Part shown: positions 1 through 40,173 of the stretch, one piece after another
Numbering within the stretch: position 1 is the stretch's first letter
How the letters are laid out: each line of letters opens with the position of its first letter
Source of the DNA: a virus
DNA: 40,173 nt
Direction: 5' to 3' (one strand)
Virus record (IMG/VR): IMGVR_UViG_3300031576_000150
Location: 1 to 40,173 of that record
Translations under genes and position numbers: made by a program
Notes under the pieces: generated by a model
What the model was told of the DNA's origin: nothing
Database searches by the model: none
The model's input: only the letters and a program-made list of their open reading frames with translations

Positions 1-127
1 GTAGCAGAAACGCATGGCCTCATCCTCCGGGTCTTGGCCCTAGCGAATCGGCGTCAGCTCCCGCCACTTTCATGCGTGCGGCGGCGGGAAGATCGCGGCC
101 GCAGAAGCGGCAGACCTTGGCCTCGGG
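1..127. repeat. Terminal direct repeat (contig circularisation overlap)
   Basis: Bases 1-127 are identical to 40047-40173. A 127-base exact overlap is the size left by a common assembly k-mer, so I read it as a closed circular (or circularly permuted) molecule of 40,046 bp and not as a biological terminal repeat. Genes run uninterrupted across the join: the minus-strand start codon at 13-15 is the same as that at 40059-40061. Confidence 0.9.
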
Positions 128-385
128 CTGGATCGGCTCGGCGCAGAAGGGGCACTTGCGGCGTGGCCCGCCGCCGCCGGCCTCGCCGGGTGGCGGGGCG
201 TGGTTCGCCGCGCTCGCCGCCCAAACGAGGGCGGCCAGCCAGCCAAGCAGCGTCCAGCCGAGGAACAGATTGACGAAGCCGATGGCGGCGCTGTTCTGAT
301 GGTGGCGCCGGTCGGCGATGATGGTGGGGAGGAAATAAAGCGCGCCGGCGGCGAGCAGCACGGCAATGACGGCGATGGCTTCCAT
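20..385 (-). CDS. Superinfection-immunity (Imm-like) membrane protein with C-terminal zinc ribbon
   Basis: The 121-residue product begins with two hydrophobic segments, about residues 3-22 and 33-60, joined by a short basic turn. The pattern (YFLPTIIADRRHH, then N-rich, then LGWTLLGWLAALVWA) is that of the superinfection immunity family (PF14373) related to phage T4 Imm, which blocks DNA entry of later phages at the inner membrane. A treble-clef-like ribbon follows (CPFCAEPIQPEAKVCRFCG), with four Cys. It lies 41 bp downstream of the repressor on the same strand, so it is probably expressed in the lysogen. Family assignment is by pattern recognition; the immunity role is inferred from the family and position. 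Confidence 0.8.
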   Translation of the reverse strand: MEAIAVIAVLLAAGALYFLPTIIADRRHHQNSAAIGFVNLFLGWTLLGWLAALVWAASAANHAPPPGEAGGGGPRRKCPFCAEPIQPEAKVCRFCGRDLPAAARMKVAGADADSLGPRPGG

Positions 386-426
386 CGGTCGGGCTCCGAG
401 GTCGCGCGCGCGCCGGCGAGGCGTCG

Positions 427-978
427 TCAGGGCCGCTTGGCGTCCACTTTCGCTTGCGGCGGCGGGTCGATCAGGCGGTCGCGCCGGCGCCGCAAGCCAG
501 TCTTGACCTCATCGATCAGGAGGTCAAGGACGGCGGCGCGGTCGGCGGGGCCGCGGCTGAAGCGGCGCAGTTTCTTGTAGACCTGCTCGGCGGCGGCCAG
601 ATCGCCGTCATCGGCGAGCGCGACGCCGGCCTCGCCGTAGCATTTGCGCACGCGCCGGATGATCTCGGCGTAGAGGTCGTGGTCGCCGTCGGAAAAGGCG
701 GCCGCCGGCCGCGCCGCCGACACCTCGGCGAGACCGGCGACGTCGGCCGTGGAAGGCGCGGCGAGGCGGCGCTGGGGGCCGCTGCCGAGCAGCGCCCATT
801 CGAGATTGAGATTGCAGCGCTGCGCCAGCCGCACGGCCATGGCCTTGGAGATCGACCGCGTGCCATTGGCGAGCGAGCGCATGGTCGAGGACGGCACGCC
901 GAGCCAGGCGGCGAATTGCGGCACGTCCATCTGCAACTCGTCCAGCAGCTTGCGGATGCGGTCCTTGCTCTCGATCAT
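427..978 (-). CDS. XRE-family repressor (CI-like)
   Basis: The 183-residue protein has an N-terminal lambda-repressor-type helix-turn-helix (residues 1-65; VPQFAAWLGVPSSTMRSLANG is the recognition region). The C-terminal half is charged and helical, with no recognisable S24/LexA-type Ser-Lys protease domain, so induction by RecA-stimulated self-cleavage is not predicted. The start at 978 has a TGAGG Shine-Dalgarno. The gene diverges from a cro-like gene across a 77-bp region with two 17-bp operators. It is the likely maintenance repressor; a regulator of another early decision is the alternative. Confidence 0.82.
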   Translation of the reverse strand: MIESKDRIRKLLDELQMDVPQFAAWLGVPSSTMRSLANGTRSISKAMAVRLAQRCNLNLEWALLGSGPQRRLAAPSTADVAGLAEVSAARPAAAFSDGDHDLYAEIIRRVRKCYGEAGVALADDGDLAAAEQVYKKLRRFSRGPADRAAVLDLLIDEVKTGLRRRRDRLIDPPPQAKVDAKRP

Positions 979-1004
979 GGCGCCTCAAAATGTAACGGTT
1001 GGGC

Positions 1005-1021
1005 CGATACATGGGGTATTG
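1005..1021. promoter_or_regulatory. Operator O1 of the right early promoter
   Basis: The sequence CGATACATGGGGTATTG has half-sites CGATAC and GTATTG separated by 5 bp. It lies between the divergent repressor and cro-like genes, and its right half overlaps the -35 hexamer TTGACC (1019-1024). Three more sites with the same geometry occur at 1030-1046, 39269-39285 and 39293-39309. Confidence 0.8.
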
Positions 1022-1047
1022 ACCGCCCGCGATACATTTCGTATCGT
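1019..1047 (+). promoter_or_regulatory. Right early promoter (PR-like), leaderless start
   Basis: The -35 is TTGACC (1019-1024) and the -10 is TATCGT (1042-1047), with a 17-bp spacer. The expected transcription start, about 1054, is only a couple of bases before the ATG at 1056, and there is no Shine-Dalgarno before that ATG, so the first mRNA should be leaderless or nearly so. Both operators overlap the promoter. Confidence 0.65.
1030..1046. promoter_or_regulatory. Operator O2 of the right early promoter
   Basis: The sequence CGATACATTTCGTATCG has perfect 6-bp half-sites around a 5-bp spacer. It lies between the -35 and -10 elements and covers most of the -10 (1042-1047). Its centre is 25 bp from that of O1. 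A bound dimer here would block RNA polymerase. Confidence 0.82.
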
Positions 1048-1055
1048 CGGCGGCG

Positions 1056-1271
1056 ATGCGACAGGTGATCGACAAGTGGCCGAGCGCCGAAGCCTTGGGA
1101 CGCGATCTCGGCGTTTCCGGCCTGGTGGTTCGGCAATGGCGGGCGCGGGGATCGATCCCGGCGCGCTATTGGCGGCGGCTGGTGCGGGCGGCGGAGAAGC
1201 GCGGCATCGCCGAGGCGACGCTGGCTGATCTCGCGCGCCTCGCCGACGCGGCCGCCGAGACCACAGCATAA
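1056..1271 (+). CDS. Cro-like helix-turn-helix protein
   Basis: This 71-residue basic protein has one predicted HTH (residues 7-35; SAEALGRDLGVSGLVVRQWRARG) followed by IPARYWRRLVRAAEKRGI, a common shape for phage Cro and YdaS-like regulators. It is the first gene to the right of the divergent operator region and faces the XRE repressor. By position it is the lytic antagonist of the repressor. The ATG has no Shine-Dalgarno, consistent with the leaderless promoter just upstream. Confidence 0.75.
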   Translation: MRQVIDKWPSAEALGRDLGVSGLVVRQWRARGSIPARYWRRLVRAAEKRGIAEATLADLARLADAAAETTA

Positions 1272-1290
1272 CAGGCGCGGGAGGAGCGCG

Positions 1291-1659
1291 ATGACGCAAG
1301 CGGCGCGAAAGATTTACCCCCCGGCGGGGCAAACGGTTAAGGCCGGCGAGGCGCCAATCCTGCGCCTCTCCAAGGCCGAGGCGGTGTCGGCGCTGGTGCT
1401 TCCGCTGCGCCTGGCGGTGGCCGAGAGCCGGGCGCCGGCCAAGGCGCTGGCGCGGCTAGCCGGCTGCAACCCGGCGGCGGCCAAGAACTGGCTGCAGGGG
1501 CGGGCGGCGCCGAACGCGGTGCACCTGCTGACGCTGCTGGCCCGGGTGCCCGAGTTCCAGGGCGAGGTGCGCCGCCTGGCCGGCATGGAGGGCGCGGGCG
1601 AGCCCGGTGTCGAGCGGGCGCTGGCCGAGCTGGTGCGGCAATACCAGCGGCGGGGGTGA
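1291..1659 (+). CDS. Putative HTH regulator, early region
   Basis: A strong GGGAGGAG Shine-Dalgarno precedes the ATG. The 122-residue product has a central HTH-like segment (about residues 45-80; ALARLAGCNPAAAKNWLQGR, then NAVHLLTLLARV). This pattern is common in alphaproteobacterial phage and plasmid regulators that follow cro-like genes. The ends have no recognisable domain. A CII-like activator role is possible from position only. Confidence 0.55.
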   Translation: MTQAARKIYPPAGQTVKAGEAPILRLSKAEAVSALVLPLRLAVAESRAPAKALARLAGCNPAAAKNWLQGRAAPNAVHLLTLLARVPEFQGEVRRLAGMEGAGEPGVERALAELVRQYQRRG

Positions 1660-1663
1660 GGAT

Positions 1664-1933
1664 ATGCTCAGCGCCGAGATCGACTGCCTGGCCGAGTGCC
1701 TGCGCGCCGCCCGCCGCGCCGACGGCTCGCTCTGGATCCCGCCCGGCGCCGGCGCGGCGCTCAACCAATGGCTGGCGCACATCCTCCGCAGCGCGCGAGC
1801 GCTGGAGGAGGCAATCGAGCGGCGCCCGGGCGAGGGCGAGGCGGCCGGAAAAGTCGCTCCATTCCCCTTCGCCGGCCACCGGCGCCTGAGCGACGTGGCG
1901 GGCGGCGGGGACGGGCCGCCGGCGGCGGCGTGA
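1664..1933 (+). CDS. Hypothetical early protein
   Basis: The 89-residue product is acidic and helical, with Trp-containing segments (SLWIPPGAGAALNQWLAHIL) and a Pro/Gly-rich tail. I do not recognise the family. It starts 4 bp after the previous stop, with GAGGAT just upstream, and its TGA overlaps the next ATG (TGATG), so it belongs to the right early operon. Confidence 0.6.
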   Translation: MLSAEIDCLAECLRAARRADGSLWIPPGAGAALNQWLAHILRSARALEEAIERRPGEGEAAGKVAPFPFAGHRRLSDVAGGGDGPPAAA

Positions 1934-2121
1934 TGATGATTTATTCCAATGTGACGCGCTTCCCCGCCCGGGACCGAGGCGGGCGCCGCCCCATCCTCAC
2001 GGGGCCGCGCGCGAATCGGCCGGTGCGGCCCCGCCGGGAGACCGGCGGCCGCATCCCTCCCCGGACTTGCCCCCCTTCGCCCGCGAGCGCGGGCGGCGGG
2101 GGGTCTTTTCCGGGGGCTTGA
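1933..2121 (+). CDS. Small hypothetical ORF, uncertain
   Basis: The start overlaps the preceding stop as TGATG. The first dozen residues (MMIYSNVTRFPAR) look like a small phage protein. The remainder is low-complexity, rich in Arg, Pro and Gly, and may be chance open frame in very G+C-rich DNA. If it is not a gene, 1934-2123 is about 190 bp of non-coding sequence. Confidence 0.3.
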   Translation: MMIYSNVTRFPARDRGGRRPILTGPRANRPVRPRRETGGRIPPRTCPPSPASAGGGGSFPGA

Positions 2122-2123
2122 GC

Positions 2124-2858
2124 ATGAAGGGCCGGCCTTCGACAGGCTCAGGACGAGGCCCGGTGGCCGACGCGTTCAAGCCGGCGATCATGGCGCTTGA
2201 CGATTGCATCGGCGAGCTGGAGCGGCGGCGCGAGGCGCTGGCCTTCGCGGCGGCGGTGCTGCGCGGCGCCGCCGGATCATTTCCGCTTCCCGGCGCCATC
2301 CCTCGGATTCGCCTCCCGTCCCGTCAAACAGCCAGCTGGCCCCGGCGGTTGGCCGGGACGGGAGGCGCAGAAGACGACGCCTCTTTGCCGCTTCCCGGCC
2401 CATTTGCTTCGCCTCCCGTCCCGTCAAACAGGGAGCCAACCCCGGCGGTTGGCCGGGACGGGAGGCGGAAAACAGCAGCCGGGAAGCGCAAAGCAAGCCG
2501 GGCGGGGAACGGCGAACCCGCGCCGGCCGCCGCCGGCGGGGCGCGGGAAAAGGTGCTGGCGGCGCTGGCGGGCGGGCCCCGCAAGCGGACGCAGATCGAG
2601 GCGGCGACCGGGTTGAATGGCCACCAGCTCACCTACCTGCTGCCGCGGCTGATCGCCGCCGGCATGGTGGTGGCCGAAGGCCGGTCGCGCGCGCGGCGCT
2701 ACATGCTACCGCCGGGCGAGCCAACCGGCGCCCGCGCCGCCTGGGCGCCGGCGCGGCCGTTCCGCCCGCTGGCGGCGGAGGCGGCGGCGATCGCCACCGA
2801 CGCGGCCGGCCGGCCGGCGCGAAGGATACCCCGTGGGCCGGAAGGCGGCGGCGCGTGA
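2124..2858 (+). CDS. Winged-helix-like early protein carrying two palindromic insertions
   Basis: The 244-residue product has a short helical N-terminus (CIGELERRREALAFAAAVL), a central low-complexity region, and a C-terminal winged-helix-like domain (about residues 140-195; REKVLAALAGGPRKRTQIEA, then GLNGHQLTYLLPRLIAAGMV). The low-complexity region is encoded by two palindromic elements (2310-2367 and 2410-2467) read through in frame. The first codons overlap a REP-like repeat (2136-2160), so the native start may be the ATG at 2190. The GTGA overlap with the next gene shows the frame is used. A DNA-binding function is inferred. Confidence 0.65.
   Translation: MKGRPSTGSGRGPVADAFKPAIMALDDCIGELERRREALAFAAAVLRGAAGSFPLPGAIPRIRLPSRQTASWPRRLAGTGGAEDDASLPLPGPFASPPVPSNREPTPAVGRDGRRKTAAGKRKASRAGNGEPAPAAAGGAREKVLAALAGGPRKRTQIEAATGLNGHQLTYLLPRLIAAGMVVAEGRSRARRYMLPPGEPTGARAAWAPARPFRPLAAEAAAIATDAAGRPARRIPRGPEGGGA
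2136..2160 (+). repeat. REP-like motif near a gene start
   Basis: The stretch contains CTTCGACAGGCTCAGGACGA, which resembles a widely dispersed proteobacterial extragenic repeat (CTTCGACAAGCTCAGG...). It lies only 12 bases after the ATG at 2124 and is translated as STGSGRG. Only one copy was found in the window. Confidence 0.5.
2310..2367 (+). repeat. Covarying palindromic element, copy A
   Basis: A 14-bp perfect outer stem (CGCCTCCCGTCCCG at 2310-2323 pairs with 2354-2367) encloses an 11-nt 5' bulge starting TCAAACAG, an inner 7-bp stem and a CCGGC loop. In the inner stem the left arm is GCTGGCC in place of GCCAACC; all three changes become G-U wobble pairs with GGTTGGC. The copy is translated in frame within the 2124-2858 gene. 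Half-arms GCTTCCCGGC (2285, 2390) and the inverse GCCGGGAAGC (2478) bracket copies A and B. Confidence 0.85.
2410..2467 (+). repeat. Covarying palindromic element, copy B
   Basis: It has the same 14-bp outer stem as copy A (2410-2423 with 2454-2467), the 11-nt bulge TCAAACAGGGA, a perfect inner stem GCCAACC/GGTTGGC (2435-2441 with 2447-2453) and the loop CCGGC. It starts 43 bp after copy A ends. It is read as PSNREPTPAVGRDGRRK, the same frame as copy E in the ParB-like gene (PSDSGPSPAVGRIGKRK). Confidence 0.87.
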
Positions 2859-3193
2859 GCGCCGGCCGCCATCGGCTGCCCCACCGCCGCTTCGGCGCCG
2901 CCGGGCGGCTGGCGGCCGGGGACGTGGACCTGCACGTGCGCGCCAATGTCGACGCCGGCGGCCAGGCCAGGGAAATCTTCATCCGCCCGCGCGGGCGCAC
3001 CGACACCGACCTCAACGACACCCTCGACGCGCTGGCGATCCTGGCCAGCCTGCTGCTGCAGTACGGCGAGACGCCGGCGGCGCTGGGGCGCCGCTTCGCC
3101 GCCGCCCAGGGCCCGGCGGCGCGGGCGCTGGCGGCGGGCCTGGCCTGGGCGGCGGGGCTGGAGCGGGAGCTGGCGGGGAGCGAATCCAGGTGA
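2855..3193 (+). CDS. TSCPD-domain protein
   Basis: The product is 112 residues with a GTG start overlapping the previous TGA (GTGA). The order LPHRRFGAAGRL, a beta segment DVDLHVRANVD, GQAREIFIRPRG, then DTDLNDTLDALAILASLLLQYG matches the TSCPD domain seen at the C-terminus of class II ribonucleotide reductases and as stand-alone phage proteins. The stand-alone form has no proven activity; a role in nucleotide metabolism is suggested only by the family. The next gene also starts with a GTGA overlap, so the pair is translationally coupled. Confidence 0.7.
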   Translation: MSAGRHRLPHRRFGAAGRLAAGDVDLHVRANVDAGGQAREIFIRPRGRTDTDLNDTLDALAILASLLLQYGETPAALGRRFAAAQGPAARALAAGLAWAAGLERELAGSESR

Positions 3194-3909
3194 GCGCCGC
3201 CGTCCGCCGCGCGCGGCCGCGCGCCGCCGACCTCGACCGCGCCCAGCGCGAGCGCGAGGCCTGGATGCTGTGGCAACAAGGCACCGACGCGATCTACGGC
3301 GCCGACGGCGGCTGGGCCGGCAACCAGGCGGCGAACCGCTGGCTGCAACGCCTGGCCACGGCGCCCGCCTGGGGCCGCGCGCTGAAGTGGCACGCCGCCT
3401 CGCGCCACCCGCACGACAAGGCCGTGCGCGGCTGCGCGCTGGCCCGGCTCGAGGACGGCGCGGGGCGCCTGGTGGGCGTGCTGCGGCTGTTCGATCCGGA
3501 GATATGCGCCGCCCGGCGGCTGATGCCGGTGATGGCCCTGGGCAGCATCAAGGGGGCCGCCCTGCGCCTGCGGCCGGCGGGCGGCGCCAGCCTCTATATC
3601 GCCGACGGCGTCTGGGCGGGGCTCGAGATCGAGCGCGAGCTCGCGCCCGAATGGACCGTCTGGGCGGCGCCGGGCGCGGCCCTCGGCTGCCCGCCGGCGG
3701 CGGTCGAGGCGGGCGGCGGGTGGGAGCGGGTGGTGCGCGCCTGCGGACGGTCCCCGCCTCTCGTCCCGCCGCCCGTCCCGTCTCCCGTCTGCGCCGCCCG
3801 GTCCGCCGCGCCCGGCTCCAACCCCGGCTTTGGCCCGGGCCTGGACGCGCAAGTAACGCGGCAAGTCATGGCAAGTCAAACGACAGACAAAGCCAGGCAG
3901 CCGCGATGA
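3190..3909 (+). CDS. Toprim-like (DUF7146-type) protein
   Basis: The 239-residue product has the middle and C-terminal pattern of phage and plasmid toprim/primase-like proteins: ALKWHAASRHPH, then ARLEDGAGRLVGVLRLFDP, LGSIKGAALRLRPAGGASLY and IADGVWAGLEIERELAP. Intact relatives usually carry IAEGIETALA, so the catalytic Glu is replaced by Asp here (IADGVWAG), and the conserved DxD region is hard to see. The last 60 residues are Pro-rich and may be junction sequence, because remnants of a methyltransferase follow at once. The GTG start is set by the GTGA overlap. A primase-like replication role is plausible; activity is doubtful. Confidence 0.6.
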   Translation: MSAAVRRARPRAADLDRAQREREAWMLWQQGTDAIYGADGGWAGNQAANRWLQRLATAPAWGRALKWHAASRHPHDKAVRGCALARLEDGAGRLVGVLRLFDPEICAARRLMPVMALGSIKGAALRLRPAGGASLYIADGVWAGLEIERELAPEWTVWAAPGAALGCPPAAVEAGGGWERVVRACGRSPPLVPPPVPSPVCAARSAAPGSNPGFGPGLDAQVTRQVMASQTTDKARQPR

Positions 3910-4097
3910 GCGGACGGCGCTGTAAACGCGGCCTTCTCTGCGTGGCTCCAGGGGTTTCCCGTCGCGTGGTGCCAGGCGGCGATCCGGGCGCACAGGAAGC
4001 TCAAGCGACGGGGGAAGCGTGCGCGATGCGGCTGAGGGGTTACGGCAATTCCGTGGTTCCGCAGGTGGCGGCGGCGTTCATAAGGGCGGCGCTGTGA
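3906..4097 (+). pseudogene. C-terminal remnant of a DNA cytosine-5 methyltransferase, frameshifted
   Basis: Two frames each hold part of the usual C-terminus of a phage C5 methyltransferase. One (about 3921-4037) reads NAAFSAWLQGFPVAWCQAAI, like the conserved 'NPxFxxWLMGFPxxW' block. The other (4026-4097) reads MRLRGYGNSVVPQVAAAFIR, the motif X region that completes the fold. They join only with a one-base frameshift near 4030. Motifs I-VIII, including the PC and ENV motifs, are absent, so the gene is dead. An uninterrupted 63-codon ORF spans the segment but is half out of frame. Confidence 0.75.
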
Positions 4098-4153
4098 GCA
4101 CCACCAGCCGCATCGAGTGGTGCGACCACACTTTTAATCCGTGGTGGGGCTGA
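4094..4153 (+). pseudogene. 20-codon 5' stub of a Gp37/Gp68 (DUF5131) gene
   Basis: GTG at 4094 opens the peptide VSTTSRIEWCDHTFNPWWG and stops at TGA (4151-4153). This is the conserved N-terminus of the phage Gp37/Gp68 three-Cys-motif family (typically IEWTDHTFNPWWGC). The stop falls exactly where the first conserved Cys should be. An HNH endonuclease gene starts on the same TGATG, and a complete DUF5131 gene of a different subtype follows it. It looks like a target gene broken at its most conserved site. Confidence 0.8.
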
Positions 4154-4598
4154 TGCCGACGTGGGGTGGGCAGTACGGGGCCATGAATGGGCAATGGAAG
4201 GGCGGGCGCTCAATCGCCTCCAACGGGTACATTCTAATCCGTGTCGGCAAAGAACATCATCTTGCCGATGTGCGCGGCTATGCCTACGAGCATCGCATCG
4301 TCGCCGAACACACACTCGGCCGACCATTGCGGCTTGACGAGGAAGTCCATCATATCAACGGCGACAAACAAGACAACCGAGCGGAGAATATTCAGGTCAA
4401 CGAAAGTCGCGCGCATCATTTTGTCGCGCACCGCCGCAGCGGGAAAGCACTACGCCTGCCGAGTGAACCCAATCCTATCGTTGCGTGTGCTTGTGGCTGC
4501 ATGGCGGAATTCAAGAAATACGACGGCCAAGGCCGCCCACGTTGTTTTGTGAGCGGTCATAATATTGGCCACGATGAGCACGGTCGGTTCCAGGCCCG

Positions 4599-4602
<4 letters not shown>
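4153..4602 (+). CDS. HNH homing-type endonuclease
   Basis: The 149-residue product has the HNH core EHRIVAEHTLGRPL...VHHINGDKQDNRAENI (residues 46-80; His66/His67 and Asn75 are the visible motif residues). A C-terminal ribbon-like unit follows (CACGCMAEFKKYDGQGRPRC), as in many phage HNH homing enzymes. The segment has lower G+C and different codon use from its neighbours, a sign of transfer. It starts on the TGA that truncates a DUF5131 reading frame and ends overlapping the ATG of an intact DUF5131 gene. An alternative start is the ATG at 4183. Confidence 0.85.
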
Positions 4603-5623
<1,021 letters not shown>

Positions 5624-5627
<4 letters not shown>

Positions 5628-6775
5628 GCGTCCAAATCCTCCACGGCGATTGCCGCGCTGTTCTGGCCACGCTGCCGGAGCAGTTGGTGCATTGCGTGGT
5701 GACCTCGCCGCCCTACTGGGGCCTGCGCGATTACGGCATCCCGCCGACGATCTGTGACGGCGATCCGGCGTGCGCGCATGAGTGGGGGGGCCTGTTGCCG
5801 GCAAGACCTGGCTGCGGGAACAAGCCAGGTGATTATTCGACGTCGTCGCTAACCAACCCGAAGCGCCAGGATGAAATATCGCGCAGTTCCGACAGCGGAA
5901 GTTTTTGCCGTCTCTGCGGAGCCTGGCGCGGCGTGCATGGTCTAGAGCCAACCATCGACCGCTACGTCCAGCACGCGGTTGAAATCTTCCGCCTTGTGCG
6001 CCGCGTCATGCGCGACGACGCAACGTTGTGGCTGAATTTGGGGGATAGCTACACAAGCGGCGTGCGCGCCACACGCGATCCAGGAAAATCGAAACTCCAC
6101 CCCGCATTTTTCGGGGACGCCTACGCTCACGGATTGCGTCCGCCAACGCCGGACGACCTCAAGCCCAAGGATTTGTGCATGATCCCGGCCCGCGTGGCGC
6201 TGGCGCTGCAGGCGGATGGCTGGTGGTTGCGCTCGGAGATCGTGTGGGCGAAGCCGAATCCGATGCCCGAATCCATCACCGATCGCCCGACCTCGGCCCA
6301 TGAAAAGATATTCCTGTTGAGCAAGCGGGCGAAGTATTTTTACGACGCCGACGCGGTGATGGAAAAGGTAAGCGGGGGGGCGCACGCCCACGGCCACAAT
6401 ACCAGAAACCCGAAGGCCACGGAGCCGGGGCTGGGCATCAAAAACAACCGATCATTCGTTGCGGCGGTGCATAATCGAACAGCCGCGGATTTGCCGACAA
6501 GCCGCAACCTCCGCAACGTCTGGCACTTGGCGACCGAGCCGTTCCCGGAAGCCCACTTTGCCACCTTCCCGACTGAACTGGCGCGGCGCTGCATCCTGGC
6601 CGGCTGCCCGGCTGGCGGCGCGGCGCTCGATCCGTTTGGGGGAAGCGGAACCGTGGGACTGGCCGCCGCCCGGCTGCAACGCAATGCCATTCTCATCGAG
6701 GCCAAGGCCGAGTACGTCGAAATGGCGCGGCAGCGGATCGCCAAGGACGCACCGTTGTTGATGAGCGCGCCATGA
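5624..6775 (+). CDS. Site-specific DNA methyltransferase (N4-cytosine/N6-adenine, beta class)
   Basis: The 383-residue product has motif IV first (VVTSPPYWGLRDYG, about residues 25-38) and the AdoMet-binding motif I late (LDPFGGSGTVGLAAA), the beta-class order. A CxxC-type ribbon (CRLCG, with an upstream Cys/His) lies in the variable region, and TSAHEKIFLLSKRAKYFYD is the usual block before the target-recognition part. TSPPYW is common in both N4C and N6A enzymes, so the base is unresolved. The ATGA overlaps on both sides place it in one operon with the DUF5131 gene. Probable role: protecting phage DNA from host restriction. Confidence 0.88.
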
Positions 6776-6987
6776 TCGTCCTGTCGGATATCGTCATCGG
6801 CGCGCGCCACCGCAAGGACTTGGGCGACATCGCCGCGCTGGCCGCGAGCATCGCGGACGTGGGGTTGCTACATGCCATCGTCGTGACGCCGGACAACCGG
6901 CTGATCGCCGGCGCCGCGCCAGGAAACGAAGACGAGCCGCAAGTCGAGCTAAGCATTGACGCGGCGAATATTGCGGGGGCGGCGTGA
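6772..6987 (+). CDS. Truncated ParB-like nuclease-domain protein
   Basis: The 71 residues start like a phage ParB/Srx-fold protein: IVLSDIVIG...RHRKDLGDIAALAASIADVGLLHAIVVTPDNRLIAGA. In intact relatives the last block continues as the catalytic GERR/GARR box, but here it changes abruptly to an unrelated acidic tail (GNEDEPQVELSIDAANIAG). The gene therefore seems to be an N-terminal ParB fragment fused by deletion to another gene's end. It starts on an ATGA overlap with the methyltransferase and ends on a GTGA overlap. It is probably inactive as a nuclease. Confidence 0.7.
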   Translation: MIVLSDIVIGARHRKDLGDIAALAASIADVGLLHAIVVTPDNRLIAGAAPGNEDEPQVELSIDAANIAGAA

Positions 6988-7253
6988 GCGGCGGGTTGCG
7001 GCCGTTGCCCGCGCCCGCCGGCGAACCGGGCCCGGCGGCGGGGGGCCATGCCGGGCGCGAGGCGGAAATCAAGGCGCGCGCCCGGCTGGAATTCGCCGCC
7101 CAGACGCTGATCGGGCTGGTGCGCGCGGTGGAATGGCGCCAGGGCCGGGCGGCGCGCGACGGGCGGCTCATGGTCGAGGTCGGGCTGGCGGACGGCGGGG
7201 TGGAGGCGTGGGAAATCATCGCCCGCCGCCGGCGGCCGGGGGCGGCGCCATGA
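6984..7253 (+). CDS. Hypothetical early protein
   Basis: The 89-residue product has a GTG start on a GTGA overlap. A disordered Gly/Pro N-terminus precedes a helical and beta region (EIKARARLEFAAQTLIGLVR, then AWEIIARRRRPG). I do not recognise the family. Its ATGA overlap with the replication gene places it just upstream of replication functions in the same transcript. Confidence 0.6.
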   Translation: MSGGLRPLPAPAGEPGPAAGGHAGREAEIKARARLEFAAQTLIGLVRAVEWRQGRAARDGRLMVEVGLADGGVEAWEIIARRRRPGAAP

Positions 7254-8101
7254 GCGTGGCGGCTATGAACTGGGCGCTGGAGCAGCGCGATGTGCCGCCC
7301 GCGGAGCGCTTCGTGCTGCTCGTGCTGGCGAACTTCGCCGACGCCGGCGGGCGCTGCTGGCCGAGCCAGGCGGCGCTGGCGGAGAAGACCGGCTATCCCG
7401 GGCGCTCGATCAAGCGCTATCTGGCGCGCCTGGCGGCGGCGGGCAAGCTTGGCCGCGAGCGCTCGGTGCGCGGCGACGGCCGTTTCGGCGGCACCGTCTA
7501 CCGCCTCGGGCTGTTGCCGCCGGCACCCGAATACGCGCCGGACGACGCCGCGCCAGGGGCCACCATGGCCCCTGGCGATGGGCCTGGACCAGGGGCCACC
7601 ATGGCCCCTGGCGATGGGCCTGGACCAGGGGCCACCATGGCCCCTGGACCAGGGGCCAAAACCGCCGCCACCAGGGGCCAAAACCAGCCGCACCAGGGGC
7701 CAATGGTGGCCCCCGGTAAGAATACTGTTTCCTTAACCGTCAAAGAGAACCGTCAAAAGGAACCATCAAGGACGGTGTGTGCGCGCGAGGCCGGCGCGGC
7801 GCCCAAGGCGCCGGCCTCGGCGCACACGAACGAGCCGCAGGCCTCGGCGCCCGCGGACCAGCCGGCGGCGGGAGCGGGACCGCTATCGGACGGGCAGCGG
7901 GCCAGGCTGGAAAGCGTGCTCGGCAGGGGGGAGTTCGCGGCCTGGTTCGAGGGCTGCCTGTGGGACGCGGGCCGGCGGGCGCTGCTGGCGACGAGCGCGT
8001 TCCGGCGCGACTACATCGCCGTCCAGTTCGGCGGCCGCATCGCGGAGGCGTTCGGTGGCAAGGTCGAGGTCCAGGTCCAGGCCGGGGCGCCGCGCGGCTA
8101 G
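7250..8101 (+). CDS. Replication initiator-like protein (HTH_36 plus DnaA-N-like)
   Basis: The 283-residue product has an N-terminal winged helix (residues 1-88) of the HTH_36 type found in phage and plasmid initiators: CWPSQAALAEKTGYPGRSIK, then RYLARLAAAGKL. A long linker (about 97-165) is encoded by palindromic iterons. The C-terminal segment (about 218-275; LESVLGRGEFAAWFEGCLW, then LATSAFRRDYIAVQFGGRIA) resembles the DnaA N-terminal domain that recruits helicase. As with lambda O, the putative origin lies inside the gene. The ATG is set by an ATGA overlap. Function is inferred from domains and the internal repeats. Confidence 0.75.
   Translation: MSVAAMNWALEQRDVPPAERFVLLVLANFADAGGRCWPSQAALAEKTGYPGRSIKRYLARLAAAGKLGRERSVRGDGRFGGTVYRLGLLPPAPEYAPDDAAPGATMAPGDGPGPGATMAPGDGPGPGATMAPGPGAKTAATRGQNQPHQGPMVAPGKNTVSLTVKENRQKEPSRTVCAREAGAAPKAPASAHTNEPQASAPADQPAAGAGPLSDGQRARLESVLGRGEFAAWFEGCLWDAGRRALLATSAFRRDYIAVQFGGRIAEAFGGKVEVQVQAGAPRG
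7553..7716 (+). repeat. Iteron-like palindromic array within the replication gene
   Basis: Three 23-bp hairpins (7553-7575, 7589-7611, 7625-7647) have the stem CCAGGGGCCA/TGGCCCCTGG and a CCA loop. They repeat with a 36-bp period, each separated from the next by the same 13-bp spacer. Three further CCAGGGGCCA arms follow (7649, 7671, 7693), the last with an imperfect inverse. All lie in the linker between the two domains of the replication protein and are translated as GPGATMAPGD-type repeats. An AT-rich array follows at once. Confidence 0.88.
7735..7773 (+). other. AT-rich 13-mer array, candidate duplex-unwinding element of the origin
   Basis: Three tandem 13-nt units start at 7735, 7748 and 7761, with cores AACCGTCAAA, AACCGTCAAA and AACCATCAAG. 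The surrounding 7717-7770 stretch is clearly AT-rich inside a gene of about 70% G+C. Iterons followed by tandem AT-rich 13-mers is the layout of bacterial oriC and lambda-type origins. The origin function is inferred. Confidence 0.65.
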
Positions 8102-8582
8102 GCGCGCCGACCCGGCGGCGCCGACGCCCGAGCGGCTCGGCCACGACCCGCACGAGCGGGCGGAAATCGTCGATCCGCAAGGGCGGTCGCGGCGCGCCTG
8201 GCGGGCGCTCGACACCGTCGAGCAGATGCGCATTAAGGGCGCCCTCGGCGCGGCGCAGGTCGGCGTCGCCCGCCGCTTCCAGGAGCAGTTCCGCCAGGCG
8301 GGGCTGGATCCGCTGGCGGCCCGCGGCTTCGAGCGCCGCCAGCGCGGCTATGGCGGCGATGAGCGGGCGCTGTCGGCGCGGGAGCGGGTGGCGCGCATGA
8401 TCGCCAAGCTGGGCGGGCACGGCTCGCTCTTGGCGCAGGTGGTGTGGCACGTCCTCGGCGCCTGCGCCACCCTCGAGGAGTGCGCGCGGCGGCTGCAATG
8501 GGGCGGCGGCAGCGTCGGCCGCAAGGCGATCGCCGGGGTGTTGATCGCCGCCCTCGATCTACTAGCGCGCGGGGGGGCTTGA
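8055..8582 (+). CDS. DUF6456-like early protein
   Basis: The 175-residue product has the pattern of DUF6456 proteins: LDTVEQMRIKGALGAAQVGV, then ARRFQEQFRQAG, a conserved helix LLAQVVWHVLGACATLEECA and WGGGSVGRKAIAGVLIAALD. Known relatives occur in alphaproteobacteria and their phages, often as DNA-binding regulators. No ATG fits; GTG at 8055 with GGAGG at 8044-8048 is the best start and overlaps the replication gene by 47 bp. It is the last gene before the terminator at 8636. The function is uncertain. Confidence 0.65.
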   Translation: MARSRSRSRPGRRAARRADPAAPTPERLGHDPHERAEIVDPQGRSRRAWRALDTVEQMRIKGALGAAQVGVARRFQEQFRQAGLDPLAARGFERRQRGYGGDERALSARERVARMIAKLGGHGSLLAQVVWHVLGACATLEECARRLQWGGGSVGRKAIAGVLIAALDLLARGGA

Positions 8583-8635
8583 CATCGATGGCCCACGCAA
8601 CTAAGAATCGCGCCTATTGCGCGAATTGCGCCCGC

Positions 8636-8663
8636 CGCCCGCCCTCCGGCGGGCGTTTTCGTT
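8636..8663 (+). terminator. Rho-independent terminator ending the early region
   Basis: An 8-bp G+C stem (CGCCCGCC at 8636-8643 with GGCGGGCG at 8648-8655) has a CTCC loop and is followed by TTTTCGTT. It stands between the last early gene (stop at 8582) and the HNH/terminase module. It is the only clear intrinsic terminator in the window. Confidence 0.75.
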
Positions 8664-8680
8664 CCCCCACCGAGCCATCA

Positions 8681-9007
8681 ATGCCAACATCGCCACCAGT
8701 GCACCGTCCGGCGGGCTGGAAGAGCGCGGCGGCGCGCGCGGCCGAGCATGACCGCTGGCGCGGCGGATCGGCGGCGCGCGGCTATGGGAGCGCCTGGCAG
8801 AAGCTGCGCCGGGCGGTGCTGGCGGACGAGCCGCTCTGCCGGGCTTGCGCCGCCGCTGGCCGCACGGTCGCCGCCGCCGACGTCGATCACATCATGGCGC
8901 GGGCGCGGGGCGGCACGGACGAGCGGGCGAACTTGCAGCCGCTCTGCCACGCCTGTCACTCGGCGAAGACGCGGCGCGAGGACGGCGGCGGGGGTAGGGG
9001 CGTCTAA
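8681..9007 (+). CDS. HNH endonuclease next to terminase
   Basis: The 108-residue protein has a YGSAWQKLRRAVL segment, a zinc knuckle (Cys53, Cys56, then Cys89, Cys92) and the HNH core VDHIMARARGGTDERANLQPLCHACHSAKT (His70, Asn84, His93). Small HNH proteins just before the terminase genes are characteristic of HK97-type phages, where the family can work with terminase in DNA cleavage at cos. I chose the ATG at 8681, just after the terminator; an in-frame ATG at 8588 would put the terminator inside the gene. Confidence 0.88.
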   Translation: MPTSPPVHRPAGWKSAAARAAEHDRWRGGSAARGYGSAWQKLRRAVLADEPLCRACAAAGRTVAAADVDHIMARARGGTDERANLQPLCHACHSAKTRREDGGGGRGV

Positions 9008-9092
9008 TCCCTGGAGCCGCTACTGCCTAGACCGTGGGACAATCGGGAAAGCGGGGCCGCGAAATTCGGCGGAAATTATTTCAGGGGCGGGA

Positions 9093-9689
9093 ATGGCCAG
9101 GCGCGGACGGAAGCCCAATCCGGCGGCGGTCGACCTGTTGCGCGGGCACGCCGGCAAGCGCAAGCGCAAGCCGATCGACACGGCGGCGCCGGCGGCGGGC
9201 GAGCCGGCGAGCGATTCGCTCCGCGTGGCGAGCCTCAAGGTCCCGCCGCCGCCGGCGCATCTCGACGCGCTGGCCAAGGCCGAATGGCGCCGCCTCGCGC
9301 ACGAGCTGACGCGCCGGGGCTGCCTGCGCAACCTCGATCTCAGCGTGTTCGAGGGGCATTGCGCGAACTATTCCCGCTGGCGCGCCGCGCTCGCCGCGGC
9401 CGCGGCCCACGGCCTGACCTACGAGCGTAACGGCGTGGTGCGCATGCGCCCGGAAATCCGCATCGCCGCCGACTGCGAAAAGCGGCTGCTGGCGTTCGCC
9501 GGCGACTACGGCATGACGCCGGCGGCGCGCGCCCGCGTCGCGCACGTCACCGGCGAGGGCAAGCAGCTGCCGCTGCCGGGACTGGAACCGCCGGCGCCGG
9601 CGCCGGCGCCGAATCCGGCCGCGCCGCCGGGGCCGCGCGATCTCAACCAGGTGAGCGACGATGAATTCCGCCGCGGCCCTCCGCATTGA
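9093..9689 (+). CDS. terS: Terminase small subunit, P27 family
   Basis: The 198-residue product starts MARRGRKPNPAAVDLLRGHA, the typical N-terminus of the P27/Terminase_4 family. A middle segment, AKAEWRRLAHELTRRGCL, is followed by LSVFEGHCANYSRWRAA, and the C-terminus is a Pro-rich linker. The subunit recognises phage DNA and delivers it to the large subunit for packaging. Its end overlaps the large subunit start by 29 bp. The 85 bp before the start (9008-9092) hold no gene and are one candidate area for the packaging site. Confidence 0.9.
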   Translation: MARRGRKPNPAAVDLLRGHAGKRKRKPIDTAAPAAGEPASDSLRVASLKVPPPPAHLDALAKAEWRRLAHELTRRGCLRNLDLSVFEGHCANYSRWRAALAAAAAHGLTYERNGVVRMRPEIRIAADCEKRLLAFAGDYGMTPAARARVAHVTGEGKQLPLPGLEPPAPAPAPNPAAPPGPRDLNQVSDDEFRRGPPH

Positions 9690-11388
9690 CGACCCCGCCC
9701 CGCCCGCCGGCGATGGCGGCCCCGCCGCCCCGGCGGCCGCGATCGAGGCCTGGGTCGCGGCGACGCAACTGCCCGGCGACCGCTTCGACGCCGCCGCCGC
9801 CGCCCACGCCGAGTCCTTCTTTCCCCGTTTCCTGCGCCACACCAAGGGCCGCTGGGCGGGGCGGCCGTTCGCGCTCCTGCCCTGGCAGCGGGCGGTGGTC
9901 AGGGCGGCGTTCGGCTGGAAGCGCGCCGACGGCACGCGCCGCTTCCGCCGCGTCTATCTTTTCGTCGGCCGCAAGAACGGCAAGACCGCCTTCGCCGCCG
10001 GCCTGGCGCTCTATCTCGCCTTTTTCGCCGGCGAGGCGGGGGCCGAGGTCTACTGCGCCGCCACCATCACCAAGCAGGCGCTGATCGTCTTCAACGAGGC
10101 GGCGCGCATGCGCGCGCTCTCGCCCTTCATGAAGGCCTTCACCCTCGCCTTCAAGTTCAACCTCAACGACCCCGAATCCTTCTCCAAGCTCGAGGTCCTC
10201 TCCGCCGAGAGCGGCACCAAGGACGGCCTCAACGTCTCCGGCTTCATCGGCGACGAGATCCACGCCTGGCGCGACCGCAACCTCTACGACGTGCTCGCCA
10301 CCGCCACCGGCGCCCGCGCCCAGCCGCTGGAGATCTACCTCACCACCGCCGGCGAGGACATGAACAGCCTCTGGGGCGAGATGCATGAGCACGCGCTCGA
10401 GGTGGCCGCGCGCCGGCGCGCCGACCACGGCCTGCTGCCGGTGCTCTTCGCCGCCGACCCCAACGACGACCCCTTCGACGAGCGCGTGTGGCCGAAGGCG
10501 AACCCGAGCCTGAACGAAACCATTTCCATCGACTACCTGCGCGAAAAGGCCCGCCAGGCCCGCCAGCTGCCGCGCCACCTCAACGCCTTCAAGCGCCTGC
10601 ACCTCAACATCCCGACCGAGCAGCACACGCTTTGGCTGCCCATGGACAAGTGGGACGCCTGCGGCCGCGGCGCCGAATCGGTGACGCTCGAGGCGCTGGC
10701 AGGGCGCCCCTGTTGGGGCGGCTTCGACCTCTCCGCCGTCGCCGACCTCACGGCGCTGGCGCTGGTCTTCGACCGCCCGGGCTCGGACGCCGTCGACCTT
10801 TGGGCGCATTTCTGGCTGCCGCGCGAAGGCCTGGCCGAGCGCGTCGCGCGCGACGGCGTGCCCTTGGACGAATGGGCGCGGCGGGGCTTCATCACCTTGA
10901 CCGAGGGCAACGTGGTCGACTACGCGGCGCTGCGCCTGATGATCTCCGGCGTGGCCGAGGGCGCCGACGCCGCCGCCCGCGACGCCTTCGCCCGGGCGGC
11001 GCTGGCCAGCCGCGTGCAACTGCGCGAGATCGCCCGCGACCGCTGGAACGCGACCTATCTCACCACGCAACTCATGGGCGACGGCGTCGCCATGGTCGAG
11101 TTCGGCCAGGGCTTCGCCTCCATGTCGGCGCCGGCCAAGCACTTCGAGAAGCTGGTGCTGGAGGGGAAATTGAACCACGGCGGCAACCCGGTGCTGCGCT
11201 GGATGGCCCAGCACGCCGCCGTCGCCCAGGACCCAGCCGGCAACCTGAAGCCGGTGAAGCCCGACCGCCGGCAATCGAAGGCGCGCATCGACGGCATCGT
11301 CGCCGCCGTCATGGCCCTGGGCCGCGCCATCGCCGACGGCGCGCCGGGGCCCTCGGTCTACGAACAGCGGGGAGTGCTGGTGCTGTGA
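9661..11388 (+). CDS. terL: Terminase large subunit, HK97/P27 type
   Basis: The product is 575 residues, full length for Terminase_1. The ATPase has the Walker A variant GRKNGKT (residues 103-109) and Walker B GFIGDE (194-199), with a C-motif-like region around LEIYLTTAGED. The nuclease part begins at WGGFDLSAVADLTAL (first acidic residue of the RNase H-like site). The ATG at 9661 lies inside the small subunit gene, a usual arrangement. It is the ATP-driven packaging motor and genome cutter. Confidence 0.95.
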   Translation: MNSAAALRIDDPAPPAGDGGPAAPAAAIEAWVAATQLPGDRFDAAAAAHAESFFPRFLRHTKGRWAGRPFALLPWQRAVVRAAFGWKRADGTRRFRRVYLFVGRKNGKTAFAAGLALYLAFFAGEAGAEVYCAATITKQALIVFNEAARMRALSPFMKAFTLAFKFNLNDPESFSKLEVLSAESGTKDGLNVSGFIGDEIHAWRDRNLYDVLATATGARAQPLEIYLTTAGEDMNSLWGEMHEHALEVAARRRADHGLLPVLFAADPNDDPFDERVWPKANPSLNETISIDYLREKARQARQLPRHLNAFKRLHLNIPTEQHTLWLPMDKWDACGRGAESVTLEALAGRPCWGGFDLSAVADLTALALVFDRPGSDAVDLWAHFWLPREGLAERVARDGVPLDEWARRGFITLTEGNVVDYAALRLMISGVAEGADAAARDAFARAALASRVQLREIARDRWNATYLTTQLMGDGVAMVEFGQGFASMSAPAKHFEKLVLEGKLNHGGNPVLRWMAQHAAVAQDPAGNLKPVKPDRRQSKARIDGIVAAVMALGRAIADGAPGPSVYEQRGVLVL

Positions 11389-12611
11389 ACTGGCTGCGCC
11401 GCCTCCTCGCTCGCTCGCTGGAAAACCCAGCCACCAGCCTCGCCAACCCGGCCGCCTGGCTGGCGGCGTTGGGCGGCGGCGCCACCGCCAGCGGCGTCGC
11501 GGTGGGCGAGCAGGGCGCCCTCAAATCGTCGGCGGTGTTCGCCTGCGTGCGCGTGCTGTCGGAAACCGTCGCCTCGCTGCCGCTAATTGTTTATCGCAAG
11601 TCCGGCGGGGAGAAGAACGCCGCGCCCGGCCATCCGCTGAACGCGCTGCTGCACGACGCGCCGAACGAGGCGATGACCTCGTTTACTTTCCGGGAGACGC
11701 TCACCGCGCACGTCGCGACCTGGGGCAACGGGTACGCCGTGATCGAGCGCAACGGCGCCGGCCGCACAGTGGCTCTGCTCCCGCTGCTGCCAGATCGCAC
11801 GCGGCCGACGCGCGTCCAGGGGCGTATTGTTTACCGAACGCGGACCGAGCGCGGCGAGATCGAACTCGAACCCGATGACGTTCTGCACATCCCCGGCCTC
11901 GGCTTCGACGGGCTGGTGGGCTATTCGGTGATCGGCATGGCCCGCCAGGCGGTGGGCCTGGCGCTGGCGACCGAGGAATTCGGCGCCCGCTTCTTCGCCA
12001 ACAACGCCCGCCCCGGCGCCGTGCTCGAGCACCCGGGCAAGCTCGGCGAGGGGGCGCGCAAGAACCTGGCCGAGAGCGTCATCGACCCCCTGCGCGGCCT
12101 CGCCAATGCCCACAAGGTGGCGGTGCTGGAGGAGGGCATGAAGCTGCACGAGGTCGGCATTCCGCCCGAGGACGCGCAGTTCCTGCAGACCCGCAAGTTC
12201 CAGACCGCCGAAATCGCCCGCATCTTCCGCGTGCCACCGCATTTGATCGGCGACCTGGAAAAAGCCACCTTCAGCAACATTGAGCACCAGTCGATCGAGT
12301 TCGTCGTGCACACCATCCGCCCCTGGCTCGTGCGCTGGGAGCAGGAATTGATGCGGAAACTGTTCGCGGGCGACCCGCTGCATTTCCCCGAATTCAAGAT
12401 CGACGGCCTGCTGCGCGGCGACATCAAGAGCCGGTACGAGGCGTACGCCACCGGCATCAACGCCGGGTTCGTCACCCGCAACGAGGCGCGGGCGCTGGAA
12501 AACCTCAATCCGATTGATGGCCTCGACGCGCCGCTGGTCCCGTTGAATATGACGCCCGCCCCGGACGGCGGGCAAACGAAAGGAACGTCGGATGCCGCCA
12601 ATGCCGCCTGA
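11385..12611 (+). CDS. Portal protein, HK97 family
   Basis: The 408-residue product starts with GTG (GTGA overlap with terminase). Typical blocks are SSAVFACVRVLSETVASLPL, YRKSGGEKNAAPGHPL, NEAMTSFTFRETL, GNGYAVIERNGAG, DVLHIPGLGFDGLVGYS and FRVPPHLIGDLEKATFSNIE. It forms the dodecameric ring at the capsid vertex through which DNA passes. The last 40 residues (TRNEARALENLNPIDGLDAP) are also family-typical. Confidence 0.95.
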   Translation: MNWLRRLLARSLENPATSLANPAAWLAALGGGATASGVAVGEQGALKSSAVFACVRVLSETVASLPLIVYRKSGGEKNAAPGHPLNALLHDAPNEAMTSFTFRETLTAHVATWGNGYAVIERNGAGRTVALLPLLPDRTRPTRVQGRIVYRTRTERGEIELEPDDVLHIPGLGFDGLVGYSVIGMARQAVGLALATEEFGARFFANNARPGAVLEHPGKLGEGARKNLAESVIDPLRGLANAHKVAVLEEGMKLHEVGIPPEDAQFLQTRKFQTAEIARIFRVPPHLIGDLEKATFSNIEHQSIEFVVHTIRPWLVRWEQELMRKLFAGDPLHFPEFKIDGLLRGDIKSRYEAYATGINAGFVTRNEARALENLNPIDGLDAPLVPLNMTPAPDGGQTKGTSDAANAA

Positions 12612-13191
12612 CGCCGGCCAGCGCGAAACCCGCTCCGGCGGCGCCGCCGCGATGACGAACGCCGAAGGCGAGCAGATGCGCGTGACCGGGCACGCGGCGG
12701 TGTTCAATGTCGTCGCCGATCTGGGGTATTTCCGGGAACAGATCGCGCCGGGCGCCTTCGCCGCCGCCATCGCCGATGACGATGTGCGCGCCCTGATCGA
12801 CCACGACGCGCGGTTGCTGATCGGGCGCAATCGCAGCGGCACGCTCAAGCTGTCTGAGGATACTGTTGGCCTAGCGGTCGATATCGCTTTGCCGGGCACG
12901 CAATACGCCCGCGACCTCGCCGAGGTCATGCGCCGCGGCGACATGACGCAGATGTCGTTCGGCTTCGCGACGCTGGATGAGGTGTGGGAAAAAAAGGATG
13001 GCGTGCCGCTGCGGACCATCAAGCGCGCCAAGCTGTTCGACGTTTCGGTCGTGGCGTTCCCGGCCTACCCGCAAACCGACGCGGTGCTGCGTTCGCTGGC
13101 GCCGACCAGCCGCGCGCGCCTAGAGGCGCTGGCGGCCCCGCCGGTCCACCAGCGCCGCCGCCTGCGCTTGGCGCTGGCGCAACGCAGCTAA
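12592..13191 (+). CDS. HK97-type prohead protease
   Basis: The 199-residue product fits the U35 prohead protease family. It contains RVTGHAAVFNVVADLGYFRE, the His region ALIDHDARLLIGR (His71), the Ser region MTQMSFGFATLDE (Ser122) and LFDVSVVAFPAYPQTDAVLR. It cleaves the capsid scaffold domain and itself during maturation. Its start at 12592 overlaps the portal end and has AAAGGAA upstream. The residues named are assigned by position in the family, not by structure. Confidence 0.93.
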   Translation: MPPMPPDAGQRETRSGGAAAMTNAEGEQMRVTGHAAVFNVVADLGYFREQIAPGAFAAAIADDDVRALIDHDARLLIGRNRSGTLKLSEDTVGLAVDIALPGTQYARDLAEVMRRGDMTQMSFGFATLDEVWEKKDGVPLRTIKRAKLFDVSVVAFPAYPQTDAVLRSLAPTSRARLEALAAPPVHQRRRLRLALAQRS

Positions 13192-13259
13192 TCCGATTCC
13201 GCGCCGGCATGACGCCGGCCGGCCCCGCCGCCTCGCGCGGCCAGAGAAGGAGAAACCGC

Positions 13260-14504
13260 ATGACTGCTCTCGCCTTGCGCGCCCAGCGCGCGAAGATCGT
13301 CGCCGAGGCGCGCGACATCCTCAACAAGGAGACGGTGACGGCCGAGGACGAGGCCGCCTTCGACAGGGCCATGGACGCCGCCGACGCCCTGGTGCCGCGC
13401 ATCGAGGCGCTGGAACGGCGCGCCGAGCGCCAGGCCGGGGCCGAGGCCGAGCTGGCGCGGGTGCTGCCGGCGCCCGCCGGGCGCGGCGACAGCGAGTCGC
13501 CGCCGCCGGCGGCGGCGGCGGGCGAAGGCGGCGCCTTCCGCGCCTGGCTGCGCGGCGGCCTGGCGGCGCTGGCGCCTGAGCAACGCGCCGACATGGCCGC
13601 GCGCCAGGCGGCGCTGCCGGCCGAACTACGCGCCCAGGGCATAGCCACCGGCGCCGCCGGCGGCTTCATGGTGCCGCAGGACTTCCGCGCCGTGCTGGAA
13701 AAGGCCATGCTCGCCTTCGGCGGCATGCGCGAGGCGGCGACGGTGATCCGCACCTCGACCGGCGCGGCGCTGCCCATGCCGACGGTGAACGACACCGCCC
13801 AGACCGGCGCGCTCCTGGCGGAAAACACCGCCACCGCCGAGCAGGACGTGACCTTCGGCGCCGTCACCCTCGACAGCTTCATGTACACGTCCAAGCTGGT
13901 GCGGGTGTCGCTGCAGCTGCTGCAGGACGAGGCCTTCCCCGCCGACACCTGGCTGGCGGGGCTCTTGGGCGAGCGCCTCGGGCGCATCACCAACGCGCAC
14001 TTCACCACCGGCACCGGCTCCGGCCAGCCCAACGGCGTCGTCACCGCCTCGACGCTGGGCAAGACCGGGCTCGCCGGCCAGACCCTCTCGATCATCTTCG
14101 ACGACCTGGTCGACCTGGAGCACAGCGTCGATCCCAACTACCGCCGCGGCGCCCGCTTCATGATGCACGATTCGTCCCTCAAGGTGGTGAAGAAGCTGAA
14201 GGACAGCCAGAACCGCCCCTTGTGGCTGCCGGGCCTCGCCACCCGCGAGCCCGACACGATTTTGGGCTACGGCTTCACCGTCAACCAGGACGTGGCGGTG
14301 ATGGCGGCCAACGCCAAGTCGGTGCTCTTCGGCGACTTCACCAAGTACGTCATCCGCTCGGTGCTCGACATCCAGATGATGCGCCTGGTCGAGCGCTACG
14401 CGGACCTCCTGCAGGTGGGCTTCCTCGCCTTCCTGCGCGAGGACGGCGACCTGCTCAACGCCGGCACGAATCCGGTCAAGCATTACGCCAACTCGGCCAC
14501 CTGA
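13260..14504 (+). CDS. Major capsid protein, HK97 fold
   Basis: The 414-residue product has AAGGAG just before the ATG. Residues 1-125 form a charged coiled-coil delta/scaffold region. The mature fold starts around GIATGAAGGFMVPQDFRAVL and continues with REAATVIRTSTGAALPMPTV, TSKLVRVSLQLLQDEAF, GTGSGQPNGVVTAS and PDTILGYGFTVNQDV, and ends with IRSVLDIQMMRLVERYAD. It is the main shell subunit, processed by the upstream protease. Confidence 0.96.
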   Translation: MTALALRAQRAKIVAEARDILNKETVTAEDEAAFDRAMDAADALVPRIEALERRAERQAGAEAELARVLPAPAGRGDSESPPPAAAAGEGGAFRAWLRGGLAALAPEQRADMAARQAALPAELRAQGIATGAAGGFMVPQDFRAVLEKAMLAFGGMREAATVIRTSTGAALPMPTVNDTAQTGALLAENTATAEQDVTFGAVTLDSFMYTSKLVRVSLQLLQDEAFPADTWLAGLLGERLGRITNAHFTTGTGSGQPNGVVTASTLGKTGLAGQTLSIIFDDLVDLEHSVDPNYRRGARFMMHDSSLKVVKKLKDSQNRPLWLPGLATREPDTILGYGFTVNQDVAVMAANAKSVLFGDFTKYVIRSVLDIQMMRLVERYADLLQVGFLAFLREDGDLLNAGTNPVKHYANSAT

Positions 14505-14511
14505 GGCGGCG

Positions 14512-14733
14512 GTGCGGATCCGCAACCTGGTGTCCTGGTCGGGGCCGAACTTCGACTACGGCCCCGGCGACGTCCTCGAGGTGGCGGACGCGGTGGCCCA
14601 GGCGCGCATCGTCCACGGCCTGGCCGAGCCGGTGGCGGCTGAAGCCGCCGCCCTCGCCCCGCCCGAGCGGGCGGCCAGGCCGCCGCCCCGCCGCCGTCCG
14701 CCGGCCCGCGCAGCGATAAAGGGATCGTCATGA
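14512..14733 (+). CDS. Small head-region protein
   Basis: The 73 residues begin with GTG and read IRNLVSWSGPNFDYGPGDVL, then EVADAVAQARIVHGLAEPV, a pattern seen in short proteins directly after capsid genes in HK97-type phages. The C-terminus is a basic, Pro-rich tail. The function is unknown; a connector or decoration role is only suggested by position. It ends on an ATGA overlap with the next gene. Confidence 0.7.
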   Translation: MRIRNLVSWSGPNFDYGPGDVLEVADAVAQARIVHGLAEPVAAEAAALAPPERAARPPPRRRPPARAAIKGSS

Positions 14734-15185
14734 AGCTGAAACGCGTCTACAAGCCCGACCCGGCGGCCGGCGAAGGCCGCCCGCCGGGGCCGGACCCGGC
14801 CGAGATCAGGGCGCGGCGCGCGCTGGGCGAGATCCCGCGCCGGGAGGCAGAGCGCGCGCTCGGCCTGGTCCTCGACCACGTCGCCGTGCTGCGCGCCAAG
14901 GCCCGGCAGAATTTCTCCACCAAACTGGTCGAGCAGGGGGTGGTCGAGGGCTGGCTGACGGCGGGGCGCGGGCTGATCGTCCTGCACGGCCCGCCCGAGA
15001 CCGCCTACCGCGTCCGGCGCGGGCCCGGGCATTACTGCCGACATTGCGGCGACGCCCTCGAGGGCGAGGCGGCGGCCCGCGCCCACGTCGCCGCCGCCCA
15101 TGCCGGCCAGGCCTCGCCCGACCCGGCCCATCCCGGCGGCTACGAGCGCCTGAACCATTTCGAGGGCGAGAAGGTGGAGGACTGA
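14730..15185 (+). CDS. Hypothetical virion-region protein with C2H2-like finger
   Basis: The 151-residue product has a helical centre (REAERALGLVLDHVAVLRAK) and a C-terminal C-x2-C...H-x4-H pattern (YCRHCGDALEGEAAARAHVAAAH, split by 12 or more residues) that resembles a zinc finger. I do not recognise the family. It lies between the capsid and other head genes, with ATGA coupling upstream and a 3-bp gap before the next gene. Confidence 0.65.
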   Translation: MKLKRVYKPDPAAGEGRPPGPDPAEIRARRALGEIPRREAERALGLVLDHVAVLRAKARQNFSTKLVEQGVVEGWLTAGRGLIVLHGPPETAYRVRRGPGHYCRHCGDALEGEAAARAHVAAAHAGQASPDPAHPGGYERLNHFEGEKVED

Positions 15186-15188
15186 GCG

Positions 15189-15662
15189 ATGGCCAACCAG
15201 GTGTTCAACATCGCCCTCGGCCGCGTCGCCGAGTTCTATGTCCGCATCGACGGCAACGACCCCGCCAACTCCGCCTTCATCGTCGCCGTGCTGGCCACCG
15301 CCGGCATCGAATCCGACGCCGTGCTCAAGGACAAGGACACGCTGGCCGACGTCGTCGCCGGCGCCACCAACGAGGTCACCAACTCGGGCTACGTGCGCAA
15401 GACGCTGACCGACGCCGACCTGGTGGCCTTCGCCCCCGACGACACCAACGACCGCGTCGACCTCGACATCCCCGACCAGACCTGGACGGCGGTGGCGGCC
15501 GGCGACGGCTGGAACGACGTCGTCATCGCCTATGACGGCGACACCACCGCCGGCACCGACGCCAACATCGTCCCCTGCACGCTGCACGATTTCGTCCTCA
15601 CGCCGGACGGCTCCGACTTGACCGCGCAGATCGCCGCCGCCGGCTTCTTCCGCGCCTCGTGA
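15189..15662 (+). CDS. Putative virion structural protein
   Basis: The 157-residue acidic protein is rich in beta-type segments (NIALGRVAEFYVRIDGNDPA, AFIVAVLATAGIESDAVLKD, DVVIAYDGDTT). This protein type is found next to head genes in siphoviruses of G+C-rich hosts. No enzymatic motif is visible. A capsid decoration or other head role is a reasonable guess from position. Confidence 0.65.
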   Translation: MANQVFNIALGRVAEFYVRIDGNDPANSAFIVAVLATAGIESDAVLKDKDTLADVVAGATNEVTNSGYVRKTLTDADLVAFAPDDTNDRVDLDIPDQTWTAVAAGDGWNDVVIAYDGDTTAGTDANIVPCTLHDFVLTPDGSDLTAQIAAAGFFRAS

Positions 15663-15672
15663 GCGGGACGGC

Positions 15673-15957
15673 GTGGCCACGGTCAGCCAGACGCTGCTCG
15701 GTTGCGCGCTCGGCGGCGCGCGGGCGCTGATCGCCGATTACGACGACGCGACGCTGGCGCTGCAGAGCCTGCGCATCACCGGCGCCAGCGGGCGCGCCTG
15801 CGCTTGGCGCTGGCGCGCCGGCGCCGCGACGCTGGCCAGCGAGGCGGCGGCGGCGAACGAGGAGAAGAGCCGCGACCTGACGCTCCTCGGGCTGCTCATG
15901 CAGGCCGCCGGCCGGCTGCCGGCCGGCGCCGCCATCGAGGCGGAGTGGACGCCGTGA
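15673..15957 (+). CDS. Hypothetical virion-region protein
   Basis: The 94-residue product has a GTG start and an amphipathic, Ala-rich sequence (QTLLGCALGGARALIADYDD, NEEKSRDLTLLGLLMQAAGR). I do not recognise the family. It is coupled to the next gene by a GTGA overlap and therefore probably made with the virion proteins. Confidence 0.6.
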   Translation: MATVSQTLLGCALGGARALIADYDDATLALQSLRITGASGRACAWRWRAGAATLASEAAAANEEKSRDLTLLGLLMQAAGRLPAGAAIEAEWTP

Positions 15958-16766
15958 GCAGGCGAGCCAGACGCTTCCTGCTGCTGGTGCCATATTTTTG
16001 GGTGCCAAGGCGCGGGCTTTGGATCCCGTCGGATCGGGAATTGCGCCGGCTGATGGCGGCGATCGCCCACGAGCAGACCTCGTCGGTCAATAGCACCGCT
16101 TCATCCACGACCCACGACCTGACGCACACGACGCAAGGCAGTGACCGTTGCACCGTCGTCATCGTGGCGCAGGACGCCGGCGCGGTGGACGTCACCGGCG
16201 TCGTGTGGGACCCGGCGGGCGACAACATCACCCTCGACGCGCTGGGAACAGCGGGCACGACCACCTGCCGTTGCGAGATGTTCGGCAAGGCCGGGCTGGC
16301 GGCGGGAACGAAGACGGTGCGGGCGACGCTCGCCTCCGCCAACGCCGTGCAGATGGGTGCACAGACGTACAGCGGCGTTGACCAGGGATCGCCGTTTGGC
16401 AGCTTCGCGGGCATCCTGGACACCAGCGGCGCCGCCGTGAGCCTCGACGTGTCCTCGGCCGCCAACGACATGGTAGTGGGCGGCCTGGCCGAGGAGACGG
16501 CGGGAACGATCGGGGTCAACGGCGGCGAGACTCTGCGCTGGAACCTGAGCTTCGGCGGCGGCTGCGAGGAACTGGCGGTGGGCGCCACCACGAATTTGTC
16601 CTGGACCTCGACCGCCAGCGACGACGGCGCCGCCGGCGGCGTCGCGCTCAAGCCAGCGGCCGGCGGCGGGCCGGGATTCGACAGCGACCGGGGCTTTCTC
16701 CGGCACCCGAAGCCGCCGATCCGCGAGCTGGTGGCGCGCGAGATCGCGGCGGGAGTGCGCGCATGA
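15954..16766 (+). CDS. Beta-sandwich virion protein, possible surface domain
   Basis: The 270-residue product has a basic N-terminus with a short hydrophobic stretch (FLLLVPYFWVP). From about residue 40 it shows repeated beta strands typical of a jelly-roll or Ig-like sandwich often found in secreted and phage surface proteins (VVIVAQDAGAVDVTGVVW, TVRATLASANAVQMGAQTYS, GVDQGSPFGSF, DMVVGGLAEETAGTIG). The C-terminus is basic. Such domains often bind carbohydrate or decorate capsids; that role is inferred. GTG start by GTGA overlap. Confidence 0.6.
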   Translation: MSRRARRFLLLVPYFWVPRRGLWIPSDRELRRLMAAIAHEQTSSVNSTASSTTHDLTHTTQGSDRCTVVIVAQDAGAVDVTGVVWDPAGDNITLDALGTAGTTTCRCEMFGKAGLAAGTKTVRATLASANAVQMGAQTYSGVDQGSPFGSFAGILDTSGAAVSLDVSSAANDMVVGGLAEETAGTIGVNGGETLRWNLSFGGGCEELAVGATTNLSWTSTASDDGAAGGVALKPAAGGGPGFDSDRGFLRHPKPPIRELVAREIAAGVRA

Positions 16767-17635
16767 ACCTGACCAACGCCGCCACCGACAAGCTGGAGCT
16801 GATCACCAGCGCGGCCGGCAACATCGACGTGGTGGCGGATTTCACCGAGGCCGCCTCGGCGACCCTGGTGCCGAGCGCCGCCGACGTGCAGCACGCGAAC
16901 ATCGCCACCGCGGCGACGACCGAGATTTGCGCCACCCCCGGCGCCAACAAGACGCGGGCGCTGACCTTCCTCTCCGTGCGCAACCGCCACGCCTCGGTGG
17001 TCAACGACGTCACCGTCGTCTTCAACCGCGGTGGCACCCAGCGCGAGCGCCACAAGGAGACGCTGCAGCCCGGCGAGTGCCTCCAATGGGCGCAGGAGCT
17101 GGGCTTCTTCAAGCTCGCCGCCGCCGCCAGCGGCTTCGGCGACGTGTTCATGCGGGTGCTGGACGCCGACGCCACCGGGCAGAACGTCGCCACCGCCCAG
17201 CCCTGGTTCCCCGCGCTCGGCGCGGTGGCGGTGGAGGCCGGCGTCACCTACGAGCTGGAAGGCAAGCTGGTGCTGACGCGCGCGGCCGGCACCACCTCGC
17301 ACACCACCGGCATCGGCTTCGGCGGCACCGCCACGCTGACCTATATCGACTGGGTCGCCCAGTGCCGCGAGGGCGATGTCCAGACCCTGGCCGATTCGGA
17401 CATGATCTCGGCCCAGTCGGCGGCGAACCTGCAGGTCAAGGCGGCGTCCATCAGCGCGACGGAAGCGATCGGCGTCACCGTGCGCGGCGTGGTCAAGATC
17501 AACGCCGCCGGCACGCTGATCCCGCAATTCACCTACAGCGCCGCCCCCGGCGGGGCGCCGACGGTGGAGGCCGGGAGCTTCTTCAAGCTCACCAAGCTCG
17601 GCGCGGCGTTCGCCTCCAAGGGCAGCTGGACCTGA
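16763..17635 (+). CDS. Putative virion structural protein
   Basis: The 290-residue beta-rich product has two apparent parts. Residues 1-145 carry a phage-like block (ALTFLSVRNRHASVVNDVTV, HKETLQPGECLQWAQELGFF). Residues 150-290 contain GVTYELEGKLVLTRAAGTTS, GTATLTYIDWVAQ and VRGVVKINAAGTLIPQFTYS, a pattern seen in phage surface or tail-associated proteins. No catalytic motif is visible. The ATGA overlap couples it to the preceding beta-sandwich gene. Confidence 0.65.
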   Translation: MNLTNAATDKLELITSAAGNIDVVADFTEAASATLVPSAADVQHANIATAATTEICATPGANKTRALTFLSVRNRHASVVNDVTVVFNRGGTQRERHKETLQPGECLQWAQELGFFKLAAAASGFGDVFMRVLDADATGQNVATAQPWFPALGAVAVEAGVTYELEGKLVLTRAAGTTSHTTGIGFGGTATLTYIDWVAQCREGDVQTLADSDMISAQSAANLQVKAASISATEAIGVTVRGVVKINAAGTLIPQFTYSAAPGGAPTVEAGSFFKLTKLGAAFASKGSWT

Positions 17636-17641
17636 CCGCCG

Positions 17642-18781
17642 ATGGCGGTGGTCCGGCTGCCCCGCCGCCGCTGGTCGGCGGCTGACTGGCTCGGCGACCG
17701 CGCCTCGGCGCCGGGCTGGTTCAACGCCGCCCTGGCCGAGGCCGGCGGGATCTCCGCCACGCTCGGCCAGGCGGTGGAGACCGACGCCGCGCAGGCCATC
17801 GCCTGGGCGCCGAAGCGGCGCCTGCTCGGGCAGGTGGCGGAAACCGGCGCGGCGCTGGCGGTCGCGGCGCGCAAGACGCTGGTCCTCGGCCAAGCGTTCG
17901 AAACCGGCGCGGCGCTGGCGGTCTCGCCGCGCAAGACGCTGGCGCTCGCCCAGGCGGCGGAAACCGGCTTGGCGCTGGCGGTCGCGCCGCGCAAGACGCT
18001 GGCGCTGGGCCAAGCGGTGGAAAGCGGCCTGGCGCAAGCCATCGGCCGCGTCAAGCTCAAGGCGCTCGGCCAGGCGGCGGAAACGGACCTGGCGCAGGCG
18101 GTGGCGTCCGGCGGCGTCCCGGTGCTCGGCCAGGCGCTGGAGAGCGATAGCGCCCAGGCCATCGCCTGGGCGCCCAAGCGCCGCCTGCTCGCCCAGGCGG
18201 CCGAGGCCGGCCTGGCGCAAGCCCTCGGCCGGACGAAGGCGAAGCTGCTGGCGCCGGCGGCCGAGGCCGATCTGGCGCCAGCCCTCGGCCGGGCAAAGGC
18301 GAAGCTGCTGGCGTCGGCGGCCGAGGCGGCGCTGGCCCAGGCGCTGGGGCGGGCCAAGGCGCGCCTCGCCGCCCAGGCGGCCGAAGCCGATCTCGCCCCG
18401 GCCATGGCCGGCGCCAAGCGCAAGGCCTTCGGCCAGGCGGGCGAAAGCGATCTAGCCCAGGCTCTGGGGCGGCTCAAGGCGCGGCTCGCAGCCCAGGCCG
18501 CCGAGGCCGGCCTGGCCCAGGCGCTGGCCCGGGCGAAGCGCAAGGCGCTCGGCCCGGCGGCGGAGACGGATGCCGCGCTGGCGGTCACCTTCCTCGCCGC
18601 CGTGCAGCCGGGGACGCTGGTGCTGGCCGACACGGGGTTGGCGGGGCTGGCGGCGGGCGACGCGGGCCCGGCGGCGCTGGCGCCGGCCGACGGCGGCCTG
18701 GCGGCGCTCGTGCCCGGCGACGCCGCGGCGGCCGCCGCCGCGCTCGCCGGCGACAAGGTGGCCGTGCTGGTGATCAACTGA
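17642..18781 (+). CDS. Tandem-repeat protein (about 14 units of about 20 residues)
   Basis: The 379-residue product has a short basic N-terminus (WSAADWLGDRASAPGWFNAA). From about residue 41 it holds about 14 tandem units with consensus LGQAxETDxAQAxxxxKxKx, and the C-terminus switches to a shorter Gly/Ala/Asp repeat (ADTGLAGLAAGDAGPAALAP). The repeat is near-identical in the first units at DNA level (60-63 bp period) and drifts later, a sign of recent expansion. The placement among virion genes suggests a fibrous or surface protein; a periodic helical or solenoid fold is inferred. The function is unknown. Confidence 0.75.
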   Translation: MAVVRLPRRRWSAADWLGDRASAPGWFNAALAEAGGISATLGQAVETDAAQAIAWAPKRRLLGQVAETGAALAVAARKTLVLGQAFETGAALAVSPRKTLALAQAAETGLALAVAPRKTLALGQAVESGLAQAIGRVKLKALGQAAETDLAQAVASGGVPVLGQALESDSAQAIAWAPKRRLLAQAAEAGLAQALGRTKAKLLAPAAEADLAPALGRAKAKLLASAAEAALAQALGRAKARLAAQAAEADLAPAMAGAKRKAFGQAGESDLAQALGRLKARLAAQAAEAGLAQALARAKRKALGPAAETDAALAVTFLAAVQPGTLVLADTGLAGLAAGDAGPAALAPADGGLAALVPGDAAAAAAALAGDKVAVLVIN

Positions 18782-18812
18782 TTTTGTCCATGGCGAATTG
18801 CAGGCGAAGCCC

Positions 18813-19112
18813 ATGCCAACCACGCCCGCCTACGACATCGGCGACCTCCGGCGCCTGACGGCGGCCTTCACCGTCAACGCGGCGCCCACCGACCCGACCG
18901 TCACCACCTTCGCCATGCTCGAGCCCGACGGCGTCAAGACGACCTATGTCCACGGCCAGAACGCGCAGCTGGTGCGGGATTCCGCCGGCAATTTCCACGT
19001 CGACTGGACGCTCGCCAAGCCCGGCCGGCACCTCTATCACTGGAGCGGCGCCGGCACGGCCACCGAGGCCGAGGCCGGCGAGTTCTGGGCCCGGCGGAAG
19101 GAAGCCGCGTGA
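18813..19112 (+). CDS. Small Ig-like virion-region protein
   Basis: The 99-residue product is all-beta in appearance: YDIGDLRRLTAAFTVNAAPT, TTFAMLEPDGVKTTY, GNFHVDWTLAKPGRHLYHWS. The pattern is that of small Ig-like proteins found before head-tail connector genes in alphaproteobacterial phages. The ATG at 18813 was chosen over an upstream TTG at 18798. It is coupled by GTGA to the connector gene. Confidence 0.65.
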   Translation: MPTTPAYDIGDLRRLTAAFTVNAAPTDPTVTTFAMLEPDGVKTTYVHGQNAQLVRDSAGNFHVDWTLAKPGRHLYHWSGAGTATEAEAGEFWARRKEAA

Positions 19113-19711
19113 CGGGCCACATGAATCTCAAGCTGGTCACGCCGCCGGCGGTGGAGCCGCTGAGCCTGGCCGAGGCCAAGGACCATTTGCGCGTCGACGG
19201 GACGGCGGAGGACGCGCTCATCGGCGCCCTGGTCCAGGCGGCGCGCGAAAGCCTCGACGGCGCCGCCGGCTGGCTCGGCCGGGCGCTGGTCACGCAGACC
19301 TGGGACTGGTTGCTGGATGAATTTCCCGCCGCTTCCGACCGGGCGTTGCGGGTGCCGTTGCCGCCGCTGCAAAGCGTCGCCTCGCTCAAGTATCTCGACC
19401 TGGCGGGAACCGAGCAGACCTGGTCCCCCGCCAACTACCTCGTCGACGCGGCGGCGGCGCCGGCGCGCATCCTGCCGGCCTACGGCCTCGCCTGGCCCAC
19501 GGCGCGCCGGGTGGCGAACGCGGTGACGGTGCGCTTCGCCGCCGGCTATGGCGGCGCCGGCAACCTGGTGCCGGGGCCGGTCCGCGCCGCCATGCTGCTG
19601 TTGATCGGCGACCTTTACCGCCACCGCGAGGCCAAGATCGACGCCGCGCTGGCCGGCAACCCGGCGGTCATGGCGCTGCTGGCGCCGTACCGGGTCTGGG
19701 GCTTCGGGTGA
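19109..19711 (+). CDS. Head-tail connector (gp6-like)
   Basis: The 200-residue product contains LKLVTPPAVEPLSLAEAKDH, LRVDGTAEDALIGALVQAAR, a WSPANYLVDA block and PVRAAMLLLIGDLYRHRE, matching the phage gp6-like connector family that docks on the portal. The GTG start follows the GTGA rule of this operon; an ATG at 19121 (MNLKLVTPP) is an equally plausible start and is closer to the usual N-terminus. Confidence 0.88.
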   Translation: MTGHMNLKLVTPPAVEPLSLAEAKDHLRVDGTAEDALIGALVQAARESLDGAAGWLGRALVTQTWDWLLDEFPAASDRALRVPLPPLQSVASLKYLDLAGTEQTWSPANYLVDAAAAPARILPAYGLAWPTARRVANAVTVRFAAGYGGAGNLVPGPVRAAMLLLIGDLYRHREAKIDAALAGNPAVMALLAPYRVWGFG

Positions 19712-20055
19712 CCGGACCCTTCGCCGGCGAGCTCGGCGAGCGCGTGACCCTGCAGCAGGAAACGAACGCGCCCGACGGCGCCGGCGGCAACGCGCGCGGC
19801 TGGGCCGACCTCGCCACGGTGTGGGCCAAGGTCGAGCCGGTTCGCGCCGCCGAGACCCTGCAGGGCCAGCTCCTGCAGGGCAAGGTCACCTGGCGGGTCG
19901 TGATCCGCCGGCGGGCGGACGCGAGCCACGCGCGGCGGCTCAAATGGACGCCGCACGGCGGCGCCGAGAAACTGCTCAACGTGCGCTCGGCGCACGACCT
20001 CGCCGGCGGCCGCGCCTTCACCGAGATGCTGGCCGAGGAAGGCGGCGCCACTTAA
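19708..20055 (+). CDS. Head closure / head-tail joining protein
   Basis: The 115-residue product reads GELGERVTLQQETNAPDGAG, then WADLATVWAKVEPVRAAETL and VTWRVVIRRRADASHARRLK, the pattern of the phage head-tail joining family (PF05521, SPP1 gp16-like) that closes the connector after packaging. GTG start by GTGA overlap. It ends at TAA, just before an intergenic palindromic element. Confidence 0.88.
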   Translation: MTGPFAGELGERVTLQQETNAPDGAGGNARGWADLATVWAKVEPVRAAETLQGQLLQGKVTWRVVIRRRADASHARRLKWTPHGGAEKLLNVRSAHDLAGGRAFTEMLAEEGGAT

Positions 20056-20083
20056 TCCGCGCCCGCCACGGCGCTCTTGTATT

Positions 20084-20200
20084 CGCTTCCCATCCCGTCA
20101 AACGGCGCGCACCCCTCGCGGTTGGCCGGGATGGGAAGCGCAATAAACAACCGGGATGGGAAGCGCAATAAACAACCGGGATGGGAAGCGCAAAAAAACC
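20084..20200 (+). repeat. Covarying palindromic element, copy C, with tandemly repeated 3' arm
   Basis: The outer stem CGCTTCCCATCCCG (20084-20097) pairs perfectly with 20127-20140; both arms differ from copies A, B and D in matched positions. The central TCAAACGG and GGTTGGC are kept, but the inner stem is degraded. The 3' arm is part of a 25-nt unit repeated in tandem: 20126-20150, 20151-20175 and a partial 20176-20200. This fills most of the 166-bp gap between the head-closure and gp10-like genes. Confidence 0.85.
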
Positions 20201-20221
20201 GGAAACAAAGAGGGCTATCCC

Positions 20222-20602
20222 ATGGCGAGATCGCGGGTCATCGGCGCGGCGCGGCTGCAGCGGGCGCTGTTGAAATTGCCCGACGACGCCCGGCGCGAGC
20301 TCCGGGCCGCCATCGCCGGCGGCGCGGCGCAAGTCGCGGCGGCGGCCGCCGCCCGGGCGCCGGCGCGCACCGGGGCGCTCAAGGGCGCCATCGAGACGCG
20401 GCTGGCGAAGTCGGGCCTCGGCGCCACGATCGGCGTCTTCAAGCGCTCGAAGAAAACCCACGTCGCCCGCTTCCTCGAATTCGGCACCGTCAAGATGGCG
20501 GCGCGGCCCTGGTTCTTTCCCGCCTTCCGCGCCTTGCGGGCGCGCCTGCGCGGCCAGATCGAGGCCGCCGCGCGGCGGGCGTTGAAGCGGGGCGGGCATT
20601 GA
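20222..20602 (+). CDS. HK97 gp10-like head-tail component
   Basis: The 126-residue product has the family pattern: ARLQRALLKLPDDARRELRA, RAPARTGALKGAI, THVARFLEFGT and ARPWFFPAFRALR. It belongs to the HK97-gp10/tail terminator-associated group. The ATG at 20222 was preferred over an upstream frame extension that is only palindromic element sequence. The gene ends inside a 17-bp tandem duplication. Confidence 0.87.
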   Translation: MARSRVIGAARLQRALLKLPDDARRELRAAIAGGAAQVAAAAAARAPARTGALKGAIETRLAKSGLGATIGVFKRSKKTHVARFLEFGTVKMAARPWFFPAFRALRARLRGQIEAAARRALKRGGH

Positions 20603-20616
20603 AGCGGGGCGGGCAT
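20583..20616 (+). repeat. 17-bp tandem duplication at a gene boundary
   Basis: TGAAGCGGGGCGGGCAT occurs at 20583-20599 and again at 20600-20616. The second copy supplies the TGA stop of the gp10-like gene and the first bases of the next ATG. Without it the upstream gene would read two Gly codons further and overlap the next gene. Confidence 0.85.
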
Positions 20617-21028
20617 GGCGGCTGATTCGTCCCTCGCCTTCCAGCAGGCGGTGTACGCGGCGCTCGCCGCCTCGGCGGCGGTCAAGGCGCTGGTCGGCGA
20701 CCCGGCGCGGGTCTACGACGACGTGCCCGAGGGCGCCGCCTTCCCCTACATCTCCATCGGCGACGGCACGGTCGCCGACTGGGGCACCAAGACCACCATC
20801 GGCGCCGAGGTGACGCTGACGCTGCACGCCTGGTCGCGGCACGGCGGGCGCAAGGAAGCGAAGCAGATCCTCGACGCCGTGCACGGCGCGCTGCACCAGC
20901 AGCCGCTGGCCATGGCCGGCCACACGCCCCTCGACGTGCGCTTCGAGTTCGCCGAGGATTTCCTCGACGAGGACGGCCTCACCCGCCACGCGGTCGCCCG
21001 CTACGCGGTCAAGACCCAGACCCCCTGA
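20615..21028 (+). CDS. Tail completion protein, DUF3168
   Basis: The 137-residue product fits DUF3168 throughout: FQQAVYAALAASAAVKALVG, RVYDDVPEGAAFPYISIGDG, GAEVTLTLHAWSRHGGRKEA and FEFAEDFLDEDGLTRHAVAR. The family forms the tail terminator ring that fixes tail length and joins tail to head. It starts 12 bp after the previous stop. Confidence 0.92.
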   Translation: MAADSSLAFQQAVYAALAASAAVKALVGDPARVYDDVPEGAAFPYISIGDGTVADWGTKTTIGAEVTLTLHAWSRHGGRKEAKQILDAVHGALHQQPLAMAGHTPLDVRFEFAEDFLDEDGLTRHAVARYAVKTQTP

Positions 21029-21076
21029 CCCCCGCCACCGCCACCACCACCAACGCCAGCAGGAAAGGATTCCATC

Positions 21077-21481
21077 ATGGCAGCCGAAAAGGGCCGCGGC
21101 TTCGTCCTCAAGCGCGGCACCGCCGCCGCCGGCACGCTGATCGCCGGCATGCGCATCACCTCGTTCCGCCTCAACCAGAACCCGGTCGACGTCACCACCA
21201 AGGACAGCGCCGGGTGGCGCGAGCTGTTGGCCGGCGTCGGCATCCGCTCGATGCAGATCCAGGCCGCCGGCGTCTTCCAGGATTCCACCGTCGAGGACCA
21301 GCTGGTCACCGACCTGAACGCCAGCGTGCTGCAGGCCTACGCCATCGTCCTCGAGAGCGGCGACACCTTCGAGGGCAGCTTCCTGGTGGCCGACCTGTCG
21401 CGCGAGGGCGGCCATGACGGCGAGGTGAGCTATTCGCTGACGCTGGAATCCTCCGGCGCCATCACCTACGTCAACGGCTAG
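21077..21481 (+). CDS. Major tail protein, TP901-1 family
   Basis: The 134-residue product has a good AAAGGA Shine-Dalgarno and the family pattern: GRGFVLKRGTAAAGTLIAGM, RITSFRLNQNPVDVTTKDSA, GWRELLAG and MQIQAAGVFQDSTVEDQLV. It forms the stacked rings of the tail tube. It is of the same type as the major tail protein of gene transfer agents. Confidence 0.93.
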   Translation: MAAEKGRGFVLKRGTAAAGTLIAGMRITSFRLNQNPVDVTTKDSAGWRELLAGVGIRSMQIQAAGVFQDSTVEDQLVTDLNASVLQAYAIVLESGDTFEGSFLVADLSREGGHDGEVSYSLTLESSGAITYVNG

Positions 21482-21495
21482 TCGGGAGGCCGGTC

Positions 21496-21852
21496 ATGGC
21501 TCTGCTCGCCGAACAGATCATCGTCGAGGCGGGGATCGCCCCCTCCTTCGCCGCCGCCGCCGGCGGCGGCGACACGTTCGCCAACGACGGCGACGCCTTG
21601 CTCTACGTCAAGAACGGCGGCGGCGGCTCGGTCACCGTCACCATCACCGCCCAGGCGGTCAGCCTCACCGTGCCGGGCCGGGGCGCGATGACCAAGGCCA
21701 ACGCCGGCGGCGCCGTCGCCGCCGGCGCCGACCGCGTCTTCGGCCCCTTCCCGCCCGCCAGCTTCAACAACGCCAGCGGCCAGGTCGCCGTCACCTATTC
21801 CGGCGTCACCTCGGTGACGGTGGCGGCGCTGCGGCTCCGGCAGCCGACATGA
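21496..21852 (+). CDS. Tail-region hypothetical protein
   Basis: The 118-residue beta-rich product reads FANDGDALLYVKNGGGGSVT, VTITAQAVSLTVPG and RVFGPFPPASFNN. This type of small protein follows the major tail gene in several alphaproteobacterial phages. A tail-decoration role is possible. Its last codons overlap the next ATG. Confidence 0.68.
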   Translation: MALLAEQIIVEAGIAPSFAAAAGGGDTFANDGDALLYVKNGGGGSVTVTITAQAVSLTVPGRGAMTKANAGGAVAAGADRVFGPFPPASFNNASGQVAVTYSGVTSVTVAALRLRQPT

Positions 21853-22283
21853 TTCCGGATCCGGAATCGGTGGCGGCGCCGCGGGGCGCCAACGGCGCCG
21901 GCCAGCCGACGCACCCGCGCGGCGAGTTCGCCGTCGTGCTGGGCGGCGAGACCTTCGTGCTCAGGCCGACCTTCAAGGCGCTGGCGGAGATGGAGCAGAG
22001 GGCCGGCTGCGGCCTGCTGGCGCTGGCCAACCGCTTTCATCAGCAGGTCTTCACGCTGCGCGACATGCTGGCGGTGCTGGGGCCGGGGATCGCGGCCGGC
22101 GGGCGGACGCCGCCGGACAACCTGGGCGAGCTGGTGGTGGCGGCCAACGTCATCGACGTGGCGGCGGCCTGCGCCCGCTTCCTGGTGCTGGCCTTGACCG
22201 GCGGCCGGCCGGCGGCGCCGGCGGTGGACGGGGCGGCGGCGGATCCCGACCGCCCTACCCGTGGCGCCGCGTCCGCGAGCTAG
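21849..22283 (+). CDS. GTA-type tail assembly chaperone (gp10-like)
   Basis: The 144-residue product has HPRGEFAVVLGGETFVLRPT, then FKALAEMEQRAGCGLLALAN and DMLAVLGPGIAAGGRTPPDN, the pattern of the GTA TAC-like family (PF11836). It keeps the tape-measure protein soluble during tail assembly. The last dozen residues (PTRGAASAS) look artificial: the -1 frame at the same place reads PYPWRRVRELGLGVLGWAPA, the natural start of the next chaperone, so the two may be joined by frameshifting. Confidence 0.85.
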   Translation: MIPDPESVAAPRGANGAGQPTHPRGEFAVVLGGETFVLRPTFKALAEMEQRAGCGLLALANRFHQQVFTLRDMLAVLGPGIAAGGRTPPDNLGELVVAANVIDVAAACARFLVLALTGGRPAAPAVDGAAADPDRPTRGAASAS

Positions 22284-22291
22284 GCCTGGGC

Positions 22292-22522
22292 GTGCTCGGC
22301 TGGGCGCCGGCGGATTTCTGGCGGGCGACGCCGCATGACCTCGACGCGGCGCTGGGCGGCTTCGCCGAACGGCATGGGGCCGGTTCCGCCGGCGGCGGCC
22401 GGGGCCGCCGTGCGGGCGGCGGCGGGGCGGCGATGACGCGGGCCGAGTTCGAGGACCTGAAGCGGAAGCTGGCGCGCCGCGCCGGCGGCGGGACGAAAGG
22501 AAGGGAAGATGGCCACGCTTGA
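22292..22522 (+). CDS. Second tail assembly chaperone (TAC_6-like)
   Basis: From the first usable start (GTG 22292) the product is 76 residues: VLGWAPADFWRATPHDLDAA, then a Gly/Arg-rich linker and TRAEFEDLKRKLARRAGG. The motif FWRATPHDL is diagnostic for the PF09550 chaperone. The family's conserved N-terminus (PWRRVRELGLG) is encoded upstream in the same frame without a start codon, inside the end of the previous gene. It overlaps the tape-measure start by 14 bp. Confidence 0.78.
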   Translation: MLGWAPADFWRATPHDLDAALGGFAERHGAGSAGGGRGRRAGGGGAAMTRAEFEDLKRKLARRAGGGTKGREDGHA

Positions 22523-24875
22523 CCAGCTGACGGTACAGCTCAACGCCAACACCGAGCCGCTGCGCCGCGAGCTGGCGCGCGCCGCGGCGGCGGTGGAGCA
22601 GACCGGGCGGCGCATCGACACTTCGCTGGGGGCCATGGACCGCGCCTTCGCCGGCCTCGGCCGGGCGGCGCGGCTGTTCGGCGCCGGCCTCGGCGCGGCG
22701 GCGCTGGTCTCGTTTGGCCGCAACGTCATCGGCGCTGCGGCCAATCTCGGCGAGCTGGCGGAGCAGCTCGGGGTCTCGGCCCAGGCGCTGCAGGTCTACC
22801 GCTTCGCCGCCGCCCAGGCCGGGGTCTCGCAGGCGGAGCTGGAACAGGCGCTGGCGAAGCTGACGGCGAGCCTCGGGGAAGCGGCGTTCGATTCGGCAGG
22901 CCAAGCCGCGCAAGCGTTCCGCCGTCTCGGCGTCGATCTTGACGCGGTCAATGGCGCCGCGAATCCCACCGAGGCGGCGTTGCGCGCCGTCGCCGAGGCG
23001 GCGCGGCGCAGCGGCGCGGATTCCCGCTTCGCCGCCGACGCCAAGGATGTTCTTGGACGCTCGGCCCAACGGTTGGTGCCGATGCTCAAGGACGGCGCGG
23101 CGGGCCTCGATGAATTCGCCCGCCAGGCGCCGAAGATTTCCAAGGCCAATATCGATGCCGCCGACGCATTGAGCGACGCATGGGAGAGGGGATTGGCCAG
23201 GGTCAGTGCTGCGGCGGCCGAAGCGGCTCTGTCCTTGTTGCGCTTTTTCCGGCCGGGTCCGGAAACGGCCAGTGACGAAATCGCGCGGGTTACGGGCGAG
23301 ATCGAGGAATCGGTTACGCGGTTGGTGAACCTGCGCGCGCGCGCGACGCGGACAGCGCCGCTCAGCGACATCATCCGCGATGAAGAAGCGCGCCTCGCGG
23401 CGTTGAATGCCCGCTTGGCGTTGCTGTCCGCGCCGGAGATTGAACCTGAACCGCTCAAGCTCGACATCCGCCCGACGAAGCAGTTCCTCGACAGCCTGGA
23501 GGAGTCGCGCCGGCAGGCGATCGCCGACGCCGAGAAGCTGGAGAAGGCCGAGGCCGAGGGCATCGAGCGGGCGCGCCGCCTGCTCGGCGCGCGCGACGAA
23601 CTGGCCGCCGCCGGCGCCCGCGAGATCGCCGACAACGAGCTGCGCCTCGCCGCGCTCAAGGTCTCGGGCGAGGAGTATGAAAAGGTCAACGTGCTGATCG
23701 AGCGCAACAACGCGCTGCGCGCCGCCGGCATCCCGCTGACCGAGGAGGAGATCGCCGCCAACCGCGCGGTGGCCGAGACCATCGGCCGCCAGCGCGCGGA
23801 AATGAACCAGCTGCAACAGGCGGCGGCGGACGCCAAGGCGGCGGCGCGGGATTTCTCGCACGCCATCGGCAACGCCTTCGAGGACGCGGTTGTCAAGGGC
23901 GGCGACCTGCGCGCCGTGTTGCGCGGCGTGCTGGAGGATATCCAGCGCATCATTTTGCGGATGACGGTGACCAAGCCGCTGGAGAATTTGCTGACCGGCG
24001 CCCTCGGGAACGCATTTGGCGGATTGTTCGGCGGCGGCAATGCCGTCCAGCTTGCCGGCGGCGGACTGTCGGCCTTCGGCGGGCCGCGCCAGCATGGCGG
24101 GCCGGTGGACCGCAACCGCCCCTATCTGATCGGCGAGGAGGGACCGGAGCTGTTCACGCCGCATGTCCCGGGCATGATCGTCCCGAACGATCAGTTGCGG
24201 CGCATGTACGAGGGCGGCGGACAAACGCCGGGCACGGGGCCTGGGCTTGGCGGCAAGTACGGCCGCGGCTTCCCCGACTTCGCCAGCTACGCCGATTTCT
24301 ACAACCGCAACCCGTCGATCCTGCGCGACGTGATGGAGGCCGTCGCGCCCGGCCCCATCGCCGGCCTGCTGGGGCTGGCGGCGCGCGCGTTCGGCGCGAC
24401 CCCGGGGATCCAGAGCGCGCCGGGCGAGGGCTTCGGCGCGGTGAACGAGAGCGGCTTCGGCGCCGGAACCGCGTTCGCCGGTTCGCCGGAGCTGGGCGGC
24501 CAATACGCCGGCGGATCGAGCCCGGCCGGCGGCCAGGGCGGCGCGGGCAGCCAGGCCGACCCGGTGGGCACCGACCCCACCGGCGGCACGGCTGCGTTCG
24601 CCTTGGGCGGCGTGCCGCCGCTCCACCGCGCCAGTCTTGTCGGCGAACGCGGGCCGGAGCTGTTCGTCCCCCGGGCGGCGGCCGGCGCGGCGCGGGGCGG
24701 CGGCGGCACGCTGGTGGTGCACATCAACAACGTGATCGACGCGCGCGGCGCCGAGCTCGGCGTCGAGCCGCGCATTCGCCAGGCGATGCGGGAGACCGAG
24801 CTGCGCACGCTGTCGGCGGTGCGCCGGCTGGCCAACCAGGGCGGCGGCTTCGCCCGCGACGTTGGGCGGAGGTAG
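22509..24875 (+). CDS. Tail tape-measure protein
   Basis: The 788-residue product has a hydrophobic segment (about residues 55-80), long helical and coiled regions (about 320-460), and C-terminal GEEGPELFTPHVPGMIV and GERGPELFVPRAA repeats typical of siphovirus and lambda-like tape measures. The N-terminal half contains LGVSAQALQVYRFAAAQAGV, as in GTA-like tape measures. The length sets the tail to roughly 110-120 nm, by the usual 0.15 nm per residue. Shine-Dalgarno AAGGAAGGGAAG. The stop at 24875 is followed by a palindromic element. Confidence 0.94.
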   Translation: MATLDQLTVQLNANTEPLRRELARAAAAVEQTGRRIDTSLGAMDRAFAGLGRAARLFGAGLGAAALVSFGRNVIGAAANLGELAEQLGVSAQALQVYRFAAAQAGVSQAELEQALAKLTASLGEAAFDSAGQAAQAFRRLGVDLDAVNGAANPTEAALRAVAEAARRSGADSRFAADAKDVLGRSAQRLVPMLKDGAAGLDEFARQAPKISKANIDAADALSDAWERGLARVSAAAAEAALSLLRFFRPGPETASDEIARVTGEIEESVTRLVNLRARATRTAPLSDIIRDEEARLAALNARLALLSAPEIEPEPLKLDIRPTKQFLDSLEESRRQAIADAEKLEKAEAEGIERARRLLGARDELAAAGAREIADNELRLAALKVSGEEYEKVNVLIERNNALRAAGIPLTEEEIAANRAVAETIGRQRAEMNQLQQAAADAKAAARDFSHAIGNAFEDAVVKGGDLRAVLRGVLEDIQRIILRMTVTKPLENLLTGALGNAFGGLFGGGNAVQLAGGGLSAFGGPRQHGGPVDRNRPYLIGEEGPELFTPHVPGMIVPNDQLRRMYEGGGQTPGTGPGLGGKYGRGFPDFASYADFYNRNPSILRDVMEAVAPGPIAGLLGLAARAFGATPGIQSAPGEGFGAVNESGFGAGTAFAGSPELGGQYAGGSSPAGGQGGAGSQADPVGTDPTGGTAAFALGGVPPLHRASLVGERGPELFVPRAAAGAARGGGGTLVVHINNVIDARGAELGVEPRIRQAMRETELRTLSAVRRLANQGGGFARDVGRR

Positions 24876-24887
24876 TGCTCTTGTCGG

Positions 24888-24945
24888 CGCCTCCCGATCC
24901 GTCAAACAGCGAGCCAACCCCGGCGGTTGGCCGGATCGGGAGGCG
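24888..24945 (+). repeat. Covarying palindromic element, copy D, overlapping a ribosome-binding site
   Basis: The 14-bp stem CGCCTCCCGATCCG (24888-24901) pairs with 24932-24945. The 11-nt bulge TCAAACAGCGA, inner stem GCCAACC/GGTTGGC (24913-24919 with 24925-24931) and loop CCGGC are all perfect. It occupies most of the gap between the tape measure and the next tail gene. The 3' arm contains GGGAGG (24938-24943), the only Shine-Dalgarno for the ATG at 24953, so folding would hide it. Confidence 0.9.
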
Positions 24946-24952
24946 ATAAAAA

Positions 24953-25570
24953 ATGCCGATCCTGACCCTGCCCGCCCAGCCGGCTTTCGCGCGCTCGCGC
25001 TTCGGGCTGCTGAGCAACACCCAGCAGTTCGTCTCGCCCTTGAACCGGAGCGCGCAGACGCTGGAACTGCCCGGCGCGCGCTGGTTCGGCGAATTCACCT
25101 TGCCGCCGATGAAGCGGGCCCTAGCGGCGCCCTGGCAGGCCTTCCTCGCGCAACTGCGCGGCGGCGCTGGGCGCTTCTACGCCGGCGATCCGGACGGCAA
25201 GGTGGCGCGCGGCGCGGCGACGGGCACGCCGTTGGTCAACGGCGCCGGCCAGGCCGGCGTCAATCTGGCCACCGACGGCTGGACGGCCAGCGTCACCGGC
25301 ATCCTCAAGGCCGGCGACTACGTCGCTTACGACGCCGGCGGCGTCCGCCAGCTGCACGTCCTCACCGCCGACGCGAACTCCAATGGCGCCGGCCAGGCTA
25401 CGCTCGCCATCGAGCCGGCGATCCGGACCAGCCCGGCCGACAACGCGGCGCTGACCGTCAGCGCCGCCACCTGCGTCATGCGCCTCGTGGACGACGCCCA
25501 GGCGGCCTGGGACGCCGACGCCGCCGGCGTCTACGGCCTAAGCTTCGCCGCCGTCGAGAGCGTGTTCTAG
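24953..25570 (+). CDS. Distal tail protein
   Basis: The 205-residue product reads FGLLSNTQQFVSPLNRSAQT, LELPGARWFGEFTLPPMKRA, WQAFLAQLRGGAGRFYAGDP and GTPLVNGAGQAGVNLATDGW, a pattern of phage distal-tail and baseplate hub proteins in the position of GTA gp12. It is the first gene after the tape measure, as expected for a distal tail ring. Its translation start depends on the Shine-Dalgarno held in palindromic copy D. Confidence 0.78.
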   Translation: MPILTLPAQPAFARSRFGLLSNTQQFVSPLNRSAQTLELPGARWFGEFTLPPMKRALAAPWQAFLAQLRGGAGRFYAGDPDGKVARGAATGTPLVNGAGQAGVNLATDGWTASVTGILKAGDYVAYDAGGVRQLHVLTADANSNGAGQATLAIEPAIRTSPADNAALTVSAATCVMRLVDDAQAAWDADAAGVYGLSFAAVESVF

Positions 25571-25573
25571 GCC

Positions 25574-26143
25574 ATGACCCGCGCCCTCACCGCCGGCGTG
25601 CAGACGGCGGCCACGTCCGAGGTCGCGCGCCCATTCCTCGCCGTCGAGCTTGACTTCTCGTCCGGCTTCACCCGCGCCAATTCCACCGATCGCTTGTTGA
25701 GTTTCGACACCGGAAGCGGCGTCCAGAACTTCCTCGGCACCGGCAATCTGGGCCGTGTCGGCCCCGCCCAGGAGGGAACCGAGCTTCAGCCCTATTCGCT
25801 CACCCTCGCCTTGTCCGGCGTCAACCCCGCGCATCTTTCGATTGCCCTTGGCGAGCATTACCAGGGCCGGGCGGCGAAAATCTGGCTGGGCTTCCTGGAC
25901 GCCAATCACGCCGTCATCGCCGATCCGGTGTTGCTGTTCCACGGCCGCATGGACGACATGCCGATTATCCTTGGCGAGACGGCGGAAGTGGCGGTCAACG
26001 TCGAGAGCCGCCTGGCCGATTGGGAACGGCCCCGCATCAGCCGCTACACCGACGCCGAGCAGCAGCAGTTGTTTCCCGGCGACCGGGGCCTGGAATTCGT
26101 CTCGGCGACGGTCGAGAAAGAGCTTGTCTGGGGCCGGGGTTGA
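25574..26143 (+). CDS. DUF2163-like baseplate protein
   Basis: The 189-residue product has FLAVELDFSSGFTRANSTDR, YSLTLALSGVNPAHLSIALG, VLLFHGRMDDMPIILGETA and a C-terminal RYTDAEQQQLFPGDRGLEFV, typical of the tail hub family that includes GTA gp13 (DUF2163). It starts 3 bp after the previous stop. The stop TGA overlaps possible starts of the next gene. Confidence 0.8.
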   Translation: MTRALTAGVQTAATSEVARPFLAVELDFSSGFTRANSTDRLLSFDTGSGVQNFLGTGNLGRVGPAQEGTELQPYSLTLALSGVNPAHLSIALGEHYQGRAAKIWLGFLDANHAVIADPVLLFHGRMDDMPIILGETAEVAVNVESRLADWERPRISRYTDAEQQQLFPGDRGLEFVSATVEKELVWGRG

Positions 26144-26145
26144 CC

Positions 26146-26586
26146 GTGCGCCGCGAGGACTGGCCGGAACGGCTGCTGGCGTTCATCGAATCCCGCCGGC
26201 GAACGGCGTTCGCCTGGGGCGAACATGACTGCGCGCTGTTCGCTTGCGACGCCGTCCTGGCCATGACCGGGATCGACCCGGCGGCTTGGTTCCGGGGGCG
26301 CTACCGTGACCGCAGGACCGCCTATGCCGCCCTTGGGGATTTCCTTGGCCTAGGCGCTAAAGCCGCACCACGGGCCGCCCTAGGGGCGGTATGCGCCAGA
26401 CTAGCCAATAGTCATGGCTGGCCGGAAGTGCCCTCGGCCTTCGCCCAGCGGGGGGACGTGGGATTGTTGGACCTGCGGGGGCGGGAGACCCTGGCCATAT
26501 GCATGGGCGCGGTTTTCGTGGCGGCGGGGCCCGGAGGGTTGGTGTTCATTCCGCACGGTCATGCCCGCCGGGCGTGGCGCGTCTAG
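26146..26586 (+). CDS. DUF6950 (NlpC/P60-like) tail peptidase
   Basis: The 146-residue product has WPERLLAFIESRRRTAFAWG, EHDCALFACDAVLAMTGIDP (Cys in the DCALFA motif is the expected nucleophile) and a later GLVFIPHGHARRAW (His). The position matches the cell-wall peptidase of GTA/lambda-type tips (gp14). It probably digests peptidoglycan locally during DNA entry. The GTG at 26146 is the chosen start; a TTG at 26140 overlapping the previous TGA is an alternative. Confidence 0.82.
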   Translation: MRREDWPERLLAFIESRRRTAFAWGEHDCALFACDAVLAMTGIDPAAWFRGRYRDRRTAYAALGDFLGLGAKAAPRAALGAVCARLANSHGWPEVPSAFAQRGDVGLLDLRGRETLAICMGAVFVAAGPGGLVFIPHGHARRAWRV

Positions 26587-29460
26587 ATGCCTCCGGCGGT
26601 CCTTGTTGGCGCCCTCGCCGCCGGCGGGGTGGCCACCGGCGTCGCGGCGATAGGCGGCGCCGCGATCACGCTATCGACGTTCCTGACGCCCTTCGCCACG
26701 TCGCTGGTTCTCGGCGGACTGTCCGCCGCCCTGGCGCCCAAGCCGAAGTCGGCGGACTTCACCGCCCAGGCGCGCGACCGCACCCACGTCATCCGTTCCT
26801 CGATCGCTCCCCGGCGGATCATCTATGGCGAAACCATCGCCAGCGGGCCGCTGGTCGGTGCCGCCGCCACGGGAGCGAGCAAGGAATTTCTCCATCTCGT
26901 GATTCCGGTCGCCGGGCACGAGGTCGATCTCATCAGCGACGTCTATTTCAACGACCTGATTTCGACCAACGCGCGCTTCGCCGGCAATCAGCGGGTGAAG
27001 GCCGCGCTGGGCACCGACACGCAGGTGGCGGACAGCGATCTCGTCGCCGAAGTCGCGGGCTGGACAACCGATCATCGCCTGCGCGGGATCGCCTACGTCT
27101 ACGTCCGCCTGACCTGGAACGCCGATGTCTGGCCGACGGGCATCCCGAATATCAAGGCGCTGATCCGGGGGCGGAAGGTTTATGATCCGCGCGACGCCGG
27201 GACGCGATGGAGCAATAACCCGGCGCTGATCATCCGCGATTACCTGACGGCATCGTTCGGCCTGCGGGCGACCGCGGCGGAAATCGACGACACGTCGTTC
27301 ATCGCGGCGGCGAACGCCTGCGACGAGGCCGTGGCGATCACCGCCACGGCTGACGCCTTCACCGCCGATGCCGCCAGCGACACCCTCACCCGGACCACGT
27401 TGAACTCGCGCTGGCAGCGCGGCGACACCATGCGGGTCAGCACCACCGGCACGCTGCCGGCGGGGTTGGTGGTGGCGACCGATTACTATCTGATCCCCGT
27501 GATCGCGCCGGGCGTTAATCCCGGCACGTTCAAGCTCGCCACGACCTACGCCAACGCCCAGGCCGGGACGGCCATCGATATAACGACGGCGGGCAGCGGC
27601 ACGCATACGGCCACGCGAACGGCGCAGGCGCGCTATACCTGCGACGGCGCCTTCGACCGCGACATGAAGCCGTTGGATATCGCCGATCACCTGGTGGCGA
27701 CATGCGCCGGGGCGCTGATCTGGCAGCAGGGAAAATACCGCCTCTACGCCGGCGCGGCGACGGCGTTCTCGACCGATCTCGGGGTGTCGGACTTGCGCGG
27801 CCCGATCCAAGTCCGGCCGAAGGCCCCGCGCCGCGACCTGGCCAACGCGATCAAGGGCACCTATGTCGAGCCGTGGGCGGCGTGGCAGCCCACCGACTAC
27901 CCGCCCGTGCTCAACGCGGCCTACGAAACCCAGGACGGCGGCGAGCGCATCGAACGCGAGATGCACTTCTCGTTCTGCCAGGATCAGACGCGGGCGCAAC
28001 GGCTAGCGAAGATCGCGCTGGAAACGGCGCGCCAGGGGATCACGGTCGAGTTTCCGGCCAAGCTGACGGCGCTGAAGGTCGCCGTGTGGGACGTGGTGCG
28101 GCTGACCATCCCCGCGCTCGGCTGGAGCAACAAGGAGTTCCGCGTCACCAGCTGGCAGTTGGCCGAGGATGGCGGCGTCGATCTTCGCCTGCAGGAATAC
28201 GCGGGCGCGGTTTACACCTGGGCGGCGGGCGAGGCGACGCTGCGCGACCCGGCGCCGGATACAAATCTCCCCAACCCGTTCACAGTCGCGCCACCAAGCG
28301 GGTTGCTGGTGGCTGAGAACCTCTTCGTTAGCCGCCCCGGCGACGGAGTCAAGGCGCGGGTCAACCTCACCTGGCAGGCCCCGGCGGACGCCTTTGTCCG
28401 CGAGTATCAGGCCGAATATAAGTTGGTGACGCCGGGGCCGGGTGGCCGCTGGACGCTGCAACCCGCGATCCAGCCAGGCGTGTTCCACGTCGCCGGGCAA
28501 ACCCTTGCTACTCAGCTCGAGATTTTTGACCTGCCGCCCGGCGCCTACGAATTCCGCGTCAAGGCGGTCAATTCCCTCGGCGTCTCCTCGCTTTACAGCT
28601 TGGTGGCGGCGAGCATCTCCGGCCTGGCGGCGCCGCCGGCGGCGCCGCAAAACCTGACCATTGCCAGCATCGGCGGCCTGGCGATCCTGCGCTGGACGCC
28701 GACGCTGGACCTCGATGTCGCTATCGGCGGCCGCTGGCTGATCCGTCATTCCCCGGCGCTGGCCGGTGCCACCTGGGTGACCTCGACCTCGGTCGGCGAG
28801 GCAGTGGCTGGCGCCGCCTCGCAGGCGGTGCTGCCGCTACGCGAAGGCACCTATCTGGTCAAGGCCGAGGATTCGGGCGCCAGCGAAAGCGTGTCGGCGG
28901 CCAGCGTCACCACCGCCCAGGCCACCGTGCTTGCCTTCGCCAACACCGCCACGATCAACGAGCATCCAAGCTTCGCCGGTAGCCATGACAACACCTTCGC
29001 CGACGCTGGCGTGTTGCAGCTCGGCGGCGTGACGCTGGTCGATGCGTGGGCTGATTTCGACGCCATCGCCAACGTCGATTTCGAGGGCGGCATCGCCGCT
29101 AGCGGTACATACGCCTTCGCCGGTGGACACGACGCTGGCACCGTGGTCCGCCGGCGGCTGACGGCGAAAATCTCGGCGGTGGTAGAGAACACGCTCGACC
29201 AGGTCGATAGCCGCGCCGGCATGATCGACGACTGGGACGATTTCGACGGCACCGCGGCGGCTGGCGCCGACGCCTATGTCGAGGCGCGCGCCACCGACGA
29301 TGATCCGGGCGGCAGCCCAACTTGGGGACCATGGATGCGCGCTGACTCGGTCGAGCTCCGCCACCGCGCCTTTCAATTCCGCGCGCGCCTCGCCCGCGTC
29401 GACCCCGCCTACAACATCCGCATCGACCAGCTTGCCGTGGCTATCGACCAGGTGATGTGA
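26587..29460 (+). CDS. Tail tip / host-specificity protein
   Basis: The 957-residue product has a hydrophobic N-terminal stretch (residues 5-50) and tip-protein blocks (RRIIYGETIASGPLVGA, YVYVRLTWNADVWPTGIPN, WSNNPALIIRDYLTASFGL). An inserted beta domain follows (about 251-346), then GKYRLYAGA, the hub fold to about 560, and a fibronectin-III-like domain (about 570-690; VKARVNLTWQAPADAFVREY). The last 250 residues have two related beta motifs. It is the central baseplate/receptor-facing protein, analogous to lambda J and GTA gp15. The TAG of the previous gene is followed directly by its ATG. Confidence 0.9.
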   Translation: MPPAVLVGALAAGGVATGVAAIGGAAITLSTFLTPFATSLVLGGLSAALAPKPKSADFTAQARDRTHVIRSSIAPRRIIYGETIASGPLVGAAATGASKEFLHLVIPVAGHEVDLISDVYFNDLISTNARFAGNQRVKAALGTDTQVADSDLVAEVAGWTTDHRLRGIAYVYVRLTWNADVWPTGIPNIKALIRGRKVYDPRDAGTRWSNNPALIIRDYLTASFGLRATAAEIDDTSFIAAANACDEAVAITATADAFTADAASDTLTRTTLNSRWQRGDTMRVSTTGTLPAGLVVATDYYLIPVIAPGVNPGTFKLATTYANAQAGTAIDITTAGSGTHTATRTAQARYTCDGAFDRDMKPLDIADHLVATCAGALIWQQGKYRLYAGAATAFSTDLGVSDLRGPIQVRPKAPRRDLANAIKGTYVEPWAAWQPTDYPPVLNAAYETQDGGERIEREMHFSFCQDQTRAQRLAKIALETARQGITVEFPAKLTALKVAVWDVVRLTIPALGWSNKEFRVTSWQLAEDGGVDLRLQEYAGAVYTWAAGEATLRDPAPDTNLPNPFTVAPPSGLLVAENLFVSRPGDGVKARVNLTWQAPADAFVREYQAEYKLVTPGPGGRWTLQPAIQPGVFHVAGQTLATQLEIFDLPPGAYEFRVKAVNSLGVSSLYSLVAASISGLAAPPAAPQNLTIASIGGLAILRWTPTLDLDVAIGGRWLIRHSPALAGATWVTSTSVGEAVAGAASQAVLPLREGTYLVKAEDSGASESVSAASVTTAQATVLAFANTATINEHPSFAGSHDNTFADAGVLQLGGVTLVDAWADFDAIANVDFEGGIAASGTYAFAGGHDAGTVVRRRLTAKISAVVENTLDQVDSRAGMIDDWDDFDGTAAAGADAYVEARATDDDPGGSPTWGPWMRADSVELRHRAFQFRARLARVDPAYNIRIDQLAVAIDQVM

Positions 29461-29461
29461 C

Positions 29462-29779
29462 ATGACCGACGACGACGAACCGACATTCCGCGCCCGGCTC
29501 GACCACGCCGGGGTCTTCTGGGGCGTCGAGCAGGTGCCGGCGCTGGCGCCCGGCGACGTGCCGGTGCCGGTCGATTGCGATCTCCGCCCCGGCGCCTACC
29601 GCTGGGACGCCGGGACGCGCCGCTTCGAGCCCTTGCCGCGCCAGCGCCAGTGCGCGGCGCCGGCGGCGCCGACTCTCGAGGAGGCCTTCGCGGCCTTGCT
29701 TGAACATGGCCCCGGGCACCCGACCGTGCTCGCCTGGCGCGGCTGGTTCGACAACAGCGTGGACGGGACGGAGACCTGA
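29462..29779 (+). CDS. Small tail-tip-associated protein
   Basis: The 105-residue product reads RARLDHAGVFWGVEQVPALA, DCDLRPGAYRWDAGTRRFEP and LEEAFAALLEHG, a type found between tip and fibre genes in alphaproteobacterial phages. Trp- and Pro-rich beta segments suggest an attachment or assembly factor. The function is unknown. It ends one base before the fibre ATG. Confidence 0.65.
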   Translation: MTDDDEPTFRARLDHAGVFWGVEQVPALAPGDVPVPVDCDLRPGAYRWDAGTRRFEPLPRQRQCAAPAAPTLEEAFAALLEHGPGHPTVLAWRGWFDNSVDGTET

Positions 29780-29780
29780 C

Positions 29781-30986
29781 ATGGCCGAGCATGATTACGC
29801 CATCGCCAACGCCTCCGGCGCGGTGGTGCGCGCCGACCTGAACGCCGCGCTCGCTGCTATCGTCAGCAACAACTCGAAGGCGAGCACGCCCTCCACCACC
29901 TTTGCCGGCATGTGGTGGTATGACACCGCGGCCGCGAAGCTGATGCGGCGCAACGCCGCTAACACCGCCTGGGTCGAGATCGGGCCCGTCGACGACGCCC
30001 TGCGCGCCGCCAGCGACACGGTGGCCGGCATCGCCGAACTGCTGACTACCGGTGAATTGCTGACCGGCACGGATACGACGCGAGCCGCGACCGCCGACGC
30101 CGTCGCCGCGCTGTGGGAGCAAGGTACCGACGTTGCCAGCGCAGGAACGATTTCGCTGGGCGAAGGTGGCTATTTCAATATCACCGGCACGACCACCATT
30201 ACTGACATTGACTTTGCTACTGACAAAGCAGGGCGCAAAGCCTGGGTCAAGTTCGCCGGGGCGCTGACACTGACGCATGGTGCCAACCTGATCCTGCCAA
30301 GCAGCTCTAATATCGTGACCGTGGCGAATGATACCGCTTGCTTTGTAAGTGAAGGGGCGGACGTGGTGCGCTGCGTCGCCTATCACCGAGCCAGCGGGGT
30401 GGCCTTAATTGATACCGGCGTGGCCCCAACAGTCCAGGTTTTTACATCCAGCGGCACCTATACAAAACCTGCCGGCTTGAAAGCGGCTTGGGTCCGGCTT
30501 GTTGGTGGCGGTGGGGGTGGCGGCGCGGGTAGCGGCGCCGGCAGCATTTTTGGGGGTGGTGGAGGCGGCGGTGGCTATGCTGAAGAACTATTGGCTGCGG
30601 CATCCATTGGAGCAACGGAAACTGTCACTCGCGGCGCAGGGGGGGCAGGTGGGGGAACAAATGGAAGTGGCGTTTCGGGCGGAACTTCATCCTTTGGCGC
30701 GCTTTTATCAGCCACGGGCGGCACTGGCGGCACCGGAACCGCAGGCGGCGCAGGCGGCGCAGGCGGCTTGGGATCAGGCGGGAACCTCAACGTGAAGGGG
30801 CAGGGCGGGGATACCGCGGGCGCAACCACGGATACGGCTCCCGGCGGTTCCAGTGCTCTTGGCGGCGGCGGCACGACCGCAGCGGCAGCAGGCGGCGTTT
30901 ACGGCGGTGGTGGGGCCGGGGCGAATGGAGCTTCAGCCGGTGGGGCGGGTGCAGATGGCGTCATCATTGTTGTGGAGTTCTACTGA
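29781..30986 (+). CDS. Tail fibre with glycine-rich C-terminal domain
   Basis: The 401-residue product has an N-terminal attachment part (about 1-110), a beta-helix-like middle (ISLGEGGYFNITGTTTITDI, WVKFAGALTLTHGANLILPS), and a C-terminal domain starting FTSSGTYTKPAGLKAAWVRL and continuing as poly-Gly repeats (GGGGGGGAGSG) to the end (ADGVIIVVEFY). Such glycine-rich domains form receptor-binding tips in phage S16-like and related fibres. From about 30150 the DNA has visibly lower G+C and different codon use, which suggests domain exchange. It overlaps the next gene by TGATG. Confidence 0.88.
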   Translation: MAEHDYAIANASGAVVRADLNAALAAIVSNNSKASTPSTTFAGMWWYDTAAAKLMRRNAANTAWVEIGPVDDALRAASDTVAGIAELLTTGELLTGTDTTRAATADAVAALWEQGTDVASAGTISLGEGGYFNITGTTTITDIDFATDKAGRKAWVKFAGALTLTHGANLILPSSSNIVTVANDTACFVSEGADVVRCVAYHRASGVALIDTGVAPTVQVFTSSGTYTKPAGLKAAWVRLVGGGGGGGAGSGAGSIFGGGGGGGGYAEELLAAASIGATETVTRGAGGAGGGTNGSGVSGGTSSFGALLSATGGTGGTGTAGGAGGAGGLGSGGNLNVKGQGGDTAGATTDTAPGGSSALGGGGTTAAAAGGVYGGGGAGANGASAGGAGADGVIIVVEFY

Positions 30987-31330
30987 TGTTCGCGCTGACA
31001 TTTCAAGGCAAAGTCATTCAAGTCGAAGCGGCACAATTCCCCGTTAATCCCGCGCTGGTTTGGGTTGACGTCGGGGCGAATGGGCAAGGCATCGCGGCGG
31101 GGTGGTTATATGATGGAATAATCTTTACCGCTCCACCAGCACCGCCGCCGCCCATCGATTTGTCCGATCTCGACAATTTGCAGAAAGTCCTCAAGGCGTT
31201 CGGGCTGCTCATCCGCCAATATGCCAACGACCTGAAGACCGGAACCTACACTGGCGACGGCGCGGGTGGCACCAAGACGGTCGCCAACGTCAAGGCCGAC
31301 TTCGCGGCCATCTATCAGGCCCTGCCGTGA
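30986..31330 (+). CDS. Possible fibre assembly or accessory protein
   Basis: The 114-residue product has a beta N-terminus (LTFQGKVIQVEAAQFPVNPA, LVWVDVGANG), a Pro linker (APPAPPPP) and a helical C-terminus (DLDNLQKVLKAFGLLIRQYA). The linked beta/helix layout and position after the fibre fit a tail-fibre chaperone or tip cap. It shares the lower G+C of the fibre end, so it was probably exchanged together with it. Confidence 0.62.
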   Translation: MFALTFQGKVIQVEAAQFPVNPALVWVDVGANGQGIAAGWLYDGIIFTAPPAPPPPIDLSDLDNLQKVLKAFGLLIRQYANDLKTGTYTGDGAGGTKTVANVKADFAAIYQALP

Positions 31331-31356
31331 CTGCGAAAAAAATCAGGAGATTGACG

Positions 31357-32052
31357 ATGATGACGTTGAGCGCGCTGAAGGCCGTAGCCGTCGTGCTGAT
31401 CATGGTGTGGCTGGGCGCCGCGCCCGCCCCGGCGCAGGTGCCGGGCGAGGTAATTCCCGGCCGCTACCTGGTGCTGTTCCACGATGGCGCCAGCGCCAGC
31501 GTGGCGGCGCAGGCCGTGGGCGCCATGGCCGGCGTCACCGTCGTGCAAACCTACCGCAACGCGCTCAACGGCGTGGTCATCGAGGTGCGCCCCGGCACTG
31601 GCCCGAGCGTGCTCGAGGCGCTGCGCAACGATCCCAACGTCAAGTCCGTCAGCCCCGACCGGGCGATCGGCATCTTCGCGGAAGATACGCCGAACGGAAT
31701 CCGCCGCGTGCGCGCCAGTCCTTCGCCGAATACCGGCAAGGGCGTGCGCGTCGCCGTGGTCGATACCGGCATCGACCTCAACCACGCCGACCTAGCGGCC
31801 AACGTCAACCGGGCCGACAGCGTCGCCTGTCCGGCCTCCGGTCCCTGCGCCGCCGGCGGGCAGGACGATCACTATCACGGCACGCACGTCGCCGGGACCA
31901 TCGCCGCCATCGACAATGACGAGGGCGTGGTGGGCGTGGCGCCGGAGGCCGAGCTGATCGCGGTCAAGGTGCTGAACAGCGCCGGCGCCGGATCGGCGGC
32001 GGCGCTGGCGAAAATCAGGTGGGCGGTCCGGGCGCCGGCCGCGCCGCCATGA
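31357..32052 (+). CDS. Truncated subtilase (S8 peptidase with I9 propeptide), catalytic Ser lost
   Basis: The 231-residue product has a signal peptide (hydrophobic 6-22, AAPAPAQ end), an inhibitor-I9-type propeptide (about 31-108; GRYLVLFHDGASASVAAQAV) and the first part of the S8 fold: VAVVDTGIDLNHADL (Asp136) and HYHGTHVAGTIAA (His174). It stops after IAVKVLNSAGAGSAAALAKI. The oxyanion Asn and Ser region, normally 150 or more residues further on, is missing, so it cannot be an active protease. Start chosen at ATG 31357 (AGGAGA at 31344-31349); a GTG at 31327 is in frame. Possibly a moron that decayed. Confidence 0.85.
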   Translation: MMTLSALKAVAVVLIMVWLGAAPAPAQVPGEVIPGRYLVLFHDGASASVAAQAVGAMAGVTVVQTYRNALNGVVIEVRPGTGPSVLEALRNDPNVKSVSPDRAIGIFAEDTPNGIRRVRASPSPNTGKGVRVAVVDTGIDLNHADLAANVNRADSVACPASGPCAAGGQDDHYHGTHVAGTIAAIDNDEGVVGVAPEAELIAVKVLNSAGAGSAAALAKIRWAVRAPAAPP

Positions 32053-32261
32053 GCGCCGATCTGCTGCCCTTCCCGAAACCCGACGCCAGCGAGGCGATGA
32101 ACGCGCCCATCCGGCAAGCCCGTGACGAGCCGGGCGACGAGCGGCTGGCGGCGTGGGCGGAATTGCAGGCCGAGGCGCTGGCGGGCAGGGCGCAACGCGA
32201 GTATTTCGCGCGGCTTGGCGCCGCGTGGGCGGCGTTGTTGCGCGCCCTCTGGGGGCTGTGA
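32049..32261 (+). CDS. Hypothetical small protein
   Basis: The 70-residue product is mostly helical: ERLAAWAELQAEALAGRAQR, then EYFARLGAAWAALLRALWGL, with a Trp-rich amphipathic C-terminus. It starts on an ATGA overlap with the subtilase remnant and ends TGATG into the next gene. I do not recognise the family; a lysis accessory is possible by position. Confidence 0.6.
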   Translation: MSADLLPFPKPDASEAMNAPIRQARDEPGDERLAAWAELQAEALAGRAQREYFARLGAAWAALLRALWGL

Positions 32262-32575
32262 TGCTGGCCGACGCGCTGAGGATGTTCTTCTACCTGTTCC
32301 TGGCCCTGGTGGCCGTCATGGCCAGCATCTACGCCTGGGCGGCCCCGGCGGGTCATTTCCAGTGCGGCCCGCGGGCGGGCATGCTGGCGGCCCTGGCGGC
32401 GCAACATGGGGAACTGCGCACCGCGCGCGGAACGATGCCGAACGGGCTGCTGCTCGAAGTATTGGCCGGCCCGGCGGGCAACTGGACGGTGATCCTCGCC
32501 CAGCCGGACGGGTCGGTCTGCATCGGCGCCTTCGGCGACGCCTGGACCGAGGAGCGCTGCGGACGGCCGGCGTGA
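32261..32575 (+). CDS. Membrane-anchored or exported small protein
   Basis: The 104-residue product has one N-terminal hydrophobic segment (residues 8-28; MFFYLFLALVAVMASIYAWA) followed by a small domain GMLAALAAQHGELRTARGTM, LLLEVLAGPAGNWTVILAQP, DGSVCIGAFGDAW. This exported family is common as chromosomal hypothetical genes in alphaproteobacteria. Position in the lysis block suggests a host-envelope function. The GTGA overlap couples it to the next gene. Confidence 0.65.
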   Translation: MLADALRMFFYLFLALVAVMASIYAWAAPAGHFQCGPRAGMLAALAAQHGELRTARGTMPNGLLLEVLAGPAGNWTVILAQPDGSVCIGAFGDAWTEERCGRPA

Positions 32576-32886
32576 AGCCCATCATCGCGGCGGCGATGGC
32601 CGCCGCCCTGTTCGCCGCCGCGCCGCTCGGCGCCCACGAAACCGCCGACTGGATCCGGCTGGGGAATTACCGCGGCTCCGACAACCTTCTTTGCTGTGGC
32701 GCCGATGATTGCGCCGTCGTGGCGCCGGGTGAAATCCGGCGGCTCCCGGACGCCTGGCTGCACGTGCCCACCGGCACCACGCTCCACGATAGCCAGCCTG
32801 GCGCCTATGCCAGCCGGGACGAGAAAATGTGGCGCTGCGTGCGCGGCGGGCGCTTGCGCTGCGTCTTCACGGGGGCGGGCACATGA
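32572..32886 (+). CDS. Exported Cys-rich protein
   Basis: The 104-residue product has a signal peptide (MKPIIAAAMAAALFAAAPLG, cleavage near AHE) and a mature part with Cys pairs (NLLCCGADDCAVV, WRCVRGGRLRCVF), suggesting periplasmic disulfides. The same protein type occurs in many alphaproteobacterial genomes and phages. The function is unknown. GTG start by GTGA overlap; ATGA overlap with the next gene. Confidence 0.68.
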   Translation: MKPIIAAAMAAALFAAAPLGAHETADWIRLGNYRGSDNLLCCGADDCAVVAPGEIRRLPDAWLHVPTGTTLHDSQPGAYASRDEKMWRCVRGGRLRCVFTGAGT

Positions 32887-33257
32887 ACAACGGCCACTTT
32901 TGGGAGCAGATCGCCGGGCTGCTGACGGCGGTATCGCCCGGCCAGTTGCTGCGCGCCGAGGTCGTCGCGCCGTCGCTGGCGGCGATGTTGAGCGTCGCCG
33001 CCGCCGGCGGGCTGATGCTGGGCGAGTTCCGCGCCCTGCAGCGCGATCAGGCCGCCCTGGTGGCGGTGGTCGAGAAGCTCGCCAGGCACGTCGCCGAGGG
33101 CGATAAAAACCACGACGCCCTGAGCGCCGAATACCGCGCGGCGGTCGCCAACCGCGACCGGCGGGTCGCTAACGACGACGAGCGTGCCGGCGATTTCCGC
33201 CGCCGGCTCGACCGCATCGAGCAGATGCTTTTTACGCCGCCCCGGCGGGGCCAATGA
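32883..33257 (+). CDS. Putative holin-like single-pass membrane protein with coiled coil
   Basis: The 124-residue product has one hydrophobic segment (about residues 30-48; LAAMLSVAAAGGLMLGEF) followed by a long charged helix (LVAVVEKLARHVAEGDKNHD). That layout matches phage proteins annotated as holin-associated or XhlA-like. It lies between exported proteins and the DUF1353/endolysin genes. The holin call is inferred from position and topology, not homology. Confidence 0.5.
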   Translation: MNNGHFWEQIAGLLTAVSPGQLLRAEVVAPSLAAMLSVAAAGGLMLGEFRALQRDQAALVAVVEKLARHVAEGDKNHDALSAEYRAAVANRDRRVANDDERAGDFRRRLDRIEQMLFTPPRRGQ

Positions 33258-33607
33258 CCACCGGCCAGTTCCTGACGCCGCTCCGCGCCGAGCGGGCCGG
33301 CGATCATTGGGTGCTGACCGACGGGCTGCGCTTCCGCTCCGGGATCGCGGGCCACGTCGTCGCGGTGCCGAAGGGCTTTGAAACCGACTTCGCCAGCGTG
33401 CCGCGATTGCCGCTGGCCCACTTGCTGGCCGGCGATACCGCCCACGCCGCCGCCGTGGTGCATGACTATCTTTACCGCAACCGTATCGGCACCCGCGCCC
33501 AGGCCGACGCCGTGTTTTACGAGGCCATGATCGCGCTGGATGAACCGTGGTGGCGCCGCTGGCTCATGTGGGCGGCCGTGCGCGCCGGCGGGCGGGCAAC
33601 GTGGTAG
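33254..33607 (+). CDS. DUF1353 protein
   Basis: The 117-residue product has the complete DUF1353 pattern: FLTPLRAERAGDHWVLTDGL, VAVPKGFETDFASVPRLPLA, HAAAVVHDYLYRNRIGTRAQ and ADAVFYEAMIALDEPWWRRW. The His-Asp core (VVHDYLY) suggests a small hydrolase, but the function is not established. The family is frequent in phage lysis or tail-end modules. It overlaps the previous gene by ATGA and its TAG is followed directly by the next ATG. Confidence 0.9.
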   Translation: MTTGQFLTPLRAERAGDHWVLTDGLRFRSGIAGHVVAVPKGFETDFASVPRLPLAHLLAGDTAHAAAVVHDYLYRNRIGTRAQADAVFYEAMIALDEPWWRRWLMWAAVRAGGRATW

Positions 33608-33946
33608 ATGCCGGTTCGCCTGTGCCCGGCATGCGGCTGGCCGATAACGGCCGGCTGGTTTGACGATGCCCGGCACGGCATCGTCGTCGGCGGCGAATTT
33701 CGCGCCGTGCCGGCAACGCCCTGGACCCTGCTTTCCTTCTTCCGCCGCTTCCCCGGCCAGGTGATGCCCACCGAGCGCATTTACGACGCGCTCTATGCCG
33801 GCCGCGAGAACCCCCCGGCCGGCAACACCCTCCGCGTGCATATTTGCAAGTTGCGGCGGCTGCTGGCCGGAACCCCCTTCGTGATCGTCAGCCGCAGCAG
33901 CGCCTGGGCCGGATCGGGCTACCTGTTCGACCTGGCGCCCGCCTGA
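33608..33946 (+). CDS. Winged-helix (OmpR/PhoB-type) DNA-binding protein
   Basis: The 112-residue product has an N-terminal ribbon-like motif (CPACGW plus later Cys-poor region) and a C-terminal winged helix of the trans_reg_C type: TPWTLLSFFRRFPGQVMPTE, RIYDALYAGRENPPAGNTLR, VHICKLRRLLAGTPFVIVSR and GSGYLFDL. It has no receiver domain. Small phage regulators of this kind occur in alphaproteobacterial phages; a late-gene or host-gene control role is possible. TGATG overlap with the next gene. Confidence 0.78.
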   Translation: MPVRLCPACGWPITAGWFDDARHGIVVGGEFRAVPATPWTLLSFFRRFPGQVMPTERIYDALYAGRENPPAGNTLRVHICKLRRLLAGTPFVIVSRSSAWAGSGYLFDLAPA

Positions 33947-34413
33947 TGTCCCGGCGGCCAATGGCGGACGGCTCCGTGGTCAACATGACAACGTCGCCCC
34001 TGGAGCTCTGGCACGGCGGCGCTAGGTTGTTCGCGCGCCATGAACTGGCCTGCCGCGCGACCGGCGAGGGAAAACTGGCCGGCGGTTTCGGCGGCCTGCT
34101 GATCGAGCTGCGGGTGGCGTGGGACCGGCCAATGAAGGTGCTGTCCTGTTGTCGGTCCAAGGCCCACAACGACGCGCCAATAAGCATGGGTGGGGTTGGC
34201 GGGCATCTACGCTCGCTGCACGTCTATGACCAGCCGCCGCACGGGTTGGACGGCTGCGCCGCCATCGACATCGCCGTCGCCGATACGCACGCCGCCGGCT
34301 TGCTGGCTTTCCTCGCCTGGCGGATGGGCTGGAGCGTTGGCGTCCCGCGGGGATTCCTTCACCTCGACCGCCGCGACCTCGCCGGCTTGAAGCAGGCGTT
34401 GTTCGGCTACTAG
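33946..34413 (+). CDS. Peptidase M15-like endolysin
   Basis: The 155-residue product has CCRSKAHNDAPISMGGVGGH (about residues 68-87), then LRSLHVYDQPPHG (His92), GCAAIDIAVA (Asp108) and GFLHLDRRDL (His139, Asp141), the order of the M15_3 D-Ala-D-Ala carboxypeptidase family whose His/Asp/His ligands bind zinc. It has no signal peptide, so release would need a holin. It is the best endolysin candidate; the alternative is a cell-wall trimming enzyme. It ends facing the thermonuclease gene. Confidence 0.82.
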   Translation: MSRRPMADGSVVNMTTSPLELWHGGARLFARHELACRATGEGKLAGGFGGLLIELRVAWDRPMKVLSCCRSKAHNDAPISMGGVGGHLRSLHVYDQPPHGLDGCAAIDIAVADTHAAGLLAFLAWRMGWSVGVPRGFLHLDRRDLAGLKQALFGY

Positions 34414-34450
34414 TCGTCCGCGATCGCGGCGCCGCCCGGCCGGCGGCCGT

Positions 34451-34894
34451 TCAGCACCAGCCCCCCCTTTTCCCGCCGGCATAGGGCCGGGCCAGGCCCT
34501 CGGCGATGAGCACCTGGGCGAGCTCGCGTCCGTCGGCGCCGCGCACCCGCGCCAGCACGCGGCCGCCGAACTTGTCGGGCGCGATCTCGGTCAGCGTCAC
34601 CGCCCGCCCCGCCAGCTCCTTGAGCCGCGCCTGCGCGCGCGCCGCCGCCTGGCGCTCGGCCGGGCATTTCCCCTTGAGTTCCGGCGCGTCCAGGCCCCGC
34701 AGCCGCACCGCCGCCGCCGCCGCGATCCCCGGCCAGATGCGGGCGCGCACGCCGAGCGTGTCGCCGTCCACCGCCGCCAGCACCTCGGCGGCGATCGGCC
34801 CGGCGATGGTCTCGGCCGCCGCCGCCGTCGGCGCCAACAGGGCGAGAACAAAGGCGGCACGGATTCCCCATGTTTTCCCCATGACGGGCGTCAT
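34451..34894 (-). CDS. Secreted thermonuclease (SNase family)
   Basis: The 147-residue product has a signal peptide (WGIRAAFVLALLAPTAAAAE) and the SNase fold: AAVDGDTLGVRARIWPG (Asp45), VRLRGLDAPELKGKCPAERQ (Arg64, Asp69, Glu72) and DKFGGRVLARVRGADG (Arg112). All catalytic positions are present, so it is probably an active extracytoplasmic nuclease. It sits on the far side of attP from integrase and would end up at the other edge of the prophage, a typical moron position. Its first codons overlap the left integrase arm repeat. An ATG at 34882 is an alternative start. Confidence 0.88.
   Translation of the reverse strand: MTPVMGKTWGIRAAFVLALLAPTAAAAETIAGPIAAEVLAAVDGDTLGVRARIWPGIAAAAAVRLRGLDAPELKGKCPAERQAAARAQARLKELAGRAVTLTEIAPDKFGGRVLARVRGADGRELAQVLIAEGLARPYAGGKRGGWC
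34863..34891. repeat. attP arm repeat, left
   Basis: It reads ATTCCCCATG, then TTTTCCCCATG, then ACGGGCGT. The right arm repeat (35063-35092) has the same three parts with one extra base between the two TTCCCCATG units. The two arm repeats flank the tRNA-like core, so they are candidate integrase arm-binding sites. This copy overlaps the first codons of the thermonuclease gene. Confidence 0.75.
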
Positions 34895-34978
34895 GGAACG
34901 GCGTTTCGCGGCATCAGGATGCCGGTCGGGCGCGGCCAGCGCCGGGCGCGGAATCGTAAGCGGATCATCGGCATAAGC

Positions 34979-35023
34979 GGTGCTGCCGGTCAGGATTGAA
35001 CTGACGGCCTCCCCCTTACCAAG
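34979..35023 (-). other. attP core: 3' half of tRNA-Thr(GGT)
   Basis: Read on the minus strand, the stretch gives an anticodon loop TTGGTAA with the GGGGG 3' stem, the variable loop, a perfect T arm (GTCAG TTCAATC CTGAC), the acceptor strand CGGCAGC and ACC. The 5' half of the tRNA is absent, so it is not a tRNA gene. It lies 72 bp downstream of the integrase stop. The 3' half of a tRNA gene next to integrase is the usual attP core, so the predicted attB is the 3' half of a host tRNA-Thr(GGT). Confidence 0.85.
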
Positions 35024-35062
35024 GACGGCCCGGCGGACGGCGGAACAAGGACTTGGGCCGGT

Positions 35063-35092
35063 ATTCCCCATGCGCTTCCCCATGGCGGGCGT
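35063..35092. repeat. attP arm repeat, right
   Basis: It reads ATTCCCCATG, then CGCTTCCCCATG, then GCGGGCGT. It matches the left arm repeat (34863-34891) apart from a few bases and a one-base indel, and it lies 40 bp from the tRNA-like core. It ends 3 bp before the integrase stop codon region at 35095. Confidence 0.75.
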
Positions 35093-35094
35093 GG

Positions 35095-36069
35095 TCAGCC
35101 GCCGCCGGCCAGGCGGCCGAGCTTGCGGTTGGCGGCGCGCTGGGCCGGAAGGTCGGTGGACTGGTAGCGGATCGAGCTCTTGGGGTCGCGGTGGCCGAGC
35201 TTGTCCATGATCGCGCGCAGGCCGACGCCCTCGGCGGCGAGCCAGGCGCCGATGGAATGGCGCGCCATGTGCGGGGTGAAGCGGAGGCCGAGCCGGGCCG
35301 CCAGCGGGCGCAGCCAGCGGTAGACGCCGGAGCGCGCGCGCCAGGGGAAGAGGCGGCCGGCGCCGCGCCGCAGGTCGGGATCGGCGGCCAGCAGCGCCGC
35401 CACGTCGTCGTGCAGCGGCGCCTCGGTCCAGCGCCCGGACTTGCCGATGTAGAGCCGCGCGGTGCGCCGCGCGAGGTCGATCTGCCCGGCCTCGAGGCGC
35501 AGCGTGTCGCCGAGCCGCGTGCCCTGGCCGAAGAGCCAGGCCAGCAGCAGCCGGCGCTTGCCGCCGGCGGCGGCGATGAGGGCCGCCGCCTGGGGGCGCG
35601 ACAGCGCCTGGGTGGCGGGGGCGGGCTCGCGGAAGAGGCGCACCCTGAGCCAGGGGCAATGGCCGTTGTCGGCGGCGTAGTGCAGGACCGCCGCGGCCGG
35701 GCGCAGCACCTCGCGGTTCCGCGTCGCCGGGCGGACGTGGCCGGCCAAGGCGTTGGCGGCGGCGACGAGGTCGGCCTGGCGCAGGCCGGCCACCGGGCGC
35801 GGGCCCAGCTCCTCGACCAGGCGGGCGAGGCGCTTGACCTCGGCCGCCGCCGGGCGGCGCCAGTCGAGATAGAGCGCCGCCGCCTCGGCGAAGCTCAGCG
35901 GCGCAGACGGATGACGTTGGCCGAGGCGGGCGAGGAAGGCGGCAGCAACCCGCTCAGCACCCGCCTGGTCGCGCGCGCGCGTCGAGATCTCGTAGAGGCG
36001 GCCGGCGTGCCAGCCGCGGTAAAGCCAATAGCGGTTGCCCTTGCGGCGGCCGGGGGCGATGAGGCGCAT
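35095..36069 (-). CDS. int: Tyrosine-family integrase
   Basis: The 324-residue product has all six catalytic residues in order: Arg185 (GQGTRLGD), Lys210 (YIGKSGRW), His267 and Arg270 (FTPHMARHS), His293 (LGHRDP) and Tyr302 (SSIRYQST). A core-binding SAM-like domain lies at about 55-150. It mediates insertion at the tRNA-like attP core 72 bp downstream. The ATG at 36069 lies inside the upstream excisionase-like reading frame, so the two are translationally coupled. Confidence 0.96.
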   Translation of the reverse strand: MRLIAPGRRKGNRYWLYRGWHAGRLYEISTRARDQAGAERVAAAFLARLGQRHPSAPLSFAEAAALYLDWRRPAAAEVKRLARLVEELGPRPVAGLRQADLVAAANALAGHVRPATRNREVLRPAAAVLHYAADNGHCPWLRVRLFREPAPATQALSRPQAAALIAAAGGKRRLLLAWLFGQGTRLGDTLRLEAGQIDLARRTARLYIGKSGRWTEAPLHDDVAALLAADPDLRRGAGRLFPWRARSGVYRWLRPLAARLGLRFTPHMARHSIGAWLAAEGVGLRAIMDKLGHRDPKSSIRYQSTDLPAQRAANRKLGRLAGGG

Positions 36070-36233
36070 TGGACGGCCTCCAGGACGGCGCGCACCTGCG
36101 CCGGGGTGAAGAGGAGCTTACCGCGCCCGGGGGCGCGGGAGAAGCCGAGGCCGGCGACGACGCGGCGCAGCGCGCGCTCGCCCAGCGGCGCCAGCCGCCG
36201 GAGCTCGGCGAAGCCGATGAGCGGTGCCGTCAT
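35895..36233 (-). CDS. Excisionase-like HTH protein overlapping integrase
   Basis: The first 55 residues form an AlpA/Xis-like winged helix: LIGFAELRRLAPLGERALRR, VVAGLGFSRAPGRGKLLFTP, AQVRAVLEAVQ. The next 57 codons run in the -1 frame relative to integrase over 175 bp and look like non-native sequence, so either the protein simply ends in an out-of-frame tail or a frameshift fuses the DNA-binding domain to integrase. The start overlaps the ParB-like gene's stop. By position it is the candidate directionality factor. Confidence 0.7.
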   Translation of the reverse strand: MTAPLIGFAELRRLAPLGERALRRVVAGLGFSRAPGRGKLLFTPAQVRAVLEAVQCASSPPAAARATAIGFTAAGTPAASTRSRRARATRRVLSGLLPPSSPASANVIRLRR

Positions 36234-38026
36234 TCGCCCGCGCCGGGAGCGGCGGGCGCGCGGGTTTTGCCTTGCTTCTTGGCCGGGCGGCCGCGCTTCC
36301 CGGCGTGGTCTTCGCGCTTGCCGGGCCGGTCGCCTTGCGCTTCCCGGCCCGCCGGCCCGGCGTGGTTTTTGCGCTTCCCGATCCGGCCAACCGCCGGGCT
36401 TGGCCCGCTGTCCGACGGATCGGGAAGCGACGACGAGCGCTTGAAGGCGAGCATGGCGGGGACGTAATCCTTCCGCCGGCGGGCGGCGGCGAGGAGGGCG
36501 TCGGCGCCGCCGGCGCCGGCGCCCTTGAGCTCGACGCCGAGCTCCTTGGCCATGGCGGCGCGCTCGCCGGGGCCGCAAAGGGCGAGGAAGGTCTTGTCCA
36601 GCGCCGCCGGATGCACGGCGGCGCCGATGGCGGCGCCGAGGCCGGCGATCTCGTCCCCGGCGTAACCATTCAACAGGCTGGCGACGGCGGCGGCGAGGCG
36701 GGCGGCGGCGCCGCCGCCGCCGGCGGCGACATGGGACCGGATGGCGGCCAAGTGGACCGCGCGCACCGCGCGCTCGAGGGCGAAGGGGTCGAACCTCTCG
36801 CGGACCTTGCCCGCCGGCGCGGCGGCGCGGGCGGGGGTTTTTTCCGCCGCGCGGCGCTGGCGCTCGCGGTCGATGACGCCCGCGTGCACGGCGACCCGCA
36901 AGCTGTCGCGGGCGACGAGGATCAGCGCCCCGACGCCGGCGCGGCTTTGGCCGCGCCCGGCCATATTGACGGGGGTGCCGCTGGCGCCCGTGCGGCCTTG
37001 GCCGCGCCCGGCCATATTGGCGGCCTTGGGCTGGCGCGCATAGGGCCAGGGCGGATCGCGGCCCTCGGCCAGCTCCCACTCGTCGCGGCCGAGCTTGACG
37101 TCCACCCACGGCCACTGGGCCGCCAGCTCCCGGCGCCGGGCGGCCACCGCCCGGTGCTGCAGGCGGCGGAAGAGGACGACGTCGTCGGCGCAGGGGCGGC
37201 CCTGGTCGTCCTCGACCGACGCGCCGGCATAGGCCGTAGGCGGAAAGAGGGCGTTGGCCAGCGGCAGCATTTTCTCGCGCACGGCGGCGCGCAGCTGGGC
37301 GGCGTTCTGGATGACGGCGCCGCCGTCCTCGTCCTCCGGGTCCTTGGGGAAGAGCAGCGGCAGCAGGTCCTTCTGCCGCGCGCCCGGCGCCCGGCAGAGC
37401 TCGCGCGCCTGCTCGGGCGTGATGGCGCCGGCCTCCAGCGCCGCCAGCCCCTCCGGCGCCAGGCGCTGGAGCAGGTCGAGGCGCAGCTGCACGTGGCGTT
37501 GCGAGCGCCCGGCCAGGCGGGCGATGTGTTCGGTCGCGGCGCCGGCGGCGCGCAGGCGGCGGTAGGCGCGGGCCTCCTCGAGCGGCCTCAGGTCGTGGCG
37601 GGCGGCGTTCTCGGCCAAGCCGGTGGCGACGACGGAATCGTCGTCGAGCGCGCGCACGGCGACGGGGAGGGCAAAATCGGCCGGCAGGCGGCCGTCGGCC
37701 ACCGCCAGCCGCGCCGCCCGCCAGCGGCGCTCGCCGGCGGCGATCTCGAATTCGTCGCCGCCGCCCGGGCGCGGGCGGACGATCAGGTTCTGCAGCACGC
37801 CCTGGGCGCAGATCGAGTCGGCGAGCTCGGCCAAGGCGGCCGGGTCGAAGGCCCGGCGCGGATTGAGCGGCGAGGGATGCAGGCGGCCGAGGGGGACCAG
37901 CCGCGGCGCCGGCTGGGCGGGCGCCGGCGAACGGCGTTCGCCTTCTTCGCCGGACAGGATGGCGGGCGCCGGCGAACGGCGTTCGCCTTCTGCGCCGGAC
38001 GCGATGGTCGCCTGGGCGGCGGTCAT
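36230..38026 (-). CDS. Large ParB-like nuclease-domain protein
   Basis: The 598-residue product carries the ParB N-terminal domain (about 40-160; PLNPRRAFDPAALAELADSI, GVLQNLIVRPRPG, AAGERRWRAARLA with the GERR box at 98-101, TGLAENAARHDLRPLEEARA) and an HTH (HIARLAGRSQRHVQLRLDLL). The long C-terminal half is unlike partition ParB and resembles plasmid/phage ParB-type proteins. No ParA is present, so segregation is doubtful. The first 40 residues contain two 15-residue repeats and the last 80 are encoded by palindromic copy E and its half-arms. Located in the left early operon with ATGA overlaps on both sides. Confidence 0.85.
   Translation of the reverse strand: MTAAQATIASGAEGERRSPAPAILSGEEGERRSPAPAQPAPRLVPLGRLHPSPLNPRRAFDPAALAELADSICAQGVLQNLIVRPRPGGGDEFEIAAGERRWRAARLAVADGRLPADFALPVAVRALDDDSVVATGLAENAARHDLRPLEEARAYRRLRAAGAATEHIARLAGRSQRHVQLRLDLLQRLAPEGLAALEAGAITPEQARELCRAPGARQKDLLPLLFPKDPEDEDGGAVIQNAAQLRAAVREKMLPLANALFPPTAYAGASVEDDQGRPCADDVVLFRRLQHRAVAARRRELAAQWPWVDVKLGRDEWELAEGRDPPWPYARQPKAANMAGRGQGRTGASGTPVNMAGRGQSRAGVGALILVARDSLRVAVHAGVIDRERQRRAAEKTPARAAAPAGKVRERFDPFALERAVRAVHLAAIRSHVAAGGGGAAARLAAAVASLLNGYAGDEIAGLGAAIGAAVHPAALDKTFLALCGPGERAAMAKELGVELKGAGAGGADALLAAARRRKDYVPAMLAFKRSSSLPDPSDSGPSPAVGRIGKRKNHAGPAGREAQGDRPGKREDHAGKRGRPAKKQGKTRAPAAPGAGE
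36372..36429 (-). repeat. Covarying palindromic element, copy E, inside the ParB-like gene
   Basis: The 14-bp stem CGCTTCCCGATCCG (36372-36385) pairs with 36416-36429. On the minus strand the bulge TCGGACAGCGG, the inner stem and the 5-nt loop follow the same plan, with one mismatch in the inner stem. It is translated near the ParB C-terminus in the same frame as copy B. Three extra half-arms (GCGCTTCCCGGC-like, at 36293, 36314 and 36337) follow in the gene's 3' end. Confidence 0.87.
36941..37019 (-). repeat. 28-bp direct repeat, 51-bp spacing, in the ParB-like gene
   Basis: A 28-bp unit at 36941-36968 (containing CGCGCCCGGCCATATTG) recurs at 36992-37019 with one mismatch. The protein repeats NMAGRGQ, spaced by 17 residues. 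The 51-bp period equals that of the repeat at 38050-38151. Confidence 0.8.
37916..38005 (-). repeat. Two 45-bp tandem repeats with internal palindrome
   Basis: Units at 37916-37960 and 37961-38005 differ by a few bases. Each contains GGCGAACGGCGTTCGCC, a near-perfect palindrome. They encode two copies of GEEGERRSPAPA-like sequence at the N-terminus of the ParB-like protein. The palindrome also occurs once inside the DUF6950 gene (about 26196-26212). Confidence 0.85.
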
Positions 38027-38457
38027 GGGGCGGGATCCCCTGGACCGCCGTCGAGCGCGGCCAGCGCCGCGGGGGCGCCAACGGCGCCCTCGCCGTTACG
38101 GTCGAGCGCGGTCAGCGCCGCGGGGGCGCCAACGGCGCCCTCGCCGTTACGGTCGAGCGCGGCCAGCGCCGCGCTCACGGCGGCGGCGGAGAAGCCCAAG
38201 CCGAGGCGGCGGAACTGGGCACGGGTGGCGCGCAGCCGGCGGGCGAGGCGCGAGGGCGGCGCCGGCACGGGCAGCGGGCGGGCGCGGGCGTAGTCGTCGA
38301 CGCCGACGGCGAAGGCGCGCAAGGTCGGGGGGTAGAGCAGCAGCACCGCCTTGTAGCCGCGGCGCAGCACGAGGAAGTTGCGGTAGCCGGCGCCGGCCTT
38401 GGGGTGGTTCAGCCACAGGCGCTCGAAGGCGGGCGGGTAGCGCAGGTCCGGGGTCAT
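38023..38457 (-). CDS. Hypothetical left-operon protein with C-terminal repeats
   Basis: The 144-residue product has a conserved-looking N-terminus (LRYPPAFERLWLNHPKAGAG, YRNFLVLRRGYKAVLLLYPP), a Pro linker and basic helix, then 17-residue repeats added by the 51-bp DNA repeats. I do not recognise the N-terminal family. The ATGA overlaps on both sides place it between the 38454-38750 gene and the ParB-like gene. Confidence 0.68.
   Translation of the reverse strand: MTPDLRYPPAFERLWLNHPKAGAGYRNFLVLRRGYKAVLLLYPPTLRAFAVGVDDYARARPLPVPAPPSRLARRLRATRAQFRRLGLGFSAAAVSAALAALDRNGEGAVGAPAALTALDRNGEGAVGAPAALAALDGGPGDPAP
38050..38173 (-). repeat. 51-bp tandem repeats (2.4 copies)
   Basis: Units at 38050-38100 and 38101-38151 are nearly identical, and a partial third extends to 38173. 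Each carries GGCGCCAACGGCGCC. They encode ALDRNGEGAVGAPAAL-type repeats at the C-terminus of the 38023-38457 gene product. The size is a multiple of three, so the frame is kept. Confidence 0.9.
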
Positions 38458-38750
38458 GGCGCCACGCCGTCCACCGCCGCGCCGTCCACCGCCACGCCGT
38501 CCACCGCCGCCAGGCGCGGGCGGCCCGGCGCCGGGGCGATGACGCGCAGGTGGCGGTCGAGCAATTTGAGCGTCTCCTCGGCGCCGTCGAGGCGGACCTC
38601 GACGTACGAGAAGGGGAGACCAGGGTTGCCGGAGCGGCCGACGACGGTGCCGAGCCGCGTCCCGCCGGCGGCCAGCGCCAGCGACACCGCGACGCGGTCG
38701 TGGAGTTGGGGACGGGGGCTGGACCCCGGGCTCTTCGACCCGGGCATCAT
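38454..38750 (-). CDS. Hypothetical left-operon protein
   Basis: The 98-residue product has a basic, Pro/Ser-rich N-terminus, a middle beta part (GTRLGTVVGRSGNPGLPFSY, VEVRLDGAEETLKLLDRHLR) and three short C-terminal repeats (AAVDGVAVDGAAVDGVAP). I do not recognise the family. It starts with ATGATG; the first ATG at 38750 overlaps the previous stop (ATGA). Confidence 0.62.
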   Translation of the reverse strand: MMPGSKSPGSSPRPQLHDRVAVSLALAAGGTRLGTVVGRSGNPGLPFSYVEVRLDGAEETLKLLDRHLRVIAPAPGRPRLAAVDGVAVDGAAVDGVAP

Positions 38751-39007
38751 GTGGGATCCACGGCGAGCGAGAGCGGCGTGTCCACGCACCGGCGCCGGTT
38801 GTCGGCGCCACGGCGGTCCTCCTCCCAGGGGCTGAGGGCGACGCGCCAGCTTGCCTCCCAAAAGCAGCGGCGGCCGTCGGCGATGAGAACAACGCGGCCG
38901 AGGCGGGCCAGCACCAGCACGTCGCGGCCGTCGGCGTGGCGGGCGCGGTGCGAGGCCAGCGGATCCGGCGGCGGCGGGGCGATGGGGGACAAGCGGGCGG
39001 CGGTCAC
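38747..39007 (-). CDS. Hypothetical left-operon protein
   Basis: The 86-residue product begins with GTG on a GTGA overlap. The middle part is beta-like and basic (GRDVLVLARLGRVVLIADGR, FWEASWRVALSPWEE). I do not recognise the family. It is the second gene of the left early operon. Confidence 0.62.
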   Translation of the reverse strand: MTAARLSPIAPPPPDPLASHRARHADGRDVLVLARLGRVVLIADGRRCFWEASWRVALSPWEEDRRGADNRRRCVDTPLSLAVDPT

Positions 39008-39237
39008 GATCTGGCCCCAAAGCTGTAGTTCCGCGGATGCAGCTGCGCGTCGAGCGGCGTCACCATGCCGCCCACATAGGCCTTGAGCATGGAGCGCTTG
39101 AGCAGGTGCGAGGGCACGGTCATCTCGGCGTGGGCGATGATGTCGCGCTCGCCGTTCGCGCGCGGGCGCCAGGCGCTCAAGCTCAGGGTGATGGGATCGG
39201 CGTCGGTGGCGATTTTCGGCTTGCTCGTCGCGGTCAT
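39004..39237 (-). CDS. Hypothetical protein, first gene of the left early operon
   Basis: The 77-residue product has an N-terminus MTATSKPKIATDADPITLSL and a basic, mostly beta body (IIAHAEMTVPSHLLKRSMLK, AYVGGMVTPLDAQLHPRNYS). The ATG at 39237 has a strong GGAGG 6 bases upstream and lies about 24 nt after the predicted PL start point; an earlier in-frame ATG (39276) would lie inside the operator. I do not recognise the family. Confidence 0.72.
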   Translation of the reverse strand: MTATSKPKIATDADPITLSLSAWRPRANGERDIIAHAEMTVPSHLLKRSMLKAYVGGMVTPLDAQLHPRNYSFGARS

Positions 39238-39267
39238 CGGAACCTCCGGCGGGTGGATCGCGGATGG

Positions 39268-39295
39268 ACGATACATAATGTATCGGCGATGTCAA
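39268..39295 (-). promoter_or_regulatory. Left early promoter (PL-like)
   Basis: On the minus strand the -35 is TTGACA (39295-39290) and the -10 is TATCGT (39273-39268), with a 16-bp spacer. The same hexamers and operator spacing are seen at the right early promoter (TTGACC/TATCGT). It should drive the minus-strand genes from 39237 to at least the integrase. Confidence 0.72.
39269..39285. promoter_or_regulatory. Operator at the left promoter, perfect palindrome
   Basis: CGATACATAATGTATCG is a perfect 17-bp palindrome with half-sites CGATAC/GTATCG. It overlaps the -10 element. It has the same half-sites and 5-bp spacer as the operators at 1005 and 1030. Confidence 0.85.
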
Positions 39296-39309
39296 TACGC
39301 AATGTATCG
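39293..39309. promoter_or_regulatory. Operator at the left promoter, second site
   Basis: It reads CAATACGCAATGTATCG, or CGATACATTGCGTATTG on the minus strand. Its centre is 24 bp from the palindrome at 39269. Its GTATTG half overlaps the -35 in the same way that O1 overlaps the -35 of the right promoter. Confidence 0.82.
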
Positions 39310-39416
39310 CCGCGCGGCGCGCGACGCTATACCATCGACACGCCGAGGAAAGCGTTGCGCCCAAAGGAGCGGCGGCGGGGCTATTCGACGAGTGTCAAGC
39401 GCGCGGGAGGCGGGGC

Positions 39417-39659
39417 ATGCGCCACGGCGTCCAGATAACAATCGATGTCCAGGCCGCCAACCCCAAATCGGAATTCGCGCGCCACTACCTGGAGCTAAAG
39501 GGATTCGAAGCCAGGGAGCAGCACGAAATCGCCGAGCGCCGGTGGCGGCGCGCCCAGACAGGCGTTGGCCGGCGGTGGCGGAAGCTGAAGCAGCTGACGG
39601 CCGAGTTTTTCGCGCGCCGCGGCCAGAAGATGAAAATGGACGCGGATGGCGTAGGATGA
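39417..39659 (+). CDS. Small basic hypothetical protein
   Basis: The 80-residue product has a clear GGGAGG Shine-Dalgarno. It reads MRHGVQITIDVQAANPKSEF, ARHYLELKGFEAREQHEIAE, then a basic helix (RRWRKLKQLTAEFFARRGQK). I do not recognise the family. It diverges from the left early operon across the 39238-39416 region that holds two operators, and converges on the membrane zinc-ribbon gene. Confidence 0.65.
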   Translation: MRHGVQITIDVQAANPKSEFARHYLELKGFEAREQHEIAERRWRRAQTGVGRRWRKLKQLTAEFFARRGQKMKMDADGVG

Positions 39660-39683
39660 CATGCCGTCAGGCGGCCGGCGCCA

Positions 39684-40061
39684 TCAGGGCCGCGCCGGCG
39701 ACTGGGCGCGCAGGCGGCGCCAGTCGGGGCTGTCGGCGAGCGCGGCGCCGCAAGACCGGCAGCGGTCGGCGGCGAGGGGCAGGGTGACGCCGCAGGCCGG
39801 GCAGGGGCGCTGCTCGCGCCCGTAATCGGCCGGCGGCGGCGGCGGCACCAATAGCTTGGCGAGCTTCGCGATTTCCTCGGCGGGCGAGGGACCTAGTTTT
39901 TCAACGCAGCGGGAAAAGACGTAGGGGATGACGGCGATCGCCAGGGCGATGGCGCCGATGGCGGCTTCCTGGGGCGCGCCCTTGGCTCCGATCAAGCCAA
40001 AGAATAAGACGGCGGCGGCCAGGCAGGCGGCGAGAAACGTGACGGCGTAGCAGAAACGCAT
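39684..40061 (-). CDS. Membrane protein with C-terminal zinc ribbon
   Basis: The 125-residue product has two hydrophobic segments (about residues 5-27 and 34-50), a charged middle with a Pro-rich stretch (LLVPPPPPADYG), and a zinc ribbon CPACGVTLPLAADRCRSCGA. The layout is the same as in the Imm-like gene just upstream, whose stop lies 4 bp before this start across the contig join. Probably a second lysogeny/superinfection factor; the function is inferred. Confidence 0.75.
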   Translation of the reverse strand: MRFCYAVTFLAACLAAAVLFFGLIGAKGAPQEAAIGAIALAIAVIPYVFSRCVEKLGPSPAEEIAKLAKLLVPPPPPADYGREQRPCPACGVTLPLAADRCRSCGAALADSPDWRRLRAQSPARP

Positions 40062-40173
40062 GGCCTCATCCTCCGGGTCTTGGCCCTAGCGAATCGGCGT
40101 CAGCTCCCGCCACTTTCATGCGTGCGGCGGCGGGAAGATCGCGGCCGCAGAAGCGGCAGACCTTGGCCTCGGG
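40047..40173. repeat. Terminal direct repeat, second copy
   Basis: This copy is identical to bases 1-127 and shows the contig closes on itself. See the entry at 1-127. Confidence 0.9.

Follow-up and report, generated by a model that had tools for sequence, protein, structure and literature searches.

We analysed a virus record of 40,173 bases with a GC content of 72%, which we call the window. A direct repeat of 127 bases lies at its two ends (positions 1-127 equal positions 40047-40173). The genes of the window encode a terminase, head, neck and tail proteins, an integrase, a repressor-like protein, a DNA methylase and a ParB-like protein. Judged from this gene content, the virus is a temperate siphophage. 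Relatives of its TerL are scattered and reach up to 59%. The closest of them (L147) is a short contig of 6.4 kb without the palindromic element described below, and hence no empty site can be read from it.

The element of interest lies between two tail genes. The tape measure protein gene (22509-24875, + strand, named by a PHROGs search) ends with a TAG at 24873-24875. The gene for the distal tail protein, Dit, follows on the same strand (24953-25570; phrog_1302, E 5e-42). Between the two genes lies a gap of 77 nt, most of which is a palindrome of 58 nt (copy D, 24888-24945, + strand) that scores 89.6 bits with the family model. The tape-measure stop is upstream of this palindrome, as the original prediction had stated, but the distance is 12 nt instead of the 13 bp given there.

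Copy D consists of an outer and an inner stem. On the + strand, the 5' arm of the outer stem is CGCCTCCCGATCCG (24888-24901) and the 3' arm is CGGATCGGGAGGCG (24932-24945), and 14 of 14 positions form Watson-Crick pairs. The inner hairpin (24913-24931, + strand, from sequence and fold) has a 7-bp stem, GCCAACC/GGTTGGC, and a loop of 5 nt. It is stacked on the 3' side of the outer stem, with a one-sided loop of 11 nt on the 5' side. The 3' arm holds GGGAGG (24938-24943, + strand), a Shine-Dalgarno (SD) sequence with a duplex energy of -10.3 kcal/mol with the anti-SD and a spacing of 9 nt to the Dit ATG at 24953. A longer Dit with an earlier start is excluded by a TAA at 24947-24949 in the same frame. 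The original prediction had described the 14-bp stem, the GGGAGG in its 3' arm and the ATG, all of which are seen in the sequence. It had also called GGGAGG the only SD before Dit, and GGGAGG is the only well-placed one. What it overlooked is a second SD, GGAGG at 24868-24872, together with a short frame that GGAGG possibly drives.

The predicted structure is more stable than shuffled sequence. For the mRNA from 24860 to 24970, which the original prediction had proposed to fold, we obtain -53.3 kcal/mol (z -3.68), with none of 200 shuffles equally stable, and the stem that includes the SD is predicted to form. The hairpin of copy D alone is predicted at -39.8 kcal/mol. The main role of such a stable hairpin could lie in the processing or stability of the mRNA between tape measure and Dit, either as a REP-like 3' block or as an RNase III site. 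This role would be in line with REPs, which PMC3733652 places mostly downstream of coding regions and describes as plausibly transcribed. Cleavage in the stem should, however, cut the SD arm too, and we regard this explanation as very unlikely. An intrinsic terminator was rejected: a scan limited to loops of 3-8 nt gave no site in 24600-25200 on either strand, and by eye the stem is followed on the + strand by ATAAAAAATG, which has no T run. Nor did a known structured RNA emerge, with no Rfam match at the gathering score in the window.

Copy D is one of five copies of a dispersed 58-nt palindrome in the window. Copies A (2310-2367, + strand) and B (2410-2467, + strand) lie in frame inside the ORF 2067-2858. 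Copy C (20084-20140, + strand, 57 nt; repeat and family-model search) lies upstream of a neck gene that starts with the ATG at 20222. Copy E (36372-36429, - strand; family-model search) lies in frame in the C-terminal tail of the ParB-like gene (36230-38026, - strand), whose product carries ParB_N and HTH_ParB domains. The family model, built from the same five copies that it scores, gives them 73-90 bits, and the next best sites reach 17 (opposite-strand readings aside). We infer that A, B and E were inserted in frame; homologues lacking the element were not found.

The copies differ in their surroundings. A and B stand in tandem, 100 nt apart, and by eye their host ORF has an HTH-like C-terminal part. 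The reading frame of copy A differs from that of B and E. Single CGCTTCCCGG half-sites accompany A, B and E; the window has 5 of them where 0.54 are expected, and those near copy E encode repeats such as GKRxxHAG. Next to copy C, a 25-nt unit is repeated about 3 times (20126-20202) and is made of the copy C 3' arm and an A-rich tail, which suggests slippage or a one-ended copying event.

The outer stem is 100% paired in all five copies. In four of its 14 pairs both partners have changed, in no pair has just one of them changed, and when the partner was slid by 1-3 columns no double changes were left. The shuffle control is weak with five sequences: 28 of 500 shuffles reach 4 such pairs and 1 of 500 reaches the covariation score. 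These joint changes also bear on the idea that a phage protein, for example the ParB-like protein, binds to the palindromes. Centromere sites are scattered in phage N15, and the present phage does encode a protein with ParB_N and HTH_ParB domains, within whose gene copy E is found. However, arms that change together fit pairing and not a fixed recognition sequence. Furthermore, an integrase is present and no ParA was found among the 36 ORFs given to PHROGs, a subset of the window ORFs. A role as protein-binding sites is thus highly improbable.

Copy D appears to split a gene pair that is normally abutting. Among 17 related loci, 13 could be resolved, and in these the distance from tape-measure stop to Dit start is -4 to +11 nt. 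Two of the 13 (L096 and L098) have a second, shorter frame ending further upstream, and the longer was taken; L099 and L101-L103 share the same gap, look alike and may count as one. L100 is at a contig edge, and L105 and L106 were left out as unresolvable. In L139 a CDS of unknown function is annotated upstream and stops 1 nt ahead of Dit. Within the window, copies C and D lie in gaps of 166 and 77 nt, wider than any other of the 25 gaps between structural genes (the next has 48 nt). The wide gap, together with five diverged copies, fits the description of the palindrome as mobile in the original prediction. If the flanks of copy D are joined, the GGAGG at 24868-24872 falls 10 nt from the Dit ATG. 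Hence GGAGG was probably the original SD of Dit, with some uncertainty about the exact boundaries of the element.

The scans that we ran gave no true copy of the element outside the window. A core pattern matched 7 stretches in viral contigs and 85 in genome contigs, and those outside the window have at most 7 contiguous outer-stem pairs compared to 14 in the matched window copies. A search with a 3' pattern gave 0 matches. Half patterns gave 8 stretches for the 5' half and 2 for the 3' half, with the other half absent by eye. With blastn, the copy D region against named phages and the A-B region against plasmids gave nothing but short matches (6 records and 1 record, respectively). The family model had a best E of 0.11 over 91 related viral loci, found nothing over 10 genomes or records, and gave two matches over 385 genomes from the class of G001. 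These negatives are weak because the number of first-look candidates scored per genome was limited. One of the two matches, in G387, is a different palindrome of similar build but other sequence.

That genome, from the class of a Bradyrhizobium locus, contains four dispersed long palindromes of its own (L140, L142, L143 and L144), which have a long outer stem with differing arms and a similar inner part. Searches of viral contigs found no relatives of the tail fibre protein or of the ORF that carries copies A and B. No close relative has the element. Our literature searches returned no work on REP hairpins with a Shine-Dalgarno in bacteriophage genomes and none on palindromic repeats in phage genomes, which is not proof of absence. 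By title, nothing on point appeared for MITEs combined with an SD or for coupling of tape measure and distal tail genes.

The element resembles known families of bacterial palindromes and departs from each of those compared in its make-up. Rickettsia palindromic elements (RPEs) are inserted between genes and in frame within genes (PMC10969869 and PMC3733652), and the window element likewise lies between genes and in frame in genes (A, B and E). According to PMC10969869, RPEs are about 150 bp long with a conserved peptide, whereas the window element has 58 nt, belongs to a phage and has copies that are read in different frames. REPs of the GTAG and CGTC superfamilies are described in PMC3733652 as short dispersed palindromes, mostly transcribed and some within genes, with the CGTC type predominant in Alphaproteobacteria. 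The window element is also a short dispersed palindrome with some copies within genes.

PMC3733652 defines both REP superfamilies by a GTAG or CGTC motif that stands unpaired at one terminus, and CGTC REPs by a stem of 8-9 bp with AT pairs in the first two positions, a loop of 4-5 and a CCA tail. The window element, in contrast, has CGTC nowhere but at the inner edge of the outer stem (CCGTCAAAC) and no end tag. Its 14-bp stem starts with CG and carries an 11-nt one-sided loop and an inner 7-bp stem. REPs have many copies per host genome; of the window element, five copies were counted in the phage, and the core-pattern scan of genome contigs gave no true copy. No REP-type transposase was named among the ORFs scanned. 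By its ends and stem, the element falls outside the definition of GTAG/CGTC REPs, and by its length it falls outside that of RPEs.

The stem is predicted to hide the Dit SD almost completely. All 6 of 6 SD bases have a predicted probability of 0.000 of being unpaired. Opening the SD window (-16 to -6) would take 22.3 kcal/mol, more than at any other of the 29 phage starts compared (the second most costly needs 18.0). This ranking is approximate, as 27 of the 29 starts were chosen automatically by SD score. None of 300 random positions reaches this value (mean 7.7, sd 3.5). For a wider window (-18 to +12) Dit is only 4th of 29. The central claim of the original prediction, that the Dit SD is sequestered in the mRNA, thus has good support at the level of prediction. 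With 16-22 kcal/mol needed to open the SD, initiation by free 30S subunits at Dit should be very poor.

Does sequestration alone describe the locus? One option in the original prediction was that Dit is simply kept low. Residual translation would then rely on a breathing stem, on standby binding or on tape-measure ribosomes that scan onward, and a leader frame would play no part. The fully paired SD agrees with this, and Dit is probably needed in few copies per virion. Sequestered sites can furthermore be translated via standby sites, as described for tisB in PMC7708055. Yet a cost of 16-22 kcal/mol would leave almost no Dit initiation, and a ribosome at the tape-measure stop gives no help in the model. 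The Dit gene is also probably essential. Overall, we consider sequestration alone unlikely.

Alternatively, copy D could be mobile DNA that is merely tolerated. The SD in its arm would be incidental and no useful regulation would follow. Dit would be translated adequately via the A-rich spacer, S1-assisted unfolding or translation during transcription. Several properties of the family point in this direction. GGGAGG is present in 3 of the 5 copies (A, B and D) regardless of context, so its presence in D needs no selection. Copies A, B and E sit within coding sequence. Copy C leaves the SD-like AGAGGG of the downstream neck gene free, outside the stem, and hence sequestration is a property of D and not of the family. 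However, the predicted accessibility of the Dit SD is extreme. Moreover, the 5' arm is transcribed first, and the hairpin should close once the SD emerges. We therefore judge a purely passive insertion to be rather unlikely.

The original prediction also offered ribosomes arriving from the tape measure gene as a way to relieve Dit. In its simple form this idea is not supported. With a terminating ribosome covering 24860-24888, the modelled cost of opening the Dit SD is 20.0 kcal/mol, compared to 16.2 kcal/mol in the free mRNA. The tape-measure stop is upstream of the stem, and a ribosome there leaves the stem closed in the model. Coupling as first proposed, without a short frame, is unlikely; for it to be plausible, a ribosome would have to enter the element.

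Known cases of coupling by RNA unfolding allow a comparison. In f1 VII/IX, MS2 coat/lysis and rpmI-rplT, a hairpin silences the downstream start, and ribosomes that enter or occlude the hairpin open it (PMC12548453). For f1 VII/IX the same paper reports that coupling is kept at +62 nt, where part of the hairpin still lies within the truncated gene, but disappears at +89 nt, where the stop is well upstream of the hairpin. The lack of direct help from a terminating tape-measure ribosome agrees with this description of f1. As in these systems, the Dit SD is predicted to lie inside an inhibitory structure. Unlike in these systems, the hairpin is an inserted dispersed palindrome and the tape-measure stop precedes it, and passage of a ribosome through it would depend on a short frame.

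A candidate frame of 22 codons could do so. It starts with a TTG at 24881 and ends at 24949 (+ strand, from sequence); an alternative start, the GTG at 24875, overlaps the tape-measure stop. The frame crosses both arms of copy D, and its stop, the TAA at 24947-24949, lies 3 nt before the Dit ATG. Its SD would be the GGAGG (24868-24872, + strand), and the 13-mer before the TTG has a duplex energy of -10.8 kcal/mol, a value that 0.23% of 13-mers sampled in steps of 7 nt attain. In the model, placing a ribosome on the TTG, with 24866-24897 covered, brings the cost of opening the Dit SD down from 16.2 to 8.4 kcal/mol, and for ribosomes further into the element the cost is 7.7-9.7. The 22-codon frame could thus relay ribosomes to Dit.

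Other properties of the frame call for caution. Frames of such geometry are found at 3.1% of 20,000 random anchors, a post hoc figure, and at 0.095% if an SD of -8 or stronger is also required. Since the GGAGG may predate the insertion, about 3% is the fairer chance figure. Upstream of its start, the frame stays open for 422 codons in DNA of 72% GC, so its openness is no evidence. Its SD is also predicted to be partly paired (unpaired probabilities 0.016-0.38), with an opening cost of 11.6 compared to a random mean of 7.7. Furthermore, TTG is a weak start codon.

Taken together, we propose the following account. A REP/RPE-like palindrome, copy D, would have inserted between the tape measure gene and Dit and parted Dit from its likely original SD, the GGAGG at the tape-measure end. 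The replacement SD would be the one that happens to sit in the 3' arm of copy D. As the 14-bp stem is predicted to lock this SD, free 30S subunits would start Dit very poorly, and Dit translation would most likely need a ribosome that enters copy D. The likeliest route is that tape-measure ribosomes re-initiate at the TTG at 24881 or the GTG at 24875, read 22-24 codons through the palindrome and terminate at the TAA. They would finally re-initiate at the Dit ATG. We favour this account as a whole tentatively, giving it a little less than an even chance. REP/RPE-like palindromes and translational coupling are both known already; what we describe is a variant that combines them. If the account is true, it shows how a REP/RPE-like palindrome can enter a densely packed phage operon without abolishing expression: the arm provides a new ribosome-binding site and also brings that site under translational control. 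This would be a simple case of a selfish-looking repeat that gains a regulatory role.

The palindrome might even be a portable coupling cassette that combines an SD in the 3' arm, the 5' arm that masks this SD and a frame that stays open across both arms. We consider this quite improbable. If it were true, insertion would turn the direct stop-start coupling of abutting genes into a relay through a leader frame, and the downstream gene would be made only while ribosomes flow through the upstream gene.

Copies C and D have GCTCTTGT in common in their 5' flanks (20073-20080 and 24877-24884, respectively), just before the stem. From this shared flank, the mobile unit may reach about 10 nt beyond the stem. 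The TTG start of the 22-codon frame derives from the same GCTCTTGT flank.

The window holds other repeats as well. A separate tandem palindromic repeat at 7553-7647 consists of 2.6 copies of a 36-nt unit, CCAGGGGCCACCATGGCCCCTGGCGATGGGCCTGGA, that are 100% identical. The gene at 17642-18781 (phrog_14065, unknown function) has many 60-nt tandem repeats in its coding sequence, and a 51-nt unit is repeated in tandem at 38050-38173 (2.4 copies, 97% matches).

Follow-up and report, generated by a model that had tools for sequence, protein, structure and literature searches.

The window, a virus contig of 40,173 bp, almost certainly carries at positions 34863 to 35092 an attP, that of a temperate phage whose tail genes are of the lambda type; here the integrase would bind four arm sites, exchange strands in an anticodon loop and rebuild a host tRNA-Thr. 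To the left of the site are genes for a terminase, a head protease, a tape measure protein, tail fibre J, a DUF1353 protein and an M15/endolysin-type protein, and to the right is the integrase gene (int), followed by parB. Since phage genes lie on both sides, with head, tail and lysis functions to the left and int and parB to the right, we read the site as the attP of a phage genome. The features of an attP that we found are an adjacent tyrosine integrase gene, repeated arm sites on two sides, flanking phage genes and the same geometry in integrated relatives, the last of which is the strongest support.

A tRNA-Thr core between paired arm sites

The core (34979-35024, minus strand) consists of the 3' portion of a gene for tRNA-Thr(GGT), the 5' half being absent. 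It begins with the final 2 bp of the anticodon stem on the 5' side, continues over the anticodon loop, the T arm and the 3' strand of the acceptor stem, and ends in the CC of CCA. Read on the reverse strand it is CCTTGGTAAGGGGGAGGCCGTCAGTTCAATCCTGACCGGCAGCACC; positions 34980-35024 give CCTTGGTAAGGGGGAGGCCGTCAGTTCAATCCTGACCGGCAGCAC, and an extra C is at 34979. Genuine tRNA-Thr(GGT) genes in nine genomes, all of one bacterial order, share 42 of 45 core bases, and the match extends no more than 2 bp beyond the anticodon loop on its 5' side. Two of the three mismatches form a compensatory pair in the T stem (GACAG/CTGTC vs GTCAG/CTGAC), so the fragment, judged by its sequence, probably derives from a working tRNA. 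ARAGORN detected no complete tRNA in the whole window, and Rfam gave only sub-threshold matches at the site. The exact core had no matches in IMG/VR, and neither it nor an integrated form of this phage was present in the genomes searched, which were sampled from the class of a Bradyrhizobium genome (i.e. Alphaproteobacteria).

On each side of the core, CATGGGGAA is present twice, giving four copies in one orientation with spacings of 11 and 12 bp. The distal (P) arm (34863-34891, minus strand) has sites at 34864-34872 and 34875-34883, 11 bp apart, and is composed of ATTCCCCATG, TT, TTCCCCATG and ACGGGCGT in that order. The int-proximal (P') arm (35063-35092, minus strand) has sites at 35064-35072 and 35076-35084, 12 bp apart, and is composed of ATTCCCCATG, CGC, TTCCCCATG and GCGGGCGT. 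All arm copies of TTCCCCATG (starting at 34864, 34875, 35064 and 35076) point in the same direction, and they represent four of its five occurrences in the window, where 0.19 would be expected. The fifth is a single copy at 32405-32413 (minus strand), distant from the attP. Exactly one 9-mer in the real window forms two tandem pairs (spacing of 10-15 bp, pairs 100-300 bp apart), compared with none in 300 dinucleotide shuffles of the whole window. Searches of the arm sequences against annotated phages (blastn) gave only chance-level matches, and neither TTCCCCATG nor CATGGGGAA was found as an integrase site in the literature searched.

These results bear out much of the initial annotation, which had described the 3' half of tRNA-Thr(GGT) without its 5' half, flanked by matching arms. 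The spacer of 88 bp that it gave between core and left arm is correct; the right spacer is 38 bp, not 40 bp. Its proposal that each arm overlaps a gene holds for the left arm, which covers the nuclease start, but not for the right arm, which ends at 35092, 2 bp before the int stop codon (35095-35097).

Two further sequence elements lie between the core and the distal arm. A direct repeat, CGGGCGCGG, was read directly from the sequence at 34927-34935 and 34943-34951 (no strand assigned), and its copies are candidate excisionase sites. A perfect palindrome, GGCATCAGGATGCC, is found at 34910-34923; together with the repeat, it may represent excisionase or accessory sites.

The int gene (35095-36069, minus strand) encodes a tyrosine integrase of 324 amino acids (PF00589, E-value of 4e-18; PHROG 1 integrase, E-value of 2e-30 over residues 8-322). 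Its N-terminal domain weakly matches the arm-binding domain PF09003, with an E-value of 0.027 that is below the family cut-off. The AlphaFold model has a mean pLDDT of 56 and values below 50 at the N-terminus, where a low-confidence strand-strand-helix is predicted; because of this poor pLDDT, the model was left out of fold searches. In searches of IMG/VR, phage and plasmid records, no relatives exceeded ~30% identity over most of the protein. Immediately behind the core is a gene for a staphylococcal-nuclease-like protein (34451-34894, minus strand; PF00565, E-value of 5e-6; PHROG 452 endonuclease), the translation of which has a signal-peptide-like N-terminus. It starts at the ATG at 34882-34880 or at an in-frame ATG just upstream (34894-34892). 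An open frame at 34451-35659 (minus strand) runs from within int through the attP into the nuclease gene, with both arm pairs in the same frame, and is probably a by-product of the high GC content. Elsewhere in the window, a subtilase-like phage gene (31327-32052, plus strand) encodes an N-terminal prodomain and matches only positions 1-108 of 288 in the peptidase model; it is apparently truncated.

Integrated relatives at tRNA-Glu(CTC)

Full-length relatives of the integrase were identified in four genomes (G424, G427, G435 and G450) from the order of genome G305, the same order as the closest tRNA-Thr genes. Their identity to the window integrase is 36-39% in local and 32-36% in full alignments. 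In G450 and G435, int is followed by the 3' half of a tRNA-Glu(CTC) gene that starts at the anticodon loop, and in G427 such a half lies ~0.9 kb from int. Complete tRNA-Glu(CTC) genes are present elsewhere in the genomes that carry the halves. Only one end of the G450 and G435 elements is readable on their contigs.

Tandem G-rich pairs are located on the phage side of several of the tRNA-Glu copies, four cases being unmatched in 200 shuffles, and no tandem pairs were found on the upstream side of complete tRNA-Glu genes. Counted from the CCA end, the two distal sites begin at +95/+106 in G435 as in the window, at +108/+119 in G427 and at +107/+118 in G424. About one helical turn separates the two placements. 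On the int side, the window has its pair near -60/-48 and G435 at -58/-47 (the window offsets were derived from its coordinates), and in G435 and G427 G-rich sites are found ~46-59 bp from the core on that side. The parts, their geometry and the same geometry at tRNA-Glu are direct observations. The tRNA-Glu(CTC) elements resemble the window in their integrases (32-39% identity), their anticodon-loop core and G-rich pairs at nearly equal offsets, and differ from it in the tRNA used and in their arm words.

Flanking phage genes and relatives with the same geometry at another tRNA agree with the initial annotation in its main claim, an attP with a tRNA-Thr core and integrase arms on both sides. 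The same annotation had named integrated relatives at a different site as evidence against its reading. Relatives do occupy another site, tRNA-Glu(CTC), and the different tRNA is one point to be set against an attP, along with the weak N-terminal match of the integrase and the lack of a match to the exact core or of an integrated copy among the genomes searched. Since the integrases of these relatives share no more than 32-39% identity with that of the window, and the elements insert at the same sub-site, an anticodon loop, we do not consider that the reading fails on this point.

G427 (loci L106 and L110) and G424 (L101, L105 and L109) contain several elements at tRNA-Glu(CTC), with differing arm words. 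One 12.7-kb stretch (G427:C36:70322-83034) has GGGGAAGC pairs at both ends.

Proposed integration and alternative readings

The mechanism we propose follows the lambda paradigm; the binding of proteins, the precise point of crossover, the identity of the host and a restored tRNA function are inferences. The N-terminal domain of Int would bind the four CATGGGGAA arm sites while its core-binding and catalytic domains hold the core. Strands would be exchanged within or beside the anticodon loop of 7 bases, so that the phage core becomes continuous with the 5' half of a host tRNA-Thr(GGT) gene. At one junction, the phage-supplied 3' half would complete the tRNA-Thr, with the distal arm pair and then the nuclease gene behind it; at the other, the int-proximal arm pair and int would come to lie beside the displaced 3' half of the host tRNA. 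It had been suggested that integration may affect both int and the nuclease gene. We find no support for this: with the crossover in the core, both coding regions and both arm pairs should be left intact, and only their neighbours change. For an uncultured phage, this amounts to a complete and readable integration site, with a named tRNA target and both junctions predicted.

A tRNA half between arm pairs could also be an attL or attR junction in an integrated prophage, or the boundary of two stacked elements. Related genomes do have elements stacked at one tRNA gene, and such boundaries likewise show arm pairs flanking a tRNA half. The window site, however, has phage genes on both sides, and one and the same arm word to the left and right of the core; at L110 in G427, the one such boundary that could be read on two sides, the words differ. 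We therefore consider a junction or boundary very unlikely. That the CATGGGGAA repeats are operators or duplicated nuclease start regions instead of integrase sites might be supposed from the overlap of the distal pair with the nuclease start codons and from the int-near copy being in the same reading frame. This is extremely unlikely, as the paired layout around tRNA cores recurs in unrelated phages and in integrated relatives that do not have this nuclease start.

An additional role would be compatible with an attP. In the lysogen, ~85 bp would separate the rebuilt tRNA from the nuclease gene downstream, with int, the tRNA part and the nuclease gene all on the minus strand. As a scan of 34300-36300 detected neither an intrinsic terminator nor a sigma-70-like promoter, the nuclease might be transcribed from the promoter of the rebuilt tRNA-Thr. 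In the free phage, Int bound to the distal arm, which covers a nuclease start codon, might repress it. We regard this as rather doubtful, because the scan used E. coli-type consensus sequences in very GC-rich DNA and would miss promoters and terminators of other types.

Arm-site pairs in other phages and known systems

The attP architecture of the window is ordinary, and its layout of two plus two direct arm sites was already known from Cluster J mycobacteriophages. In these phages, which include Omega and BAKA, an attP has been described in which the anticodon loop is the point where the tRNA core is cut and the direct arm sites are paired, and integration was tested experimentally (PMC3706429). 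As in the window, the Cluster J core is downstream of int (by ~100 bp in Cluster J), consists of a tRNA part (44 bp in Cluster J) that starts on the left within the anticodon loop, and is accompanied by pairs of ~10-bp direct arm sites, P1/P2 and P3/P4. Unlike the window, Cluster J has the arm consensus TGCATAC.., a tRNA-Leu and an actinobacterial host (PMC3706429). Cluster K1 phages (CrimD, Anaya and Adephagia) also have two arm-site pairs around the core, but P3/P4 are inverted relative to P1/P2 and the core is in a tmRNA (PMC3203893). The attP of ICEMlSymR7A, like the window, has several arm-type sites and belongs to an alphaproteobacterial element; in contrast to the window, it has five sites with the consensus TGKTGGTATC, and the element is conjugative and not a phage (PMC11963761). 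All of its arm-type sites are needed for efficient integration (PMC11963761).

The two-pair layout around a tRNA core is common. Searching IMG/VR for tandem TTCCCCATG identified two unrelated phage groups (L028/L029 and L032) in which arm pairs flank a tRNA part next to int. Most of the 24 matches to the tandem pattern had no integrase match in their record, and several were inside predicted reading frames. That L053 and L058 have a word in common with the window says little about kinship, as they were found by searching for that very word. A control search with the reversed pattern gave 18 matches, at least two of which (L071 and L078) were themselves arm pairs of other integrases, so this pattern is not a clean control. 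Both are att sites next to int (L071:4280-4470 and L078:11050-11390), where tandem arm pairs of the GTACCCC type flank tRNA parts. The tandem arm pattern had a single match in 240 genomes, L044, which was rejected as a coding repeat.

Three relatives of L029 differ in arm word at all four sites: L053 (4155-4440) has CATGGGGAA, L054 (4143-4420) has GTGGGTACT and L055 (4143-4430) has GTGGGGGGTAA, while the tRNA-Leu core is unchanged. Their integrases are 87-90% identical, with the divergence concentrated in the first ~35 residues. Identity is 15-20 of 32 residues (47-63%) in columns 5-36 and 82-98% in the remainder (42-45/51 in columns 37-87, 69-76/82 in columns 88-170, 76-85/88 in columns 171-260 and 123-128/131 in the last block). 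L058 and L059 likewise have different arm words, CATGGGGAACC and GTGACAC.

It is quite possible, if somewhat short of probable, that the four arm sites and the N-terminal ~35 residues of Int vary together as a single recognition unit, with the core, linker and catalytic domain constant, and that this blocks cross-excision at a shared tRNA gene. The latter is our inference; the elements stacked at tRNA-Glu(CTC) in G427 and G424 do have different words. The idea of such covariation is not new, since the arm consensus of Cluster K1 phages varies between close relatives along with N-terminal Int residues (PMC3203893). Those changes affect one or two bases (PMC3203893), compared with most of the word in L053-L055. 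The relatives thus form a small natural series in which the arm sites and the Int N-terminus vary and the core is constant. With it, one can ask which bases are read by which residues, and if diversity among the arms stops cross-talk between elements stacked at one tRNA gene. In a further integrase, at L057 (403-2161), 48 of 51 residues in the 37-87 block are as in L053, whereas the catalytic part is not shared, the rest is 46% identical and the tRNA core is different. From these alignments, the integrase genes, L057 included, look mosaic.
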